Translations under genes and position numbers: made by a program
From: Phycisphaerae bacterium
GTDB lineage: Bacteria > Planctomycetota > Phycisphaerae > Phycisphaerales > SM1A02
Assembly (NCBI GenBank): GCA_016873275.1
Contig: VGXO01000014.1
Span: 1 to 55,904 of the forward strand
Reading direction: 5' to 3'
Length of the DNA: 55,904 bases
Notes under the pieces: model-generated
The model's database searches: none
Seen by the model: only the letters and a program-made list of their open reading frames with translations
What the model was told of the DNA's origin: nothing
Shown here: positions 1 to 55,904 of the stretch, one piece after another
Layout: each line of letters begins with the position of its first letter
How positions within the stretch are numbered: the stretch's first letter is position 1

Positions 1-115
1 GCCGGCGGAGATGCGCGAGGGGAGTGTCAGCGACGACGGCGCGAGCTGACGAGGCCTGCCGCGCCCAGGAGCGCGAGCGCGCCGGGGGCGGGGACAACGC
101 CAACGCTCAAGCCGC
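1..115 (-). repeat. PEP-CTERM 3'-end module, copy 1
   Basis: This is the first of several near-copies of a stretch that spans the last codons of a PEP-CTERM gene and the bases just after its stop. It shares the run GGCGCGAGC, the AGGCCTGCCGCGCC block and the downstream ATGCGCGAGG block with the copies near 2542 and 3783; the copy near 1481 is more diverged. It is cut by the window edge, so whether a terminator hairpin follows cannot be seen. Confidence 0.7.
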
Positions 116-1070
116 CACCCGTCGCCGCGTAGATCGTGCTGCCGATCGCGTAGACGCCGGTGACGGAGTCGCTCCCGAGCCCGTTGGCAGTGGTGTAGTT
201 GGTCCAGTTCGTACCGCCGTTCGAGGAGACGCTCAGGCCGCCATCCGTCGCCGCGTAGATCGTGCTGCCGATCGCGTAGACGCCGAGGACGTAGTCGTTC
301 CCGAGCCCGCTGTTGGCAATGGTGCGGTTGTTCCAGGTGCTACCGCCGTCCGAGGAGACGCTCAGGCCGTTACTGGTCGCCGCATAAATCGTGCTGCCGC
401 TCGCGTAGACGCCGGAGACGATGTTGCTCCCGAGCCCGTTGGTAGTGGTGCGGTTGGTCCAGCTCGTACCGCCGTTCGAGGAGACGCTCAAGCCGCCGCC
501 AAACGTCGCCGCGTAGATCGTGCTGCCGATCGCGTAGACGCCGTTGACGAAGTCGCTCCCGAGCCCGCTGTTGGCAGTGGTGCGGTTGTTCCAGGTGCTG
601 CCGCCGTCCGAGGAGACGCTCAAGCCGCCGCCCGTCGCCGCGTAGATCGTGCTGCCGCTCGCGTAGACGCCGGAGACGATGTTGCTCCCGAGCCCGTTGG
701 TAGTGGTGCGGTTGGTCCAGCTCGTACCGCCGTTCGAGGAGACGCTCAGGCCGTTACTGGTCGCCGCGTAGATCGTGCTGCCGCTCGCGTAGACGCCGCG
801 GACGTTGTTGCTCCCGAGCCCGTTGGTAGCGGTGCGGTTGTTCCAGGTGCTGCCGCCGTCCGAGGAGACGCTCAAGCCGCCAAACGTCGCCGCGTAGATC
901 GTGCTGCCGCTCGCGTAGACGCCGCGGACGACGTTGTTCCCGAGCCCGTTGGTAGTGGTGTAGTTGGTGAAGCTGTAGGACGCCGTCGCGGGGGTCGCGA
1001 GGACGCCCGTGACGATCACTGCTGTTGCGATGGAGCCCACGGCGGACTTCTTCAATGTATTGCTCTGCAT
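27..1070 (-). CDS. exported seven-bladed beta-propeller (Asp-box repeat) protein with PEP-CTERM tag
   Basis: A 347-residue exported protein. The start is the ATG at 1070, which has AAGGAG upstream and is followed by a signal peptide (KK, a hydrophobic stretch, then ATPATA before SYSF). The rest is seven tandem units of about 37 residues, each reading roughly GLGSN-VSGVYASGSTIYAAT-GLSVSS-GG-W-NRT. The SSDGGSTW segment is an Asp-box as in BNR/sialidase-type propellers. Seven units fit a seven-bladed propeller; the seventh lacks its last strand, and the N-terminal YSFTNYTT strand could close the ring. The protein ends VVPAPGA, a hydrophobic helix and RRRR, a Phycisphaerales-type PEP-CTERM signal, so it is probably processed by an exosortase and anchored or released at the surface. 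The ligand is unknown. The units alternate between SSDGGSTWNN and SSNGGTSWTN types, so the array probably grew by two-unit duplication. No exosortase gene is in the window. Confidence 0.88.
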   Translation of the reverse strand: MQSNTLKKSAVGSIATAVIVTGVLATPATASYSFTNYTTTNGLGNNVVRGVYASGSTIYAATFGGLSVSSDGGSTWNNRTATNGLGSNNVRGVYASGSTIYAATSNGLSVSSNGGTSWTNRTTTNGLGSNIVSGVYASGSTIYAATGGGLSVSSDGGSTWNNRTTANSGLGSDFVNGVYAIGSTIYAATFGGGLSVSSNGGTSWTNRTTTNGLGSNIVSGVYASGSTIYAATSNGLSVSSDGGSTWNNRTIANSGLGNDYVLGVYAIGSTIYAATDGGLSVSSNGGTNWTNYTTANGLGSDSVTGVYAIGSTIYAATGGGLSVGVVPAPGALALLGAAGLVSSRRRR

Positions 1071-1132
1071 CTGTGTCTCCTTGGTTCCATTACACAGCCG
1101 AGTCCGTCGGCGACGGCCCTTGTCCCGTGACT

Positions 1133-1144
1133 GCCCAATTGGGC
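1133..1144. promoter_or_regulatory. 12-bp perfect palindrome upstream of the propeller gene
   Basis: GCCCAATTGGGC is a perfect palindrome 63-74 nt upstream of the start at 1070, and it is flanked by GACT and AGTC, which extend the symmetry. It could be an operator. No regulator gene is adjacent, so this is a position-based guess. Confidence 0.25.
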
Positions 1145-1279
1145 GAGTCGAGATCGTCTTGCGATGCCAGCACCGGCACACTGCGGGGGGCGATACAACA
1201 CGCTCCACTTGCGTAGGCGCAAATTCCCCTTTCACCGCGTCACGATTTTTGCCAGAATTCCAGATTTCGCGATCGCAAG

Positions 1280-1583
1280 CCCGTTTCCAGCGTTCCACGC
1301 GGGGTGCCGTGGCCGTCTCCCGCAGCGCCTGCGAGCGCAAGCAACCCCGTGCTTTCAGATTTGGGTCGCAAAACGCCGTACGCACGCCGCAAAATGCGAA
1401 CGCCCCGGCCGTGTGGCCGGGGCGTTCACTCCGGACTGCTGCTCGTGCCGCCCGAAGGCGGCACGGCGAGGAGTCTGGCCGCCGGCCGAGGCCGGCGCGA
1501 ATGCGCGAGGTGAAGCTCAGCGGCGACGACGCGTGCCCGCGGCACCCGCGAGGCCGAGGAGCGCCACCGCGCCCGGGGCGGGG
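1280..1583 (-). repeat. intergenic plus 3'-end module, copy 2
   Basis: Most of the 446 bp between the first two PEP-CTERM genes is this module. It starts with CCCGTTTCCAGCGTTCCACG, continues through TTTCAGATTTGGGTCGCAAA, contains the hairpin at 1398-1427 and a GTGCCGCC-CGAA-GGCGGCAC stem-loop at 1445-1464, then GCCGGCC-GA-GGCCGGC at 1481-1496, and runs into the last codons of the gene at 1517-2137. The same order of blocks recurs at 3387-3885. The part nearest 1071 holds the leader of the propeller gene. Confidence 0.8.
1398..1427 (-). terminator. rho-independent terminator of the 1517-2137 gene
   Basis: A perfect 13-bp stem, GAACGCCCCGGCC with GGCCGGGGCGTTC, closes a four-base loop. Read on the minus strand it is followed by GCATTTT, a short T tract. 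It lies about 90 nt past the stop codon at 1517. Related hairpins occur at 3688-3727, 9792-9833 and 10792-10821. Confidence 0.75.
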
Positions 1584-2137
1584 ATGATCATCCCGGCGCC
1601 GATCGTGCCCTGGGTGTAGGCAATCGCGTTCAGGGTGATCGAGTTCGGCCCGTTCATGGTGAAGCTCGCCCAGCCGAAGAAGGTGTTCAACCCAGTGCCG
1701 AAAGAGAAGCCCGCGTACTGGTTGGCGCCGAACGACGAGAAGTTGCCCGTGCCGTTGCCGTAGTTGTGCAGAACCAGGTTTTCGTTGGAGCTGCCGCCGG
1801 TCGGGTACGTGTTGAAGAAGTCCGCTTGACCGATGCCTTCCTCGAAGACGAACTTTTTGGCCTCAAGCGGCTGCGAGAGTGTTGCGGCAACGCCGGTGTG
1901 CGGGCTCGTGGGCGTGAAGAACGAATAGCTGCCGAACTGACCGACTGACTGGATCCCGATTGCCCATCCGTACACGCTATCGCCCTGATCGATAGTCAGT
2001 TCGTAGACCCCGCTGGTGGGCGTGAGGGTCATGTTAATGGGGACATAGGTGATCGACGCGTTGGCCGAGGTGGCCACGGCGACAGCAGCGGCAGCAGCGG
2101 CAGCAGTGATGTGCTTCTCAAGACGAGCGGTACGCAT
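1517..2137 (-). CDS. exported PEP-CTERM protein, paralogue of the 2578-3240 product
   Basis: A 206-residue exported protein. The start is the ATG at 2137 with GGAG about 10 nt upstream. The signal peptide has MRTARLEK followed by an Ala-rich core ending SANA. The mature part is rich in Gly, Ser, Thr, Asn and Phe and probably all beta. It includes a WAIGI segment and SFGTGLNTFFGWASF, which match FVIVGG and SFGVGANIRYGW in the neighbouring gene, so the two are diverged paralogues. The C-terminus reads IIPAPGA, a hydrophobic helix, then TRRRR, a PEP-CTERM-type sorting signal. The function of the beta domain is not recognised. It is followed by the terminator at 1398-1427. Confidence 0.85.
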   Translation of the reverse strand: MRTARLEKHITAAAAAAAVAVATSANASITYVPINMTLTPTSGVYELTIDQGDSVYGWAIGIQSVGQFGSYSFFTPTSPHTGVAATLSQPLEAKKFVFEEGIGQADFFNTYPTGGSSNENLVLHNYGNGTGNFSSFGANQYAGFSFGTGLNTFFGWASFTMNGPNSITLNAIAYTQGTIGAGMIIPAPGAVALLGLAGAAGTRRRR

Positions 2138-2577
2138 AGGGGGAACTCCAAAATGAAAGGGAAACGGGGACGAACGTCACCTGACAGGAGTGAGATCCGG
2201 CAGGTCATCCCACTGCCTCACGGCAGGGGTTCCGAGCCGAGGGAGCGGTGCGGAAAGTGAAGACCATGTCCCAAGACCGCCGCTGTGCAAGAAAATTCTT
2301 CAAGAATCCGATGCCTTGCGCATCGGGGTGTTGAAAACACAGGTTATTGGCGCGTCAGTGCGAATTCGGCAGCTGAAATCTGCTTTGCCGCAGCCCCGCT
2401 CACCTTCGCCGGATGAGCCCTGCGGCCCACGAATCCATGGTGTGGGCGGCTCAGCTGGCCCTTGCGGCGCTGGCCGACCCAACGCCGGCAACCACCATGA
2501 GCCCCCTGCCGCCACCTGCTGACCATGTTGCACCAGCCGCTGCCGGCCGAGGCCGGCGTGAATGCACGAGGTGAAGC
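2138..2577. other. intergenic region, no gene seen
   Basis: These 440 bp hold the upstream region of the 1517-2137 gene and the downstream region of the 2578-3240 gene. I see the terminator-like hairpin at 2287-2326, a GTGTT-GAA-AACAC palindrome at 2329-2341, and the start of a 3'-end module copy at 2542. The 110-codon open frame on the plus strand has no recognisable protein features and I do not call it. Confidence 0.6.
2287..2326 (-). terminator. probable terminator downstream of the 2578-3240 gene
   Basis: On the minus strand CCGATGC and GCATCGG form a perfect 7-bp stem with a five-base loop (2308-2326). It is followed by ATTCTTGAAGAATTTTCTT, which is T-rich and itself palindromic. It is about 250 nt past the stop, which is far, so the assignment to that gene is tentative. 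Confidence 0.4.
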
Positions 2578-2645
2578 TCAGCGACGACGGCGCGAGCCGG
2601 CGAGGCCTGCCGCGCCCAGGAGCGCGAGCGCGCCGGGGGCGGGAA
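2542..2645 (-). repeat. PEP-CTERM 3'-end module, copy 3
   Basis: The block from GCCGGCCGAGGCCGGC through the stop codon and into the last 20 or so codons of the 2578-3240 gene closely matches the segment at 1-115 and, less closely, 1481-1583 and 3783-3885. Conservation runs across the stop codon into non-coding sequence, so it reflects DNA duplication rather than protein constraint alone. Confidence 0.75.
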
Positions 2646-3240
2646 TCGTGCCGGCCGAGATGGCCTGACCGGCGGTGCTCTCGTAGGCGTAGTCGACGAC
2701 GGTGAAACTCGACGAGTCGAGCGAACCCATCTGAACCTGAACCCAGCCGTAGCGGATGTTCGCGCCCACGCCGAAACTGATCCCGACATACCCGCCGCCC
2801 GACTGGAATTCGGCGTGAGGGTCTTCGGCTCCCGGGTACTTCTTGAGAATCAACCTGTCCAGCGTATTCGTGTAAAACCCGGCTGTCGAACCGATGGGGC
2901 TTGGGGGGGCGAAATTTTTTGCATACAGGGGATGAAGAGGGCCTTTTTGAGCAATCCCTTGACTCCCGATGACGCTGGTGTTGTTGCCCACTGCCGCGAA
3001 TCCGGTGTTCGGTTGCCCCCCTCCGACGATGACGAAGTCCCAGGCGTAGTTCGTGCCTTCGAGATTGATCGCCAGGTTGTACCAAGACGACTGCTCCTGA
3101 GTCACGACGGCGTTGATCGGTCCGCCGTAGACGATCGCGGCGTTGGCCGAGGTGGCCCCGGCCAAGGACACGGCAAGCAGGGCCCCGGCGGTGAGCGAGG
3201 GGCAACGGACAACGAGCTGGTGGATCGAGAGTTGCAACAT
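2578..3240 (-). CDS. exported PEP-CTERM protein, paralogue of the 1517-2137 product
   Basis: A 220-residue exported protein. The start is the ATG at 3240; AGGAG lies upstream inside a small palindrome, TTTAGG-CT-CCTAAA (3245-3258), which might partly hide the ribosome-binding site. The signal peptide ends GATSANA. The mature domain is Gly/Ser/Asn-rich and probably beta-sandwich, with YAWDFVIVGG and ISFGVGANIRYGW shared with the neighbouring paralogue. The end is IPAPGA, a hydrophobic helix and SRRRR, the PEP-CTERM-type tag. No enzymatic motif is visible. It is one of a cluster of four (three intact, one remnant) on the same strand. Confidence 0.85.
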   Translation of the reverse strand: MLQLSIHQLVVRCPSLTAGALLAVSLAGATSANAAIVYGGPINAVVTQEQSSWYNLAINLEGTNYAWDFVIVGGGQPNTGFAAVGNNTSVIGSQGIAQKGPLHPLYAKNFAPPSPIGSTAGFYTNTLDRLILKKYPGAEDPHAEFQSGGGYVGISFGVGANIRYGWVQVQMGSLDSSSFTVVDYAYESTAGQAISAGTIPAPGALALLGAAGLAGSRRRR

Positions 3241-3386
3241 ATTTTTTAGGCTCCTAAATCACAAAGGCCACGCGACGAGTCCAAGCAGGCTACATTCGAT
3301 TCCACACCCGTGCCACTCCGTAGAGGCGTGTTTTCCATCACCCTGCACAACAAAATCAACAACTTTCGCAGACGGGCCCGTAAAAA

Positions 3387-3885
3387 CCCGTTTCCAGCGT
3401 TCCACGCGGGGTGCGGTGGCCGGCTCGCGCAGCGCATGCCGAGCAATTGCCCCCCGAATCCGCGGTCATTACCCGAGAGACACAAACGCGCCGCGAACGT
3501 TCACCAGAGACTTCAGACGGCAGAAACGTCTCGCGATGCCCCGAGAGACACCCCGGCGAGACCTCCGCGACGGTCGGCCAGGCACTCGGCAACGCCGCTC
3601 CGTTGGCCCACCGCGAGGGACCTCTGCGCACGCAACCCGTGATTTCAGATTTGGGTCGCAAAACGGCTACGCACGCCGCAAAACGCGAACGCCTGATTTC
3701 AGTTTGGGGCCGTGTGGCCGGGGCGTTCACTCCGGACTGCTGCTCGCACCGCCCGAAGGCGACACGGCGAGAAGTGTGGTCGTCGGCCGAAGCCGGCGGG
3801 GATGCGCGAAGTGAGGGTCAGCGGCGGCGGCGCGAGCTGACCAGGCCTGCCGCGCCTTGGAGCGCGACCGCGCCGGGTGCTGGAA
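3387..3885 (-). repeat. intergenic plus 3'-end module, copy 4
   Basis: This fills most of the 577 bp between the 2578-3240 gene and the gene remnant at 3818. It repeats the copy-2 blocks in order: CCCGTTTCCAGCGTTCCACG, TTTCAGATTTGGGTCGCAAA, the GC hairpin (here interrupted by a second TGATTTCAG, 3688-3727), GGACTGCTGCTCG, then the 3' end of a PEP-CTERM gene. It also carries an extra segment of roughly 3470-3640 (CGAGACCTCCGCGACGGTCG) that is missing from copy 2 but present at 9645-9760. Confidence 0.8.
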
Positions 3886-3949
3886 CAACGCCGATGCTCA
3901 CGCCGCCGAGTGTCCCCGCGTAGATCGTGCCGCCAATCGCGCAAACTCC
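3818..3949 (-). pseudogene. 3' remnant of a second propeller PEP-CTERM gene
   Basis: Read in the minus-strand frame that ends at the TGA at 3818, the 43 codons give [16 protein letters not shown], then [11 protein letters not shown], then a hydrophobic helix and SSRRRR. This matches the last blade and sorting tag of the product encoded at 27-1070 almost residue for residue. Upstream of about 3949 the match stops, with no start codon, signal peptide or other blades. The remnant is directly joined to a DUF72 gene fragment in a different frame, so it is a recombination scar and not a functional gene. Confidence 0.85.
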
Positions 3950-4359
3950 TCTCGGGTTGCTGGTTGGTAATAGGTCTTATCGATTTCAAACGAACGAAAG
4001 AGTGGATGCTGCGCGTACGCAGCAAGCCCATCACGCGCGAGTTGCGATTCGCGGCACGCGTCGCGATAGACCAGTCCGCGCAAACCTGGAAAGCTCTAAC
4101 TCGAAGTTCTAAGATGCAACGCCCTCGGCAGCGCTCGAGCGACTTCCAACAAGGCCGCGCCCGGTTCGCACGCCTTCGTTGGATCTGCAGTGACACGTGC
4201 AGACTTCGGTCGCGAGGCACTCGGCAATCGTGAGGGCGGCAACTCAAAGGCATCGCCGAAGAGCGAGGGCGAATTGTCGTGGTACGCGTTCAAGTTGCAA
4301 GCCTTGCGTGGGGCAGCGTTGGTTATCGCTGCAAGATTGTCCCAAGTCGATTTTCGCAA
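3931..4359 (-). pseudogene. broken DUF72 (YecE-like) gene
   Basis: The minus-strand frame from 4359 gives SLFGDAFELPP, then ARALPRALHLRTSS, an in-frame TAG, then [14 protein letters not shown], a [16 protein letters not shown] block and [21 protein letters not shown]. From memory of the DUF72 family, the stop sits where TSSWSFPGW is expected, so TGG has become TAG. The frame runs on past the stop without a shift, then ends where it meets the PEP-CTERM remnant near 3931-3949; the C-terminal two thirds of a normal DUF72 protein (about 250-300 residues) are absent. The fragment is unlikely to be functional. The family's biochemical role is not established. Confidence 0.75.
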
Positions 4360-4667
4360 AATCTCGTTTCATCGTGACAGGTTTCCGTCATGCTTTGCGC
4401 TTCTTCAGGTGGACACTCTCTCTCCGCCTGACAGGGGCGGAACCCGTCGGACAACGGGCAGACAGGATCTGCGGAACCCGCAGAAACACACAGGACGAAC
4501 GGCTCTCAGGCAGGCCTGGACAACCTGCCTGAGCCGTCGTTCCGCTTGTGATCGTTGCGCGATCCAAAGCTAAACCGGCAAGCAACTTAATTTCGAGATT
4601 GCGCCAGAAGTCGTGACAGGTCGCGTCACGCATTTGCGCTGCCTAGCGGTGCACGAAGGTACACCCC
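4360..4667. other. intergenic region with a row of stem-loops
   Basis: No coding frame here looks real. The right half holds four consecutive stem-loops at 4424-4541, annotated separately. The remaining 126 bp before the ATG at 4668 contain only an AAGG ribosome-binding site (about 4655) that I can identify. Confidence 0.6.
4424..4541 (+). ncRNA. candidate structured RNA: four consecutive stem-loops
   Basis: Four hairpins follow one another with 2-10 nt gaps: CCGCC/GGCGG (4424-4440), CCCGT/ACGGG with loop CGGACA (4443-4458), TCTGCGG/CCGCAGA (4468-4484), and a long one at 4495-4541 built on CAGGCAGG/CCTGCCTG and extended to about 13 pairs with a two-base bulge. On the plus strand GGA occurs repeatedly, including in two loops, which is reminiscent of CsrA/RsmA-binding RNAs. 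The last hairpin lacks a T tract. No gene upstream on either strand explains a terminator here. It could be a small RNA, the leader of the 4668 gene, or a palindromic repeat; the strand is a guess. Confidence 0.3.
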
Positions 4668-5123
4668 ATGACGCCCGATTTCCCGATCACCGTCCCCCTC
4701 ACGAAAGACCGCTTCGAGCGCCTCCAAACCTGGATCGGCGTCGATTGTGAGTCGGAGTGGTTCACGATTTCAGCAACGGGAGTCGTCGTCGAATTGGAGG
4801 GCGTGGAGTTACGCGCAGTTCCCAATGCAATGCTCGCAGCGGCGCATACTAGAGACTTGCGTTTCCGTACTGTCTTTCGAGTGGACAGTTCGGAAGCCCG
4901 AGTCACGATGGAAACAGTGCTTGCAGATGGCGGCATGCTCACGCTGCGCGATGCGTTCGGCACGGAACGGCTCCAAGTGTTGCCGAGATCATCAAGGCTT
5001 CGGGCGAACCTTACTCCTGGACGCTACTCCGTCGACGGTATACTCACGCCGCACTCACTGCTCATTTTTAAACTGCAAGCGCGTGAGCAAGCAGCGCTGA
5101 CTCGGCTTACCCAAGTTGGTTGA
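4668..5123 (+). CDS. hypothetical protein
   Basis: A 151-residue protein that I do not recognise. The ATG at 4668 has AAGG about 9 nt upstream. There is no signal peptide or membrane segment. The sequence alternates short hydrophobic strands and polar turns (WFTISATGVVVELEGVELRAV, then FRTVFRVDSSEARVTMETVL and GMLTLRDAFG), which suggests a beta-rich fold, with a more helical C-terminal tail. It sits in an AT-richer block and converges on the sigma factor-kinase operon, with the 14-bp tandem repeat between the two stop codons. A functional guess is not justified. Confidence 0.55.
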   Translation: MTPDFPITVPLTKDRFERLQTWIGVDCESEWFTISATGVVVELEGVELRAVPNAMLAAAHTRDLRFRTVFRVDSSEARVTMETVLADGGMLTLRDAFGTERLQVLPRSSRLRANLTPGRYSVDGILTPHSLLIFKLQAREQAALTRLTQVG

Positions 5124-5151
5124 CAAGCCATAACGGCGCCAAAGTTGGCTT

Positions 5152-5244
5152 TTCAAGACTTGCACTTCAAGACTTGCACTTCAAGACTTGCACTTCAAGA
5201 CTTGCACTTCAAGACTTGCACTTCAAGACTTGCACTTCAAGACT
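5152..5244. repeat. 14-bp tandem repeat, 6.6 copies
   Basis: TTCAAGACTTGCAC is repeated six times perfectly and then a further nine bases, with no mismatch. It begins 28 bp after the stop of the 4668 gene and runs into the end of the kinase gene, whose TGA (5237-5239) lies inside the last partial copy. The perfect identity suggests recent slippage expansion and possible copy-number variation. Confidence 0.95.
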
Positions 5245-6331
5245 GGTCCACGGGGGCGCTTGCGCCCCTTTCGTTCATCGCGCGAGTGAGCGCGCGAATG
5301 AACGCTTCCATATCGGGTTGCCGCGCAGCAGGGCGCTTCGAAAGCGCCTTCAAAATCACTTTTGCCAATGCTGGTGTCGCGCCGCCCATTTCTGGCGTTC
5401 GCTGCATCGCTTGCGGCTTTGTGCACACGATGGTGGAAATCGTCTCGGCAAAGGTAAGACCATCGAGTTCGTATGGTGCCGTTCCTTCAACCAATTCGTA
5501 GAGCAACACGGCAAGTTGATAGATGTCCGTGCGGCCGTCGACATCGCGTGTGCGACCAGCCGCCTGCTCGGGGCTCATGTAGGTGAGCGTGCCGACTATT
5601 TCTCCAGTGAGTGTGTGGTGATGAACACTCACTGCACCACCAGTAGAAATGCGGGCCGCACCAAAGTCCAGTAACCGCGCGCGGCCATTCTCGCCAACAA
5701 GAATGTTTGATGGTTTGATATCGCGGTGCACAACTCCGTGTGCGTGCGCAAATGCAAGCGCCTCTGCGACCGGAAGCAGAAGTCGCACAATGCCGCGCGC
5801 GTCGAGGTCGTGAATCTCGGCATACGTGCGCACATCGAGGCCATCGATGAAATCCATCACGAGGTATGCGTAGCGATCTTTGAGCGTTCCAGCTTCGCGC
5901 AGATTCACAAGTGCTGCGTGCGAAATCGAACTCATGATGCGCCATTCACGACGCACGCGATCAACGCCACCTTGACCGAGGCCATGCAGATCAATCGTCT
6001 TGATGGCGACGAACTCGCCGGAGGCGTCCTCTCTGCACAACTCTACTTGGCCCGATCCGCCTTCGCCGAGTTCGCGCACGGACGTGTAGCCTTGCGGGAG
6101 CGGAATGCGGCGAGCGGTTTGTGAATAATCTGCGGTGAGTTCGAACGCGCTCTCGCCAAACGACTCTGGCTCTGTATCGTCAACGGCAAGAAGACGAATT
6201 ACGAGTTGTTCAAGCTCAGCGTTACCGCCGCAGGCGTCTTCGACAAAAACCTTCCGCTCGTCGCGTTTGAGTTCAAGTGCGCACTGAAAGACGGCTCGCG
6301 CGCGTCGAATGGTGGTCGCGCTCGCATTCAC
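5237..6331 (-). CDS. Hanks-type Ser/Thr protein kinase, cytoplasmic
   Basis: A 364-residue kinase. The start is GTG at 6331, overlapping the sigma factor stop by four bases (GTGA), so translation is coupled. Residues 1-60 resemble the helical leader seen before many planctomycete kinase domains (ALELKRDERKVFVEDACGG). The kinase domain shows the Gly loop LGEGGSGQV near 88-96, the ATP-anchoring Lys111 in VAIKTI, catalytic HRDIKPSN at 202-209, DFG at 222-224 and SPEQA in the activation/P+1 region, so it should be active. It stops soon after the kinase domain, with no membrane segment or TPR/WD repeats, unlike many planctomycete kinases, and its stop codon is in the tandem repeat. It may therefore be a shortened gene. 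The paired sigma factor is a likely target or partner. Confidence 0.9.
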   Translation of the reverse strand: MNASATTIRRARAVFQCALELKRDERKVFVEDACGGNAELEQLVIRLLAVDDTEPESFGESAFELTADYSQTARRIPLPQGYTSVRELGEGGSGQVELCREDASGEFVAIKTIDLHGLGQGGVDRVRREWRIMSSISHAALVNLREAGTLKDRYAYLVMDFIDGLDVRTYAEIHDLDARGIVRLLLPVAEALAFAHAHGVVHRDIKPSNILVGENGRARLLDFGAARISTGGAVSVHHHTLTGEIVGTLTYMSPEQAAGRTRDVDGRTDIYQLAVLLYELVEGTAPYELDGLTFAETISTIVCTKPQAMQRTPEMGGATPALAKVILKALSKRPAARQPDMEAFIRALTRAMNERGASAPVDQS

Positions 6332-6939
6332 TGATATTCCTTAGCGGTCGAGATAGTGGTGCCATCATCGGAAAGTTGCGCCGCAAGAAACGCACGGCCG
6401 AATCGCCAGTCGCGCGAAACGGTTGAGAGCGAAAGCCCCATCGCCTCAGCGCATTCCGCAACAGTCAGGCCGCCGAACAAGCGGGCTTCAACCACCCGCG
6501 CGACGCGTGCATCTACCGCCTCAAGCGCGTTCAGAACATCATCGATTTCAATGAGATCAACTTCATTCCCCGTGGATGTAGAAAGAAACTCAAGCAAGTT
6601 TCCATCAGCGGCGGCGGCGCCGCGTCCACGCTTCTTCGATGAGCGACGCCGTACGTGGTCCACAAGCACCGAACGCATGGTCGTGGCCGTGTACGCCAGC
6701 AAGTGCGCTTCCGACGCGAAGTGCTTCGCGCAATCTAGCGCAGCCAAGCGCAAAAATGCTTCGTTGACGATGGCGGTTGGCTGAAGGGTGTGTGAAGCGC
6801 GCTCATGGCGCATCAATGCGGCAGCCATGGACCGCAACTGTGGATAGATTAAGCCAAAGCAATCGGACATCATTCGCATTGGACTCTGCGACGAGCCGAC
6901 AGCCTCGCTTGCGAGGCGTTCATCTTTCTGGAATGACAT
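6328..6939 (-). CDS. ECF-type RNA polymerase sigma factor (kinase-linked group)
   Basis: A 203-residue sigma factor starting at the ATG at 6939. Region 2 is recognisable around LIYPQLRSMAAALMRHERASHTLQPTAIVNEAFLRL and AYTATTMRSVLVDHVRRR, with the KKRG linker after it. Region 4 is ALEAVDARVARVVEARLFGGLTVAECAEAMGLSLSTVSRDWRFGRAFL, a typical helix-turn-helix. The TLQPTAIVNEA and DHVRRR motifs fit the subgroup usually annotated TIGR02999, which in planctomycetes and acidobacteria is commonly encoded next to a Ser/Thr kinase, as here. No anti-sigma gene is present, so control by the kinase is the expected arrangement (inference). Confidence 0.9.
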   Translation of the reverse strand: MSFQKDERLASEAVGSSQSPMRMMSDCFGLIYPQLRSMAAALMRHERASHTLQPTAIVNEAFLRLAALDCAKHFASEAHLLAYTATTMRSVLVDHVRRRSSKKRGRGAAAADGNLLEFLSTSTGNEVDLIEIDDVLNALEAVDARVARVVEARLFGGLTVAECAEAMGLSLSTVSRDWRFGRAFLAAQLSDDGTTISTAKEYQ

Positions 6940-7250
6940 CGATACACTCAGGGGTGGACACTAAGTCACGTTTCAGAGCAGGATTCGGGACGGGGAATCC
7001 GGCAAAGAAGAGGAAACAACGACTCCCAACGGCGCCAACGATGCAACCAATCTAGTTCAATGCAAATCAGTTCCCATGAAACGACCTATTTCGGACGATT
7101 TGTCCGTGACTGTGCTGTTTATCGATCGCGAAAATGTCCACGAACCTCTATGAGTCAGTGCGGACCGTCTGGTCTTCCCCCTGATTCCTGAGTCAAACTT
7201 GCTGCGAGTTATCTGGGACACTTCGGCCTCCAAGCTGGTTGGAGGTTCGC

Positions 7251-7516
7251 GTGAAGAAGAAGCGTTTCACGGAAGAGCAGATCGCCTACGCCCTGGCGCA
7301 GGAGTCGATGGCCAGACGATCGCGGAGATCTGCCGACGGCTCGGCGTGTCCGAGCAGACGTTCTATCGGTGGAAGAAGAAGTTCGGTGCGATGGGCGTGG
7401 CGGAGGTGCGTCGGCTGAAGCAGCTCGAGGACGAGAATGCCAAGCTGAAGCGGCTGGTCGCTGACCTGAGCCTCGATAAGGCGATCCTGCAGGACGTGCT
7501 CCGAAAAAAAGCCTGA
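7251..7516 (+). pseudogene. IS3 transposase orfA, frameshifted
   Basis: GTG at 7251 follows GGAGG and opens KKKRFTEEQIAYALAQES, the usual orfA start. The family then continues with a GQTIAEICRRLGVSEQTFYRWKKKFG-like helix-turn-helix, which is found here in the next frame, so a one-base-type indel lies near 7300-7312. After it the frame runs intact through the leucine-rich coiled coil (RRLKQLEDENAKLKRLVADL) to a stop at 7514-7516, immediately after the AAAAAAA slippery run. The N-terminal and C-terminal halves can therefore not be made as one chain without recoding. Confidence 0.8.
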
Positions 7517-8375
7517 CTCCCGGCCAGCGCCGCGGGCTGGTCGGGTATGCGCAGGATGCCTACCGGGTAACGGAGCGTCGGGCATGTCGCGTGCTTTGCG
7601 CTTCGCGCGCGACGATTCGTTACGTGTCAGTGAAGCCAGGGCAGGAGGATCTTCGGATGCGGATCAAGACTTCAATATCGGGGAGATCGCCGCAGTGCGC
7701 CCGAGCTGGGGCTCGCCGCGGATCCACGTGCTGCTGCGACGCGAGGGCTGGCTGGTCAACCACAAGCGCACGGAGCGGCTCTATCGCATGGAAGGCCTGA
7801 ATCTCGGGCGAAGTCGCCCTCGGCGTCGAAAGGCCGTGGTGACGCGCGGGCCGTCGGTCGCAGCGACCCGCAAGGACGAGCGCTGGAGCATGCGCTTCTG
7901 CCACGACCAGCTGCATGACGGCCGCAGGCTCCGCGTGCTGACCGTGGTCGACCAGTTCACGCGCGAGGCGCTGGCGACCGAGGCCCGGGGATCGTTCTCC
8001 GCGTACGACGTGATCGACGTGCTCAACAGGCTGTCGAGGTCTCATCGGAAGCCGGCCGTGATCCAGGTGGACAACGGCACGGAGTTCGCATCGCGCGCGC
8101 TGGATGCGTGGGCCTATCGAGAGGATGTGAGGCTCGACTTCAGCCGTCCCGGGAAGCCGACGGACAACGCGCACATCGAGTCGTTCAACGCGCGGCTGCG
8201 CGCGGAGTGCCTGAACGCGCACGTCTTCGAATCGCTCGAAGACGTCGAGGAAACCCTGACTTCGTGGCGGAGCGATTACCATGCCGTGCGTCCACACAGC
8301 GCCCTGGGCATGCTGACCCCGAAGATTGAATCATGGGAGTTCGCTGAACTCGGTCAGAGGAATGCAGGCGGTTGA
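7510..8375 (+). pseudogene. IS3 transposase orfB (rve/DDE), disrupted and catalytically defective
   Basis: In the -1 frame after the A7 run the product reads SLTPGQRRGLVGYAQDAYRV and so on to LRMRIK. A 14-base insertion (7669-7682) then shifts the frame; on its far side the family sequence resumes as EIAAVRPSWGSPRIHVLLRREGW. The integrase core follows. The position expected to be WSMDF reads WSMRF (Asp to Arg), removing the first catalytic acid, while VDNGTEF and the Glu in HIESFNARLR remain. The C-terminal YHAVRPHSALG motif is present. The gene is dead at two levels. Confidence 0.82.
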
Positions 8376-8425
8376 TGGCCCGAATTCCTCGCAGCTCAAG
8401 TGGCATCAAATCGGGGTGAAGACCA

Positions 8426-8516
8426 GTGCACGAGTCGATCCACGCGGACCTGGATGCGGGCAAGGGGCCAGGTGGTCCCGCAAGCCGTTGATCCAGTCCC
8501 GGTAGACAGTCGTCAT
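8426..8516 (-). pseudogene. fragment of a RelE/ParE-type toxin gene
   Basis: From the ATG at 8516 the minus strand gives TTVYRDWINGLRDHLA, and after a one-base shift LARIQVRVDRLVH up to the IS right end at 8426. From memory, addiction-module killer proteins of the TIGR02683 / RelE-like kind read FxxWLxGLRDxxARARIQVRIDRL here, so this is the N-terminal third of such a gene carrying a frameshift. The rest and any antitoxin gene are missing; the DNA on the other side of the IS does not continue it. Confidence 0.55.
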
Positions 8517-8776
8517 CCTGCCGCGCATGGCACGACTGCAGCCTATGGACTACGTAAGTCAAGCGGAAGTTCGAGTGAGGCGCACGCCTCCATTCCTCTC
8601 TCTCCGCAGCCGAAACGAAAGTCCTCCGCGTTCTTGGCGGAGGGCGTCGGAATTCTTCGTGGATCAGGCGGTTCATCAGTCCGCGGGGCTGGCGTCGGTC
8701 GTGAGCCTGATCGGGCGTTGACGAAAATGGTCAAAAGGCGCTGAACAAAATCGTCGCCCACGGATACAAGTCCCAG
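8427..8776. other. intergenic region right of the IS
   Basis: Apart from the toxin fragment (8426-8516) I see no gene. A stem-loop CCTCCGC / GCGGAGG with a seven-base loop lies at 8623-8643. The last 60 bp are AT-richer (around TTGACGAAAATGGTC at 8718) and may contain the promoter of the 8777 gene, but no clear -10 box is visible. Confidence 0.5.
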
Positions 8777-9406
8777 ATGCCGAACCTTGAGGAGAATGCC
8801 GTGGAAAGCAAAGGAGCCGCGCCAGCCCAGTCCGCTCTCGCTGATTCAAACGGCGCAAGTGATGTGCACGCCGTGCATCTCGGCTGCCGCCGTTGCCTGC
8901 AGCCGTTGGGAAATGCGATCCCGTGCCGTTGTCCGGAATGCGGGCTCGCGATCGACCCCTCCGACCCGCGAAGCGTGTGCGACCTTCGCAAACGACGGCA
9001 AAGAGTCGAACTCATGGCGATGTTCGTCGCCGGGGTCGCGGTTGCAGGGCTGCTTGCGTTTGGATGGTGGTTTGGCTTGATGAAGCGGAACGAGTGGCTC
9101 CCGATGCTCAACGTCATCGCTCCGGTCGTCGTCCTGGCCGTTGTGCCAGCAGTGTTGTGTGCTAGGCTTTCGCGTGTACGACCGGCGATCGCCTACGCAA
9201 TCGGTAGCTGGACTTTCGTAGGCTGGTCGATGGTCGTGATCGCGATCGACCAATTGTGGCAAGGGGTTCCGATCAGTAGCCTCTCGATCGACATTCGAAG
9301 CACGCTGCTCGTGGCAGCGCCAATCATCGCTCTGGTCATCGCGGTGGGTCTCGGCGTCGGAGGATTGATCAGAAAGTCCATTCGTTGGGCGCAGACGAAG
9401 GCGTGA
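8777..9406 (+). CDS. zinc-ribbon integral membrane protein, function unknown
   Basis: A 209-residue protein. Residues about 37-55 form a zinc ribbon: CRRC followed by CRCPECG, two Cys pairs that would bind one zinc ion in the cytosol. Four hydrophobic segments follow: about 79-101 (MAMFVAGVAVAGLLAFGWW), 112-130, 137-158 and 178-196, so the rest is embedded in the membrane. This ribbon-plus-TM layout is common among uncharacterised planctomycete proteins. Start choice is uncertain: ATG at 8777 is used here, but GTG at 8801 has GAGGAG six bases upstream and may be the real start. The gene stands alone. Confidence 0.7.
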   Translation: MPNLEENAVESKGAAPAQSALADSNGASDVHAVHLGCRRCLQPLGNAIPCRCPECGLAIDPSDPRSVCDLRKRRQRVELMAMFVAGVAVAGLLAFGWWFGLMKRNEWLPMLNVIAPVVVLAVVPAVLCARLSRVRPAIAYAIGSWTFVGWSMVVIAIDQLWQGVPISSLSIDIRSTLLVAAPIIALVIAVGLGVGGLIRKSIRWAQTKA

Positions 9407-9644
9407 AGCCTTCGACCGCAGCTGCATCAAGCGTCTCGGCGTGAGTGTCGGCTCGCGGTGGATGTTGGGCGCACAGGGACACCCCGACTCATCACTCGAG
9501 ACTTCCGCGGCCCGCGGCCTCCGCGCTGTCCGGATTTTGCCCGGAACGCCTAGGTTGCATATGAGTTCGTGCATTTCGGATGCTGGAACCGTGAACCAGA
9601 GACTTTTCGGGTTGCGAGATCTCTCGATGCACCCAACTTCAGAG

Positions 9645-9869
9645 CATCGAGACAATCCGGCGAGAGCTCCGCGACGGTCGGCCAGCGCACTCGGCCGCGC
9701 TGCTCCTCTGGCCCACCCCGCGAGACCTCCGCGCACTCAACCCGTGATTTCAGATTTGGGTCGCAAAACGGCTACGCGCGCCGGAAAACGCGAACGCGTG
9801 AATTCAGCTTGGGGCTGGGAGGCCAGGGCGTTCACTCTTCACCTGCTGGCGCGCCAGTTTCGCGCGCGC
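9645..9869. repeat. PEP-CTERM downstream module, copy 5 (without a gene)
   Basis: This matches the segment 3540-3740: CTCCGCGACGGTCGGCCAG, then ACCCGTGATTTCAGATTTGG, GTCGCAAAACGGCTACGC, the degenerate hairpin GAACGC...GGGCGTTC, then CACTC. Here it has no PEP-CTERM gene beside it, so the module occurs independently of the genes. Confidence 0.8.
9817..9869 (+). repeat. 53-bp direct repeat, left copy (flanks HigBA-type pair)
   Basis: It begins GGGAGGCCAGGGCGTTCACT and ends GCGCCAGTTTCGCGCGCGC, and matches 10805-10857 at 52 of 53 bases. It contains the 12-bp palindrome CTGGCGCGCCAG. The two copies bracket about 935 bp that hold the toxin-antitoxin operon. Confidence 0.93.
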
Positions 9870-10053
9870 TCGTCAGATGCACGCGGCCTTCGGCCGCTCA
9901 TGGGAAGTAGTCAGGGCTGGACGGGCTTCGAACCGTCTCTGGCTTCTCGGGTCCAGAGAGGGCTAGACGGCCCCTCGTGGCGCGTCCAGAGCAGGGATCC
10001 AGATTGCTCCGGCGAACTGGACGATCCGCATCTCCAACCCGCGCACCTGACTT

Positions 10054-10073
10054 GTATATCCGTTGCGATATAC
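10054..10073. promoter_or_regulatory. toxin-antitoxin promoter with inverted-repeat operator
   Basis: GTATATC and GATATAC form a perfect 7-bp inverted repeat with a six-base spacer. The right arm overlaps the -10 box TATACT (10069-10074), which is preceded by a -35-like CTGACT at 10047-10052 (16-nt spacer). The GTG start is six bases after the -10 box, so the transcript is probably leaderless. A repeat over the promoter is the usual site for antitoxin autorepression. Confidence 0.6.
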
Positions 10074-10080
10074 TCTCGTC

Positions 10081-10416
10081 GTGCTCCGCCCCATCCACTG
10101 GCTCGGATCATCTCTGGACGACATCCGCGCGATGCCGGAGGATGCCCGCCGCGGCATCGGCGTGGAACTGACCCTGGTGCAGGGCGGCGATCTCCCGACC
10201 GACTGGAAGCCGATCCGCGGCGTCGGCGCGGGCGTGATGGAGATCCGGGTGCACCGGCCTGGAGAGTTCCGGGTGATCTACGTCGCCAAGTTCGCCGAGG
10301 CCGTGTACGTGCTCCATGCCTTCGGCACGAAGTCACAGAGGACCCCGAAGACCGACCTTGACCTGGCGAAACGCCGATACGCACAGATGCTCGCCCTGCG
10401 GCGAGCCAAGCCGTGA
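10081..10416 (+). CDS. type II toxin, HigB/RelE-like (phage Gp49-like family)
   Basis: A 111-residue toxin starting at GTG 10081 (a TTG at 10063 lies inside the operator and is unlikely). The sequence WLGSSLDDIRAMPEDARRGIGVEL, then DWKPIRGVGAGVMEIRVHRPGEFRVIYVAKF and VYVLHAFGTKSQRTPKTDLDLAKRR is typical of the Gp49-like HigB family (PF05973): a small RelE-fold ribonuclease that cuts mRNA on the ribosome. The conserved basic Arg/Lys residues and the HAFxKKS-type block are present. The gene comes first in the operon, as usual for higBA, and the antitoxin gene follows 26 bp downstream. Confidence 0.85.
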   Translation: MLRPIHWLGSSLDDIRAMPEDARRGIGVELTLVQGGDLPTDWKPIRGVGAGVMEIRVHRPGEFRVIYVAKFAEAVYVLHAFGTKSQRTPKTDLDLAKRRYAQMLALRRAKP

Positions 10417-10442
10417 ACGCAAGTCGAAAGAAGGGAATACCC

Positions 10443-10787
10443 ATGCCACGCAACTCCACCATCACGAAGCGCAAGGCTACGAAGCCCGCTCGCCACCGCA
10501 CCACGAAGGCAGGCGGCAATGTCTTCGCCGACCTTGGGTTCGCGCCGCTTGAGTCGGCCAGCCTGCAACTGCGGGCCCGGCTCATGGCCGAGTTGATCCG
10601 CATCGTCCGGTCGCGAAAGCTCACCCAGGCAGCGGCGGCACGCCTCCTCGGCGTGAGCCAGCCGCGCGTGAGCGACCTCATGCGCGCCAAGGTCGACAAG
10701 TTCTCGAGCGACGCGCTCGTCGAGATGCTCGCGCTTGCCGGAATCGAACTTGAGGTGACCGCGCACGCCACGCGGCGGGTGGCCTAG
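10443..10787 (+). CDS. antitoxin, HigA2-like helix-turn-helix
   Basis: A 114-residue protein starting at ATG 10443, which has AAGGGAA just upstream; a GTG at 10413 overlapping the toxin stop is possible but weaker. Residues 1-30 are basic and probably disordered. The core, LRARLMAELIRIVRSRKLTQAAAARLLGVSQPRVSDLMRAK, is a Cro/C1-type helix-turn-helix (PF13744, HigA2-like), followed by FSSDALVEMLALAGIELEV. It should neutralise the toxin and bind the inverted repeat at 10054-10073. The operon ends in the hairpin at 10792-10821. Confidence 0.87.
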   Translation: MPRNSTITKRKATKPARHRTTKAGGNVFADLGFAPLESASLQLRARLMAELIRIVRSRKLTQAAAARLLGVSQPRVSDLMRAKVDKFSSDALVEMLALAGIELEVTAHATRRVA

Positions 10788-10791
10788 ACGC

Positions 10792-10821
10792 GAACGCCCC
10801 GGCCGGGAGGCCAGGGCGTTC
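10792..10821 (+). terminator. hairpin terminator of the HigBA-type operon; module copy 6
   Basis: GAACGCCCCGGCC pairs with GGCCAGGGCGTTC (one mismatch) around a GGGA loop, five bases after the antitoxin stop, followed by ACTCTT. It is nearly identical to the hairpin at 1398-1427 and its right part is the start of the second direct-repeat copy. Confidence 0.6.
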
Positions 10822-10857
10822 ACTCTTAACCTGCTGGCGCGCCAGTTTCGCGCGCGC
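10805..10857 (+). repeat. 53-bp direct repeat, right copy
   Basis: The partner of 9817-9869, differing only at CTTA versus CTTC. It is followed at 10866-10885 by GGGGCGCTGGATTCGAAC, which looks like the 3' part of a tRNA gene on the minus strand, much as the left copy is followed by a TTCGAA sequence. Confidence 0.93.
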
Positions 10858-10928
10858 CTCTTGAAGTAGGGGGCGCTGGATTCGAACTCGCCTTGTCCCG
10901 TTCATGAGTCCCGCGATTCGGGCACGGC

Positions 10929-11258
10929 TCAACGGGCTTCATCGAGCGCGGACCGCAGCGCCGGCACGCGCACCGTCGCCGTATCCCACACCAGGTCGAG
11001 CATGATCGCGTGGTACTGGTGGGTCGCGATGTCCTTCATGCCCGCGACGGCCCGCCAGGGAATCGACGGGAAGCGGGCCCGCGTCTCGGGCGCGATGCCC
11101 TTCGCCGCCTCGCCGAGGACCACGAGGTCGTAGAGCACCGCCCGCACGGTGCGCAGGTCGGCGCTGAAGGCGGCGAAGTCGAGCCCGGCCACGAAGCCGG
11201 CGATGCGATCGCATGCCTCGCGCATGTCCTGCAGCCGCTGGGCCTCGCTACGCGGCAT
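10929..11258 (-). CDS. HepT-like toxin (HEPN, DUF86 family)
   Basis: A 109-residue helical protein starting at ATG 11258. RTVRAVLYDLVVLGEAAKGI and ARFPSIPWRAVAGMKDIATHQY followed by LDLVWDT are hallmarks of the DUF86/HepT family (RNase-fold HEPN toxins). The catalytic motif in the family is R-x4-H-x-Y; here it reads K75-DIAT-H80-Q-Y82, so the Arg is replaced by Lys, which may weaken or alter activity. The start overlaps the end of the MntA-like gene by 11 bp, which fits translational coupling of an antitoxin-toxin pair. Confidence 0.87.
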   Translation of the reverse strand: MPRSEAQRLQDMREACDRIAGFVAGLDFAAFSADLRTVRAVLYDLVVLGEAAKGIAPETRARFPSIPWRAVAGMKDIATHQYHAIMLDLVWDTATVRVPALRSALDEAR

Positions 11259-11592
11259 GGCGGAGATCGCGCAGGATCGCCTCGCGATCCTCGCTGCGGA
11301 GGCCGCTCGGAGTCGTCACGTCCACCGGAAGGCCGAGCGCTTCCTCGAGATGCTGCTTGACCATGACGAGGTCGACGAGATCCCGGCCCGGCTGCAGTTC
11401 GACGATCAGGTCGACGTCCGAGTCGGGATGGGCCTCGCCGCGGGCGCGGGAACCGAAGACCCCGATCCGCACCACCCCCATGCCGCGCAGGGCCGGCAAC
11501 TCCCGGCGGATCGCCGAAAGCAACTCGTCGATGCTGGCGGATGTGTAGGGGCTCATGGGTGCGTGGGTCTGTTGGCGGGTCGCCTCGGCCAT
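11248..11592 (-). CDS. MntA-like antitoxin (minimal nucleotidyltransferase)
   Basis: A 114-residue protein starting at ATG 11592; a GTG at 11598 or an ATG at 11556 are alternatives. GVFGSRARGEAHPDSDVDLIVEL carries the nucleotidyltransferase signature GSxARG (residues 47-52) and the two metal-binding Asp residues 59 and 61. The rest, DLVDLVMVKQHLEEALGLPVDVTT and LRSEDREAILRDL, fits the MNT domain. In characterised pairs MntA adds AMP to the HepT toxin near its active site and so silences it. It is the first gene of a two-gene operon and lies directly downstream of the tRNA terminator. Confidence 0.88.
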   Translation of the reverse strand: MAEATRQQTHAPMSPYTSASIDELLSAIRRELPALRGMGVVRIGVFGSRARGEAHPDSDVDLIVELQPGRDLVDLVMVKQHLEEALGLPVDVTTPSGLRSEDREAILRDLRHAA

Positions 11593-11633
11593 GGACACCG
11601 TCCATCATGTCGACCGCACGGGCCGCAGGCTGG

Positions 11634-11666
11634 AAAAACCGACCGACCCCGGCGAACCGGGGTCGG
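11634..11666 (-). terminator. terminator of the initiator tRNA gene
   Basis: CCGACCCCGG and CCGGGGTCGG form a perfect 10-bp stem around the tetraloop (11643-11666). On the minus strand it is followed by TCGGTTTTT (T5 at 11634-11638). It begins nine bases after the tRNA 3' end. Confidence 0.85.
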
Positions 11667-11674
11667 ATTTCGAA

Positions 11675-11748
<74 letters not shown>

Positions 11749-12177
11749 ATCAGGGTCGCGAAGACTAGGAGGGTGCCGCCAGATCGTCAAGAGGTGCAGA
11801 TCCTTCGAGGCGTCGGTCGCGAGAAATCGGGCGGATCGGCGCCTGCGGTCGCGCCGCCGCGCGGCTCGAAGGCGATGACGGCTCAGGTCGAGCGAGGTGA
11901 GGGCGCGGCTCGAGTCCGTGACTCCGCGGCTGCTCGAGTCCGGTGCTGCTGGAATCTCGCGCTCGAGTCCGGTGCTGCGCGAGTCCGGCGCGTGCGTTCC
12001 ACGTCCGGGCGGCTCGACCTCGGGGCGAGTGCGGGTCGCATGCGGCGAAGGCGCGAGGGCGAGCACGACTCGGCGAACGCCGCGTGGGCGATGAGCACTC
12101 GTCGGGCGCACGATGCTCTGCCGCAACCGCGTGATGCGCACGCGTCGATCGCGGCGTCACCGCGTGGCGTCGTCGGA
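11749..12177. other. intergenic region upstream of tRNA-fMet and downstream of gap
   Basis: Next to the tRNA lies its promoter (11763-11790). Further on, between about 11909 and 11987, CTCGAGTCCGG-type words recur four times (near 11909, 11933, 11962 and 11979), a degenerate short repeat. The very long plus-strand open frame that starts here is antisense to gap and the dehydrogenase gene and is a composition artefact. Nothing else is recognisable. Confidence 0.6.
11763..11790 (-). promoter_or_regulatory. sigma70-type promoter of tRNA-fMet
   Basis: On the minus strand TTGACG (11785-11790) and TAGTCT (11763-11768) are separated by 16 bases, and the tRNA begins 14 nt after the -10 box. This is the best housekeeping promoter in the window. 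Confidence 0.65.
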
Positions 12178-13194
12178 TCAGGCTCCCTTCGACGCCATGT
12201 GCCGGATGAGGTCGAGGCAGCGAGAGGCGTAGCCGTACTCGTTGTCGTACCAGGCGACCACCTTGAAGAAGCGGTCGTTCAGCCCGATGCCGGCGCCCGC
12301 GTCGAAGATCGAGCTGCGGGAGTCGCTCATGAAGTCGCTCGAGACGACCTCCTGCTCGGTGTAGCCGAGCACGCCCTTCATCGGACCCTCCGCCGCCGCC
12401 CTCATCACGCCGTTGATCTCCGCGAGCGTGGTCGCCCGGCTCGTTCGGAAGGTGAGGTCCACGCACGAGACGTTCGCGACGGGCACGCGGAAGGACATGC
12501 CGGTGAGCTTGCCCTTGAGCGTGGGCAGGCAGAGCGCGACCGCCTTCGCGGCGCCGGTCGAGGCGGGGATCAGGTTCTGGTAGCCGTTGCGGCCGCCGCG
12601 CCAGTCCTTCTTGCTCGGACCATCCTGCGTCGGCTGCGTCGCGGTGACCGCATGCACGGTGGTCATGAGCCCCTCCTCGAGCCCGACCGAGTCGAGCAGC
12701 GCCTTCGCGACCGGGGCAAGGCAGTTCGTGGTGCACGAGGCGTTCGAGACCACCTTGTGCGCCGCCGCGTCGTACTGCTCGTGGTTCACCTTGAAGACGA
12801 AGGTAGGCACGGTCTCGGGCGTCTTGGTCGGCGCGGAGATCACCACCCGCTTCGCCCCGGCGGCAAGGTGCTTCGCCGCCTCGTCGCCCGAGGTGAAGAG
12901 ACCGGTCGACTCGAGCACGAAGTCCGCGCCGAGGTCCTTCCACGGGAGCTGCGTCGGGTCCTTCACCGAGGTGCACCGCGTGCGGGCGGCGCCGCAGACG
13001 AGGTGCTCGCCGTCGCAGCGGAGGTCCCGCGAGAATCGTCCGTGGCAGGTGTCGTGCGAGACGAGGTAGGCGAGGTTGTCGGCGGGGACGAGGTCGTTCA
13101 CGCCGACGAACTCGAAGCCGCCCTGCTCCATGCCGATGCGGTAGACGAGGCGACCGATGCGACCGAAGCCGTTGATGCCGACGCGGATGGCCAT
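12178..13194 (-). CDS. gap: glyceraldehyde-3-phosphate dehydrogenase, type I
   Basis: A 338-residue cytosolic enzyme that converts glyceraldehyde-3-phosphate, phosphate and NAD(P)+ to 1,3-bisphosphoglycerate in glycolysis and gluconeogenesis. The N-terminal Rossmann motif is [11 protein letters not shown], and the active site is [12 protein letters not shown] with nucleophile Cys154. HAVTATQ, the [15 protein letters not shown] block and [11 protein letters not shown] at the end complete the family signature. The length is normal. It appears to be a single-gene unit; the dehydrogenase gene upstream is 87 bp away on the same strand. Confidence 0.97.
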
Positions 13195-13281
13195 GGGTGG
13201 AGGATCCTGAGGGGACGCGGGCGAGGAGGGGGCGACGCCGTCCGGACGATCGCCGTCCGGAAGGGCGGAAAAGGTACCAAC

Positions 13282-14178
13282 TCAGCCGCCGGAGGACTCC
13301 CCGGCGGGCCCGGCGTTCTTCGCGTCCGGCCCGGGCTTGGAGGCGGAGGTCCGGGCATCCCGCGCCCGGTACTTCCTCGCCTCGCCGCGCATGACCCATT
13401 CCTGGAGCGAGGGGAACGCGGTGAAGGCGCCCGCGACGAGCCGCACGACGTGGCTCGTCCAGACCTCGGGATGCGGTCGGCGCAGGCAGCGGACCACCGC
13501 CTTGCCGATCCGGTCGGGCTTCTGCACGAACAGCGCCGGCACGTGCGGCGGGATGCCGTTCCGCAGGTGGCGGCGGTCCTCGCCGGCGGCGACCTCGAAG
13601 AACTCGGTGGTGGTCGTCACCGGATGCACCGTCGAGACCTCGATCCCGTGGTGGGCGAGCTCCGACCGCATCGCCCGCGCGACCATCGCCTGTGCCGCCT
13701 TCGTCGCCGAGTAGGCGCCGTGCCGCGGCAGCGTGAACTTCGCGACGCAGCTCGAGCACATCAGGAGGTGCCCGGGGCGTTCCGCGGCGATGAGCCGCCG
13801 CGCCGCCTGCTGCAGGAGATCGGCGCCGGAAAAGAAGTTCACCTCGAACATCCTCCGCATCTCGTCGATCGGCGTCGCGAGCACGTCGCGCTCGAGCCCG
13901 TAGCCCGCGTTCGCGAAGACCGCGTGGAACCCGCCGAAGGCCCGCTCCGCGGCGTCGAGGATCGCCTCGCTCGATCTGGGGTCGGCGATGTCGCAGGCGA
14001 CGAGCTCCGCGCGGCGACCAAGCCGCGCGACCTCCGCGGCGACCTCCGCGAGCCGATCGCGGCGGCGGGCGACGAGGACGCAGTCCATCCCGGCGCGGGC
14101 GCACTCGATCGCGGTCGCGGCGCCGATCCCGGAGGATCCGCCGGTGATCACGATCGACTTGTCCGCGAGGTCGGGCAT
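13282..14178 (-). CDS. short-chain dehydrogenase/reductase (SDR family)
   Basis: A 298-residue classical SDR oxidoreductase. I start it at ATG 14178 because the open frame upstream has no SDR features, whereas here the Rossmann motif TGGSSGIG begins at residue 12. Other signatures are ACDIAD near 61-66, NAG at 90-92, Ser142/143 and the YSATK catalytic pair Tyr156/Lys160. The TTTEFFEVA segment after the active site and a hydrophobic, aromatic C-terminal part (VVRLVAGAFTAFPSLQEWV) may mean a lipophilic substrate, but this is not resolved. The tail is polar and low in complexity (ASKPGPDAKNAGPAGESSGG). It shares a divergent intergenic region with the DUF433 gene. Confidence 0.88.
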   Translation of the reverse strand: MPDLADKSIVITGGSSGIGAATAIECARAGMDCVLVARRRDRLAEVAAEVARLGRRAELVACDIADPRSSEAILDAAERAFGGFHAVFANAGYGLERDVLATPIDEMRRMFEVNFFSGADLLQQAARRLIAAERPGHLLMCSSCVAKFTLPRHGAYSATKAAQAMVARAMRSELAHHGIEVSTVHPVTTTTEFFEVAAGEDRRHLRNGIPPHVPALFVQKPDRIGKAVVRCLRRPHPEVWTSHVVRLVAGAFTAFPSLQEWVMRGEARKYRARDARTSASKPGPDAKNAGPAGESSGG

Positions 14179-14304
14179 GGAGGACTCAGGGTAGTCGGGC
14201 GACAGGGCGGGGGAGCGATCTCCGGTCCGACTCGGAGCTTCCGCCCAAGGCGGCGAGCCAACGATGCGAGGGACTAGGATCGGCGGCGCGAGGAGGTTCG
14301 ACCT

Positions 14305-14535
14305 ATGGACTGACGCGATCACGTCCGAAGTACTCCGGAGATCTGCCACGGGCGCCCGTGCATCCGTGGCACCAGGGTCCCAGTCTCGGTGATCCTCGCG
14401 AACCTCGCCGAGGGTCTCTCTCCGGAGGCGATCCTCCGGGAGTACCCGACCCTCACGCTCGAGGGGATCCGGGCAGCGCTCTCCTACGCCGCAGACGCCA
14501 CGCAGCGCCACTTCGTGGATCGGGGCGCGGCGTGA
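14305..14535 (+). pseudogene. DUF433 antitoxin gene with in-frame TGA at codon 3
   Basis: From the ATG at 14305 the frame reads M-D-stop-RDHVRSTPEICHGRPCIRG, then TRVPVSVILANLAEGLSPEAILREYPTLT and on to FVDRGAA and a TGA at 14533-14535. The ICHGRPCIRGTRVPVSVIL block is diagnostic of DUF433, a VapB-like antitoxin family whose members often begin MDWRD. The TGA thus replaces a Trp codon (TGG to TGA). No ATG, GTG or TTG lies in frame between the stop and the conserved block; the first in-frame GTG is deep inside it. Everything else is intact, and the four-base GTGA overlap with the toxin is preserved. It is either a very recent null allele or a sequencing error. Confidence 0.7.
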
Positions 14536-14876
14536 CCGGTCGGGGATCGATCGCGGTGAAGCTCGACGAGAACGTGCCGGTCGCGCTCGGTGATTCCCTG
14601 CGCCGCGTCGCGATCGACGTCGCTACCGCGGTCGAGCAGGGACTCGCCGGCACGGACGATGATCGTCTGTGGACCATCGCCGGCGCGGAGGATCGCGTGC
14701 TCGTGACGCTCGACAAGGCGTTCGCCGACCTTCGTCGGCCGCCGCCGGCGCAGCATGCCGGCGTCGTGGTCGTGCGTCCTCGCCGCGAGACGGTGGCGTC
14801 AGTGAGGGTCGCCATCGACCGAGTCATCGCGAGAATCGAGCGGCTCCGTCCGAGCTCGCTTCGGAGCGAGGTCTAG
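14532..14876 (+). CDS. DUF5615 PIN-like toxin
   Basis: A 114-residue protein starting at GTG 14532, overlapping the DUF433 stop (GTGA). AVKLDENVPVALGDSLRRV, the EQGLAGTDDDRLWTIAGAEDRVLVTLDKAFAD core and VVVVRPRR follow the DUF5615 pattern: a compact PIN-like fold with acidic residues in LDEN, TDDD and TLDKxF. In known DUF433-DUF5615 pairs it acts as a VapC-like toxin, presumably an RNase. The reading frame is full length and the acidic residues remain although the upstream antitoxin gene appears broken. Confidence 0.8.
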   Translation: MTGRGSIAVKLDENVPVALGDSLRRVAIDVATAVEQGLAGTDDDRLWTIAGAEDRVLVTLDKAFADLRRPPPAQHAGVVVVRPRRETVASVRVAIDRVIARIERLRPSSLRSEV

Positions 14877-15011
14877 ATCGCGAGCGAGCATGCCGTGAGG
14901 ATCCGGACTCGCGCGACGGGCTGAGTTCGACGGTGCCTGCGACGAGCGTCGAGAGATCCTCGCGCGGAGCAGTGACCGTCGGGTGCCGAGCCGCGCCTCC
15001 GCCGTCGTCGA

Positions 15012-16631
15012 TCAGCCGCCGCGCGATGCCTCGCTCACGACCGCGGCGGTCGTCGCGGTCGCGGCGGGCGCCTCCGCGGGGAGCGCCGACGGCGCGACGG
15101 TGGGATCCCCGGAGGTCGCGTCAGGCGCGACGTCAGGCGAGGCGTCAGGTGAGGCGGGGGGCGGGACCATCGGCGACGCGGTCGCCCCCGTCGCGGCGCT
15201 CGCCTCGACGAGCTGCGGCCATCCGCCGCCGAGGGCGCGGAAGAGGAAGCCGACCGCGGCGACCTCCGCGAGACGCGCCTCGACGAGCGACTGCTCGCCC
15301 TCGAAGAGCTGCCGCTCGGTGTCGAGCACCTCGAGGTAGCTGGTGACCCCGCCCTTGTAGCGAGCCTGCGAGAGCGAGGATTGATCGAGCAGCGTCGCGA
15401 CCCGCGCCTCCTGAATCCGGCGGAACTCGCCCAGCTTCCGCAGGCTCACGAGCCCGTCCGAGACCTCGCGGAACGCCTGCCGCACCGTGCGGAGGTAGGC
15501 ATGGAGCGCCGCGTCCGCCCGCGCCTCCGCGCCGCGGACGTTCGCCTCGAGTCGACCGGCGTTGAAGAGCGGGATGCTGAGGTTGAGCGCCGCGTCCCAG
15601 AAGGTGCTGCTGCCGTCGAAGAGGTTCGAGAGGTCCTGGCTGCTCACCCCGCCGACCGCGGTGATGGTGAGCTGCGGGTAGAGGAGCGCCTTCGCCTCGC
15701 CGATCCGCGAGGTCGCGGCGGCGAGCTGCGCCTCGGCGGCGATGAGGTCGGGGCGACGCTCGAGGAGCGTGGAGGGAAGTCCCGCGGGCACCTCGAGCGA
15801 GCGCACCTGCCGGTCGAGCGGCTCGCCGCGGGGGACCGCGCCCGGGTTCCGACCGAGGAGCGCGCTGATCAGGTTCTCCTGCCGCTCGCGCTCCTCCTCG
15901 TAGCGGGGCACGAGGAGCTCGGCGCCCTGCAGCAGGCTCTCCGCCTGGCGGAGCTCGAGCTTGCTCGCGACGCCCTGGTCGAGCCGCGCCTGCACGAGAT
16001 CGCGGGACTTCCGGCGGCTCTCGATGGTGCGATGGGTGATCGCGAGCGCCTCGTCGGCGGCGAGCATGCGGAAGTACGCCGCCGCGACCTCGACGACGAG
16101 GGTCTGCATGATCGCGATCCGGTCGAGCTCGGTCGCGAGGAGCTCGGACTTCGCGGCGTCGGCGGCGCGGGCGTAGCGACCCCACAGGTCGATCTCCCAG
16201 GAGGCGAAGCCGCCGAGGTTCTCCGTGAAGCCATCGCGGTCCTGAGGCTCCGGGAAGATCGGGAAGCCCTGCCGCGGGATGCCCTGCGCGTCGATCCCGA
16301 CGTTCCCGTCGATCGTCGGGAAGAGCAGGCTCTCGGCGATCGCCGACGCCGCCCGCGCCTCGCGCACCCGCGCGGTCGCGATGGCGAGGTCCTCGTTCCC
16401 GGCGATCGCGTCGCGGATCAGCTGCTCGAGCACCTCGTCCTCGAAGAGCTCGAACCAGGTGAGGTCGGCGGGCGAGGCGGCGGTCTGCGCCTCGTCCGCC
16501 CCGCGGTAGGACTCCGGCGGTCGCGCGTCCGGTCGCGTCGGATCCGGACCGACCTTGCAGCCGGCGGGGAGCGCCAGGAGCGCCGCCGCGAGCACGAGGA
16601 CCCGTCGCGCCGTCGCGCGTCGCCGCGTCAT
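15012..16631 (-). CDS. RND efflux outer-membrane channel, NodT/OprM type lipoprotein
   Basis: A 539-residue outer-membrane factor, last gene of the efflux operon; ATG 16631 overlaps the pump stop (ATGA). A signal peptide with lipobox LPAGC (Cys25) precedes VGPDPTRPDARPPESYRG, the usual start of NodT-family lipoproteins. Two copies of the TolC-type helical/beta repeat follow, with DLTWFELFEDEVLEQLI, SWEIDLWGRY and RRPDLIAAEAQLAAATSRIGEAKALLYPQLTITA as landmarks. It should trimerise into an outer-membrane pore and periplasmic tunnel. The last 70 residues are an Ala/Pro/Thr-rich extension (GATASPMVPPPASPDASPDV), unusual for the family. Confidence 0.92.
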   Translation of the reverse strand: MTRRRATARRVLVLAAALLALPAGCKVGPDPTRPDARPPESYRGADEAQTAASPADLTWFELFEDEVLEQLIRDAIAGNEDLAIATARVREARAASAIAESLLFPTIDGNVGIDAQGIPRQGFPIFPEPQDRDGFTENLGGFASWEIDLWGRYARAADAAKSELLATELDRIAIMQTLVVEVAAAYFRMLAADEALAITHRTIESRRKSRDLVQARLDQGVASKLELRQAESLLQGAELLVPRYEEERERQENLISALLGRNPGAVPRGEPLDRQVRSLEVPAGLPSTLLERRPDLIAAEAQLAAATSRIGEAKALLYPQLTITAVGGVSSQDLSNLFDGSSTFWDAALNLSIPLFNAGRLEANVRGAEARADAALHAYLRTVRQAFREVSDGLVSLRKLGEFRRIQEARVATLLDQSSLSQARYKGGVTSYLEVLDTERQLFEGEQSLVEARLAEVAAVGFLFRALGGGWPQLVEASAATGATASPMVPPPASPDASPDVAPDATSGDPTVAPSALPAEAPAATATTAAVVSEASRGG

Positions 16632-19600
16632 GCGTGGGCTCCTCCGCCCGCGCCGGGCGGGACCGCGTCGGGGGCGGCACTCGGCGTCCTCGCGGGCGGC
16701 GCTCCGAAGATCCTCCGCACGATCCGCTGGAGGAGGACGTCGAGCATCGGGATCAGGAAGACGCCGAGCACCGTCGCCACGAGCATGCCGCCGAAGACCG
16801 CCGAGCCGAGGGAGATCCGCGACGCGGCGCCGGCGCCGGAGGCGAGGACGAGCGGCAGCACGCCGAGGATGAACGCGATCGCGGTCATCAGGATCGGCCG
16901 CAGGCGGAGCTTCGAGCCCTCGATCGCCGCGGTGACCGGATCATCCCCCGCGTCGCGGCGGATCTTCGAGAACTCGACGATGAGGATCGCGTTCTTCGCG
17001 GCGAGCCCCATCAGCATCACCAGCCCGACCTGCACGTAGACGTCGATCGGCAGCGACCGCAGCCACGTCGCGAGCAGCGCCCCGAGGATCGCGGTGGGAA
17101 GCCCCAGCAGGACGGAGAGCGGGATCGACCAGCTCTCGTACTGCGCCGCGAGGAAGAGGAAGACGAAGATGATCGCGAGCGCCAGGATGAGGGTCTGCCC
17201 GCCCGCCGCGCGGATCTGCTGGAAGGCGATCCCGGTCCACTCGGTGCCGTAGCCGGCGGGAAGCGCCGCCGCGACCTCCTGCGCCGCCGCGATCGCCTGC
17301 CCCGAGCTGAAGCCCGGCGCCGGGCCGATGGTGAACTCGGAGCAGGGGAACATGTTGTATCGGAAGATCACGTTCGGACCGGTGCCCGCGGCGAGCGAGA
17401 CCACCGCGGTGAGCGGCACCATCGCGCCGTCGGCGGAGCGCACGTGGATCTCGCGGATCGACTCGGGACCGCGGCGGTACTGCGGATCCGCCTGCATCAT
17501 GACGCGGTAGGTCCGACCGAACGCCGAGAAGTCCTCGACGGTGAGCCCGCCGAGGAAGATCTGCAGGCTCTCGAAGACCTCGTTGATCGGCACGCCGAGC
17601 GTCCGCACGAGGTCGCGGTCGACCGAGAGGTCGATCTGCGGCACGGTCGGACGGAAGCTCGCGAAGACGCCGCCGATCTCCCGGCGGGCGTTCAGGTCGG
17701 CGAGGTACTGCTGGGAGACCTCGAAGAGCTCCCCGAGCGGCTGCCCCGCCCGCGCCTGCACTTCGAGCTGCAGCCCGCCGGAGGTGCCGATCCCCGGGAT
17801 CGGCGGGGGATTGAACGCGAAGCCGACCGCCTCGGGATACGACGCGAGCTCGGCGGCGAGCGTGCCGATGATCGACCCGACCGAGGTCGCGGGCGTGGTG
17901 CGCTCCTCCCACGGCTCGAGCACCGCGATGAAGCCCGCGACGTTGCTGTCGTAGGTGCCGTTGAGGAGGTTGAGCCCGCCGAGGCTGATCACCCGCCGCA
18001 CGCCGTGGACGCCCCCGACGAACGACTCGAAGCGGTCCGCGACCTGCTCGGTCCGCTCGAGGCTCGCCCCGTCGGGAAGCTGGATCACCGCGAAGAGGTA
18101 GCCAAGGTCCTCCGAGGGCACGAAGCCCGAGGAGAGGCGCGACCCGACGCGGTCGATGCCGAAGAGGATCGCGGTCACCGCGACGATGCAGAGGATCGAC
18201 TTGCGGACGAGACCGCCCACCACGCGGCCGTAGACCGAGGTGGTGCGGTCGAGCAGCCGCGAGAACGCCGCGAGCCCCCGCGCGATCGGACCCCGCGGCT
18301 CGCCCCGCGCCCGCAGCAGCATCCGGCAGAGCGCCGGGGTCAGGGTCAGGGCGACCACCGAGGAGAGGATCACCGAGATCGAGAGCGTCAGCGCGAACTG
18401 GCGGTAGATCTCGCCGGTGATCCCGCCCATGAAGGCGACCGGCACGAAGGTCGCGCAGAGGACGAGGGTCGTCGCGATGACCGGCCCGGTCACCTCCTCC
18501 ATCGCCTTCTCGGTCGCCTCGAGCGGCGATCGACCGTGGTGCAGGTGCACCTCCACCGCCTCGACCACCACGATCGCGTCGTCGACCACCAGCCCGATCG
18601 CCAGGATGATCGCGAAGAGGTTGATCGTGTTGATCGAGAAGCCGAACGCCACGAAGAAGGCGAAGGTGCCGAGCAGGGAGACCGGCACCGCGAGCATCGG
18701 GATCAGCGTCGCCCGGAACGACCCGAGGAAGAGGAACACCACCGCGAGGACGAGGACGAACGCCTCGACCACGGTGTGGAGGACCTCGTCGATCGCCGCC
18801 GTCACGAAGAGCGTGGTGTCGAGGGTGACCTCGTAGGCGAGCCCCGCGGGCATCCGCGGAGCGATCTCCCGCTCGAGCAGCGTGCGCACGCCCTCCGCGG
18901 TGGCGAGGGCGTTCGCGCCGGGTCGCTGGTAGACGAGCAGCACCACCGCCGGCGCGCCGTCGAGGCGACCGAAGCTCGAGTAGGTCTGGGCGCCGATCTC
19001 GACCCGCGCGAGGTCCTTCATGCGGAGGATCGAGCCGTCGGGGGACGTGCGGACGATCAGCTCCTCGAACTCCTCCGGGGTCGAGAGGCGGGTGCGGGCG
19101 TTCACCGCGAGCTGGAAGTCGCTGCCCGCCTCGGCGGGGGGCTGGCCGACCGAGCCGGTCGGCACGAGGGTGCTCTGCTCGCGGACGACCATCGCGAGGT
19201 CGCTCGCGGTGAGCCCGAGCGAGGCGAGCTGGTCGGGACGGACCCAGAGCCGCATCGAGTAGTCGCGCTGCCCGACGATCTGCGTGCTGCCCACGCCCTC
19301 CACGCGGGCGACCGCGTCGGAGACCTGCGTGGTGACGTAGTTCGAGACGAAGAGCGAGTCGTAGATGCCGTCGGGGCTCGAGAAGCTCACCGCGAGCAGC
19401 ATGTCCGGCGACTTCTTGTTGACGCTGAGACCCTGCTTCACCGCCTCCGCGGGGAGCCGCGAGGACGCCTTGTTCACCCGGTTGTTGATGTCGACCGTCG
19501 CGAGGTCGAGGTTGGTGCCGACCTCGAAGGTGCAGGTGAGCGAGTAGCGACCATCCGAGGAGCTCCGCGAGGAGAAGTAGAGCATCCCCTCGGCGCCGTT

Positions 19601-19807
19601 CACCTCCTGCTCGACCACCATGCCCACCGCCTCGGCGACGGTCGCGGCGTTCGCGCCGGGATAGGTGATGGAGACCTCGACCGTCGGCGGGCTGATCGGC
19701 GGGAACTGCGAGATCGGAAGCGCCCCGATCGACAGCCCGCCCGCGATGAGGATCACGAGCGAGATCACCATCGCGAAGACGGGGCGGTGGATGAAGAAGC
19801 GGATCAT
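16628..19807 (-). CDS. RND multidrug efflux pump, AcrB/MexB type (HAE1)
   Basis: A 1059-residue inner-membrane proton antiporter. The start is ATG 19807 (MIRFFIHRPVFAMVISL), overlapping the adaptor stop by ATGA; the larger open frame upstream lies antisense-like in another frame of the adaptor gene. Twelve transmembrane segments flank two large periplasmic domains. Proton-relay residues are present: the Asp pair in GLVVDDAIVVVE (TM4) and the Lys in GLAAKNAILIVEF (TM10). The hydrophobic AcrB-like motifs LPISQFPPI, NRVNKASSRLP and GQRDYSMRLW are there too. The likely role is export of lipophilic drugs, dyes or detergents. No regulator gene is adjacent. Confidence 0.96.
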   Translation of the reverse strand: MIRFFIHRPVFAMVISLVILIAGGLSIGALPISQFPPISPPTVEVSITYPGANAATVAEAVGMVVEQEVNGAEGMLYFSSRSSSDGRYSLTCTFEVGTNLDLATVDINNRVNKASSRLPAEAVKQGLSVNKKSPDMLLAVSFSSPDGIYDSLFVSNYVTTQVSDAVARVEGVGSTQIVGQRDYSMRLWVRPDQLASLGLTASDLAMVVREQSTLVPTGSVGQPPAEAGSDFQLAVNARTRLSTPEEFEELIVRTSPDGSILRMKDLARVEIGAQTYSSFGRLDGAPAVVLLVYQRPGANALATAEGVRTLLEREIAPRMPAGLAYEVTLDTTLFVTAAIDEVLHTVVEAFVLVLAVVFLFLGSFRATLIPMLAVPVSLLGTFAFFVAFGFSINTINLFAIILAIGLVVDDAIVVVEAVEVHLHHGRSPLEATEKAMEEVTGPVIATTLVLCATFVPVAFMGGITGEIYRQFALTLSISVILSSVVALTLTPALCRMLLRARGEPRGPIARGLAAFSRLLDRTTSVYGRVVGGLVRKSILCIVAVTAILFGIDRVGSRLSSGFVPSEDLGYLFAVIQLPDGASLERTEQVADRFESFVGGVHGVRRVISLGGLNLLNGTYDSNVAGFIAVLEPWEERTTPATSVGSIIGTLAAELASYPEAVGFAFNPPPIPGIGTSGGLQLEVQARAGQPLGELFEVSQQYLADLNARREIGGVFASFRPTVPQIDLSVDRDLVRTLGVPINEVFESLQIFLGGLTVEDFSAFGRTYRVMMQADPQYRRGPESIREIHVRSADGAMVPLTAVVSLAAGTGPNVIFRYNMFPCSEFTIGPAPGFSSGQAIAAAQEVAAALPAGYGTEWTGIAFQQIRAAGGQTLILALAIIFVFLFLAAQYESWSIPLSVLLGLPTAILGALLATWLRSLPIDVYVQVGLVMLMGLAAKNAILIVEFSKIRRDAGDDPVTAAIEGSKLRLRPILMTAIAFILGVLPLVLASGAGAASRISLGSAVFGGMLVATVLGVFLIPMLDVLLQRIVRRIFGAPPARTPSAAPDAVPPGAGGGAHA

Positions 19808-21186
19808 CCGCGGGCGGCCTCGTCGGGGGCGGTGGCGGGCGCGGGCTCGGCGGAGGTCGGCTCCGCGGGGACCACGCGGCTGCCCGGCGCAACTTTCTGC
19901 AGTCCCTCGACGATGATCCGCTCGCCCGGCTCGAGCCCCGACGCGATGACCACGTCGCCGCCCTGCTCCGGGCCGAGCGTCACGCCGCGCTGCTTGACGA
20001 CGCCGTCGTCGCCGACGACGTAGACGAAGCGGGCGGTCTGCCGCTGCATCACCGCGCGGCGGGGGACGAGGATCGCCTTGGGAAGCTCCCGCACCTCGGC
20101 GCGGATGCGGCCGAACATGCCCGGTCGCAGCACGTCCTCGGGATTCGGGAAGCGACCGCGGATCGTCATGGTGCCGGTCCGGATGTCGATGACCCGCTCG
20201 GCGAAGCGGAGCTCGCCGACCTCCCTCCAGGTCGAGCCGTCCGCGAGGATCAGCGTGAGGGAGGGCACCTCCGGCGTGCCGCCGTCCGTGTTGACGAAGC
20301 GGAGGTAGTCCGCCTCGCTGATCGCGAAGGAGACGTCGATCGGGTCGATCACGCGGATCGTCGCGAGGAGCGAGGAGTCCGGCCGACCGACGAGGTTGCC
20401 GACGTCGATGGAGGTCTTTCCGATCCGCCCGGTCGTCGGCGCGGCGATGGTGCAGTAGCCGAGGTTGATGTTCGCCATGTCGAGGTCGGCGGCGGCGGCG
20501 GCGACCGCCGCCTCGCCGCGGGCGATCTCGATCTCGGTCGAGAGCCGGGTGTTCTCGAGGGTCGCCTCGCGGGCGTCGAGTTCCGCCTGCATCACCTGCG
20601 TGTAGGCGATGGCGTTGTCGAGGTCCTGCCGCGGCACCGCGTCGATCTCCGCGAGCGGGCGGAGCCGCGCCTCGTCCGCCCGCGCTCGCGCGAGCTGCGC
20701 CTGCGCCTGCACCACCGACGCCTCCGCGGCGCGGACCTGCACCTGCTCGCGGGCGAGGCGGAGGTCGGCGGTCGCCTTCGCGAGCGCCGCCTGCGACTCC
20801 TTCAACCGCGCGGCGAAGGGGCGGTCGTCGATCTCGAAGATCACCTGACCTTCGGCGACCTCGTCGCCCTCCTCGAAGAGCCGCTTGATGAGGACGCCCT
20901 CGACCCGCGCGGAGACGTCGATCGTCTGGCATGCCTCGAGGCGCCCGGTGAACTCGCCGAAGACCGGGACGTCGGAGACCCGGACCTCCTGCATGACCAC
21001 GGGGACCGGCGGCGGGGGCGCCTTCGCCTGCTCGGTGCTCCCGCGGCTGCAGCCGAGGGCAAGAAGCGCCGCCCCGGATCCCGCCCCGAGTGCCATGAAG
21101 AAGGACAGACGCCGGCGGCGCGGACGCCGTGGAGGCGGGCAGGAGGCGGAAGGACTCGGTCCGACGCTCCTCGATCGACGCTGCAT
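19804..21186 (-). CDS. RND efflux periplasmic adaptor (membrane fusion protein, AcrA type)
   Basis: A 460-residue lipoprotein, first gene of the operon. I start it at ATG 21186, which has TTGGAGA upstream; an in-frame TTG lies at 21198. A hydrophobic helix ends in lipobox LLALGC. Domains in order: beta-barrel/lipoyl half (VPVFGEFTGRLEACQTIDVSARVEGVL, then FEEGDEVAEGQVIFEIDD), an alpha-helical hairpin with heptad-rich ARLKESQAALAKATADLRLAREQ, lipoyl second half (LGYCTIAAPTTGRIGKTSIDVGNLV) and the MP/beta-barrel domain to the end. It links pump and channel in the periplasm. The hairpin is longer than in AcrA because of an extra VVQAQAQLARARADEARL stretch. Confidence 0.94.
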   Translation of the reverse strand: MQRRSRSVGPSPSASCPPPRRPRRRRLSFFMALGAGSGAALLALGCSRGSTEQAKAPPPPVPVVMQEVRVSDVPVFGEFTGRLEACQTIDVSARVEGVLIKRLFEEGDEVAEGQVIFEIDDRPFAARLKESQAALAKATADLRLAREQVQVRAAEASVVQAQAQLARARADEARLRPLAEIDAVPRQDLDNAIAYTQVMQAELDAREATLENTRLSTEIEIARGEAAVAAAAADLDMANINLGYCTIAAPTTGRIGKTSIDVGNLVGRPDSSLLATIRVIDPIDVSFAISEADYLRFVNTDGGTPEVPSLTLILADGSTWREVGELRFAERVIDIRTGTMTIRGRFPNPEDVLRPGMFGRIRAEVRELPKAILVPRRAVMQRQTARFVYVVGDDGVVKQRGVTLGPEQGGDVVIASGLEPGERIIVEGLQKVAPGSRVVPAEPTSAEPAPATAPDEAARG

Positions 21187-21465
21187 CAAGGTCTCCAAGT
21201 GGATGGTCCGCGGGAAGATACCGAGACCGTCCCGAGGCGGTCCGCGGCGGGACCGCGGCTCCCGAGGCGATCGAACGCCGTCTCGAGGTCCTGAACGGAA
21301 TCCACATCCGTGGTCATTTCCAGACCTCTCGCGGATTTCGGGTTGCCCGAGTCGGACCGCGAAGTACGTTCAAGTACCGGTTCCCTGCCGGTCGGGATCT
21401 CCCTTCCCGTCTCCCTTGCGTTCCCTCACCGTTCCCTGCCCGTTCCCTGTCAGGAGAAAGAAGAG

Positions 21466-22188
21466 ATGCTTCGCACGCTTCGTAGCGTCGCCGCGCTCGC
21501 GGCAGTCGTGACCCTCGTCGCCCCCGCGGGTGCCGAGGTGGTCGGCTTCTGGTCCTTCAACAACAACGCCCTGCCCGGCGGCGGCTTCGGATACCTCGCG
21601 GTGCCGAGCGTCTTCCCGCTCGCGGCGGAGGTCGGCGCCGCGAACCTGACGATCGGGGGCGGCATCGTCAACGAGACCACGGTGAACGCCAACCTCGACA
21701 CCGTCTACACGTGGCTCCAGTCCTTCGGCGGCACCACCGTGAACGCGCCGGTCGGCGTCATCGCGGGCGGCACCCTCTCGCTGCAGGGCGGGACGGTCGG
21801 CGGAAGCGGTCCCGGCAACAACGGCGCGTACTTCCAGATCGCCTTCAGCATGGCCGGTCGCTCGGCGCTCGACGTCAGCTACGCGACCCGCGGCTCGAGC
21901 GGCTCGGCGTTCACCAGCCAGACCTGGTCGTGGAGCACCGACGGGGTGAACTTCACGAACTTCCACGTCGTGACCGGCACCACCGCGACCACGTTCTTCG
22001 CCGCGACGGTGCCGACGCTGAGCGCCCTCGACGGCGCCGCCACCGCGTACCTCCGGGTCGTCTTCGAGGGCGCTGCCTCGGCGACCTCCAACAATCGGCT
22101 CGACAACCTGACCCTCACCGCGGTGCCGGCTCCGGGCGCGATCGCGCTCCTCGGCGTCGCGGGTCTCGTCGGTCGTCGTCGCCGCTGA
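21466..22188 (+). CDS. exported PEP-CTERM protein
   Basis: A 240-residue exported protein. The start is ATG 21466, which follows CAGGAGAAAGAAGAG; the open frame upstream has no protein features. The signal peptide ends PAGA, then EVVGFWSFNNNALPGGG, a start seen in many PEP-CTERM beta-sandwich (LamG-like) proteins. The middle is Gly/Ser/Thr-rich with FQIAFSMAGRSALDVSYATRG and SQTWSWSTDGVNFTNF. The C-terminus is TAVPAPGA, a hydrophobic helix and RRRR. The leader before the start is pyrimidine-rich, with TTCCCT words repeated several times at 21380-21450. A strong hairpin follows at 22287. Confidence 0.87.
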   Translation: MLRTLRSVAALAAVVTLVAPAGAEVVGFWSFNNNALPGGGFGYLAVPSVFPLAAEVGAANLTIGGGIVNETTVNANLDTVYTWLQSFGGTTVNAPVGVIAGGTLSLQGGTVGGSGPGNNGAYFQIAFSMAGRSALDVSYATRGSSGSAFTSQTWSWSTDGVNFTNFHVVTGTTATTFFAATVPTLSALDGAATAYLRVVFEGAASATSNNRLDNLTLTAVPAPGAIALLGVAGLVGRRRR

Positions 22189-22286
22189 TCGCTTCGCCCG
22201 CCTCGGTCGCCCCTCGACGGGGCGCCCGACGCGTGCTCCCAAGGCTTGGATGCCCCCTTCGCGATGGAGGCGGACGCATTCCACCC

Positions 22287-22314
22287 GCGACCCCGGTCCT
22301 CCGACCGGGGTCGC
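22287..22314 (+). terminator. strong hairpin after the PEP-CTERM gene
   Basis: GCGACCCCGGTC and GACCGGGGTCGC form a perfect 12-bp stem with loop CTCC, 98 bp past the stop. No T tract follows (the next bases are GTCGTGTCGTG, a short repeat), so it may work as an RNA 3'-end barrier or a non-canonical terminator. Confidence 0.55.
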
Positions 22315-22417
22315 GTCGTGTCGTGCGTCGTGTCGTGGGCGTGCCGAATCGGCTTGGGTCCATGAGGGCACGGAACCCGACCGATAGACTCCGAGAGGGC
22401 GACCGCCTCCGACGCCG

Positions 22418-25180
22418 ATGACCGATCCCCGCGATCCATCCCGAGCCCGCGACGAGCCTGCCGCCGGCGGGCCGGGAGCGCGGCGACCGCCCGACGAGAC
22501 GCTGGCGTCGCCGGGTCGCCGGATCGACGCGACCGCCGACGTGCCGTCGCCGGGCGCCGGACCCGCCGCGGGCGCCTCGATCGGCGCCGCCGCCGGCAGC
22601 GCCGCGGTCGGTCGGTCGATCGGTCCCTACCGCATCCTCGGCGTCCTTGGCGAGGGCGGCTTCGGCGTCGTCTACCTCGCCGAGCGCCGCGAGCCGCACG
22701 TGCAGCGGGTCGCCCTCAAGGTGATCAAGCCGGGCATGGACTCGGCGTCGGTGATCAACCGCTTCGCCGCCGAGCGCCAGGCGCTCGCGGTGATGGATCA
22801 CCCCTCGATCGCCCGCGTCTTCGACGGCGGCTCGACCTCGGACGGGCGCCCGTACTTCGTCATGGAGTACGTGAAGGGAGACTCCATCACCACCTTCTGC
22901 GACCGTGAGCGGCTCGGGATCGAGGAGCGCCTCGAGCTCTTCATCACCGTCTGCGAGGCGGTGCAGCACGCCCACGGCAAGGGCGTCATCCACCGCGACC
23001 TCAAGCCGAGCAACGTCCTCGTCGAGTTCGAGGATGGTCGCGCCACGCCGAAGATCATCGACTTCGGCGTCGCGAAGGCGCTCAACCAGCGACTCACCGA
23101 GGGCACCGTCTACACCGAGATCGGGCAGTTCATCGGGACGCCGGAGTACATGAGCCCCGAGCAGGCGGAGATGACCGGCGTCGACATCGACACCCGCGCC
23201 GACGTCTACTCGCTCGGGGTGATGCTCTACGAGATCGTCACCGGGCGATTGCCCTTCGACGCGCAGCAGCTCCGCGAGGGCGGCTACGCGGGGATCCAGA
23301 AGACGATCCGCGAGGTCGAGCCTCCCAAGCCAAGCCAGCGCTTCACGACGATCGTGCAGGCGGGGAGCCAGGAGGCGAAGGCGGTGGCGCAGGCGCGGCG
23401 GGTGGATCCGCCGACGCTGTCGAGGCGGCTCAAGGGCGACCTCGACTGGGTCGTCATGCGCTGCCTCGAGAAGGACCGTGCCCGGCGCTACCCGACCGCG
23501 AACGACCTCGCGCTCGAGCTGCGGCGGGTGCTCGACGACGAGCCGGTGCTCGCGGGACCTCCCTCGCTCGGCTACCGCGCGTCGAAGTTCATCCGGCGTC
23601 ACCGCGCGTCGGTGCTCGCCGCGACGGTCGTCGTCCTCGCCCTGGTGACCGCGACGGCGGTCTCCATCCTCTTCGCGATCCGCGAGGCGGCGGCACGCGA
23701 GGTCGCGCAGCAGGAGCGGGACCGTGCGCAGGAGGCGGAGCGGCTCGCCGCCGAGGAGGCGGAGCGGGCGAGGATCGCGGCGGCGACCAGCCAGCGGATC
23801 AGCGCGTTCACGACCGGCATCCTCGAGGGAGTCGATCCCACCAAGGCCGGCGACCTCGACAAGACCCTGATGCGGCAGATCCTCGACGACGCGTCCCGAC
23901 GCATCGAGCGGGAGCTCGCGGAGGATCCCGTGGTGCAGGCGGCGCTCCGCGACGTGATCGGCGGGACCTACCTTGCCCTCGGCGAGTTCGACGACGCCGG
24001 ACCGCAGCTCGAGCAGGCGCTCGCGGCGCGGCGGGCTTCGCTCGGCGACGAGGATCGCACGACCCTCCTCACCCGCGAGAAGATCGCGGAGCTGACCCGC
24101 AAGCGCGGACGGCTCGAGGAGGCGGTGGCGCAGCAGCGGGAGATCCTCGCGACCCGGCGCCGCGTCCTCGGGGACGAGGATCCGGACACGATCGGCTCGC
24201 TCGCGAACCTCGCGCTGGTGCTGCGGCTCCTCGGCGACCTTGACGGCGCGGAGCCGCTGCTCGTCGAGTGCCTCGAGCGGTCACGGAAGGCGTTCGGCGA
24301 TCGCGCCCCGAGCACCCTCAAGGCGATGAACAACATGGCGGCGATGCACCGATCCCGCAATCGACCGCAGGACGCGGAGATGCTCCTGCGCGACGCGGTC
24401 GTCGGGCAGCGGGAGGTGCTCGGGGTCGATCATCCCGAGACGCTCGGCTCGATGCAGAACCTCGCGGGTCTGCTTCGCCAGCGGAGCAACTTCGAGGAGG
24501 CGGAGGCGCTCCTCGTCGAGGTCGTCGCGATGCGGGAGAAGGTGCAGGGCGTCGAGCATCCGGAATCGCTGATGGCCCGCAACAGCCTCGGCGCGGTGCT
24601 CCTCGCCAAGGGCGATGCCGTCGCGGCGGTGCCCGCCTTCGAGGCGTCGCTCGCCGGGCTCCGCGGACGATTCCCGCCGGACAATCCGCAGGTCCTCTCG
24701 GTGGTGCAGAACCTCTCGACGGCGCTCGCCCGGACGGACCGCGCCGCGGAGGCGGAGTCGATCCTTCGGGCGATGATCGACGACGCCGCGGCGCGGGGGA
24801 TCGCGAGCGTGGAGTCGCTCCGGCTCGAGCAGATGCTCGTGCAGTCGCTCGAGCAGCAGGCGAGGCACGAGGAGGCGGAGCGGGTCCTGGCGCGGCTCGT
24901 GCTGACCGCGCGGCGCCGCCTTCCGCCGGGGGACCCGGCGCTCGGGATCTACCTCGCCTCGCACGGCGCGTCGCAGCGGCGCCTCGGGCGATTCGCGGCC
25001 GCGGAGCCGCTGCTCCTCGAGGCGCAGCAGATCCTCGAGGCGGCGCGGGGGGCGAGCGATCCCCAGACGAAGCAGCTGACCGCGGCGGTCGCGAAGCTCT
25101 ACGAGGACTGGAACGCCGCCGAGCCGGGCAAGGGTCACGACGCGAGCGCCGCGAGCTGGCGGAGCCGGGGCGGCGGCTGA
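22418..25180 (+). CDS. transmembrane Ser/Thr kinase with C-terminal TPR array
   Basis: A 920-residue protein. Residues 1-65 are Pro/Ala/Gly-rich and disordered. The kinase domain (about 70-370) has the Gly loop LGEGGFGVV (77-85), Lys101 in [15 protein letters not shown] (192-199), DFG (215-217) and [10 protein letters not shown], so it should be active. A single transmembrane helix (about 398-421) is followed by a charged coiled coil ([20 protein letters not shown]) and then about ten tetratricopeptide repeats ([44 protein letters not shown] and so on) to the end. The TPR part would lie on the other side of the membrane and probably binds protein partners. It converges on a gene for an FHA-SpoIIE phosphatase that could act on the same targets. 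Confidence 0.95.
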
Positions 25181-25224
25181 ACGGCGAGGTCGACGAGCTG
25201 CCGGCGTCGCGCGACGTCCGCGCG

Positions 25225-26883
25225 TCAACCCTCGATCAGGATCGCCGTCGCGTCGTCCGCGAGCAGCGGACCGCCGCCGAAGGTGCTCACCGCGTCGAAG
25301 AGCCCCGAAAGGCGCGTCGATGCCGTGGAGCCCCGGCGCGCCGCCGCGAGCCATGCCTCGACCCGCGGGCGTCCGAACTCCTCGCGGTCGCCGGCGCCGG
25401 GAGGCGAGGGCTGCTCGACCAGCCCGTCGGAGACGACGAGGAGCCGATCGGACTTCGACCACGCCGTGGAGGAGGCGCCGTACTCGACGCCCGGCGCCGC
25501 CCCGAGCGGAGGACCGCCGCCCTCCTGCAGCCACTCGAGGCGATCGCCGCGGTCGAGGAGCGCATAGCCGTGACCGGCATCGACGTAGCGGATGGCTCCG
25601 GCGGCGGGATCGATCTCCGCGATCCACGTGGTGAGGAAGGTGTTGCCGTGGCGGTGCCGCTCGACGAACTCCCCGAGCGACGCCGCGACCGCCTCGATCG
25701 AGTCGAGGCGCCCCAGCTCCGCCCGCAGGAAGCCATGCGCCGCCGACATGAGGACCGCCGCGCCGACGCCCTTGCCGCTCACGTCGCCGAGGACGACCCG
25801 CAGCCGCTCCCCGCGCACGAGGACGAGGAAGAGGTCGCCGCCGACCACGCGACCGGGTCGGCTGCGTCCCTCCACGCGGAGCCCGATGAGCGGCTCGTCG
25901 AGGTCGCGGAGGAGCGTGCGGTGCGCAACGCCGGCGATCGCGAGGTCCGCCTCGAGGTCGCGGTAGCGGCGCTCGAGCTCGATGCGGCGGAGCCCCGCGA
26001 GGGCGACGCCGCCGATGCGGGCGAGCGCCCCGAGGAACTCCGCGGCGTCGGTCGAGGCGCTGCGACGCTCGGCATCGCCGCGCCGATCCGCGTAGAGGAT
26101 CGCGACGACCGCGTCGCCGACGAGGATCGGCGCACCCGCCGCGGTCGCGATGCCGAGGTCGATGATGCTGTGCGAGTCGCTCTGGAGCGCCGAGCCGCCG
26201 GAGGAGACCGCGAGCTGCCCGGCGGCGGCGCGGCGAAGGAGCGATCGGCTCAGGCGCGGGGCGCCCTTCGACTCGATGGCGCCGCAGGAGGCGAGCACCT
26301 CGACGCCGCCCTCCGCGTCGGGGAGACCGAGCACCGCCGCGTTCGCGAGCCCGGTCCCGTCGACCGCGGCGTCCGCGAGGAGCCGCGCGAGCGCCGCGGG
26401 ATCCTCGGCGGAGTGGAGGCGCTCGGAGAGCTCGAGCAGGAGCCCGAGTCGGTGCTGGGCGAGCGCCGCGGGATTCGCCGAGGACGCCGGACGCGAGGAG
26501 ATCCCCTCCGCCGACTCCTCGATGGTGCGGGCGACGATCCGCGAGTCGTCGTCGGCGCGACCGAGCTGCAGCTCGTACGCGCCGATCCCCACGAGGTCGC
26601 CGGGGGAGAGCGGCACCGGTCGCTGCGAGGGCACCCGCAGGCCGTTCACCCGCGTGCCGTGCCGGCTGCCGAGGTCGGTGATCGTCCAGCGTCCGCCCCC
26701 GTCGTCCGGTCGGAACTCGAGCTCCGCATGGTCGCGGGAGATCGAGGGATCGTCACCGAGGGGGAGCGAGTGCTCGGGACGCCGACCGATGCGGTGAGGT
26801 CCGGGCGGCACGAGCGTGCGCCGCACGCTCGAGGGTCCCACGCGGGAGATCAGCTGGAGCTCGGGCGTGGTCGCGGAGGGCAT
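25225..26883 (-). CDS. FHA-GAF-SpoIIE (PP2C-type) phosphatase
   Basis: A 552-residue protein. The start is ATG 26883; the extra open frame upstream runs through the divergent promoter region. An N-terminal FHA domain (about 10-110) shows the phospho-Thr-binding pattern HRIGRRPEHS, SISRDHAELEF and DLGSRHGTRVNG. A GAF-like domain (about 150-300) follows, then the SpoIIE/PP2C catalytic domain with GGDLFLVLVRG, VLGDVSGKGVGAAVLMS and LLADDATAILI, whose Asp residues bind metal. It probably reads a phosphorylated partner through FHA and removes phosphate from Ser/Thr of a regulator such as an anti-anti-sigma factor. It is encoded tail to tail with the kinase-TPR gene. Confidence 0.9.
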   Translation of the reverse strand: MPSATTPELQLISRVGPSSVRRTLVPPGPHRIGRRPEHSLPLGDDPSISRDHAELEFRPDDGGGRWTITDLGSRHGTRVNGLRVPSQRPVPLSPGDLVGIGAYELQLGRADDDSRIVARTIEESAEGISSRPASSANPAALAQHRLGLLLELSERLHSAEDPAALARLLADAAVDGTGLANAAVLGLPDAEGGVEVLASCGAIESKGAPRLSRSLLRRAAAGQLAVSSGGSALQSDSHSIIDLGIATAAGAPILVGDAVVAILYADRRGDAERRSASTDAAEFLGALARIGGVALAGLRRIELERRYRDLEADLAIAGVAHRTLLRDLDEPLIGLRVEGRSRPGRVVGGDLFLVLVRGERLRVVLGDVSGKGVGAAVLMSAAHGFLRAELGRLDSIEAVAASLGEFVERHRHGNTFLTTWIAEIDPAAGAIRYVDAGHGYALLDRGDRLEWLQEGGGPPLGAAPGVEYGASSTAWSKSDRLLVVSDGLVEQPSPPGAGDREEFGRPRVEAWLAAARRGSTASTRLSGLFDAVSTFGGGPLLADDATAILIEG

Positions 26884-27110
26884 GGCGGGCGCGGGGCGGC
26901 TCGGGAGGTTGGCGAGGACCGCCACGATACTCGCAGCGCCTCGATGACCGTCGCGGTTCCGCCCGTCGAGGCGTCGCGCTGGCAGGTCGGCACCGATGGG
27001 TCGCGGCTCGTTCGAGAGGGACGAGGACCTTTGAGATCGCCTCGGATGCTCGCTAGTCTCGCGACGCGGCGGTCCGGGGCGGGACTCGGGGGCACGCAGG
27101 GGAACGACGA

Positions 27111-28292
27111 TTGAAGGAGTCCGGGACCACCACCGATCGAGCGCGAGACCCGGCACCGACCCTCGGCATGCGGCTCGGCTCGGTCCCGGTGAGGCTCGCC
27201 CTCGCCTACGTCCGGCGCCTGCCCTGCGGCGTCCGACCCTCGATGGACGACCGCCTGCACGTCCTCGACGAGGCGGAGCATCGCGCGATTCGACGCGTCG
27301 AGCGGAACGCCGTCCTCGGGGGGGCGGTGATCGGGGTCTTCTCGGCGGCGCTCGGAGTGCTCGGCTCGATGGCGATCGAGGCAGACGCGGAGGGCGCGAT
27401 CGTGGTCGAGTGGATCGACCCAGGACGCGATCAGCTCGTCGCCTCGCTGGTGATCCTGGTGCTGGTGACCCTGCTGGAGCTGATGCTCATCTACCGACTC
27501 ACGCTGCGGGCGGTGCATCGGATGGCGCTCGTCGCGGGCGTGGAGCCTCGCTCGCTCCGTGCGGCTCAGTGCGAGACGATGAACTCCCTCGTCGAGGCGG
27601 CGATGGAGATTCCCCTCTCGCGGCGACCCTTGCTCGGAATCGATCCGCTGCGGCGAGGCTCGCGGTGGCTCCTCTGGCTCGCCGCCCTCGTCTACAAGGC
27701 GAAGGTCGCGATCTCGATCGTCATCCTGCGGGTGCTCCTCAAGCGGCTCCTGACGAGGGTGCTCGTGCGCGAGTGGCTCCCCATGATCGGCATCCCGGTC
27801 ACGGCGGCGTGGGATGCGTGGCTCTGCGGCAAGGTGCTCCGGGACGCGAGGCTTCGCCTGTTCGGACGATCCCGCGCCGCGGATCTGCTCGCCCGTAGCG
27901 CCGAGGCTCGTCGTGCCGATCCGCGCATCGCCGAGGCGATCGCCCGGGCGGCGGCGTGCGCGATCGTCGAGAAGCAGCGGGTCCACGACGGTCTGGCGTC
28001 GCTCGTCCTCGGACTCGAGCCCCTGGCGACGACGGCGGAGGCTCTCGACGATCCCGGACGACTCGCGACGCTCCTTCGCGGTCTCGATCCATCCTCCGCG
28101 GCGATCGTCCACGAGGCGGTGCTCGCCGCGGCGGTGATGGACGGACGAGTCTCGCGCGGCATGACGACGTGCGTGGCACGGGCGTTGGGGGTGCCGGTCG
28201 AGGAGGCGCGATCGCGGTTGCGGGTCGTCCTGCGTGATCACGTGGCGGGTCGGGTCTCGATCGGACTTCCGCCGACGATCGCGAGGGCGTGA
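27111..28292 (+). CDS. uncharacterised integral membrane protein
   Basis: A 393-residue protein that I cannot assign with confidence. It resembles the uncharacterised family some pipelines call LBF_2804, but that is recollection only. Hydrophobic segments lie near residues 68-88 (AVLGGAVIGVFSAALGVLGSM), 109-130 (LVASLVILVLVTLLELMLIY) and 185-215, and the C-terminal 140 residues are a soluble helical region (RRADPRIAEAIARAAACAIVEKQRVHDGL). The start is set at TTG 27111, preceded by CAGGGG; an ATG at 27168 is possible. It lies 54 bp before ettA on the same strand and may share its transcript. Confidence 0.6.
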   Translation: MKESGTTTDRARDPAPTLGMRLGSVPVRLALAYVRRLPCGVRPSMDDRLHVLDEAEHRAIRRVERNAVLGGAVIGVFSAALGVLGSMAIEADAEGAIVVEWIDPGRDQLVASLVILVLVTLLELMLIYRLTLRAVHRMALVAGVEPRSLRAAQCETMNSLVEAAMEIPLSRRPLLGIDPLRRGSRWLLWLAALVYKAKVAISIVILRVLLKRLLTRVLVREWLPMIGIPVTAAWDAWLCGKVLRDARLRLFGRSRAADLLARSAEARRADPRIAEAIARAAACAIVEKQRVHDGLASLVLGLEPLATTAEALDDPGRLATLLRGLDPSSAAIVHEAVLAAAVMDGRVSRGMTTCVARALGVPVEEARSRLRVVLRDHVAGRVSIGLPPTIARA

Positions 28293-28346
28293 GCGGTCGG
28301 CGGACCTCGCCTTGGCTACCATCCCGCCCCCCGAACGGAGGTCCCC

Positions 28347-30048
<1,702 letters not shown>

Positions 30049-30062
<14 letters not shown>

Positions 30063-30816
30063 CGCCGCGGGACGCGAGCTGCATCGAGACGAACCTCGCG
30101 ATCACCACCGAGAGGAAGACCGGTCCGGTCACCGCCTCGAGGTTCGAGAGCGAGCGGGCGAGGTCGGAGACCGGCGTGATGTCGCCGTAGCCCGAGGTCG
30201 TCAGCGTGCTCAGCGAGAAGTAGAGCATCACCCGGTGCGGCCCCAGCGCCGGATCCTGGGCGAGCAGGTCCGGGGGGATGCTGAAGGCGCTGGGATCGGA
30301 GAGCACGATCGCGGCGTGGACCGAGCCGAAGGCGAATCCGATCAGCATGTAGATCGAGACCGCGCCGCAGATGACGTCGCCGTTCACGTCCGTGGTGAGG
30401 TAGACGTCGTACCCGATCCGCGCCGCGAGCGCCGCCATGAGGGTCGCGTAGGTGAGGAGCGCCACCATGCCGCAGGGGACCTGAAGGTGCGGGACGTGCC
30501 GCGCGAGCACGGTCGCGACGACGGCGACGGCGAACATGACGAGGAGGACCCAGCGCATCCGCGTCCCGAAGTAGGCGAGGATGCCCGTCGCGAGCGCGAC
30601 GAGGCTCGCGAGGTCCGCGAGCGTCAGGCTTCCGTGCGCGTACTGGTAGACCGTCACCGACGTGAGCGGCGGCAGCAGGAGCATCAAGCCGACGAGGATC
30701 ATCAGGAGCGCTCGGAAGCGCCCGGTGAACACGTCGCGGAGGGCTCGCCGCACGTCGGGGGCGACCTGCACCCGTCGGGCGCCAGGATCCGGGGTCAGGC
30801 TCGGCGTCTCGCTCAT
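30049..30816 (-). CDS. two-pore-helix ion channel protein, potassium-channel-like
   Basis: A 255-residue membrane protein. Six hydrophobic segments are visible: about 35-58, 66-84, 88-105, 111-132, 149-172 and 227-246. The last pair surrounds a pore loop, MLYFSLSTLTTSGYGDITPVS, whose filter TTSGYGD (206-212) is a variant of the K+ channel TVGYGD motif with Ser at the Val position. No cytoplasmic RCK or cyclic-nucleotide domain follows. It matches the Ion_trans_2 family and probably passes K+. ATG 30816 is used. It converges with ettA, overlapping it by 14 bp. Confidence 0.85.
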
Positions 30817-30880
30817 CAGCGGACGAGATCGGCGGAGTCGGCGGATCCGCTGCAGCGGCGGGGCGTCGCCGAGGTCGTGG

Positions 30881-33800
30881 TCACTCCGCGAACGCCGGAT
30901 GGTTCGGGTTGCCGCCCGACTCGAGGTAGGCGAGGAGGTCGAGGACCTCCTCGAGGGAGAGCGTGCTGAGGAGCCCCGCGGGCATCGGGGAGATCGGCGA
31001 GGGCTCGCGGGCGAGGACCGAGGCGGCGGGAAACCTCATCGAACGCCCGGTGAAGGGATCGACGATCAGCTCGACCGTGCGGTCGTCGTCCCGCACGATG
31101 CGGCCGACGACCGCGGCGCCGGAACGCAGCGCCACGCGGGTGTTTTGGTACTGGTCGGAGACGTCCGCGGAGGGCTCGATCATCGTCCGCAGGAGGTCGC
31201 GGCGGGAGAACCGGCTCGAGGCGGCGGTGAGGTCGGGTCCGACGCCGCCGCCCGCGCCGTCGAAGCGGTGGCAGGAGGCGCACGCCGCCTTGCGGTACGC
31301 GGCGAGCCCCGAGGCGAAGTCGCGGTCGCGCGAGGCGAGCGGGAGATAGGGCTCGAGCTTCGCCATCGTCCACGCCTGCGGTCCGCCCGCGATCGCCGCG
31401 AGGTCCGGGACCTCGACGGGCGACGGCAGGGCCAGCGCCGCGAGCGACGCTCGCGCGGGCTCGGGCGCGCGGGCGAGGGCGTCCCGCTCGATCGCGTCGA
31501 GATAGCCGCGCAGGCTGTGACCGCCGTCGACCTGCCGCGCCTCGCCGAGCCATCGGAAGAGCGCCTCGCGCTCCTCGGGGGAGAGGTGACTCGAGAGCCG
31601 GAGCGCCATCGCCACGTCGATCGCGGGCATGACGTCGAGCGATCCGAGCGCCGCGACCGCGGGCGCCACCGCGTCGGCGGAGTCGAGGTGGACGAGGATC
31701 GCGAGGAGCAGGCGGTCGAGCTCGACCACGCCGCAGGGATGGAGCGGCTCGAGCCGCTCGCGCAGCCGCGCCGCGGCGTCTCCCGAGGCGAGCTCCGGAT
31801 GCCGCGCGAGGGCGATCTCGTGCAGGCGGAGCCACGCGAGCCGCGCGGAGTCCGCGAGCGGGGTCCACTCGATCGCGCCGAGGCGGTCGAGGACCGCGCT
31901 TGCCTCGCCGCGGTCGCCCGCGCGGAGCAGGGCGAGGAGCGCAAGGAGCGCGACCTCGTGATCCTCCTCCGCGAGCGCCCGCGCCGACCATGCGTCGATC
32001 GGCGCGCTCTCGAGGGCGACCCTCGCGGCGTAGCGGATCGCGGGATCCGGATCGGCGAGGGCGGTCCAGAGATCGTCGATCGCCTCGGCGGCGGGCTCGG
32101 GTCGCCCATGCAGCGACTCGATCGCGCGGCGCCTCGCCCGCGCGTCCCCGCCCGGCATCGGAGGAAGCGGCGCGCCGTCGAGGCTCGCGGCGGCGTCGTG
32201 GGTCACGCGGTAGAGCCCGCTCTGCGTCCCGCGCCCGCCGGTGATGAACCACATCGCGCCGTCGGGCCCGACCTCGAGGTCGGTGACGTTCAGCGGGCGC
32301 CCGGTCACGAACCGGTCGAAGGTGCCGCGGAAGGTCGCGCCCTCCGGCTCGAGCCGCAGGCGCAGGATGCGCCCGTAGGACCAGTCGCCGAGGTAGAGCG
32401 CCTCGCGGTCGGCGACCGGGAAGTCGAGCCTCGCGCCGTGCAGCACGCCGACCGGCGAGGCGAGTCCGACCTCCGCGACCGGCGCGACCATGTCGGGCAG
32501 GCCGTTCCGCCACTTCGTCGAGCCGCTTCGCCAGCCGAACTCGCCGCCCGAGACGAGGTGATCGACGCGGGTCGGGCGATACCAAGGCAGGCCAAGGTCC
32601 CACTCCATGTCCGAGTCGAAGGTGAGGATCTCGCCCTCGGGACCGAAGTCGAAGTCGTAGGCGTTGCGGAGCCCCGCGGCGAGGACTTCGAACTCCCCGC
32701 CCGCGAGGTCCACGCGGAGGAGGTGCCCGCCCGGCGCCCGCACGCCGACCGCGTGCCCGCGCGGATCCTCGACCCGCGGCTCGAGGACGTCCTCCGCCCA
32801 CCGCGCGTGCGGCGAGGTCGGGGCGATCGAGGCGGGCAGCGGCGCGTGGTTGCCGTTGAGGATGTACAGGCGCCCATCCGGACCGAGGCGCACCGCGTGC
32901 GAGCCATGCTCGCCGGCGTCGCCGAAGCTCGCGACGAGCGCGACCTCCTCGTGCACGCCGTCCTCGTCCGCGTCGCGCAGGCGATGGAGCCCGTAGCCCT
33001 GCGGTCCGGCGCCCTGGACCCACAGCGCGCCGAACGCGCTGCAGAAGCCCATCGAGCCACGCGGAGACTCGGGGATCTCGACGAGTCGGAGCGCGTCGCC
33101 GCGACGCGCCGGGAGGATCGCCCGCATGAGCGGACCCTGCTCCTGGCTCAGCAAGAGGCGACCGTCCTCGTCGAAGCCCATCGCGATCCACGAGCCCTCG
33201 CCGAGCTGCGCCGAATGCACCAGCTCGACCTGGTACCCGGGCGGCACCTCGATCGACTCCGCGGGCGTCGCCTCGCGCCGGGCGAGGGGATCCGGCCAGG
33301 GTCCCTGCGGCGCGCGGCTCGCTCCGAGCGATCGAGCCCCGCGCCACTCGGTCGGCTCCTTGGTGGCGGGCGGCTCGCCCGGCAGGAGCACCACCGGCGC
33401 GCACTCCCACGCCTCGTCGCTCCGCACCATGAACGTGGAGCCGTCGGCGCGGCGGAACCGCGCCCGCAGCAGGAGTCCGGCGGGACCTCCCTCGTTCGAC
33501 GCCTGCACGCGGATCTCGTGCGTTCCCGCCGCGAGCTCGCCGAGGTTCCGCGCGACCTGCGGCGACTCCCAGCGGTCGCCCGCGAGGACCTCGCGCCCGT
33601 CGAGCCAGGCGCGGAAGCGGTTGTCGCAGGTCGCGACGAGCTCCTCGAGGACCGCCGGCTCGTCGAGCGCGATCACGCGGCGGAACCAGAACTCGTCGCC
33701 GGGGGCGGCGGGGTCAGGTCCCCAGATCCAGGCGACCTCCTCCGCCCCGAGGCGATCCGCCGCCGGCGCCGCGGTCGGCGCGAGCGACTCCTCGTCGTCC

Positions 33801-34489
33801 GAGGGCGCCACCGGCACGAGGACGAGGTCGCGGTAGCGAACCGTCATCGGCGGACCTGCATGAAGCTGGAGGGCGATGCGTCCGCGCCGCGCGGCCTCGG
33901 GCGAGAGGTCGAGCACCTCGACCATCCGCACGCCGTTGATCTCGTGGATCAGCCGTGGTCCCACCGCCCGCACGAGGTACTCGTTCCAGCCTGGTCGGAT
34001 CGCCGACTGGAGCGCCGCGCCCTCGCCGAGCTCGGCGCGGGCGGTGCGGACGCCCTCGGGGGAGATCCGGACCTTCTCGCCCCGCCACGCGAGGATCCCG
34101 CGACCCTGCTCCTCATAGAGGATGCCGGAGTAGTCTTGCCCCGCCTCGAGGTCGGCTTGGTAGCCCGCGACCGCGAAGTCGCCGAGGTCTCGGCTTCGGT
34201 ACTGCACGCCGGAGTTGCCGCCCTCGATCGAGAACTCGAAGCGCAACTCGAAGTCGCCGAAGACGCCCTCGCGAAGGAGATAGGTGTTCCGCGCGCAGGG
34301 GACCTCGGCGGTCGAGCGTCCGACGATCGCGCCATCCGCGACCGACCAGAAGCGGGGGTCGCCCTGCCAGCCGGCAAGGGAGGCGCCGTCGAAGAGGGCG
34401 ATCGGTCCCGGCGCCGGCATTCCGCCGGTGGCGCCGTCCTGCGGGCCGCACGAGAGGACGATCAGCACGCCAAGCGTGAGCGTGGGCAT
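30881..34489 (-). CDS. PVC-type haem-binding multidomain lipoprotein (DUF1080 / sorbosone-dehydrogenase-like / HEAT / cytochrome c)
   Basis: A 1202-residue exported protein. A short lipobox-like leader (IVLSCG, Cys14) is followed by: a DUF1080 (3-keto-disaccharide hydrolase / LamG-like) domain, about 28-215 (FDGASLAGWQGD, GVQYRSRDLGDF); a beta-sandwich, about 250-365 (EFWFRRVIAL, TCDNRFRAWLDG); a six-bladed sorbosone-dehydrogenase-like propeller, about 415-760 (PPGYQVELVHSA, GWRSGSTKWRN, LYLGDWSYGRI); HEAT-like helices, about 780-1040; and a cytochrome c domain with CASCH (1070-1074) and a possible axial Met in SPMPAG. This architecture is widespread in Planctomycetota and Verrucomicrobia and is tied to polysaccharide or sugar oxidation. 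A TACATT box lies seven bases before ATG 34489. Confidence 0.93.
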   Translation of the reverse strand: MPTLTLGVLIVLSCGPQDGATGGMPAPGPIALFDGASLAGWQGDPRFWSVADGAIVGRSTAEVPCARNTYLLREGVFGDFELRFEFSIEGGNSGVQYRSRDLGDFAVAGYQADLEAGQDYSGILYEEQGRGILAWRGEKVRISPEGVRTARAELGEGAALQSAIRPGWNEYLVRAVGPRLIHEINGVRMVEVLDLSPEAARRGRIALQLHAGPPMTVRYRDLVLVPVAPSDDEESLAPTAAPAADRLGAEEVAWIWGPDPAAPGDEFWFRRVIALDEPAVLEELVATCDNRFRAWLDGREVLAGDRWESPQVARNLGELAAGTHEIRVQASNEGGPAGLLLRARFRRADGSTFMVRSDEAWECAPVVLLPGEPPATKEPTEWRGARSLGASRAPQGPWPDPLARREATPAESIEVPPGYQVELVHSAQLGEGSWIAMGFDEDGRLLLSQEQGPLMRAILPARRGDALRLVEIPESPRGSMGFCSAFGALWVQGAGPQGYGLHRLRDADEDGVHEEVALVASFGDAGEHGSHAVRLGPDGRLYILNGNHAPLPASIAPTSPHARWAEDVLEPRVEDPRGHAVGVRAPGGHLLRVDLAGGEFEVLAAGLRNAYDFDFGPEGEILTFDSDMEWDLGLPWYRPTRVDHLVSGGEFGWRSGSTKWRNGLPDMVAPVAEVGLASPVGVLHGARLDFPVADREALYLGDWSYGRILRLRLEPEGATFRGTFDRFVTGRPLNVTDLEVGPDGAMWFITGGRGTQSGLYRVTHDAAASLDGAPLPPMPGGDARARRRAIESLHGRPEPAAEAIDDLWTALADPDPAIRYAARVALESAPIDAWSARALAEEDHEVALLALLALLRAGDRGEASAVLDRLGAIEWTPLADSARLAWLRLHEIALARHPELASGDAAARLRERLEPLHPCGVVELDRLLLAILVHLDSADAVAPAVAALGSLDVMPAIDVAMALRLSSHLSPEEREALFRWLGEARQVDGGHSLRGYLDAIERDALARAPEPARASLAALALPSPVEVPDLAAIAGGPQAWTMAKLEPYLPLASRDRDFASGLAAYRKAACASCHRFDGAGGGVGPDLTAASSRFSRRDLLRTMIEPSADVSDQYQNTRVALRSGAAVVGRIVRDDDRTVELIVDPFTGRSMRFPAASVLAREPSPISPMPAGLLSTLSLEEVLDLLAYLESGGNPNHPAFAE

Positions 34490-34518
34490 GGAACGGAATG
34501 TAGCGGCGCCCGCGCCGC

Positions 34519-35115
34519 TCAGCGCCGGCGCCGAGCGACCGCCGACGCGAGGAAGAGGAGCGCCGTCGCGCCGGGCGCTGGGATCGGGCTCATCGAGAGG
34601 CTCGTCGCGAAGCCGAGGAACTCCTCCGCGCCGGTGCTGATGGTGAAGCGGAAGAGGTTGTAGCGGTCGAGCGCCGTCGCCGAGGGCTGCCCCGCCTCGT
34701 CCACGAAGTTCGAGGCGAAGTAGTAGGTGTCGATGCCGGGGGTGATGGTGGCGACGTCGAACTCATGCACCGTGAACGAGCCTGACGATTCCATCACGCC
34801 GAGCTGGAGGAAGCGGTCGAAGCTGGTGCCGGCGACGATCGGCGAGCCGACGCTGACCACCGAGCCGCCGAGCCGGACGGTCAGAGTCATCTCCGCGACG
34901 TAGGTCGTCGCCCACGGACCCGGCGCCGGCGGCGGGACCGGCGGCTGCTCGAGGAAGGTGCCGGGCGTCCCCGGGAAGGTCTCGAAGACCGTCGTGATCG
35001 AGTAGCCGTTCGAGAACTCGCCCGAGACGACGAAGAGCTCGGCGGAGGCGATGGTCGAGAGGCTCGAGGTCGCGAGCGCGAGGAGCGTCACGCGCATGGA
35101 TCGATGAAGCATCAC
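34519..35115 (-). CDS. exported PEP-CTERM protein
   Basis: A 198-residue exported protein. The start is GTG 35115, followed by an ATG codon, with AAGGGA six bases upstream. The signal peptide ends TIASA before ELFVVSGEFSNGYSITTVFETFPGTPG. A proline-rich loop (QPPVPPPAPGP) and beta-strand-like stretches follow (TTYVAEMTLTVRLGGS). The end is SPIPAPGA, a hydrophobic helix with LLFLASAVARRRR. The tag is slightly atypical because the usual GL before the basic tail is missing. The function is unknown. It is divergent from the sugar ABC operon. Confidence 0.85.
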   Translation of the reverse strand: MMLHRSMRVTLLALATSSLSTIASAELFVVSGEFSNGYSITTVFETFPGTPGTFLEQPPVPPPAPGPWATTYVAEMTLTVRLGGSVVSVGSPIVAGTSFDRFLQLGVMESSGSFTVHEFDVATITPGIDTYYFASNFVDEAGQPSATALDRYNLFRFTISTGAEEFLGFATSLSMSPIPAPGATALLFLASAVARRRR

Positions 35116-35271
35116 GCGGTCCCTTCGTGGAGTCGGGGAGTCGTCGACGATCCGCGGGCATCCGACACCGCGGCGCGGGGATCCGATCCCCCTGGCACCT
35201 CAGGATGGCGCGGACCGCCGCGCAGGCAAGCGCCGCGTCGCAACATCCCGCGAGGTCCGGGCGAGGCCCGC

Positions 35272-35277
35272 TATCTT
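35272..35277 (+). promoter_or_regulatory. -10-like box of the sugar ABC operon
   Basis: TATCTT ends six bases before the ATG at 35284 and there is no ribosome-binding site between them, as expected for a leaderless transcript. Confidence 0.4.
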
Positions 35278-35283
35278 CCGCCG

Positions 35284-36807
35284 ATGCTCCGCGTCGAGGG
35301 ACTCTCGAAGGCGTTTCCCGCCGTGCAGGCGCTCGCCGGCGTCTCGCTCCGGTTCGAGTCGGGCGAGGTCCACGGCCTGATCGGGGAGAACGGCGCCGGC
35401 AAGAGCACGATGATGAGGATCCTCGCGGGAATCGAGCGGCCGGACGAGGGGTCGATGACCCTCGCGGGCGAGCCCTACGCCCCCGCGGGCGTGCGGGAGG
35501 CGATGCGGCGGGGCGTCGCGATGATCCACCAGGAGCTGAACCTCGTCGGCGACCTCTCGATCGCGGAGAACGTGCTGCTCGGCCGCGAGCCGCGGCGGGC
35601 GGGCTGGCTGCGCCGCCGCTCGATGATCGAGGAGTCGAGGCGCTGGCTCGAGGAGGTCGGCTGCGCCCTCGATCCGCGCCGCGAGCTTCGCGAGCTCTCG
35701 GTCGCCGAGCAGCAGCTCGTCGAGATCGCGAAGGCGCTCTCCCAGCGGGCGCGGGTCCTCATCATGGACGAGCCGACCGCGGTCCTCTCGGAGCGGGAGA
35801 CCTCGGCGCTCTTCGGGCTCATCCGCCGCCTGCGCGCGGACGGCGTCGCGGTCATCTACATCTCCCATCTGCTTCCCGAGGTGCGGACGCTCTGCGACCG
35901 GATCTCGGTGCTCCGCGATGGTCGCCTCGTCGCGGAGACGACCGCCGCCGACGCCGAGCCATCTCGTCTCGCCTCGCTCATGGTCGGACGAGAGCTCCGC
36001 GACGTGCATCCGCCGCGCCGCGTGGTCCCCGACGCGCCGCCGCGGCTTCGGCTCCGCGATCTTGAGGTGGCGGACCGCGTGCACGGCGTCTCGCTCGAGG
36101 TTCGACCGGGCGAGATCCTCGGTCTCGCCGGGCTCGTCGGAAGCGGCCGCACCGAGCTCGCCGAGTCGGTGGTCGGTCTGCGGCGCCTCGCGCGGGGCTC
36201 GGTCGAGGTGGACGGCGTCCCTCGCCGCTTCGCCTCGCCGCGGGCGGCGCTCGCCGCCGGCGTCGCGTACGTCTCGGAGGACCGCAAGGGACGCGGGGTC
36301 GTGCTGGGGATGAACTGCCGAGAGAACCTCACCCTCGCGACCCTCGACCGCTACGGCTGGGCGTTCCCGCGGGTCGGCGAGGAGCGCCGCAGCTTCGCCC
36401 GCTGGCGAGACGCAATGGGAATCCGCGCTCCCGAGGGCGAGGCGTCGATCCGCACGCTCTCCGGCGGGAACCAGCAGAAGGTCGCGGTCGCGAAGTGGCT
36501 CGACGCGCGACCGCGGGTGCTCCTCCTCGACGAGCCGACCCGCGGGGTCGACGTCGGCGCGAAGCGGGAGATCTACCGGCTGATCGCGTCGCTCGCCGAG
36601 CAGGGGCTCGCGTGCCTGGTCATCTCGAGCGAGCTTCCGGAGCTCCTCGGGCTCTGCCACCGGATCGCCGTGCTTCGGCAGGGACGCCTCGCGGGCGTGC
36701 TCGACGCGGAGGCGGCGACGGAGGAGTCGCTCGTCCACCTCGCGATGGGCGTCGGCGAGACGCCGAGCGATCGTGAGTCGCGCGATCGAGGATCGACCGC
36801 CGCATGA
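35284..36807 (+). CDS. ribose-type sugar ABC transporter ATPase (two fused NBDs)
   Basis: A 507-residue cytoplasmic ATPase with two nucleotide-binding domains, like RbsA/MglA. I start it at ATG 35284, since the upstream frame is antisense to the PEP-CTERM gene. Domain 1: Walker A GENGAGKST (34-42), Q-loop in IHQELNLV, signature LSVAEQQLVEIAKAL, Walker B VLIMDEPTAVL. Domain 2: degenerate Walker A GLVGSGRTE, SEDRKGRG, signature LSGGNQQKVAVAKWL, Walker B VLLLDEPTRGVD. The degenerate second site is normal for this family. It energises the permease encoded next, which overlaps by ATGA. The substrate is a monosaccharide or similar small sugar; which one cannot be told. Confidence 0.94.
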   Translation: MLRVEGLSKAFPAVQALAGVSLRFESGEVHGLIGENGAGKSTMMRILAGIERPDEGSMTLAGEPYAPAGVREAMRRGVAMIHQELNLVGDLSIAENVLLGREPRRAGWLRRRSMIEESRRWLEEVGCALDPRRELRELSVAEQQLVEIAKALSQRARVLIMDEPTAVLSERETSALFGLIRRLRADGVAVIYISHLLPEVRTLCDRISVLRDGRLVAETTAADAEPSRLASLMVGRELRDVHPPRRVVPDAPPRLRLRDLEVADRVHGVSLEVRPGEILGLAGLVGSGRTELAESVVGLRRLARGSVEVDGVPRRFASPRAALAAGVAYVSEDRKGRGVVLGMNCRENLTLATLDRYGWAFPRVGEERRSFARWRDAMGIRAPEGEASIRTLSGGNQQKVAVAKWLDARPRVLLLDEPTRGVDVGAKREIYRLIASLAEQGLACLVISSELPELLGLCHRIAVLRQGRLAGVLDAEAATEESLVHLAMGVGETPSDRESRDRGSTAA

Positions 36808-37823
36808 ACCGCTCCCTCGGCATGAAGGTCGTGGACTTCCTCGAGCGCTACGGCGTGCTCGTCGCGTTCGTGCTGCTCTTCGCGGTGAACGCGGTCTGGC
36901 AGGGCGAGGTGTTCCTGAAGCCGGAGAGCCTGCGGAACCTCCTCAACCAGAACGCGGCGATCGGGATCGTCGCGGTGGGGATGACCCTGGTGATCATCGC
37001 GGGCGGCATCGACCTCTCGGTCGGCGCGGTGCTCGCGTTCTCCTCGGCGGTGGGGGTGCTCCTCCTCAACCGCCTCGTCGGCGAGGAGGGCGGGGGATTC
37101 TCCGAGACCGCCGCGGTCTGGATCGGGCTCGGCACCGGCGTCCTCGTCGGCGCCGGCTGCGGGCTCCTCAACGGCGGGCTCGTCGTGCTCGGGCGCATCC
37201 CTCCCTTCATCGCGACGCTCGCCGGGCTCGTCGGATTCCGCTCGGTGGCGCTGGCGCTCGCGGAGGGCGGCGAGATCCGCGCCTCGGGGGGCGAGGTGCT
37301 GCAGTCGATCGGTCGCGGCGGCGTGCCGCTTCCCGGCGTCGAGACCGCGAACGGCCGACCGATCATCGTCTTCTGGAGCATCCTGCTCCTCGTCGCGACG
37401 ACGATCGCGGGGCAGCTCCTGCTCTCGCGGACGAGGCTCGGACGGCACCTCGTCGCGGTCGGCTCGAACGAGGTCGCGGCGCGCTACTCCGGCATCGCGG
37501 TCGGCCGCGTGCGGCTGTGGAGCTACCTGATCGTCGGGCTCTGCGCGGGGCTCGCCGGACTCTCCCAGATCGCCCGCATGGGCGCGGTCTCGAGCTCGCA
37601 GTTCGGGCTCTACCTCGAGCTCGACGCGATCGCCGCGGTCGTGATCGGCGGGACGAGCATGGCGGGCGGACGCGGTCGGGTGTGGGGGACCTTCGTCGGC
37701 GTCCTCATCCTCGGGATGATCAACCAGATGCTCGTGACCTCCGGCTTCGAGGTCTACTGGCAGGGGTTCGTGAAGGGCGTGATCATCGTCCTCGCGGTGC
37801 TCGTGCAGCGTGGGCGGAAGTAG
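36804..37823 (+). CDS. ribose-type sugar ABC transporter permease
   Basis: A 339-residue inner-membrane protein of the RbsC/BPD_transp_2 family with 8-10 hydrophobic segments. Hallmarks are NLLNQNAAIGIVAVGMTLVIIAGGIDLSVGAVLAF, the coupling-loop region GLLNGGLVVLGRIPPFIATLAG, SNEVAARYSGI and GGTSMAGGRGRVWGTFVG. The start overlaps the ATPase stop (ATGA). No substrate-binding protein gene follows: the next gene is the anti-sigma gene on the other strand. The binding protein must be encoded elsewhere. Confidence 0.94.
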   Translation: MNRSLGMKVVDFLERYGVLVAFVLLFAVNAVWQGEVFLKPESLRNLLNQNAAIGIVAVGMTLVIIAGGIDLSVGAVLAFSSAVGVLLLNRLVGEEGGGFSETAAVWIGLGTGVLVGAGCGLLNGGLVVLGRIPPFIATLAGLVGFRSVALALAEGGEIRASGGEVLQSIGRGGVPLPGVETANGRPIIVFWSILLLVATTIAGQLLLSRTRLGRHLVAVGSNEVAARYSGIAVGRVRLWSYLIVGLCAGLAGLSQIARMGAVSSSQFGLYLELDAIAAVVIGGTSMAGGRGRVWGTFVGVLILGMINQMLVTSGFEVYWQGFVKGVIIVLAVLVQRGRK

Positions 37824-37884
37824 CCATCGCGCGGCAGACGACCGCGTCGCCCGGCGGAGTCATCCGGCATCCATCGCTCGGGCT

Positions 37885-38742
37885 TCAGGAGACCGGCGCG
37901 ACCGCCACGAAGCGACGCTCGCTGACCACGGTGCCGCCGGGCTTCTCGACGCTCACCGCGAAGAGCGCCGCGTCGCGCACCGGAACCGCCGCCTTGATCG
38001 GGACGAGGATCTCCTCCTCCCCCGCGGGCACGTCGAAGACGCCGCCGTCGACCGGATAGCGGGCGTCCCGCGAGGAGTCGACGATCCACAGCTGGTACTG
38101 GAGCTCGCGCGGGTCGTTCGCCGCCACGCCGCGGAGACGAAGGAAGCCCTCCTGGCGTTCGGCGTTCCAGAGCACCTCGCCGCAGACCTTGTCGGCGCGG
38201 CAGAGCGGATCGTCGGTGCAGGCGCAGGCAACGACCTTGGTGGAGGCGTGCTGCCGGAGCGCCGCGATGGCGGACTCGCCGGACTCGCCGACTTTGGGGC
38301 TCGCGCCGCGGGGATCGAGGCTCGGAAGCCACGCGAGGAGGGCGATCGCGATCGCCGCCGCGGCGACCCACCAGCCGGTCGAGCCGGATCTGGACGCGGC
38401 GAAACCTCCAGTTAAGGCGGTTAAGGCGGTCGAGGCGGTCGAGGCAGTCGAGGAGGCCCCGATCGCCCGTGGCTCCGTCGCGGCGGCGTTCGCGGCGGCG
38501 GCGACCTCACGGAGCCGCGCGGTCACCCTTGCCCGAAGCGCCGCGGGTGGAACCTCGCGCGGCGGGAAGAGGGCGAGGTCGAGCGCCGCCGCGGCGAGGT
38601 CGAGTCCCTCATCGAGGTGGTCGGCGAAGCGACGAGGCATCGATCCGGCGTCGCCGCGACCAAGCAGGGCACGGTCCGCGAGCCACTCCTCCGCGTGATC
38701 AAGACTCCGCTCGTCGATGCCGGCGGGAGGCGTCTGACTCAT
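37885..38742 (-). CDS. RskA-type membrane anti-sigma factor
   Basis: A 285-residue protein. The start is ATG 38742, overlapping the sigma stop by ATGA. The N-terminal 75 residues form the cytosolic sigma-binding part (DHAEEWLADRALLG, AAAALDLALFPPREVPPAALRARV), without the HxxxCxxC zinc motif. A Thr/Ala/Ser low-complexity linker (STASTASTALTALTGG) leads to a single membrane helix, WWVAAAAIAIALLAWL. The outer part matches the RskA C-terminal domain (LQYQLWIVDSSRDARYPVDGGVF, FAVSVEKPGGTVVS), with an unusual Cys-rich insertion, VACACTDDPLCRADKVCGEV, that could sense redox state or bind metal. It should hold the sigma factor until proteolysed. Confidence 0.87.
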   Translation of the reverse strand: MSQTPPAGIDERSLDHAEEWLADRALLGRGDAGSMPRRFADHLDEGLDLAAAALDLALFPPREVPPAALRARVTARLREVAAAANAAATEPRAIGASSTASTASTALTALTGGFAASRSGSTGWWVAAAAIAIALLAWLPSLDPRGASPKVGESGESAIAALRQHASTKVVACACTDDPLCRADKVCGEVLWNAERQEGFLRLRGVAANDPRELQYQLWIVDSSRDARYPVDGGVFDVPAGEEEILVPIKAAVPVRDAALFAVSVEKPGGTVVSERRFVAVAPVS

Positions 38743-39368
38743 GCCTCGTCGCCTCCGGGGCGGTTGCCCGCCTCGTCGACCAGCTTGCCCTGCGCCCGCA
38801 GGATCTCCCGCATGCGGATGAGCCCGCGGCGGGCATGGGTCTTGACCGTGCCGAGGGGCATGCCGGTCGTGGTCGCGATCTGCTCGTGGCTGCAGCCATG
38901 GTGGATCGCGAGCCGGAGCACCTGCTTCTGCTCGGGACGAAGCTGCTCGAACGCCTCGGCGGCGAGACGCACGTCCTCGCTCATCTCCGCCTGACCGATC
39001 GACTCCTCCGGCGCCGCGGACTGCTCGGGCAGGGTCGGCATCGGCGGTCGGCGCTGGCGGCGGCGGTTGCGGTCGATCAGCCGCCGCCGGGCGATCATCG
39101 CGACGAAGGTCGTCTCGGAGGCGATCGAGCTGTCGTACCGCTCGGCGCTCTTCCAGAGGTCGATGAAGATCTCCTGCACCGCGTCCTCGGCGTCGGTCGG
39201 GTTCGCGCAGAAGCGGCGGGCGAGCGACCAGACGAGGCCCCCGAAGCGGTCGTAGCACTCGTTGATCGCCGCCGGCTCGCCGGTGGCGACGCGGGGGAGG
39301 ATCGGCGGACCATCGAACGAGGGCTTCTCGTTCGGCGTCGGATCTGGCTCGGGTGCTGCCTTCGCCAC
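38739..39368 (-). CDS. ECF sigma factor (SigK/RskA-linked type)
   Basis: A sigma factor of about 209 residues. Region 2 is INECYDRFGGLVWSLARRFC with DAEDAVQEIFIDLWKSAERYD and IARRRLIDRNRRRQRR; region 4 is LRPEQKQVLRLAIHHGCSHEQIATTTGMPLGTVKTHARRGLIRMRE. The start is uncertain: the frame stays open far upstream, and I chose GTG 39368 because the recognisable sequence begins shortly after it. A TACGAT box on the minus strand (39451-39456) might be its -10. It is coupled to the RskA-type gene by ATGA, the usual sigma/anti-sigma arrangement. Confidence 0.85.
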   Translation of the reverse strand: MAKAAPEPDPTPNEKPSFDGPPILPRVATGEPAAINECYDRFGGLVWSLARRFCANPTDAEDAVQEIFIDLWKSAERYDSSIASETTFVAMIARRRLIDRNRRRQRRPPMPTLPEQSAAPEESIGQAEMSEDVRLAAEAFEQLRPEQKQVLRLAIHHGCSHEQIATTTGMPLGTVKTHARRGLIRMREILRAQGKLVDEAGNRPGGDEA

Positions 39369-39549
39369 GGAGGGTTCCGGACCTCGCCGCGGTCGGGGCA
39401 CCGGAACGACCGGTGCGACCGCCTCCGGGGAGGACAGGGTGAGACGATCGATCGTACCGGATCGACTCGGCTCGGTTGAGGTCCGCGTGGACCTCCGCGC
39501 GGGAGCGAGCCGACGGGGTCGACGCCCTCGATCGGTACCATCGCCAGCC

Positions 39550-40518
39550 GTGAGTCTTCGTCGCATCATGCGTTCCTTCCGGTCCGCCACCTTCGTCGCC
39601 CTTGGCGCGGCGGTGTCAGGCTGCGGGGGAAACGAGGGCGGATCGACGAATTCGACCCCGGCGGTGGTCATCCAGCGTCCGCTCCTCGCGATGGTCGAGG
39701 TTCCGAACGGGTCCTTTCTCATGGGGAGTCCCGACGGCGTCGGGACCGCGACCGAGCGACCGCGGCGACGGGTGACGGTGGAGCGACCGTTCCTGATGGG
39801 GCAGACCGAGGTCACCCGGGGGCAGTTCCGCGAGGTCCTCGGGCGGGGCGACGCGACGAGCCCGAACCTTCCGATGGGGGCGGTCACGTGGTTCGACGCG
39901 ATCGAGTTCTGCAACGTGCTCTCGGCGCGGGAGGGACTTCCCGCCGCCTACGAGCTCGAGGTGATCGAGCGCGACCCGGACGGCGCCGCGAAGCGTGCCC
40001 GCGTGCAGCGGACCAACGCCGGCGGCTACCGCCTCCCGAGCGAGGCGGAGTGGGAGTACGCCTGCCGTGCCGGGACCGAGACCGCGTGGAGCTTCGGCGA
40101 CGATCCCGATGGACTCCTCGATCACGGCTGGTTCCAAGGGCAGGGGAGCAGCGGACCGCAGGCGGTGGGCTCCCTCGCCCCGAATCCGTGGGGGCTCCTC
40201 GACATGCATGGCAACGTCTGGGAGTGGGTCGAGGACGGCTTCCAGTCCGGCTACTCCGGCGCCCCGAGCCACTCGGGCGTCTGGAACGAGGAGATCGGCG
40301 GCGGTCGCGTGCTGCGCGGCGGGGGCTCGCTCGCGAGCGCCGACTACTGCCGCAGCGCCTACCGAAACCGCGGCATCGCCGGCATGAAGGGCGGCGCGTT
40401 CGGGTTTCGGGTGGTGCTCGATCCGGCGGGAGAGGTCACGCCACCGGAGCCTTCGAGCGCGGGGCAGCGTGAGGAGCCGGCGGCGAGCTCACCGGATGCG
40501 ACCGGCGCCGGGAACTGA
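39550..40518 (+). CDS. FGE-sulfatase-domain (SUMF1-like) lipoprotein
   Basis: A 322-residue lipoprotein. GTG 39550 lies eight bases after TACCAT, so the transcript may be leaderless; ATG 39568 is the alternative and leaves a tidy signal peptide with lipobox AVSGC. The domain begins AMVEVPNGSFLMGSP and continues with GQTEVTRGQFREVLG, AVTWFDAIEFCNVLS, YRLPSEAEWEYACRAGTET, NPWGLLDMHGNVWEW and GGRVLRGGGS, all landmarks of the formylglycine-generating-enzyme fold. Many bacterial members are not true sulfatase activators; no sulfatase gene is nearby and the Cys pair of genuine FGE is not evident. A Pro/Ser/Glu tail ends the protein. It is divergent from the sigma gene. Confidence 0.88.
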   Translation: MSLRRIMRSFRSATFVALGAAVSGCGGNEGGSTNSTPAVVIQRPLLAMVEVPNGSFLMGSPDGVGTATERPRRRVTVERPFLMGQTEVTRGQFREVLGRGDATSPNLPMGAVTWFDAIEFCNVLSAREGLPAAYELEVIERDPDGAAKRARVQRTNAGGYRLPSEAEWEYACRAGTETAWSFGDDPDGLLDHGWFQGQGSSGPQAVGSLAPNPWGLLDMHGNVWEWVEDGFQSGYSGAPSHSGVWNEEIGGGRVLRGGGSLASADYCRSAYRNRGIAGMKGGAFGFRVVLDPAGEVTPPEPSSAGQREEPAASSPDATGAGN

Positions 40519-40663
40519 CGACCCCGGTCGGACGTCGGGTTGCCGACGAGATGGATCTTCCGTACCTTCCGAGGGTCCGGGGCCGGACCTGCCTGCATCG
40601 GCGAGGCGCCATGCAGTTCCTCTTGCAGTCCGCGTGTCCATGTGTCCATGGAAAGGCCCCAAC

Positions 40664-42415
40664 ATGCCAGCATCGCTCTCCTCCTCCCGCGTGTTCCTCG
40701 CCGTCGCCGCGTCCGGAGCCGTCCTCGGGCTCGCCGCGTGCTCCTCGACCTCGCAGGTCTCGGAGGAGTCCGACCTCCTGACCCTCGACAAGGTCCGCGC
40801 GATGCACGACGAGGGACGGTTCGCCGAGGCGGCGGGGATGGTCGCGATGGTCGAGGTGCCCGCGGAGGACGTCTTGCTCCTGCAGCTCGAGCGGGGCACG
40901 ATCGAGCAGGATGCCGGCGACTTCACCGAGAGCCTCGAGTCCTTCAACGCGGCGGTGGCGTCGATCGAGGCGGCCGACGCGGAGGACTCGGATGGCGCGT
41001 ATGGCATGGATGACATGGACTCCGCCGATGGCTCGGACGACGACTCGGATGGCTCCTACGTCGCGGCGGCGTCCGACGAGGTGCTCCTCGTCCAGTCGAT
41101 GATGGTGACGAACCTGCTGAGGGGCGACGTGACCGCCGCCGTCGATGCGGCGCGGGTCCTCGCCGACGAGCATCGCATCCACGTCGAGACCTCCGGTCCC
41201 GATCCGATCGTCCTTGACGCGAAGTTCGGTCCGATGATCGAGCCCTTCATGCAGAGCGAGATGTTCGTCGCGGCGGTCGAGGGATCGCAGGCGGCGGTCG
41301 AGGTCGTGGGCGGCAGGCGGATCCTGATGGGCACGTGGTTTCCGGCGTGGGTCGCCTTGATGGCGGGCGGGGACCTTGCCGGCGCCGAGGCCGCGCTCCG
41401 CTCCATTGGCTGGAACCTCGACGAGATCGATGTCGACCTCGCCGGGGCGATGCTCAAGAGGACGCAGGCGGGCTCCCTGGGCGACGACGTCTACGTCTTC
41501 TTCGAGGCGGGCATGGCGCCGGTGCTCGTGGAGACCTCCTCGAGCGTCGACCTGCCGATCCTCGGGACGCTCGCGATCCGGTTGCCCGCCCTCCAGATCC
41601 GAGATCAGGATCGGCCCACCCGCCTGGTCATCTCGGACGACGGGGCGATGCTCGACACCCATCAGGTCGGCTCGATCGAGTCGGTCATCGCCGCGGAGTT
41701 CGCCGACGGGATCGGACCGGCGTGGCATGCGGCGGTGCTTGACGCAGCGGCGTGCCGGATCGATCAGATGGCGGCGGAGGCGGCGGCCGCCCAGGCCGCG
41801 GCGGACGCCGAGGCGGCGCGGCTCGCTGCGGAGTCCGCGGCTGCGTCGGCGAAGTCCGCTTCCGAGGCGGAGCAGTCGACGGAGTCTGGCAGCGTCTCCG
41901 CGGATGGCGCCTCGACCGAGGGGTCGCTCGAGGTCGCCGACGTCGCGGTCGCGGCGGACGAGGACTCGGAGTCGATCCAGGTCACCGAGGCGACGGTCAC
42001 CACCGATGGGACCTCGACCTCGGTCGAGGCGACGCAGGTGACGGTGACCGCGGACGAGACGACCGGCGAGGTCGTCGCCACCGAGGAGACCGTGGTCGCC
42101 GAGGAGGACGCTGGAGTCGACGCCGATCCCTCCGCGGATCAGACCGCGGTCGAGGCGGCTCCGGCGCCCGCGCCGCGGCAGCCGATGGCGCCCGACCTCC
42201 GCAGCTGGACCACGCTCCCCGCGATCCAGCACGCGGCGATCATCCCGCACCCGGCGGGCGGACGGCTGCATCTCATCCTCGACGCCGGCGGCGGCGTGTC
42301 CGGCGAGTCGACCTACGTCTTCATCCCGCCCGGCGCTGCGTTCGTCTACGTCCGCAGCACCGCCTCGGGGAACATCGTCGCGCACGTGGCGACGATCAAG
42401 CCGGCGGGCGAGTGA
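40664..42415 (+). CDS. COG3014-like lipoprotein with low-complexity insert
   Basis: A 583-residue lipoprotein. ATG 40664 is preceded by GAAAGG; the signal peptide ends in lipobox GLAAC (Cys26). The N-terminal 330 residues (LLTLDKVRAMHDEGRFAEAA, LLLQLERGTIEQDAGDFTESLESFNAA, DDVYVFFEAGMAPVLVE) are TPR-like helices and beta segments matching uncharacterised COG3014 proteins. An acidic Ser/Asp-Met stretch (DDMDSADGSDDDSDGS) interrupts the first part. After it come an Ala-rich coiled coil (AAEAAAAQAAADAEAARLA) and a Val/Thr/Glu-rich stretch, then a C-terminal beta domain (PHPAGGRLHLILDAGGG). The composition suggests extended envelope reach. The function is unknown. Confidence 0.72.
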   Translation: MPASLSSSRVFLAVAASGAVLGLAACSSTSQVSEESDLLTLDKVRAMHDEGRFAEAAGMVAMVEVPAEDVLLLQLERGTIEQDAGDFTESLESFNAAVASIEAADAEDSDGAYGMDDMDSADGSDDDSDGSYVAAASDEVLLVQSMMVTNLLRGDVTAAVDAARVLADEHRIHVETSGPDPIVLDAKFGPMIEPFMQSEMFVAAVEGSQAAVEVVGGRRILMGTWFPAWVALMAGGDLAGAEAALRSIGWNLDEIDVDLAGAMLKRTQAGSLGDDVYVFFEAGMAPVLVETSSSVDLPILGTLAIRLPALQIRDQDRPTRLVISDDGAMLDTHQVGSIESVIAAEFADGIGPAWHAAVLDAAACRIDQMAAEAAAAQAAADAEAARLAAESAAASAKSASEAEQSTESGSVSADGASTEGSLEVADVAVAADEDSESIQVTEATVTTDGTSTSVEATQVTVTADETTGEVVATEETVVAEEDAGVDADPSADQTAVEAAPAPAPRQPMAPDLRSWTTLPAIQHAAIIPHPAGGRLHLILDAGGGVSGESTYVFIPPGAAFVYVRSTASGNIVAHVATIKPAGE

Positions 42416-42532
42416 CCTTCTGAGCGTCGCGAGGGCGGTCGGATGCGGCGCTCGCGGCGGCACGAGCGCCGCGCCCGGCGGTCATCGACCTCGCTCGGCT
42501 CGATTCGCCCGACTCGGCATCGACCAACGAAG

Positions 42533-42619
42533 CGGTGGGGGTGGGATTCGAACCCACGGGACCCCGGAGGGTCCGCCGACTTTCAAGGCCGGTGCCTTCG
42601 ACCACTCAGCCACCCCACC
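42533..42619 (-). tRNA. tRNA-Ser (TGA)
   Basis: An 87-nt class II tRNA without encoded CCA. The acceptor stem is GGTGGGG/CCCCACC with discriminator G. The anticodon loop CTTGAAA gives anticodon TGA, reading UCN-type Ser codons. A long variable arm (CGGACCCTCCGGGGTCCCG) and the GGTTCGAATCC T arm are as expected for Ser. Confidence 0.96.
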
Positions 42620-42630
42620 CGAGGAGGAGT

Positions 42631-42664
42631 CGCGACCGGAGCGCCGCGAAGCGCCCCGGTCGCG
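42631..42664 (-). terminator. hairpin downstream of the DUF2959-like gene
   Basis: CGCGACCGG pairs with CCGGTCGCG; after a mismatch GCGC pairs with GCGC around a CGCGAA loop. It lies 14 bp past the stop at 42678 and 11 bp before the tRNA-Ser 5' end on the same strand. There is no T tract. It may end the mRNA or mark its processing from the tRNA. Confidence 0.5.
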
Positions 42665-42677
42665 GGCTCGTTGACGC

Positions 42678-43376
42678 TCAGGGCAGCGACTGACCGCTCG
42701 ACGCAGCGCTCGAGGTGGCGCCGGACTTCGCGTCCTTCGGGGGAACGAGCGACGCCGCGAGCTCGGCGTACTCGGTCGACGCGGACGTGACGATCGGCAC
42801 CAAGGTTCGGATCTTGTCGGCGACCGCCTGCATGATCGAGGCGCCCGCCTTCACGCCGCCCACGTTCAGGTTGCTCTGCAGGTACTTCTGGAGGTCGTCG
42901 ATCGACTGCTTGAGCGGCTCGATCTGACCCTTGAGCGTGGCGAAGGACGCGCTCGCGGAGTCGAACTCCGCCTTGATCTTGGCGATCTGATCGGCGTCGA
43001 TCTTCTTGATGGACGCGTCCGACATGGAGTCGTTGGTCTTCTGCCGATCGGCGAGGAAGCCCTTGATGTCCTTGTCGGTCGAGGCAGCCTCCTTCTCGAG
43101 GCCGCTGAACGCGTCGTCGAGCTTCTTCGAGTCCTCGCGGAAGGTCGCGAAGAGCTTCGGAAGGTCGTTCGCGGCGTTCCGCTGCTCGGCGGTCGCGATC
43201 GGCTCGAGCGATGCGGCGCACTTGCTCAGCTGCGCCTGCAGGTTCGAGAGCGAGTCGCCCATGGCGGCGAGGGACTTGCTGGCGTTCGAGGACGCCTGCA
43301 GACCCGGCGCTGCGCAGCCGATCGGAAGGAAGGCGAGAGAGGCGAGGGTGAGGATGCACGCGACGCGTCGATGCAT
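42678..43376 (-). CDS. coiled-coil lipoprotein, DUF2959-like
   Basis: A 232-residue lipoprotein. ATG 43376 follows CAGGAGAAGACC. The signal peptide ends in lipobox LPIGC (Cys21). The remainder is almost wholly helical with long heptad-like runs (LSNLQAQLSKCAASLEPI, FREDSKKLDDAFSGLEKEA, KIKAEFDSASASFATLKGQ), resembling DUF2959. A short Ser/Ala tail follows. The likely location is the periplasmic face of a membrane; the function is unknown. The hairpin at 42631-42664 and tRNA-Ser lie downstream. Confidence 0.75.
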   Translation of the reverse strand: MHRRVACILTLASLAFLPIGCAAPGLQASSNASKSLAAMGDSLSNLQAQLSKCAASLEPIATAEQRNAANDLPKLFATFREDSKKLDDAFSGLEKEAASTDKDIKGFLADRQKTNDSMSDASIKKIDADQIAKIKAEFDSASASFATLKGQIEPLKQSIDDLQKYLQSNLNVGGVKAGASIMQAVADKIRTLVPIVTSASTEYAELAASLVPPKDAKSGATSSAASSGQSLP

Positions 43377-43506
43377 GGTCTTCTCCTGAGGGATTGACGA
43401 GGACTCGGTCCTCGAAGCGGGGCGATCGAGGGGCGAAGCATACGGGATCGCCCCTCGCGGGGTCCCCGGTGGGAACGCCACGGGGAGGCGGGGTGAAGTC
43501 CCGAGT

Positions 43507-43956
43507 TCAGCGCGGCGATCGCGGGAGCCGCTCCGGGCTCCGCGTCGAGATCACCGGCTCGATCCACAGCGAGGATCCATCCCACCAGTAGATCGCCGAC
43601 TGCTCGAAGCGTCGGGCGATCGAGACCGCGATGGAGAGCGAGCAGGCGATGGCGACGCCCTCCTCACGGTGGGAGCCATCGGGACTCCGCCCGCGGCAGG
43701 GCACCGAGTGGAGCCGCAGTCGCCGGACCTCCGCGAGGAGCGCGTCGTGCCGGCGATCGTTCTCCGCCGCGTCGAGCCGTCGCTCGTGCGGGTGGTGGGC
43801 CGTGACGACGGCGAAGGGACCATCGAGCCCCAGCGACCGCAGTCCGTCGAGGTCCTCCGCGGTCCACCGGCGATCGACCGAGAGCGAGAAGCACTCAGGA
43901 TCACCGAAGCCGAGATGCGCGGTGCGGTAGGGCGCCCACTCGTCCACGGTGGTCAT
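43507..43956 (-). CDS. DUF3293 family protein
   Basis: A 149-residue soluble protein. WAPYRTAHLGFGDPECFSL, DGPFAVVTAHHPHERRLDAAEN and EEGVAIACSLSIAVSIARRFEQSAIYWWDGSSLWIEPVI follow the DUF3293 pattern (start PYxxA, TAxNP-like motif, QxAIYW near the end). The catalytic or binding role of the family is not known. A TATCGT box ends six bases before ATG 43956, with no ribosome-binding site. A 260-bp gene-free stretch with several inverted repeats lies upstream. Confidence 0.8.
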   Translation of the reverse strand: MTTVDEWAPYRTAHLGFGDPECFSLSVDRRWTAEDLDGLRSLGLDGPFAVVTAHHPHERRLDAAENDRRHDALLAEVRRLRLHSVPCRGRSPDGSHREEGVAIACSLSIAVSIARRFEQSAIYWWDGSSLWIEPVISTRSPERLPRSPR

Positions 43957-44217
43957 GAAGGGACGATAGCGATCAGCCCCGCGACGCTCGTCTCGGATCG
44001 TGCCACCCTCACCCGCCTTGCGAACTGCGTTCGCGAGGCGACCTCTCCCACTCGTCGCCGAGCGACTCGCGGGAGAGGCGAGCGCGTCCTTCGGGGATTC
44101 CTCCCCGCCACAGCGCCGTGGGGAGAAACCTCACTCCCCTCCGTCGCAACTCCGTGGCGGCGCCGTGGAGAGCAGCTCGGAGATGCCGTGCTGAACGCGG
44201 AGTGATCCGCGTCCGCC

Positions 44218-46413
44218 TCACGCCGCCTTCGCGGTCGCGGTGCTCCGCCACCGCGCGCAGAGCGCCGCGAGTGCCCTCGCGTCGATCGGCTTGCTCGCGT
44301 AGTCGTCGCACCCGCAGGCGAGGCATCGCTCGCGGTCGTTGGTGCTCGCGTGGGCGGTGAGGGCGATGATCGGTCGGCGGAAGCCCATCGCGCGAAGCTG
44401 CCGCGTCGCCTCGTAGCCGTCGAGCCCGGGCATCTGCATGTCCATCAGCACGAGCTCGCACGCGCGGTCGAAGCCCTCGCGGCGAAGGCGATCGACCGCC
44501 TGCTGACCGTCCTCGCAGGTGGCGACCTCGGCGCCCGCCCGGCTCAGATGGAACGCAAGCAGCCGGCGGTTGTCGGGTCCGTCCTCGACGAGGAGGATCC
44601 GGCAGCCCTGCAGGGGTCCGGAGCGGGACGCCGTCGACTTCGCCGAGGTCGGAGCGGACTCCTCCCGCGAAGGCTGCGGTCGTGAGGTCTCGCTCGGCGA
44701 GGGCACCGGCGCGTCGGCGACCTTCGTCTCGGTCGGCACGCCAGCCGGCGACGTGGCGATCTCGTCGAGGAGCGCCTCGAGGGCGCGTCGCCGCGGTCGG
44801 GGCGACGGCTTCGGCTCGGGCATCGCCGCGGGCGGCTGCACCGGTCGCCGCGACGGCGTCGCGCCCGCGGTCGGCGATGGAGCCAGCGGGGAGACCCTCG
44901 GAGGCTGCACCGCGCCGGGCAGCGTCGTCGCCTCGCTCCGCGAGGCGCCCTCGAGCGGCAGGGTCAGCGTGAAGACGCTTCCCTCGCCGACGACCGAGCG
45001 CGCCCGGAGGTCGCCGCCGAGCATGTGGGCGAGGCGCCGCGAGATCGCGAGCCCGAGCCCGGAGCCGCCATGGCGGCGGGCGCTGCTCGAGTCGGCTTGG
45101 GTGAACGGCTCGAAGATGCGGTCGAGCTGCTCGACGCGGATGCCCGGACCGGTGTCGGCGACGCGGATCGCGAGCATCCGCCGCGAGCCCTCGAACGCCT
45201 CGCCGATCGAGAGCGAGATGCCGCCCTGCTCGGTGAACTTGATGGCGTTGCCGAGGAGGTTCACGAGGACCTGCCGCACCCGCATCGGGTCGGTCCGCAG
45301 GCGCTCGGGCAGCGACGCCTCCTGGCGGACCTCCACCGCGAGCCCCTTGGCGTTCGCCCGGACCCGCATGAGGTCCACCACCTCGCCGACGACCTCGCGC
45401 ATCGAGCTCTCGACGATCTCGATCGGCAGCTTGCCCGAGGCGATCCGCTCCATGTCGAGGATGTCGTTGATGATCGCGAGCAGGTGGTCGCCGTTGCGCC
45501 GGATCGTCCGCACGTGCTCGAGCCGCGAGCCTTCGTCGAGCGCCTCGTCCTCGAGGAGGTCGGCGTAGCCGAGGATGGCGGTCATCGGCGTGCGGATCTC
45601 GTGGCTGATGTTCGCGACGAACTGGCTCTTCGTCTCGTTCGCCTGCTCGGCGGTCTGCTTTGCCTCCTGCAGCGCCGCGAGGGCGTTGAGCTCGCGGGTC
45701 ACGTCGCGGGCGACGAAGAGGTAGCCGACCACGCGGTCCGAGGCGTCGCGGAGGGCGGTGGTGGCGACGGAGGCGCGGATCGAGCCGCCGTCGCGGCAGC
45801 GCAGGCTCCAGTGGCGCTCGCCGGCGTCGCGCTCTGCCGCGTCGGCGACGAGGATTCCGAACTCGGAGGGGCGCTCGCCGGTCGCGCGGGCGACCTCCTC
45901 GGCGCGAAGCGCAAGCTCGCTCGGCAGGTGGAAGACGACCGGCGTCTGCCGGCCGATCACGCCCTCCGCGGCGAAGCCGAGCATCCACTCGGCGCCGGTG
46001 TTGAACTGGCGGATCACGCCCTCGCGGTCGGTCGCGATGATCGCGACCCGCGTCGCGGCGGCGAGGATCTGCTCGAGCTCGCGCTTGCTGTCGGCGATCG
46101 CCCGCGCCTGCATCGACCGCTTCCGCACGTGGAAGGCGGTCGAGCCGAGGACGAGCGAGAGGATGATCCCCGACCCGAGCAGGACCGGGTGCAGCGAGTC
46201 CTTCGACATGCTGCGGGTGCCGAGCAGCTGGTCCGCGGCGGCGAACGCCACGCAGCCCATCGCCGCGAAGCCGAAGGTGACGAGGACCTGCGTGAGCGCC
46301 GGAAGCTGCGACCAGGTCTGCGAGAGCGCCCGGCGGGCGGACGCGCCCCCCGACATGGCGAGGTGCGGCGCGGATGGATGACGGCTCCGACTCGTTGCTC
46401 CGCCTCGTCGCAT
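44218..46413 (-). CDS. hybrid sensor histidine kinase with PAS and receiver domains
   Basis: A 731-residue membrane protein; ATG 46413 has GGGAGGGAG upstream. Two membrane helices (about 42-61 and 77-95) precede a PAS domain (about 108-240: VAIIATDREGVIRQFNTGAEWMLGF). HisKA has the phosphoacceptor His271 in NISHEIRTPM. The ATPase domain shows NLLGNAIKFTEQGG (N box), VADTGPGI and GGSGLGLAISRRL. A Pro/Ala/Ser-rich linker leads to a C-terminal receiver domain with Asp658 in LVLMDMQMPG, plus ILLVEDG and the Lys in YASKPID. No separate response regulator gene is adjacent, so output probably needs a phosphotransfer partner elsewhere. Confidence 0.95.
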   Translation of the reverse strand: MRRGGATSRSRHPSAPHLAMSGGASARRALSQTWSQLPALTQVLVTFGFAAMGCVAFAAADQLLGTRSMSKDSLHPVLLGSGIILSLVLGSTAFHVRKRSMQARAIADSKRELEQILAAATRVAIIATDREGVIRQFNTGAEWMLGFAAEGVIGRQTPVVFHLPSELALRAEEVARATGERPSEFGILVADAAERDAGERHWSLRCRDGGSIRASVATTALRDASDRVVGYLFVARDVTRELNALAALQEAKQTAEQANETKSQFVANISHEIRTPMTAILGYADLLEDEALDEGSRLEHVRTIRRNGDHLLAIINDILDMERIASGKLPIEIVESSMREVVGEVVDLMRVRANAKGLAVEVRQEASLPERLRTDPMRVRQVLVNLLGNAIKFTEQGGISLSIGEAFEGSRRMLAIRVADTGPGIRVEQLDRIFEPFTQADSSSARRHGGSGLGLAISRRLAHMLGGDLRARSVVGEGSVFTLTLPLEGASRSEATTLPGAVQPPRVSPLAPSPTAGATPSRRPVQPPAAMPEPKPSPRPRRRALEALLDEIATSPAGVPTETKVADAPVPSPSETSRPQPSREESAPTSAKSTASRSGPLQGCRILLVEDGPDNRRLLAFHLSRAGAEVATCEDGQQAVDRLRREGFDRACELVLMDMQMPGLDGYEATRQLRAMGFRRPIIALTAHASTNDRERCLACGCDDYASKPIDARALAALCARWRSTATAKAA

Positions 46414-46492
46414 GGTGCTGGCTCCCTCCCGGATCCGCTGCGCTCGCGCCTCGGATCCGATCGGGGAAGGTCGGCGGGACGGAGGGCGGGGT

Positions 46493-47821
46493 TCAGCCCT
46501 CGACGGAAGGACCACGGACCTGCCCGGACCCGCCGCGGATCGCACCGCCTGTGCCGGTGATGCCGCCGGAGGTGGAGGGACCGAGAAGACCACCAACCAG
46601 CGCAAGCAGGACCGAGACGCCGAGGGCGATCGCGAGGTCCGACCACGCGAGATGGAAGGCGACGAGGAGCGTCCCGCCGAGCCCCGCGATGGCGATCGGA
46701 CGACCGATCCGGCGGGGGTCGGGCAGCCGGAGCGCCGCGAGGTTCGTGATCGCGTAGTAGGGGAGGATCGCGGCGGTGCTGAGGGTCCACGCCGAGCCGA
46801 GCCCCGTCGCGAGCGCGACGAGGATCGTGACCACCGCGACCGCCGCGACCGCGCGGCGCGGCGAGCCACCCGGGTCGATCGTCGCGAACGCGGCGGGCAG
46901 GTCGCGGCGCCGCGCCATCGCGAGCACGACCCGCGACATGCCGAGGAGGAGGTTGATGCCGACGCTCCCCATCGCGGCGAGTCCGGCGAGGGCGATCGCC
47001 CCTGCGAGGATCGTCCGACCGCGCGACTCCGCGAGCGACGCGAGCGGCGCCTCCGAGCCGCGGGCGAGCGTCGCGAGCTCGCCGGGATCGACGGAGCCCC
47101 GAAGGGACCCGAAGACGAGGAGATAGAGCCCGGCGCAGGCGAGGACGACCACGACGATCGATCGCGGAATCGTCCGCTCCGGGTTCCGGACCTCCTCGCC
47201 CATCGTCGCGAGGCGACCGAAGCCGGTGAACGCGACGAAGGCAAGCGCGATCGCGAGCGGGAGATCCGGCGCCGCGGCGGGCGCCGCGACCGCGAGGCGC
47301 TCGTCGCCGCGGAGACCGACCACCGCCGCGAGAAGCCCGGCGAGCGCGATCGCCACGCCGATCCCGACCGCGGCGACGCTTCGGCGGAGCCCGCCCATGA
47401 CCAGTCCGCCGAGGAGCAGGATCACCGCGCCGGCGGCGAGCGGGCGACCCCAGGCGCCGACCGGCGGCGCGAGGGCGAGGAACCCGCCGGCGACCGCGTG
47501 CGCCGCCGCCGAGAGCGAGGCGGTCTTCGCGACGAGGAAGAGCCATCCCGCGACGCGCCCGAGCGAGGGATGGAGGAGCCGCGTCGCGTGCTCGTAGGTT
47601 CCGCCGCTGACGGGGTTCGCCGCCGCGAGGCGACCCGCGGAGAGCCCGCTCATGAGGGCGATCGCCGCCGCGGAGAGGATCGCGAGCCACCACCCGCCGC
47701 CGGCCGCATCGAGCGAGAAGGCGAGTCCCCCGAACGCCCCGGTGCCGAGGCAGGCGCCGAGCCCGATGATCACGGCGCCTGAGAGACCCAGCCGCCGCTC
47801 GAGCCGCCTCGCGTCGGTCAT
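46493..47821 (-). CDS. APC-family amino acid permease
   Basis: A 442-residue membrane transporter with about 12 hydrophobic segments. RRLGLSGAVIIGLGACLGTGAFGGLAF is the unwound TM1 motif of APC transporters; PVSGGTYEHATRLLHPSLG, TGFGRLATMGEEVRNPERTIPRSI and the later helices fit amino acid:cation symporters or polyamine/amino acid antiporters. The substrate cannot be assigned. ATG 47821 is preceded by GGAGGGG. The C-terminal tail is Gly-rich (SGGITGTGGAIRGGSGQ). It follows the glycosidase genes by 16 bp on the same strand. Confidence 0.9.
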   Translation of the reverse strand: MTDARRLERRLGLSGAVIIGLGACLGTGAFGGLAFSLDAAGGGWWLAILSAAAIALMSGLSAGRLAAANPVSGGTYEHATRLLHPSLGRVAGWLFLVAKTASLSAAAHAVAGGFLALAPPVGAWGRPLAAGAVILLLGGLVMGGLRRSVAAVGIGVAIALAGLLAAVVGLRGDERLAVAAPAAAPDLPLAIALAFVAFTGFGRLATMGEEVRNPERTIPRSIVVVVLACAGLYLLVFGSLRGSVDPGELATLARGSEAPLASLAESRGRTILAGAIALAGLAAMGSVGINLLLGMSRVVLAMARRRDLPAAFATIDPGGSPRRAVAAVAVVTILVALATGLGSAWTLSTAAILPYYAITNLAALRLPDPRRIGRPIAIAGLGGTLLVAFHLAWSDLAIALGVSVLLALVGGLLGPSTSGGITGTGGAIRGGSGQVRGPSVEG

Positions 47822-47837
47822 CGCCCCTCCGCTCCGG

Positions 47838-50762
47838 TCAGAGGCGGTTCTGCCTTGGCGTGCTCATCTTCGCGATCAGGCCGGTCCAGCCGGTCTGGTG
47901 GTTCGCGCCGCAGCCGCGCCCGTTGTCCCCATCGAAGTACTCGTAGAAGTGGATCAGGTCGCGGAAGTGCGGGTCGTCGCGGAAGCGGAGGTCGGCGCCG
48001 TGGACCGGACGGCGACCATCCTTGCCGCGGAGGAAGATCGAGACGAGCCTCGCCGAGAGGTCGTCGGCGATCTCGAGCAGCGTGCGGCGCTGGCCGCTCC
48101 CGGTCGGCGCCTCGACGAGGAAGTCGTCGCCGTAGTACTCGTGGAAGCGCACCAGGCTCTCGATGAGGAGGTAGTTCATCGGGAACCAGATCGGTCCGCG
48201 CCAGTTCGAGTTGCCGCCGAACTCCTCGCCCTCGCTCTCCGCCGACCAGTAGCGGACCGCATAGGTGCGATCCTTGACCTCGACCTGAAAAGGATGGTCG
48301 CGGAGCTGCTGCGAGAGCGAGCGGATGCCGTGGTCGGAGAGGAACTGCGCGGGGTCGAGCGCCCGCCGCAGCAGGCACTTCATGCGGTGCCCGCGGAGGA
48401 GCGAGAGCAGGCGGCGCTCGCCCTTGCCCTTCACCGGCCAGCGGGAGATCAGGCTCGCGAGGTCGGGGCGGCGCTTGAAGTACCAATCGACCCGCTCGGC
48501 GAAGGTCGGCAGGCGCTCGAGCATCTCCGGCTCGAGGACCTCCACCGCGAAGAGCGGCACGAGTCCCACGATCGAGGGGATCCGCATCGGGTGCACGGCG
48601 CCGCTCGGGAGCACCAGCTGGTCGTAGTAGAACTCGTCCTGGTCGTCCCACAGCCCGCCGCGCCCGCTGCCGAAGGCGGTCATCGCCTCGGCGATCTGCA
48701 GGAAGTGCTCGAAGAACTTGCCGGCGAGGTCCTGGTAGGTGGGCTCCTCGAGCGAGAGCTCGAGCGCCATCCGCATCATGTTCAGCGAGAACATCGCCAT
48801 CCAGGCGGTGCCGTCCGCCTGCAGCAGCTGGCCGCCGGTCGGCAGGGGGCGGCTGCGGTCGAAGACGCCGATGTTGTCGAGCCCGAGGAAGCCGCCCTCG
48901 AAGACGTTGTTGCCGTCCTCGTCCTTGCGGTTCACCCACCAGGTGAAGTTGAGGAGCATCCGGTGGAAGACCTGCTTGAGGAAGTGCAGGTCGCCCCGAC
49001 CCATCAGCCGCTTGTCCACCTGGTAGACCCGCCACGCCGCCCACGGCATGACCGGCGGGTTCGCGTCGCTGAACGCCCACTCGTAGGCGGGGATCTCGCC
49101 CGAGGAGTGCATCGCGCGGTCATGGAGCAGGCGCTTGATCTGCTTCTTCGCGAACTCCGGATCGATGCCCGCGAACGCGACGCAGTGGAAGGAGAGGTCC
49201 CACGAGGCGAACCAGGGGTACTCCCACTTGTCCGGGATCGAGAGCACGTACTCGGTCGAGAAGTTCCGCCAGTGGCGGTTCCGTCCCTGCAGGCGCGAGG
49301 CGGGCGGCGGCGGCTGCGTGGGGTCGCCGTCGAGCCAGAGCCTGACGTCGTAGTTGAAGTACTGCCGCGTCCAGATGAGTCCCGCGAACGCCTGCCGCTG
49401 CACGAGGCGATGGTCGTCGTCGGGGACGCGGTCGGCGAAGAACTCGTAGAAGCGGTCGGACTCCCGGCACCGTGCGTCGAGGATCGCGTCGAAGTCGCTC
49501 ATCGGCTGCCGCGGGATCCTCGCCGCGAGGCGGAGCTTGACCCGCATCGAGCCGCCGGGCGGGATCGTCGCGCGGTGGATGATCCCCGCCTTCGTGCCCG
49601 AGCCCTCGAGCCTGACCGCGTCGGCGCGACCGCCGACCACGAAGTCGTTGACGCCGTCCTTGAAGACCCGACCGTCACGCGGCTGACCGTAGAGGCGCTC
49701 GACGTTCGTCTCGTTCTCGCAGAGGACGATCTGCGGGCGACCATCGCTCGCGAGGGTGTACTCGCCGAGGGTGTGGTGGTCGGCGACGATCGTGCCGGCG
49801 GAGGTGAGGGCGAGCCGCGGGTGCAGCGGGTTCTGCTCCCAGTTCCAGGTGTTGCGGAAGAAGAGCTGCGGGACGATCCAGAGGTCCGCGGGATCGGGAC
49901 CGCGGTTGAACGCCTCCACGAGCATCAGGAGGTCCTCGGGTCCGGCCTTCGCGTACTCGACGACGACGTCGAAGTAGCGCCCGTCATCGAGGACGCCGGT
50001 GTCGAGGAGCTCGTACTCCGGCTCGTGCCGGCCTCGCGCCCGGTTCTCGCGGACGAGCGCCGCATAGGGGTACTCGGCCTGCGGGTACTTGTAGAGCATC
50101 TTTAGGTAGGACATCGACGGCGTCGCGTCGAGGTACCAGTGGAGCTCCTTGATGTCCTCGCCGTGGTTGCCCTCGTTGTTGGTGAGCCCGAAGAACCGCT
50201 CCTTCAGGATCGGGTCGCGACCGTTCCAGAGGGAGAGCGAGAGGCAGAGCCGCTGCTCGAAGTCGGAGACGCCCGCGATGCCGTCCTCGCCCCAGCGGTA
50301 CGCGCGGCTCCGCGCGTGGTCATGCGGGAGGTAGTCCCACGCGTTGCCGTCGGCGCTGTAGTCCTCCCGCACCGTGCCCCACTGCCGCTCGGTGACGTAG
50401 GGACCCCACAACCGCCAAGGCGCGACGTGGTCCCGGTCGTCGAGGATCCGATTGACCTCGGGATTGCTCGGATCGCGGACGACGAGTCCCACCGGACCGG
50501 GCTTCGCGGGGATTTCCACGCGGGGCGAGCCGCCCATCGGCATGCGGGTCGGACCGGAGGGCTTCGGTCCCTTCGGAGGCGTGGTCGGTCGCGTCGCGGA
50601 GGTCCTGCCGGCGGAGGACTTGCTCTTGGGGGACTTCGTCGAGACCGGCCGGGTCGCCGACGAAGTCTTCTTCGTCGATGGCGCGGTCGAGGTCCTCGAC
50701 GACGCGGTGCGAGCCTTCGGTGGAGCCTTCGCCGCCGCGGGTCGAGCCTTCTTCTTCGCCAT
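47838..50762 (-). CDS. MGH1-like (GH63-type) glycoside hydrolase with basic N-terminal tail
   Basis: A 974-residue enzyme. ATG 50762 is six bases after a TATCCT box inside the tail of the upstream gene. Residues 1-75 are a Lys/Ala/Pro/Ser/Thr stretch (MAKKKARPAAAKAPPKARTA), like histone H1 tails. The rest reads as a large (alpha/alpha)6-type enzyme: WGPYVTERQWGTVREDYS, GEDGIAGVSDFEQRLCLSLS, KWEYPWFASWDLSFHCVAFA, GGFLGLDNIGVFDRS and NSNWRGPIWFPMNYLLIESL. These fit glucosidase-type families (GH63 / MGH1-like), with acid residues in FASWDLSF and EFGGNSNWRGPIW as candidate catalytic sites. It is encoded directly downstream of a glycogen-debranching-type gene, so it probably acts on alpha-glucans or trehalose-like substrates. 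Confidence 0.88.
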   Translation of the reverse strand: MAKKKARPAAAKAPPKARTASSRTSTAPSTKKTSSATRPVSTKSPKSKSSAGRTSATRPTTPPKGPKPSGPTRMPMGGSPRVEIPAKPGPVGLVVRDPSNPEVNRILDDRDHVAPWRLWGPYVTERQWGTVREDYSADGNAWDYLPHDHARSRAYRWGEDGIAGVSDFEQRLCLSLSLWNGRDPILKERFFGLTNNEGNHGEDIKELHWYLDATPSMSYLKMLYKYPQAEYPYAALVRENRARGRHEPEYELLDTGVLDDGRYFDVVVEYAKAGPEDLLMLVEAFNRGPDPADLWIVPQLFFRNTWNWEQNPLHPRLALTSAGTIVADHHTLGEYTLASDGRPQIVLCENETNVERLYGQPRDGRVFKDGVNDFVVGGRADAVRLEGSGTKAGIIHRATIPPGGSMRVKLRLAARIPRQPMSDFDAILDARCRESDRFYEFFADRVPDDDHRLVQRQAFAGLIWTRQYFNYDVRLWLDGDPTQPPPPASRLQGRNRHWRNFSTEYVLSIPDKWEYPWFASWDLSFHCVAFAGIDPEFAKKQIKRLLHDRAMHSSGEIPAYEWAFSDANPPVMPWAAWRVYQVDKRLMGRGDLHFLKQVFHRMLLNFTWWVNRKDEDGNNVFEGGFLGLDNIGVFDRSRPLPTGGQLLQADGTAWMAMFSLNMMRMALELSLEEPTYQDLAGKFFEHFLQIAEAMTAFGSGRGGLWDDQDEFYYDQLVLPSGAVHPMRIPSIVGLVPLFAVEVLEPEMLERLPTFAERVDWYFKRRPDLASLISRWPVKGKGERRLLSLLRGHRMKCLLRRALDPAQFLSDHGIRSLSQQLRDHPFQVEVKDRTYAVRYWSAESEGEEFGGNSNWRGPIWFPMNYLLIESLVRFHEYYGDDFLVEAPTGSGQRRTLLEIADDLSARLVSIFLRGKDGRRPVHGADLRFRDDPHFRDLIHFYEYFDGDNGRGCGANHQTGWTGLIAKMSTPRQNRL

Positions 50763-50779
50763 CCACGCAGGATACGGGA

Positions 50780-52891
50780 TCAGCGCCGCTTCGCGCTCGC
50801 CTTCGCGCGGCGGGTCGTGCCCTTCGCGGCGGGACGCTTGGCGGGCTTCGCCGACCGCTTCGCGGATCGCGCGGGCGGCGTCCGCGGCGGCGCCGCCGCG
50901 TGGACCTTCATCCACAGGTCAAGCGCGCCCGCGACCGACCACGCCTGCGCGATGCAGCCGCCCGGCTCGTGCGGCGGGTCGCCGTCCACGACCTCGCTGA
51001 CCGAGCCGAGCCCGGCGTCCTTCAGGTGGTCGAGGAAGGGTCGGAGCGCCGCGAGGACGAACTCGTCGTCCTGATGGATCGCGTGATGCGCCAGGAGAAG
51101 CGGCGACATCAGCCACGGCCACGCGGTGCCCTGGTGGTACGCGGAGTCGCGGAGTCGCTGGTTGCCGCGGTAGCTGCCGAGGTAGTCGCGGTCGGCGGGA
51201 TCGAGCGTCCGCACGCCGAGCGAGGTCCACAGGCGCTCGAGCCCGATCGCGACCACCCGCCGGCGGCGGTCGGCGTCGAGCGGGCAGTGGTGGAGCGACG
51301 CGGCGATGAGCTGGTTCGGTCGGATCGAGGCGTCGGAGCCATCTGGTCCGTCGAGGACGTCGTAGCAGCAGCCGGTCTCGGGATTCCAGAAGCGGTCGAA
51401 GGAGTCGGCGACCTGCGCCGCCTGGTCGACGAAGGCACGCGCCGGCTTGCCGAGCATCGCGGCGAAGTCGGCCATCGTGCGGAGCGCGCTGTACCAGAGC
51501 GCGTTCACCTCGATCGGCTTGCCGCGGCGCGGCGTGACGACCCAGTCGCCGACCTTCGCGTCCATCCAGGTGAGCTGCAGGCCCTTCTCGCCCGCGGCGA
51601 GGAGGTGGTCCGACGGATCGACGCCGATCCCGTGCATGGTCCCCGCCGAGTAGGCGTCGATGATCGAGGTGAGCGAGCTCCAGAGCTCGCCGACGAGCCG
51701 GCGATCGCCGGTCGCGGCGACGTGGCGCCGCACCGCCTCGAGGTAGAGCAGCGACGCGTCGACGCTGTTGAACTCCGGCGGCGCCGCGTCGTCGGGGAAG
51801 CGGTTGGGCAGGAGTCCCTGCTTCAGGTAGCGGGCGAAGGTGCGGAGGATCTCCGCCGACTCGTCGTGGCGACCGGTGGCGAGGCAGAGCCCGGGCAGGC
51901 TCAGCATGGTGTCGCGACCCCAGTCGGAGAACCACGGGTATCCGGCGATCACCGAGGTGCCGACGGCACCGCCCGCCTCGCGGCGGACCATGAACTGGTC
52001 GGCGGCGAGGACGAGGTGGCGGATCGGCGGCGGGGCGGCGGTCGCCTGCGCCTGCTCGAGGAGCGCCTGCTGCCGCCGCATCTCCGCGGCAAGGAGCGCC
52101 CCTCCATCGACCGAGGGGAGCAGCTCGGTGCCGGCGACGACCGCGGCGGAGCCGCCCGGCTCGAGCCGAAGCACGAGGTCGGCGGCGTGCAGGTTGTTGT
52201 CGAGGTGGTCGTAGCCCCGCGACCACTCGACCGGGAGCAGGAAGTTCTCGAACCACTCGCCGCGCGGCTCCGCCACGCAGCGCTCCGCCTGCAGGAAGAG
52301 ATCAAGTCCGCCGAGCCCGCCGACCGCGGGAAGCGAGATCCGCAGCCCGTCCGCGACGGGGGTGACCGCGGCGCTGAACGCCCGCGTCCCGGTGAGCTGA
52401 TGGTGCCCGCGGTGGTTGACGAGCGCCTGCACCCGGAGGGCGACCGGACCCGGTCCGCGGAGGAGCTCGTACCGCGCGACGACGCGGTTCGCGCCATGCA
52501 CCATGAAGACCTGCTTGCGGATCCGGTAGGGCCCGACCGCATAGGACCAGGTGGGGATCGTGCCGACGAGACGGAACCGCTCGGCGTGCACGAAGCCGGT
52601 CGGCTCGACCACGCCGCCCTGCCAGAGGTTCGCGGAGAGGGGCACGCTCTCCTTGCCGGTCTGGAGCACCTCGTCGAGCTTCGTGAGGAGGAGCCGCCGC
52701 TCGGTGGGCGGCTTCGTCGCGGCGATCAGCATGCCGTGGTAGCGACGACCGAGCGTCCCGCCGATCGTGCCGGAGGCGTAGCCGCCGAGCCCGTTGGTGA
52801 CGAGCCACTCGCGGCGGGCGTTCTCGGGATGGCGGCAGCAGAGGTCGCGGCCGAAGTCGACGAAGTCGGCGGGGAGGTCGGAGGCGGTCAT
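50780..52891 (-). CDS. amylo-alpha-1,6-glucosidase (glycogen debranching enzyme type)
   Basis: A 703-residue enzyme starting at ATG 52891 (TASDLPADFVDFGRDLC). The N-terminal beta domain carries REWLVTNGLGGYASGTIGG, as in GDE_N proteins, and LGRRYHGMLIAA. The catalytic (alpha/alpha)6 barrel contains SVIAGYPWFSDWGRDTMLSLPGL, RFPDDAAPPEFNSVDASL, LTWMDAKVGDWVVTPRRGKPIEVNALWY and HQGTAWPWLMSPLLLA; the Asp in WMDAK and the Glu in PIEVNALWY lie in expected catalytic loops. It should hydrolyse alpha-1,6 branch stubs of glycogen. The last 35 residues are basic (RSAKRSAKPAKRPAAKGTTR). It ends 17 bp before the next glycosidase gene. Confidence 0.92.
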   Translation of the reverse strand: MTASDLPADFVDFGRDLCCRHPENARREWLVTNGLGGYASGTIGGTLGRRYHGMLIAATKPPTERRLLLTKLDEVLQTGKESVPLSANLWQGGVVEPTGFVHAERFRLVGTIPTWSYAVGPYRIRKQVFMVHGANRVVARYELLRGPGPVALRVQALVNHRGHHQLTGTRAFSAAVTPVADGLRISLPAVGGLGGLDLFLQAERCVAEPRGEWFENFLLPVEWSRGYDHLDNNLHAADLVLRLEPGGSAAVVAGTELLPSVDGGALLAAEMRRQQALLEQAQATAAPPPIRHLVLAADQFMVRREAGGAVGTSVIAGYPWFSDWGRDTMLSLPGLCLATGRHDESAEILRTFARYLKQGLLPNRFPDDAAPPEFNSVDASLLYLEAVRRHVAATGDRRLVGELWSSLTSIIDAYSAGTMHGIGVDPSDHLLAAGEKGLQLTWMDAKVGDWVVTPRRGKPIEVNALWYSALRTMADFAAMLGKPARAFVDQAAQVADSFDRFWNPETGCCYDVLDGPDGSDASIRPNQLIAASLHHCPLDADRRRRVVAIGLERLWTSLGVRTLDPADRDYLGSYRGNQRLRDSAYHQGTAWPWLMSPLLLAHHAIHQDDEFVLAALRPFLDHLKDAGLGSVSEVVDGDPPHEPGGCIAQAWSVAGALDLWMKVHAAAPPRTPPARSAKRSAKPAKRPAAKGTTRRAKASAKRR

Positions 52892-53033
52892 GCGGTGAAT
52901 ATCGCCCCGATCGGGGGCGGCGACCAGCAAGAACGCCGCCGCGGCGGGCGATGATCGCGCGGGCAGTCGGGCGCGGGGCAGGCGGGCACCGCGAGGTTCC
53001 AGCGACCGACCTCCGCCCGGCGCCGCGGCGCGG

Positions 53034-54159
53034 TCAGCCGCCCTTCGAGGCTCGCTCGCGGTCGCTGCGGCGCCGCTTGAGCTCCGCGTCGATGAACCCC
53101 TCGAGGTCGCCGTCGAGGACCGCCTGGGGATTGCCCATCTCGAATCCGGTCCGGTGGTCCTTCACGCGGTTGTCGTAGAAGACGTAGCTTCGGATCTGCG
53201 TCCCCCAGCCGCGGTCCACCTTGCCGCCGGTCGCCGCGTCGAGCTCCGCCTGGCGCTTCTCCTCCTCGATCTGCTCGAGCTTCGCCTGGAGCACCTGCAG
53301 CGCCTGCCGGCGGTTCTGCGGCTGGTCGCGGTAGGTCGAGGCGACCACCATGATCCCGGTCGGCTTGTGGACGATGCGGATGGCGCTCGCGACCTTGTTC
53401 ACGTTCTGACCGCCGGGACCCGACGCCCGCACGAAGGGGGTGACCTCGATGTCGCGGTCGGGGATCTCGACGTCCCGCTCCTCGAACTCCGGGGTGACGT
53501 CCACCGTCGCGAAGCTCGTCTGCCGCTTGCCTTGGGCGTTGAAGGGACTCACCCGGGCGAGCCGGTGGGTGCCGCGCTCGCAGCTCATGACGCCGTAGGC
53601 GTAGGGACCCTTGAGGTGGTAGGCGACCTCGCTGATCCCCGCCTCGGTGCCCGGAACGCGGTTGATCTCCTCCGCCTTCCAACCCCGGGACTCCCAGAGG
53701 TAGAGGTACATCCGCTCCAGCATCGACGCCCAGTCGTCCGCCTCGGTGCCGCCGTCGCCCGCCTGGATGGTGACGAAGCAGTTCCGGTGGTCATGGGGAC
53801 CGGAGAGGAGCGACTGGAGCTCGACCTTCGCCATCGCCCCTTGGAGGGAGAAGAGCGCCTCGTCCGCCTCGGTGAGGAGATCGGTGTCGCCCGCCTCCTT
53901 GGCGAGCTCGAGGGCGGTGCGGGCATCGTCGAAGCGGCGCATCACCTCCTCGAGCGGATCGACCTGCGCCTTGAGGGTCTTGAACTCGGCGATGGTCCGT
54001 CGGGCGGCTTCCGGATCGTTCCAGAAGCCCGGATCGTTCATCCGCTGCTCGACGCCGTCGCGCTGGGACTTCTTGGAATCCCAGTCAAAGAGAGTCGCGG
54101 ATGGTCAAGATCCGCGCCTCGAGTTCCTCCACGATCACGACATGTGAATCAAAGTGCAT
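53034..54159 (-). CDS. prfB: peptide chain release factor 2, with programmed +1 frameshift
   Basis: A 374-residue RF2. Translation starts at ATG 54159 (HFDSHVVIVEELEARILTIRDSL), meets an in-frame TGA at 54087-54085 and, by shifting +1 at CTT-TGA-C, continues DWDSKKSQRDGVEQRMNDPGFWND to the TGA at 53034. The stop-codon recognition motif SPF (RVSPFNAQG) and the GGQ catalytic motif (RASGPGGQNVNK) are both present. RF2 reads UGA and UAA, so the frameshift gives autoregulation. The AGGGGG-like sequence that stimulates shifting in E. coli is absent. A TAGACT box lies seven bases before the ATG. Confidence 0.96.
54084..54090 (-). promoter_or_regulatory. prfB programmed frameshift site
   Basis: On the minus strand CTTTGAC, the canonical CUU UGA C heptamer (CTT 54090-54088, TGA 54087-54085, C 54084). 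The zero frame stops after 24 codons; the +1 frame reads GAC (Asp) and is open to the end of the gene. Confidence 0.93.
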
Positions 54160-54166
54160 GGGGCGG

Positions 54167-54215
54167 AGTCTAGCCGGGTGGCGTCGGACCGGGGCGCCGG
54201 CGCCTCCGGTATGCT
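54167..54215. promoter_or_regulatory. divergent -10-like boxes of prfB and the aminotransferase gene
   Basis: TAGACT (minus strand, 54167-54172) lies seven bases before the prfB ATG, and TATGCT (plus strand, 54210-54215) seven bases before ATG 54223. Both starts lack a ribosome-binding site. The two genes are thus probably transcribed back to back as leaderless messages. Confidence 0.45.
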
Positions 54216-54222
54216 CCCGCGC

Positions 54223-55458
54223 ATGCACGTGGCGGAGCGGATCGCACGGATGAGCGAGTCATCGACCCTCGCCGCCGCGGCCCGCGCGCGGGATCTCGCG
54301 GCGAAGGGAAAGCCGGTCATCTCGCTCGGGGCGGGGGAGCCGGACTTCGCGACGCCGGAGAACATCCGCGAGGCGGCGATCGCGGCGCTTCGGAAGGGGC
54401 TCACCCACTACGCGCCGACCGCGGGCACCGCCGACGCCCGCGGCGCCGTCGCGGCGAAGCTCGCCCGGGAGAACTCGATCGCGGCGCGGCCGGCGGACGT
54501 CACCATCACCGTCGGCGCGAAGCACGCGGTCTACCTCGCGATGCAGGCGATGATCGAGCCGGGCGACGAGGTGGTGATCCCGACGCCCGCGTGGGTGAGC
54601 TACCGACCGCTCGCCGAGCTCGCCGGCGCCACCGTGGTCGAGGTCGAGACGGATCCGGCGCGGGGCTACGCGGTCACCGCGGCGGCGATCGAGCGGGCGA
54701 TCACGCGGCGCACGCGGGTCCTCGTCTTCAACAGCCCGAGCAACCCGACCGGCGGCGTCTGCCCCCCGGAGATGGTGCGGGAGATCGCCGCGATGCTCGC
54801 CCGCCATCCGCAGGTCTCCGTCGTCTCCGACGAGATCTACGAGAAGCTCCTCTATCCCGAGGTCGATCCGGCGGCGAGGTTCCTCTCGATCGGGGCGTGC
54901 CCGGAGGTCGCGGAGCGCACCGTCACGATCAACGGGATGAGCAAGGCGTTCGCGATGACCGGGTGGCGGATCGGCTACGCCGCGGCGCCCGGCGCCGGGA
55001 GCGGGCTGATCCAGCAGATGATCAAGCTGCAGGCGCAGATGACCAACGGCATCCCGACCTTCCTGATGCCCGCGATCGTCGAGGCGCTCTCGGAGCGCTC
55101 GACCGCGGGGATCGAGGCGATGCGCCGGGCGTTCGCGGCGCGGGCGAGGATCGTGGCGGAGGCGGTCGCCTCGATGCCGCACGTCTCCGCGCCGCCGCCC
55201 TCCGGGGCGTTCTATTCCTTCCTGCAGCTCGGCAAGGTCCTCGGCGCGGTCACGCCCGGCGGGCGCACGCTCCGCACGCCGAGCGACGCGGCGGAGGCGC
55301 TCCTCGAGGAGGCGCTCGTCGCCGCCGTGCCGGGCGAGGACTTCGGCGGCGCCGGTCGCAGCGCGATCCGCCTCAGCTTCGCCTGCGGCGAGAGCGACCT
55401 GCGCGAGGCGCTCGCGCGGATCCGCCGGTTCCTCGACTCGCTCGTCGTGCGGGGCTGA
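54223..55458 (+). CDS. class I/II aminotransferase, aspartate aminotransferase-like
   Basis: A 411-residue fold-type I PLP enzyme. ATG 54223 (MHVAERIARM) is used; an ATG at 54211 lies inside the -10 box. VISLGAGEPDFATPENIREAA, HYAPTAGTADARGAVAAKL, VLVFNSPSNPTGGVC, SDEIYEKLLY and the PLP-binding Lys241 in GMSKAFAMTGWRIGYAA are aspartate-aminotransferase (I-alpha/I-gamma) hallmarks. The PAWVSY segment binds substrate carboxylate. The normal role is amino group transfer between aspartate (or a related amino acid) and 2-oxoglutarate; some members of the group use prephenate or aromatic substrates, which sequence alone does not decide. Confidence 0.9.
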   Translation: MHVAERIARMSESSTLAAAARARDLAAKGKPVISLGAGEPDFATPENIREAAIAALRKGLTHYAPTAGTADARGAVAAKLARENSIAARPADVTITVGAKHAVYLAMQAMIEPGDEVVIPTPAWVSYRPLAELAGATVVEVETDPARGYAVTAAAIERAITRRTRVLVFNSPSNPTGGVCPPEMVREIAAMLARHPQVSVVSDEIYEKLLYPEVDPAARFLSIGACPEVAERTVTINGMSKAFAMTGWRIGYAAAPGAGSGLIQQMIKLQAQMTNGIPTFLMPAIVEALSERSTAGIEAMRRAFAARARIVAEAVASMPHVSAPPPSGAFYSFLQLGKVLGAVTPGGRTLRTPSDAAEALLEEALVAAVPGEDFGGAGRSAIRLSFACGESDLREALARIRRFLDSLVVRG

Positions 55459-55904
55459 AGCGCGGGGGCTGGATCGTCGCGCGGGCGCTGGCGCGGAGAT
55501 CGCGGGGTCGCGGCGGGCAGCACCGCGCATGTGGCGCGGGGGAGAGCCGGAGCCATCGCGCGTGACACGTGTACCTCGCTCATGAGACGCAGACCACGGT
55601 GGCGAGACGCGGACGGCGAACCTGAGATGCGGACCGCGACCGTGCGATGTGGACCGTGCGATGTGGACCGCGGGCGTGCAGTGTGGACCGCGGACGTGCA
55701 ATGTGGACCGCGGGCGTGCAATGTGGACCGCGGACGTGCAATGTGGACCGCGGACGTGCAATGTGGACCGCGGGCGTGCAGTGTGGACCGCGGACGTGCA
55801 ATGTGGACCGCGGACGTGCAATGTGGACCGCGGGCGTGCAATGTGGACCGCGGGCGTCCCGCCCGCTCCGGTCGATGCACGAGTGGCGACCTTCGCGGGC
55901 AAGC
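55459..55904. other. gene-free window end with tandem array
   Basis: The first 120 bp have no recognisable feature. From about 55581 to 55857 the region is the 20-bp tandem array annotated separately; the last 47 bp (starting CCCGCCCGCTCC) are unique. Long open frames here, including one of 547 codons on the minus strand, arise because a 20-bp unit keeps all frames open. Confidence 0.7.
55581..55857. repeat. 20-bp tandem array, about 13 units
   Basis: Ten units in register (55661-55857) read RTGTGGACCGCGGRCGTGCA, with nine almost identical and the last diverged at its end. Variation is limited mainly to A/G at position 1 and G/A at position 14. To the left, at 55581-55660, three older degenerate units of 20 bp (starting GAGACGCAGACC, GAGACGCGGACG and GAGATGCGGACC) and one short 14-bp unit lead in. 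CCGCGG is the palindromic core. Confidence 0.93.

Follow-up and report, generated by a model that had tools for sequence, protein, structure and literature searches.

Propellers built of near-identical blades have been described in several lineages. Highly repetitive beta-propellers, 2ymu among them, have blades far above 60% identity that were recently amplified and a blade number typical of their lineage, and passages of the survey by Pereira and Lupas (2022) report one amplification from a two-bladed fragment (PMC9218822). The WD40 domains of the fungal HNWD sensors (HET-D, HET-E and HET-R) consist of near-identical repeats that evolve in concert, with exchange within and between loci, and in which few codons per repeat, described as four, are under diversifying selection at the interaction face (PMC2873952, PMC12222747). 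Highly repetitive WD40 proteins also combine conserved blades with diverse predicted hot-spot sites (Hu et al., 2017; PMC5587647). Here we describe a gene with likenesses to all of these in a stretch of 55,904 nucleotides (the window; contig C14 of genome G000, positions 1-55904). Unlike most highly repetitive beta-propellers, it belongs to the Asp-box lineage, which makes up about 5% of the survey's set according to its passages (PMC9218822), carries an exosortase-type tag and bears a sign of two-blade copying. Whereas the HNWD repeats, usually 11 in number, belong to intracellular proteins in which a WD40 domain is joined to NACHT and a HET effector (PMC12222747, PMC2873952), the window protein is bacterial, carries a signal peptide and is predicted to consist of one seven-bladed Asp-box propeller domain; a Pfam scan of the 347-aa protein returned no NACHT, HET or WD40 family, and it is thus not an HNWD member, although by analogy it may work like an HNWD sensor. 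The proteins of Hu et al. differ in being of the WD40 lineage, and the passages of that paper contain no secreted Asp-box case (PMC5587647). We propose that the product is a surface propeller for recognition or adhesion, in which recombination keeps the blades alike and a putative binding face diversifies, a reading we hold to be somewhat likelier right than wrong. In the open literature searched, no work joined PEP-CTERM, beta-propeller and Planctomycet, and for Asp-box, propeller and hypervariable together the matches listed concern the NEU3 sialidase and the Trypanosoma cruzi genome.

The gene (27-1070, minus strand; 347 aa, stop included) lies at the start of the contig, 26 bp from its first base, with its ATG at 1070, its stop codon at 27-29 and AAGGAG six bases upstream of the ATG; it is identified by its open reading frame, Pfam PSII_BNR and AlphaFold2. 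All its parts are on the minus strand and follow one another as a signal peptide (MQSNTLKKSAVGSIATAVIVTGVLATPATAS, 978-1070, read by eye, with pLDDT below 50 for residues 1-28), an N-terminal strand with its loop leading into blade 1 (residues 32-49, 924-977, unit-HMM columns 26-42), six full units, the inner half of a seventh (96-158, unit-HMM columns 1-19, without an Asp-box) and a PEP-CTERM-like sorting tag (VPAPGALALLGAAGLVSSRRRR, 30-95). The full units alternate between a D-type Asp-box in units 1 (798-923, 126 bp), 3 (543-671, 129 bp) and 5 (285-413, 129 bp) and an N-type Asp-box in units 2 (672-797, 126 bp), 4 (414-542, 129 bp) and 6 (159-284, 126 bp). Seven inner-strand units are in register, at spacings of 42, 42, 43, 43, 43 and 42 aa (126, 126, 129, 129, 129 and 126 bp), and tandem repeat scores (TRF) of 1376 at period 258 and 1175 at period 126 are far beyond chance. 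Among units 1 to 6, DNA identity ranges from 82.5 to 94.4% (mean 88.3%), and amino acid identity has a mean and a median of 79% over 15 pairs, above the 60% median limit for a highly repetitive beta-propeller. An earlier note, made from the letters of this DNA, had described seven nearly alike units of about 37 residues (111-114 bp), regularly alternating in type, preceded by an N-terminal strand and running directly into the tag. The likeness of the units, their alternation (SSDGGSTWNN in units 1, 3 and 5 against SSNGGT(S/N)WTN in units 2, 4 and 6), the strand (SFTNYTTTNGLG) and the direct passage of the last blade into the tag all hold; the unit is in fact 42-43 aa long, and of the seven units in register only six are complete, the seventh being an inner half.

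AlphaFold2, run on nine aligned rows, namely the window protein with three close relatives, of which two are partial, and five more distant ones at 28-33% identity, returned a seven-bladed propeller with a pLDDT of 85.9 and a pTM of 0.81, and so bears out by prediction the expectation of a closed ring in which the N-terminal strand completes blade 7. The 28 predicted strands (7 x 4) comprise an N-terminal one at residues 33-37, then six sets of four and a closing set of three; from this topology we infer that the N-terminal strand is placed to pair within the last blade, and that it would thereby complete blade 7. The C-terminal tag was modelled as a low-confidence helix, and a model from the single sequence without an alignment (pTM 0.55) was set aside. 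VIA-align ranked first the seven-bladed designer protein 7big (Z 33.6, rmsd 2.0, 266 aligned, model residues 32-327), followed by the highly repetitive natural propeller 2ymu (Z 33.0, rmsd 2.1, 273 aligned). All six complete units carry an Asp-box (SSDGGSTW, SSNGGTSW or SSNGGTNW), three with Asp and three with Asn. The consensus, (S/t)-X-(D/n)-X-G-X-(T/s)-(W/f/y) between strands 3 and 4, is described as allowing either residue (PMC2716378), and the N of SSNGGTNW falls at its weakly conserved T/s place. Together, these data point to a window protein that is an Asp-box beta-propeller by predicted fold.

Within that fold, Pfam assigned PSII_BNR (YCF48) at 30.5 bits against a cut-off of 27 and DUF6242 at 32 against 29, with Sortilin-Vps10 below its Pfam cut-off, and Foldseek gave the sensor BT4663 (4a2l) as best match, with YCF48 from rank 14. 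The YCF48 propellers share the seven-bladed Asp-box fold and the Pfam match over cut-off with the window protein, and an NCBIfam glycosylhydrolase model matched at an E value of 3e-19, so that an assembly factor of the YCF48 kind or a glycoside hydrolase might be considered. We regard either function as very improbable: the curated Ycf48 model reached 24.5 against an equivalog cut-off of 326 and the glycosylhydrolase model 69.3 against 175, and near-identical blades with variable face residues would be unlike one conserved active or binding site. Unlike those of the window protein, the blades of YCF48 are diverged. The PADLOC anti-phage models gave no match to the propeller at an E value of 0.001.

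PEP-CTERM proteins are defined by a Pro-Glu-Pro motif, a hydrophobic stretch and a basic end in the passages defining them (PMC1569441). Like substrates of the PEP-CTERM/exosortase system, the window protein has a signal peptide, a C-terminal motif, a hydrophobic stretch and an arginine cluster, and exosortases are encoded in the genome (three PF09721 matches over cut-off); unlike them, it has PAPG in place of Pro-Glu-Pro. TIGR02595 matched the tag at 20.5 bits against a cut-off of 16 in the genome scan, falling to 14.8, below cut-off, in the scan of the whole protein, and PF07589 remained below its cut-off (13.5 against 20.7). In all, the genome holds 23 PEP-CTERM-type tag matches at E <= 0.1. 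The Por-secretion tail (PF18962) was without a match in the genome.

Within the taxonomic family, 5 of 181 genomes match the window protein at E <= 1e-12: all three seen from one genus (G000, G001 and G002), one of another genus (G027) and one (G204) in which the match lies at a contig edge. In wider samples at 1e-20, 4 genomes matched among 400 from the order and 4 among 392 from the phylum, the window's genome counted in each, and a search at an E value of 0.001 matched 33 of 61 genomes, in most of them, from rows read by eye, over the tag end only. G027 has several paralogues, two of them in tandem on contig C67. All genomes compared are draft assemblies, and blades were counted in genes complete on one contig, which leaves aside four genes cut by contig ends (G027:C67a, G027:C15, G002:C175 and G002:C224) and the G204 match. 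Seven blades were found in the window gene, G027:C67b, G027:C23 and G001:C87, where the unit model missed the N-terminal strand, and five in G002:C115. Blade number among these relatives, a comparison proposed in the earlier note, therefore mostly follows ring closure and can change: seven is favoured even at 46-67% identity (G001 and C23), yet it is not fixed. The five-bladed G002:C115, whose longest exact repeat is 71 bp, may be real or collapsed in assembly.

A short-read assembly artefact behind the blade number or order is an explanation we consider improbable. Contig ends cut the four excluded genes inside their repeats, the window gene lies close to such an end, and G027:C15 contains an exact repeat of 126 bp; for the fungal HNWD counterpart, moreover, long reads are reported to succeed where Illumina assemblies do not (PMC12222747). 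On the other hand, four of the five complete genes, some of them quite different in sequence, agree on seven blades, and the hypervariable columns described below are independent of blade order. The longest exact repeat of the window gene itself is 103 bp, which is shorter than common read lengths, although the reads behind this assembly may differ.

The insertion LGEFLGSGG occurs in unit 5 of C67b and in unit 4 of C15, both paralogues of G027. A 305-kb contig from a viral collection (L108, 3001-3933) encodes a relative with 37% identity over query residues 6-291; two such viral-contig relatives, at 35-37% identity, are not close, and a phage origin of the propeller was rejected. In other Asp-box arrays (nine open reading frames from 11 chosen loci), mean unit identity by a crude ungapped count was 0.21-0.36, with single pairs up to 0.74, and these arrays were set aside.

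The 103-bp repeat bears on how the array was formed. Its first copy (646-748, minus strand) runs from the outer half of unit 2 into the inner half of unit 3 and its second (388-490, minus strand) from the outer half of unit 4 into the inner half of unit 5, at a spacing of 258 bp. Across the array, identity in the window gene is in excess at lag 2 for whole units (8 of 720 orders) and for outer halves (16 of 720), where lag 2 is the best lag, but not for inner halves (440 of 720; best at lag 3, 144 of 720), these tests of several lags and several halves being uncorrected for multiple testing. The picture is the same with the end halves included (48 of 5,040 for outer halves with the N-terminal strand). 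The lag-2 signal was absent from the three other genes tested (G027:C67b, G027:C15 and G027:C23), so that it is seen in one gene of four, and G027:C23 has a lag-1 signal instead (14 of 720). The claim that the array expanded recently by two-unit duplications thus stands in part, supported by the exact repeat and by the lag-2 excess in whole units and outer halves but not by the inner halves or the three other genes; from the repeat and its spacing, at least one recent copying event in the window gene probably had two-blade spacing. The window gene would thus add a candidate two-blade copying event to the one amplification of a two-bladed fragment reported in passages of the survey (PMC9218822). 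Inner and outer halves also fail the four-gamete test, columns 22 (G/N) and 31 (D/N) appearing in all four combinations within six units, and therefore recombination inside blades, or recurrent mutation, is needed too.

Over 236 bp of 5' flank and signal peptide, the window gene is 92.8% identical to G027:C67b, and at the 3' end identity to C67b is 84.5% over 84 bp, with the closest sequences being G027:C15 (95.5% over 110 bp) and C67a (94.5% over 110 bp); the window gene as a whole thus looks mosaic. When units of the window gene are compared with those at the same positions in C67b, their likeness does not exceed that of random orders (679 of 720 do as well or better), and across five gene pairs 679, 630, 136, 370 and 57 of 720 orders equal the real one, so that positional identity is clearly kept in none, the nearest to it being G027:C67b against C23 (57 of 720). 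The unit set used in these comparisons omits the end halves as well as units that the HMM matched in part, two of the six units of G001 among them. Mean unit identity is 0.883 within the window gene, 0.874-0.878 to three of the four G027 genes and 0.752 to C23; window unit 4, for example, has as its nearest neighbour in the pair list unit 1 of C67b, at five differences. Because no positional identity is clearly kept between genes, the blades seem to be shuffled among the paralogues, and a blade pool common to them would seem to explain these identities. The G002 blades, at 0.884 among themselves and 0.78 to the window gene, appear to have been homogenised apart from those of the window.

Against this uniform background, blade variation is concentrated at three positions, which the earlier note missed. 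In blade 1 these are residues 47 and 49, the outer residues of an x-V-x pair (924-932, minus strand; recurring at 798-806, 672-680, 543-551, 414-422, 285-293 and 159-167), and residue 63 in the strand 2-3 loop (882-884, minus strand; recurring at 756-758, 630-632, 498-500, 372-374, 243-245 and 117-119). In 27 close units (six each from the window gene, C67b and C15, four each from C67a and G002:C115, and one from G002:C175), entropy reaches 2.73 bits at column 21, 3.06 at column 55 and 2.74 at column 57, the next highest column having 1.36, and the residues found there include F, Y, N, S, T, R, L, I, D, G, A and one W. To lessen circularity, the columns were picked on the 16 G027 units only and then scored elsewhere: the triple so picked was the most variable in the window gene (1 of 11,480), with 3 of 11,480 triples as variable in G002, and was not the top one in the diverged genes (172 of 11,480 as variable in G027:C23 and 764 of 11,480 in G001). 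In the window gene, differences amount to 0.711 at first and second positions of the three codons, 0.097 at first and second positions elsewhere and 0.060 at third positions elsewhere. The ratio of pN in the three codons to pS of the whole unit is 6.1 in the window gene, 9.0 in C67b, 11.2 in C67a, 9.2 in C15, 5.2 in C115 and 1.5 in C23, by pairwise counting on units that recombine.

One alternative is a young propeller of the ordinary kind, amplified not long ago from a single blade or a pair, in which these positions are free surface residues drifting without selection; we deem it unlikely, though likelier than the other alternatives. According to the survey's passages, the emergence of near-identical blades is an ongoing process in most of the major propeller families (PMC9218822), and the strand 2-3 loop is described as variable in Asp-box propellers at large (PMC2716378). 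Outside the three columns, pN over pS is 0.84 in the window gene, 0.99 in C15 and 0.77 in C115, three of the five close genes, and 0.58 in C23, and pS may itself be depressed by codon bias, C occupying 67% of third positions in the window gene. Such bias would inflate the ratios, which may thus represent an upper view, as is hinted by values above 1 outside the three columns in the other two close genes (1.58 in C67b and 3.35 in C67a). The sevenfold excess of the three codons over other first and second positions is independent of pS, and alone it also fits relaxed constraint. Free drift, however, should not surpass the neutral rate, as the three codons do relative to third positions elsewhere and in the pN/pS of 5-11 of the five close genes, which seem to be non-independent tests with units exchanged among them, and two of the three positions lie at the start of the innermost strand, outside the free loop. 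Among the least diverged units, the four pairs with at most seven differences, a limit set after viewing the list, have 9 of their 20 differences in these 3 of 42 codons, and two further pairs with eight differences have none there.

Targeted mutation of NNC codons by a diversity-generating retroelement (DGR) could produce a comparable concentration, and of the explanations weighed here we give it the least credence. All 26 codons read at column 55 end in C, with positions 1 and 2 varying (third-position variation of 0, against 0.27 at column 57 and 0.52 at column 21), and the window genome encodes one reverse transcriptase (RVT_1, 70.4 bits; contig C18, L103 1279-2637) containing the stretch LPIGNLTSQ, which we take to suggest a DGR enzyme; no curated NCBIfam model matched this protein at cut-off. 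Yet columns 57 and 21 include codons that do not end in C, C dominates third positions throughout the gene, and G002 and G027, without an RVT_1 match at an E value of 0.001, have the same hypervariable columns. A 261-bp blade query found no template-like copy beyond the gene, a relic described below and short matches, and none on C18, among the 40 of 134 candidates scored; with RVT_1 matched in one of four genomes and unmatched in three, a DGR target is largely refuted.

The location of the variable positions speaks for the proposed diversification of a binding face. By the predicted strands, column 21 is in the loop of strands 2-3, column 55 precedes the innermost strand and column 57 is within its start. 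Asp-boxes, in the strand 3-4 loop, are described as sitting on the side of the propeller away from the active sites of Asp-box glycosidases (PMC2716378); the three variable positions should therefore be on the active-site face, opposite the Asp-boxes, a placement taken from predicted strands and a published fingerprint. That fingerprint is the one given for the WD40 hot spots R1-2, R1 and D-1, in which R1 stands second in (V,L,I)-R1-R2-(V,L,I) and D-1 is tied to a stretch of small residues before an Asp (passages of PMC3419727). Of the 27 units, 24 have the first motif at columns 56-57-1-2, and all 27 have small residues at each of columns 11-13, before the D-1 place. By analogy across lineages, the hypervariable positions would be equivalent to the top-face hot spots R1-2, R1 and D-1.

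From sequence and model, we suggest the following course of events. A secreted, exosortase-sorted surface protein would fold as a closed seven-bladed Asp-box propeller whose first strand snaps into the last blade. Recombination between near-identical blades, within the gene and among paralogues, would move blades and part-blades and keep the frame uniform, a step proposed because of the exact repeats, the failed four-gamete test and the loss of positional identity. On this uniform frame three residues per blade would stay divergent, one in the strand 2-3 loop and two flanking the valine of the innermost strand, and the resulting 21 residues (7 x 3) most likely form a putative binding face whose specificity would shift by mutation and blade shuffling. 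The cell surface would thereby display a renewable recognition or adhesion site.

More tentatively, and with a confidence that stays short of even, this ring may represent a bacterial surface recognition repertoire of propeller blades, its frame kept uniform by blade exchange among paralogues and three top-face hot spots per blade driven apart, convergent with the fungal HNWD immune sensors in an extracellular protein of another propeller lineage. As regards HNWD-like evolution, the excess of amino-acid changes at the three columns was found in the five close genes, with the face being a predicted one and pS possibly depressed by codon bias. If this is true, bacteria share the trick of fungal non-self receptors, namely identical scaffold blades with few hypervariable face residues and shuffling, in an outward-facing protein. 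It would also offer a small, symmetric binding scaffold of natural origin whose variable positions are known, and would allow a clean look at whether ring closure fixes blade number while recombination churns blades.

The surroundings of the gene contain further tagged proteins and repeats. Two more tagged proteins are encoded upstream on the same strand (1517-2137 and 2578-3240); by eye, a homologue of the first was also seen ahead of the propeller in G027:C23. A relic of a second propeller gene, consisting of the last half-blade and tag (3821-3964, minus strand), is 73% identical to residues 300-347; in the three minus-strand frames of 3600-4400, read by eye, nothing propeller-like lies upstream of it. 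Genes for a protein kinase (5237-6331) and for an ECF sigma factor (6328-6939) follow farther upstream on the same strand. At the DNA level, the tagged genes resemble one another at their 3' ends (63-84%), in two sets (1-158, 2552-2709 and 3792-3949; 1407-1582, 2468-2643 and 3708-3883). The repeats cover the tag and the sequence downstream of it, in which a GC-rich hairpin is visible by eye, as if the two were copied as a module. Two open reading frames at 7199-8375 resemble, by eye, an IS3-type transposase. A perfect 14-bp repeat of 6.6 copies (5152-5244) overlaps the 3' end of the kinase gene, and a 20-bp repeat of 10 copies with 93% matches occupies 55655-55857, at the window's other end.
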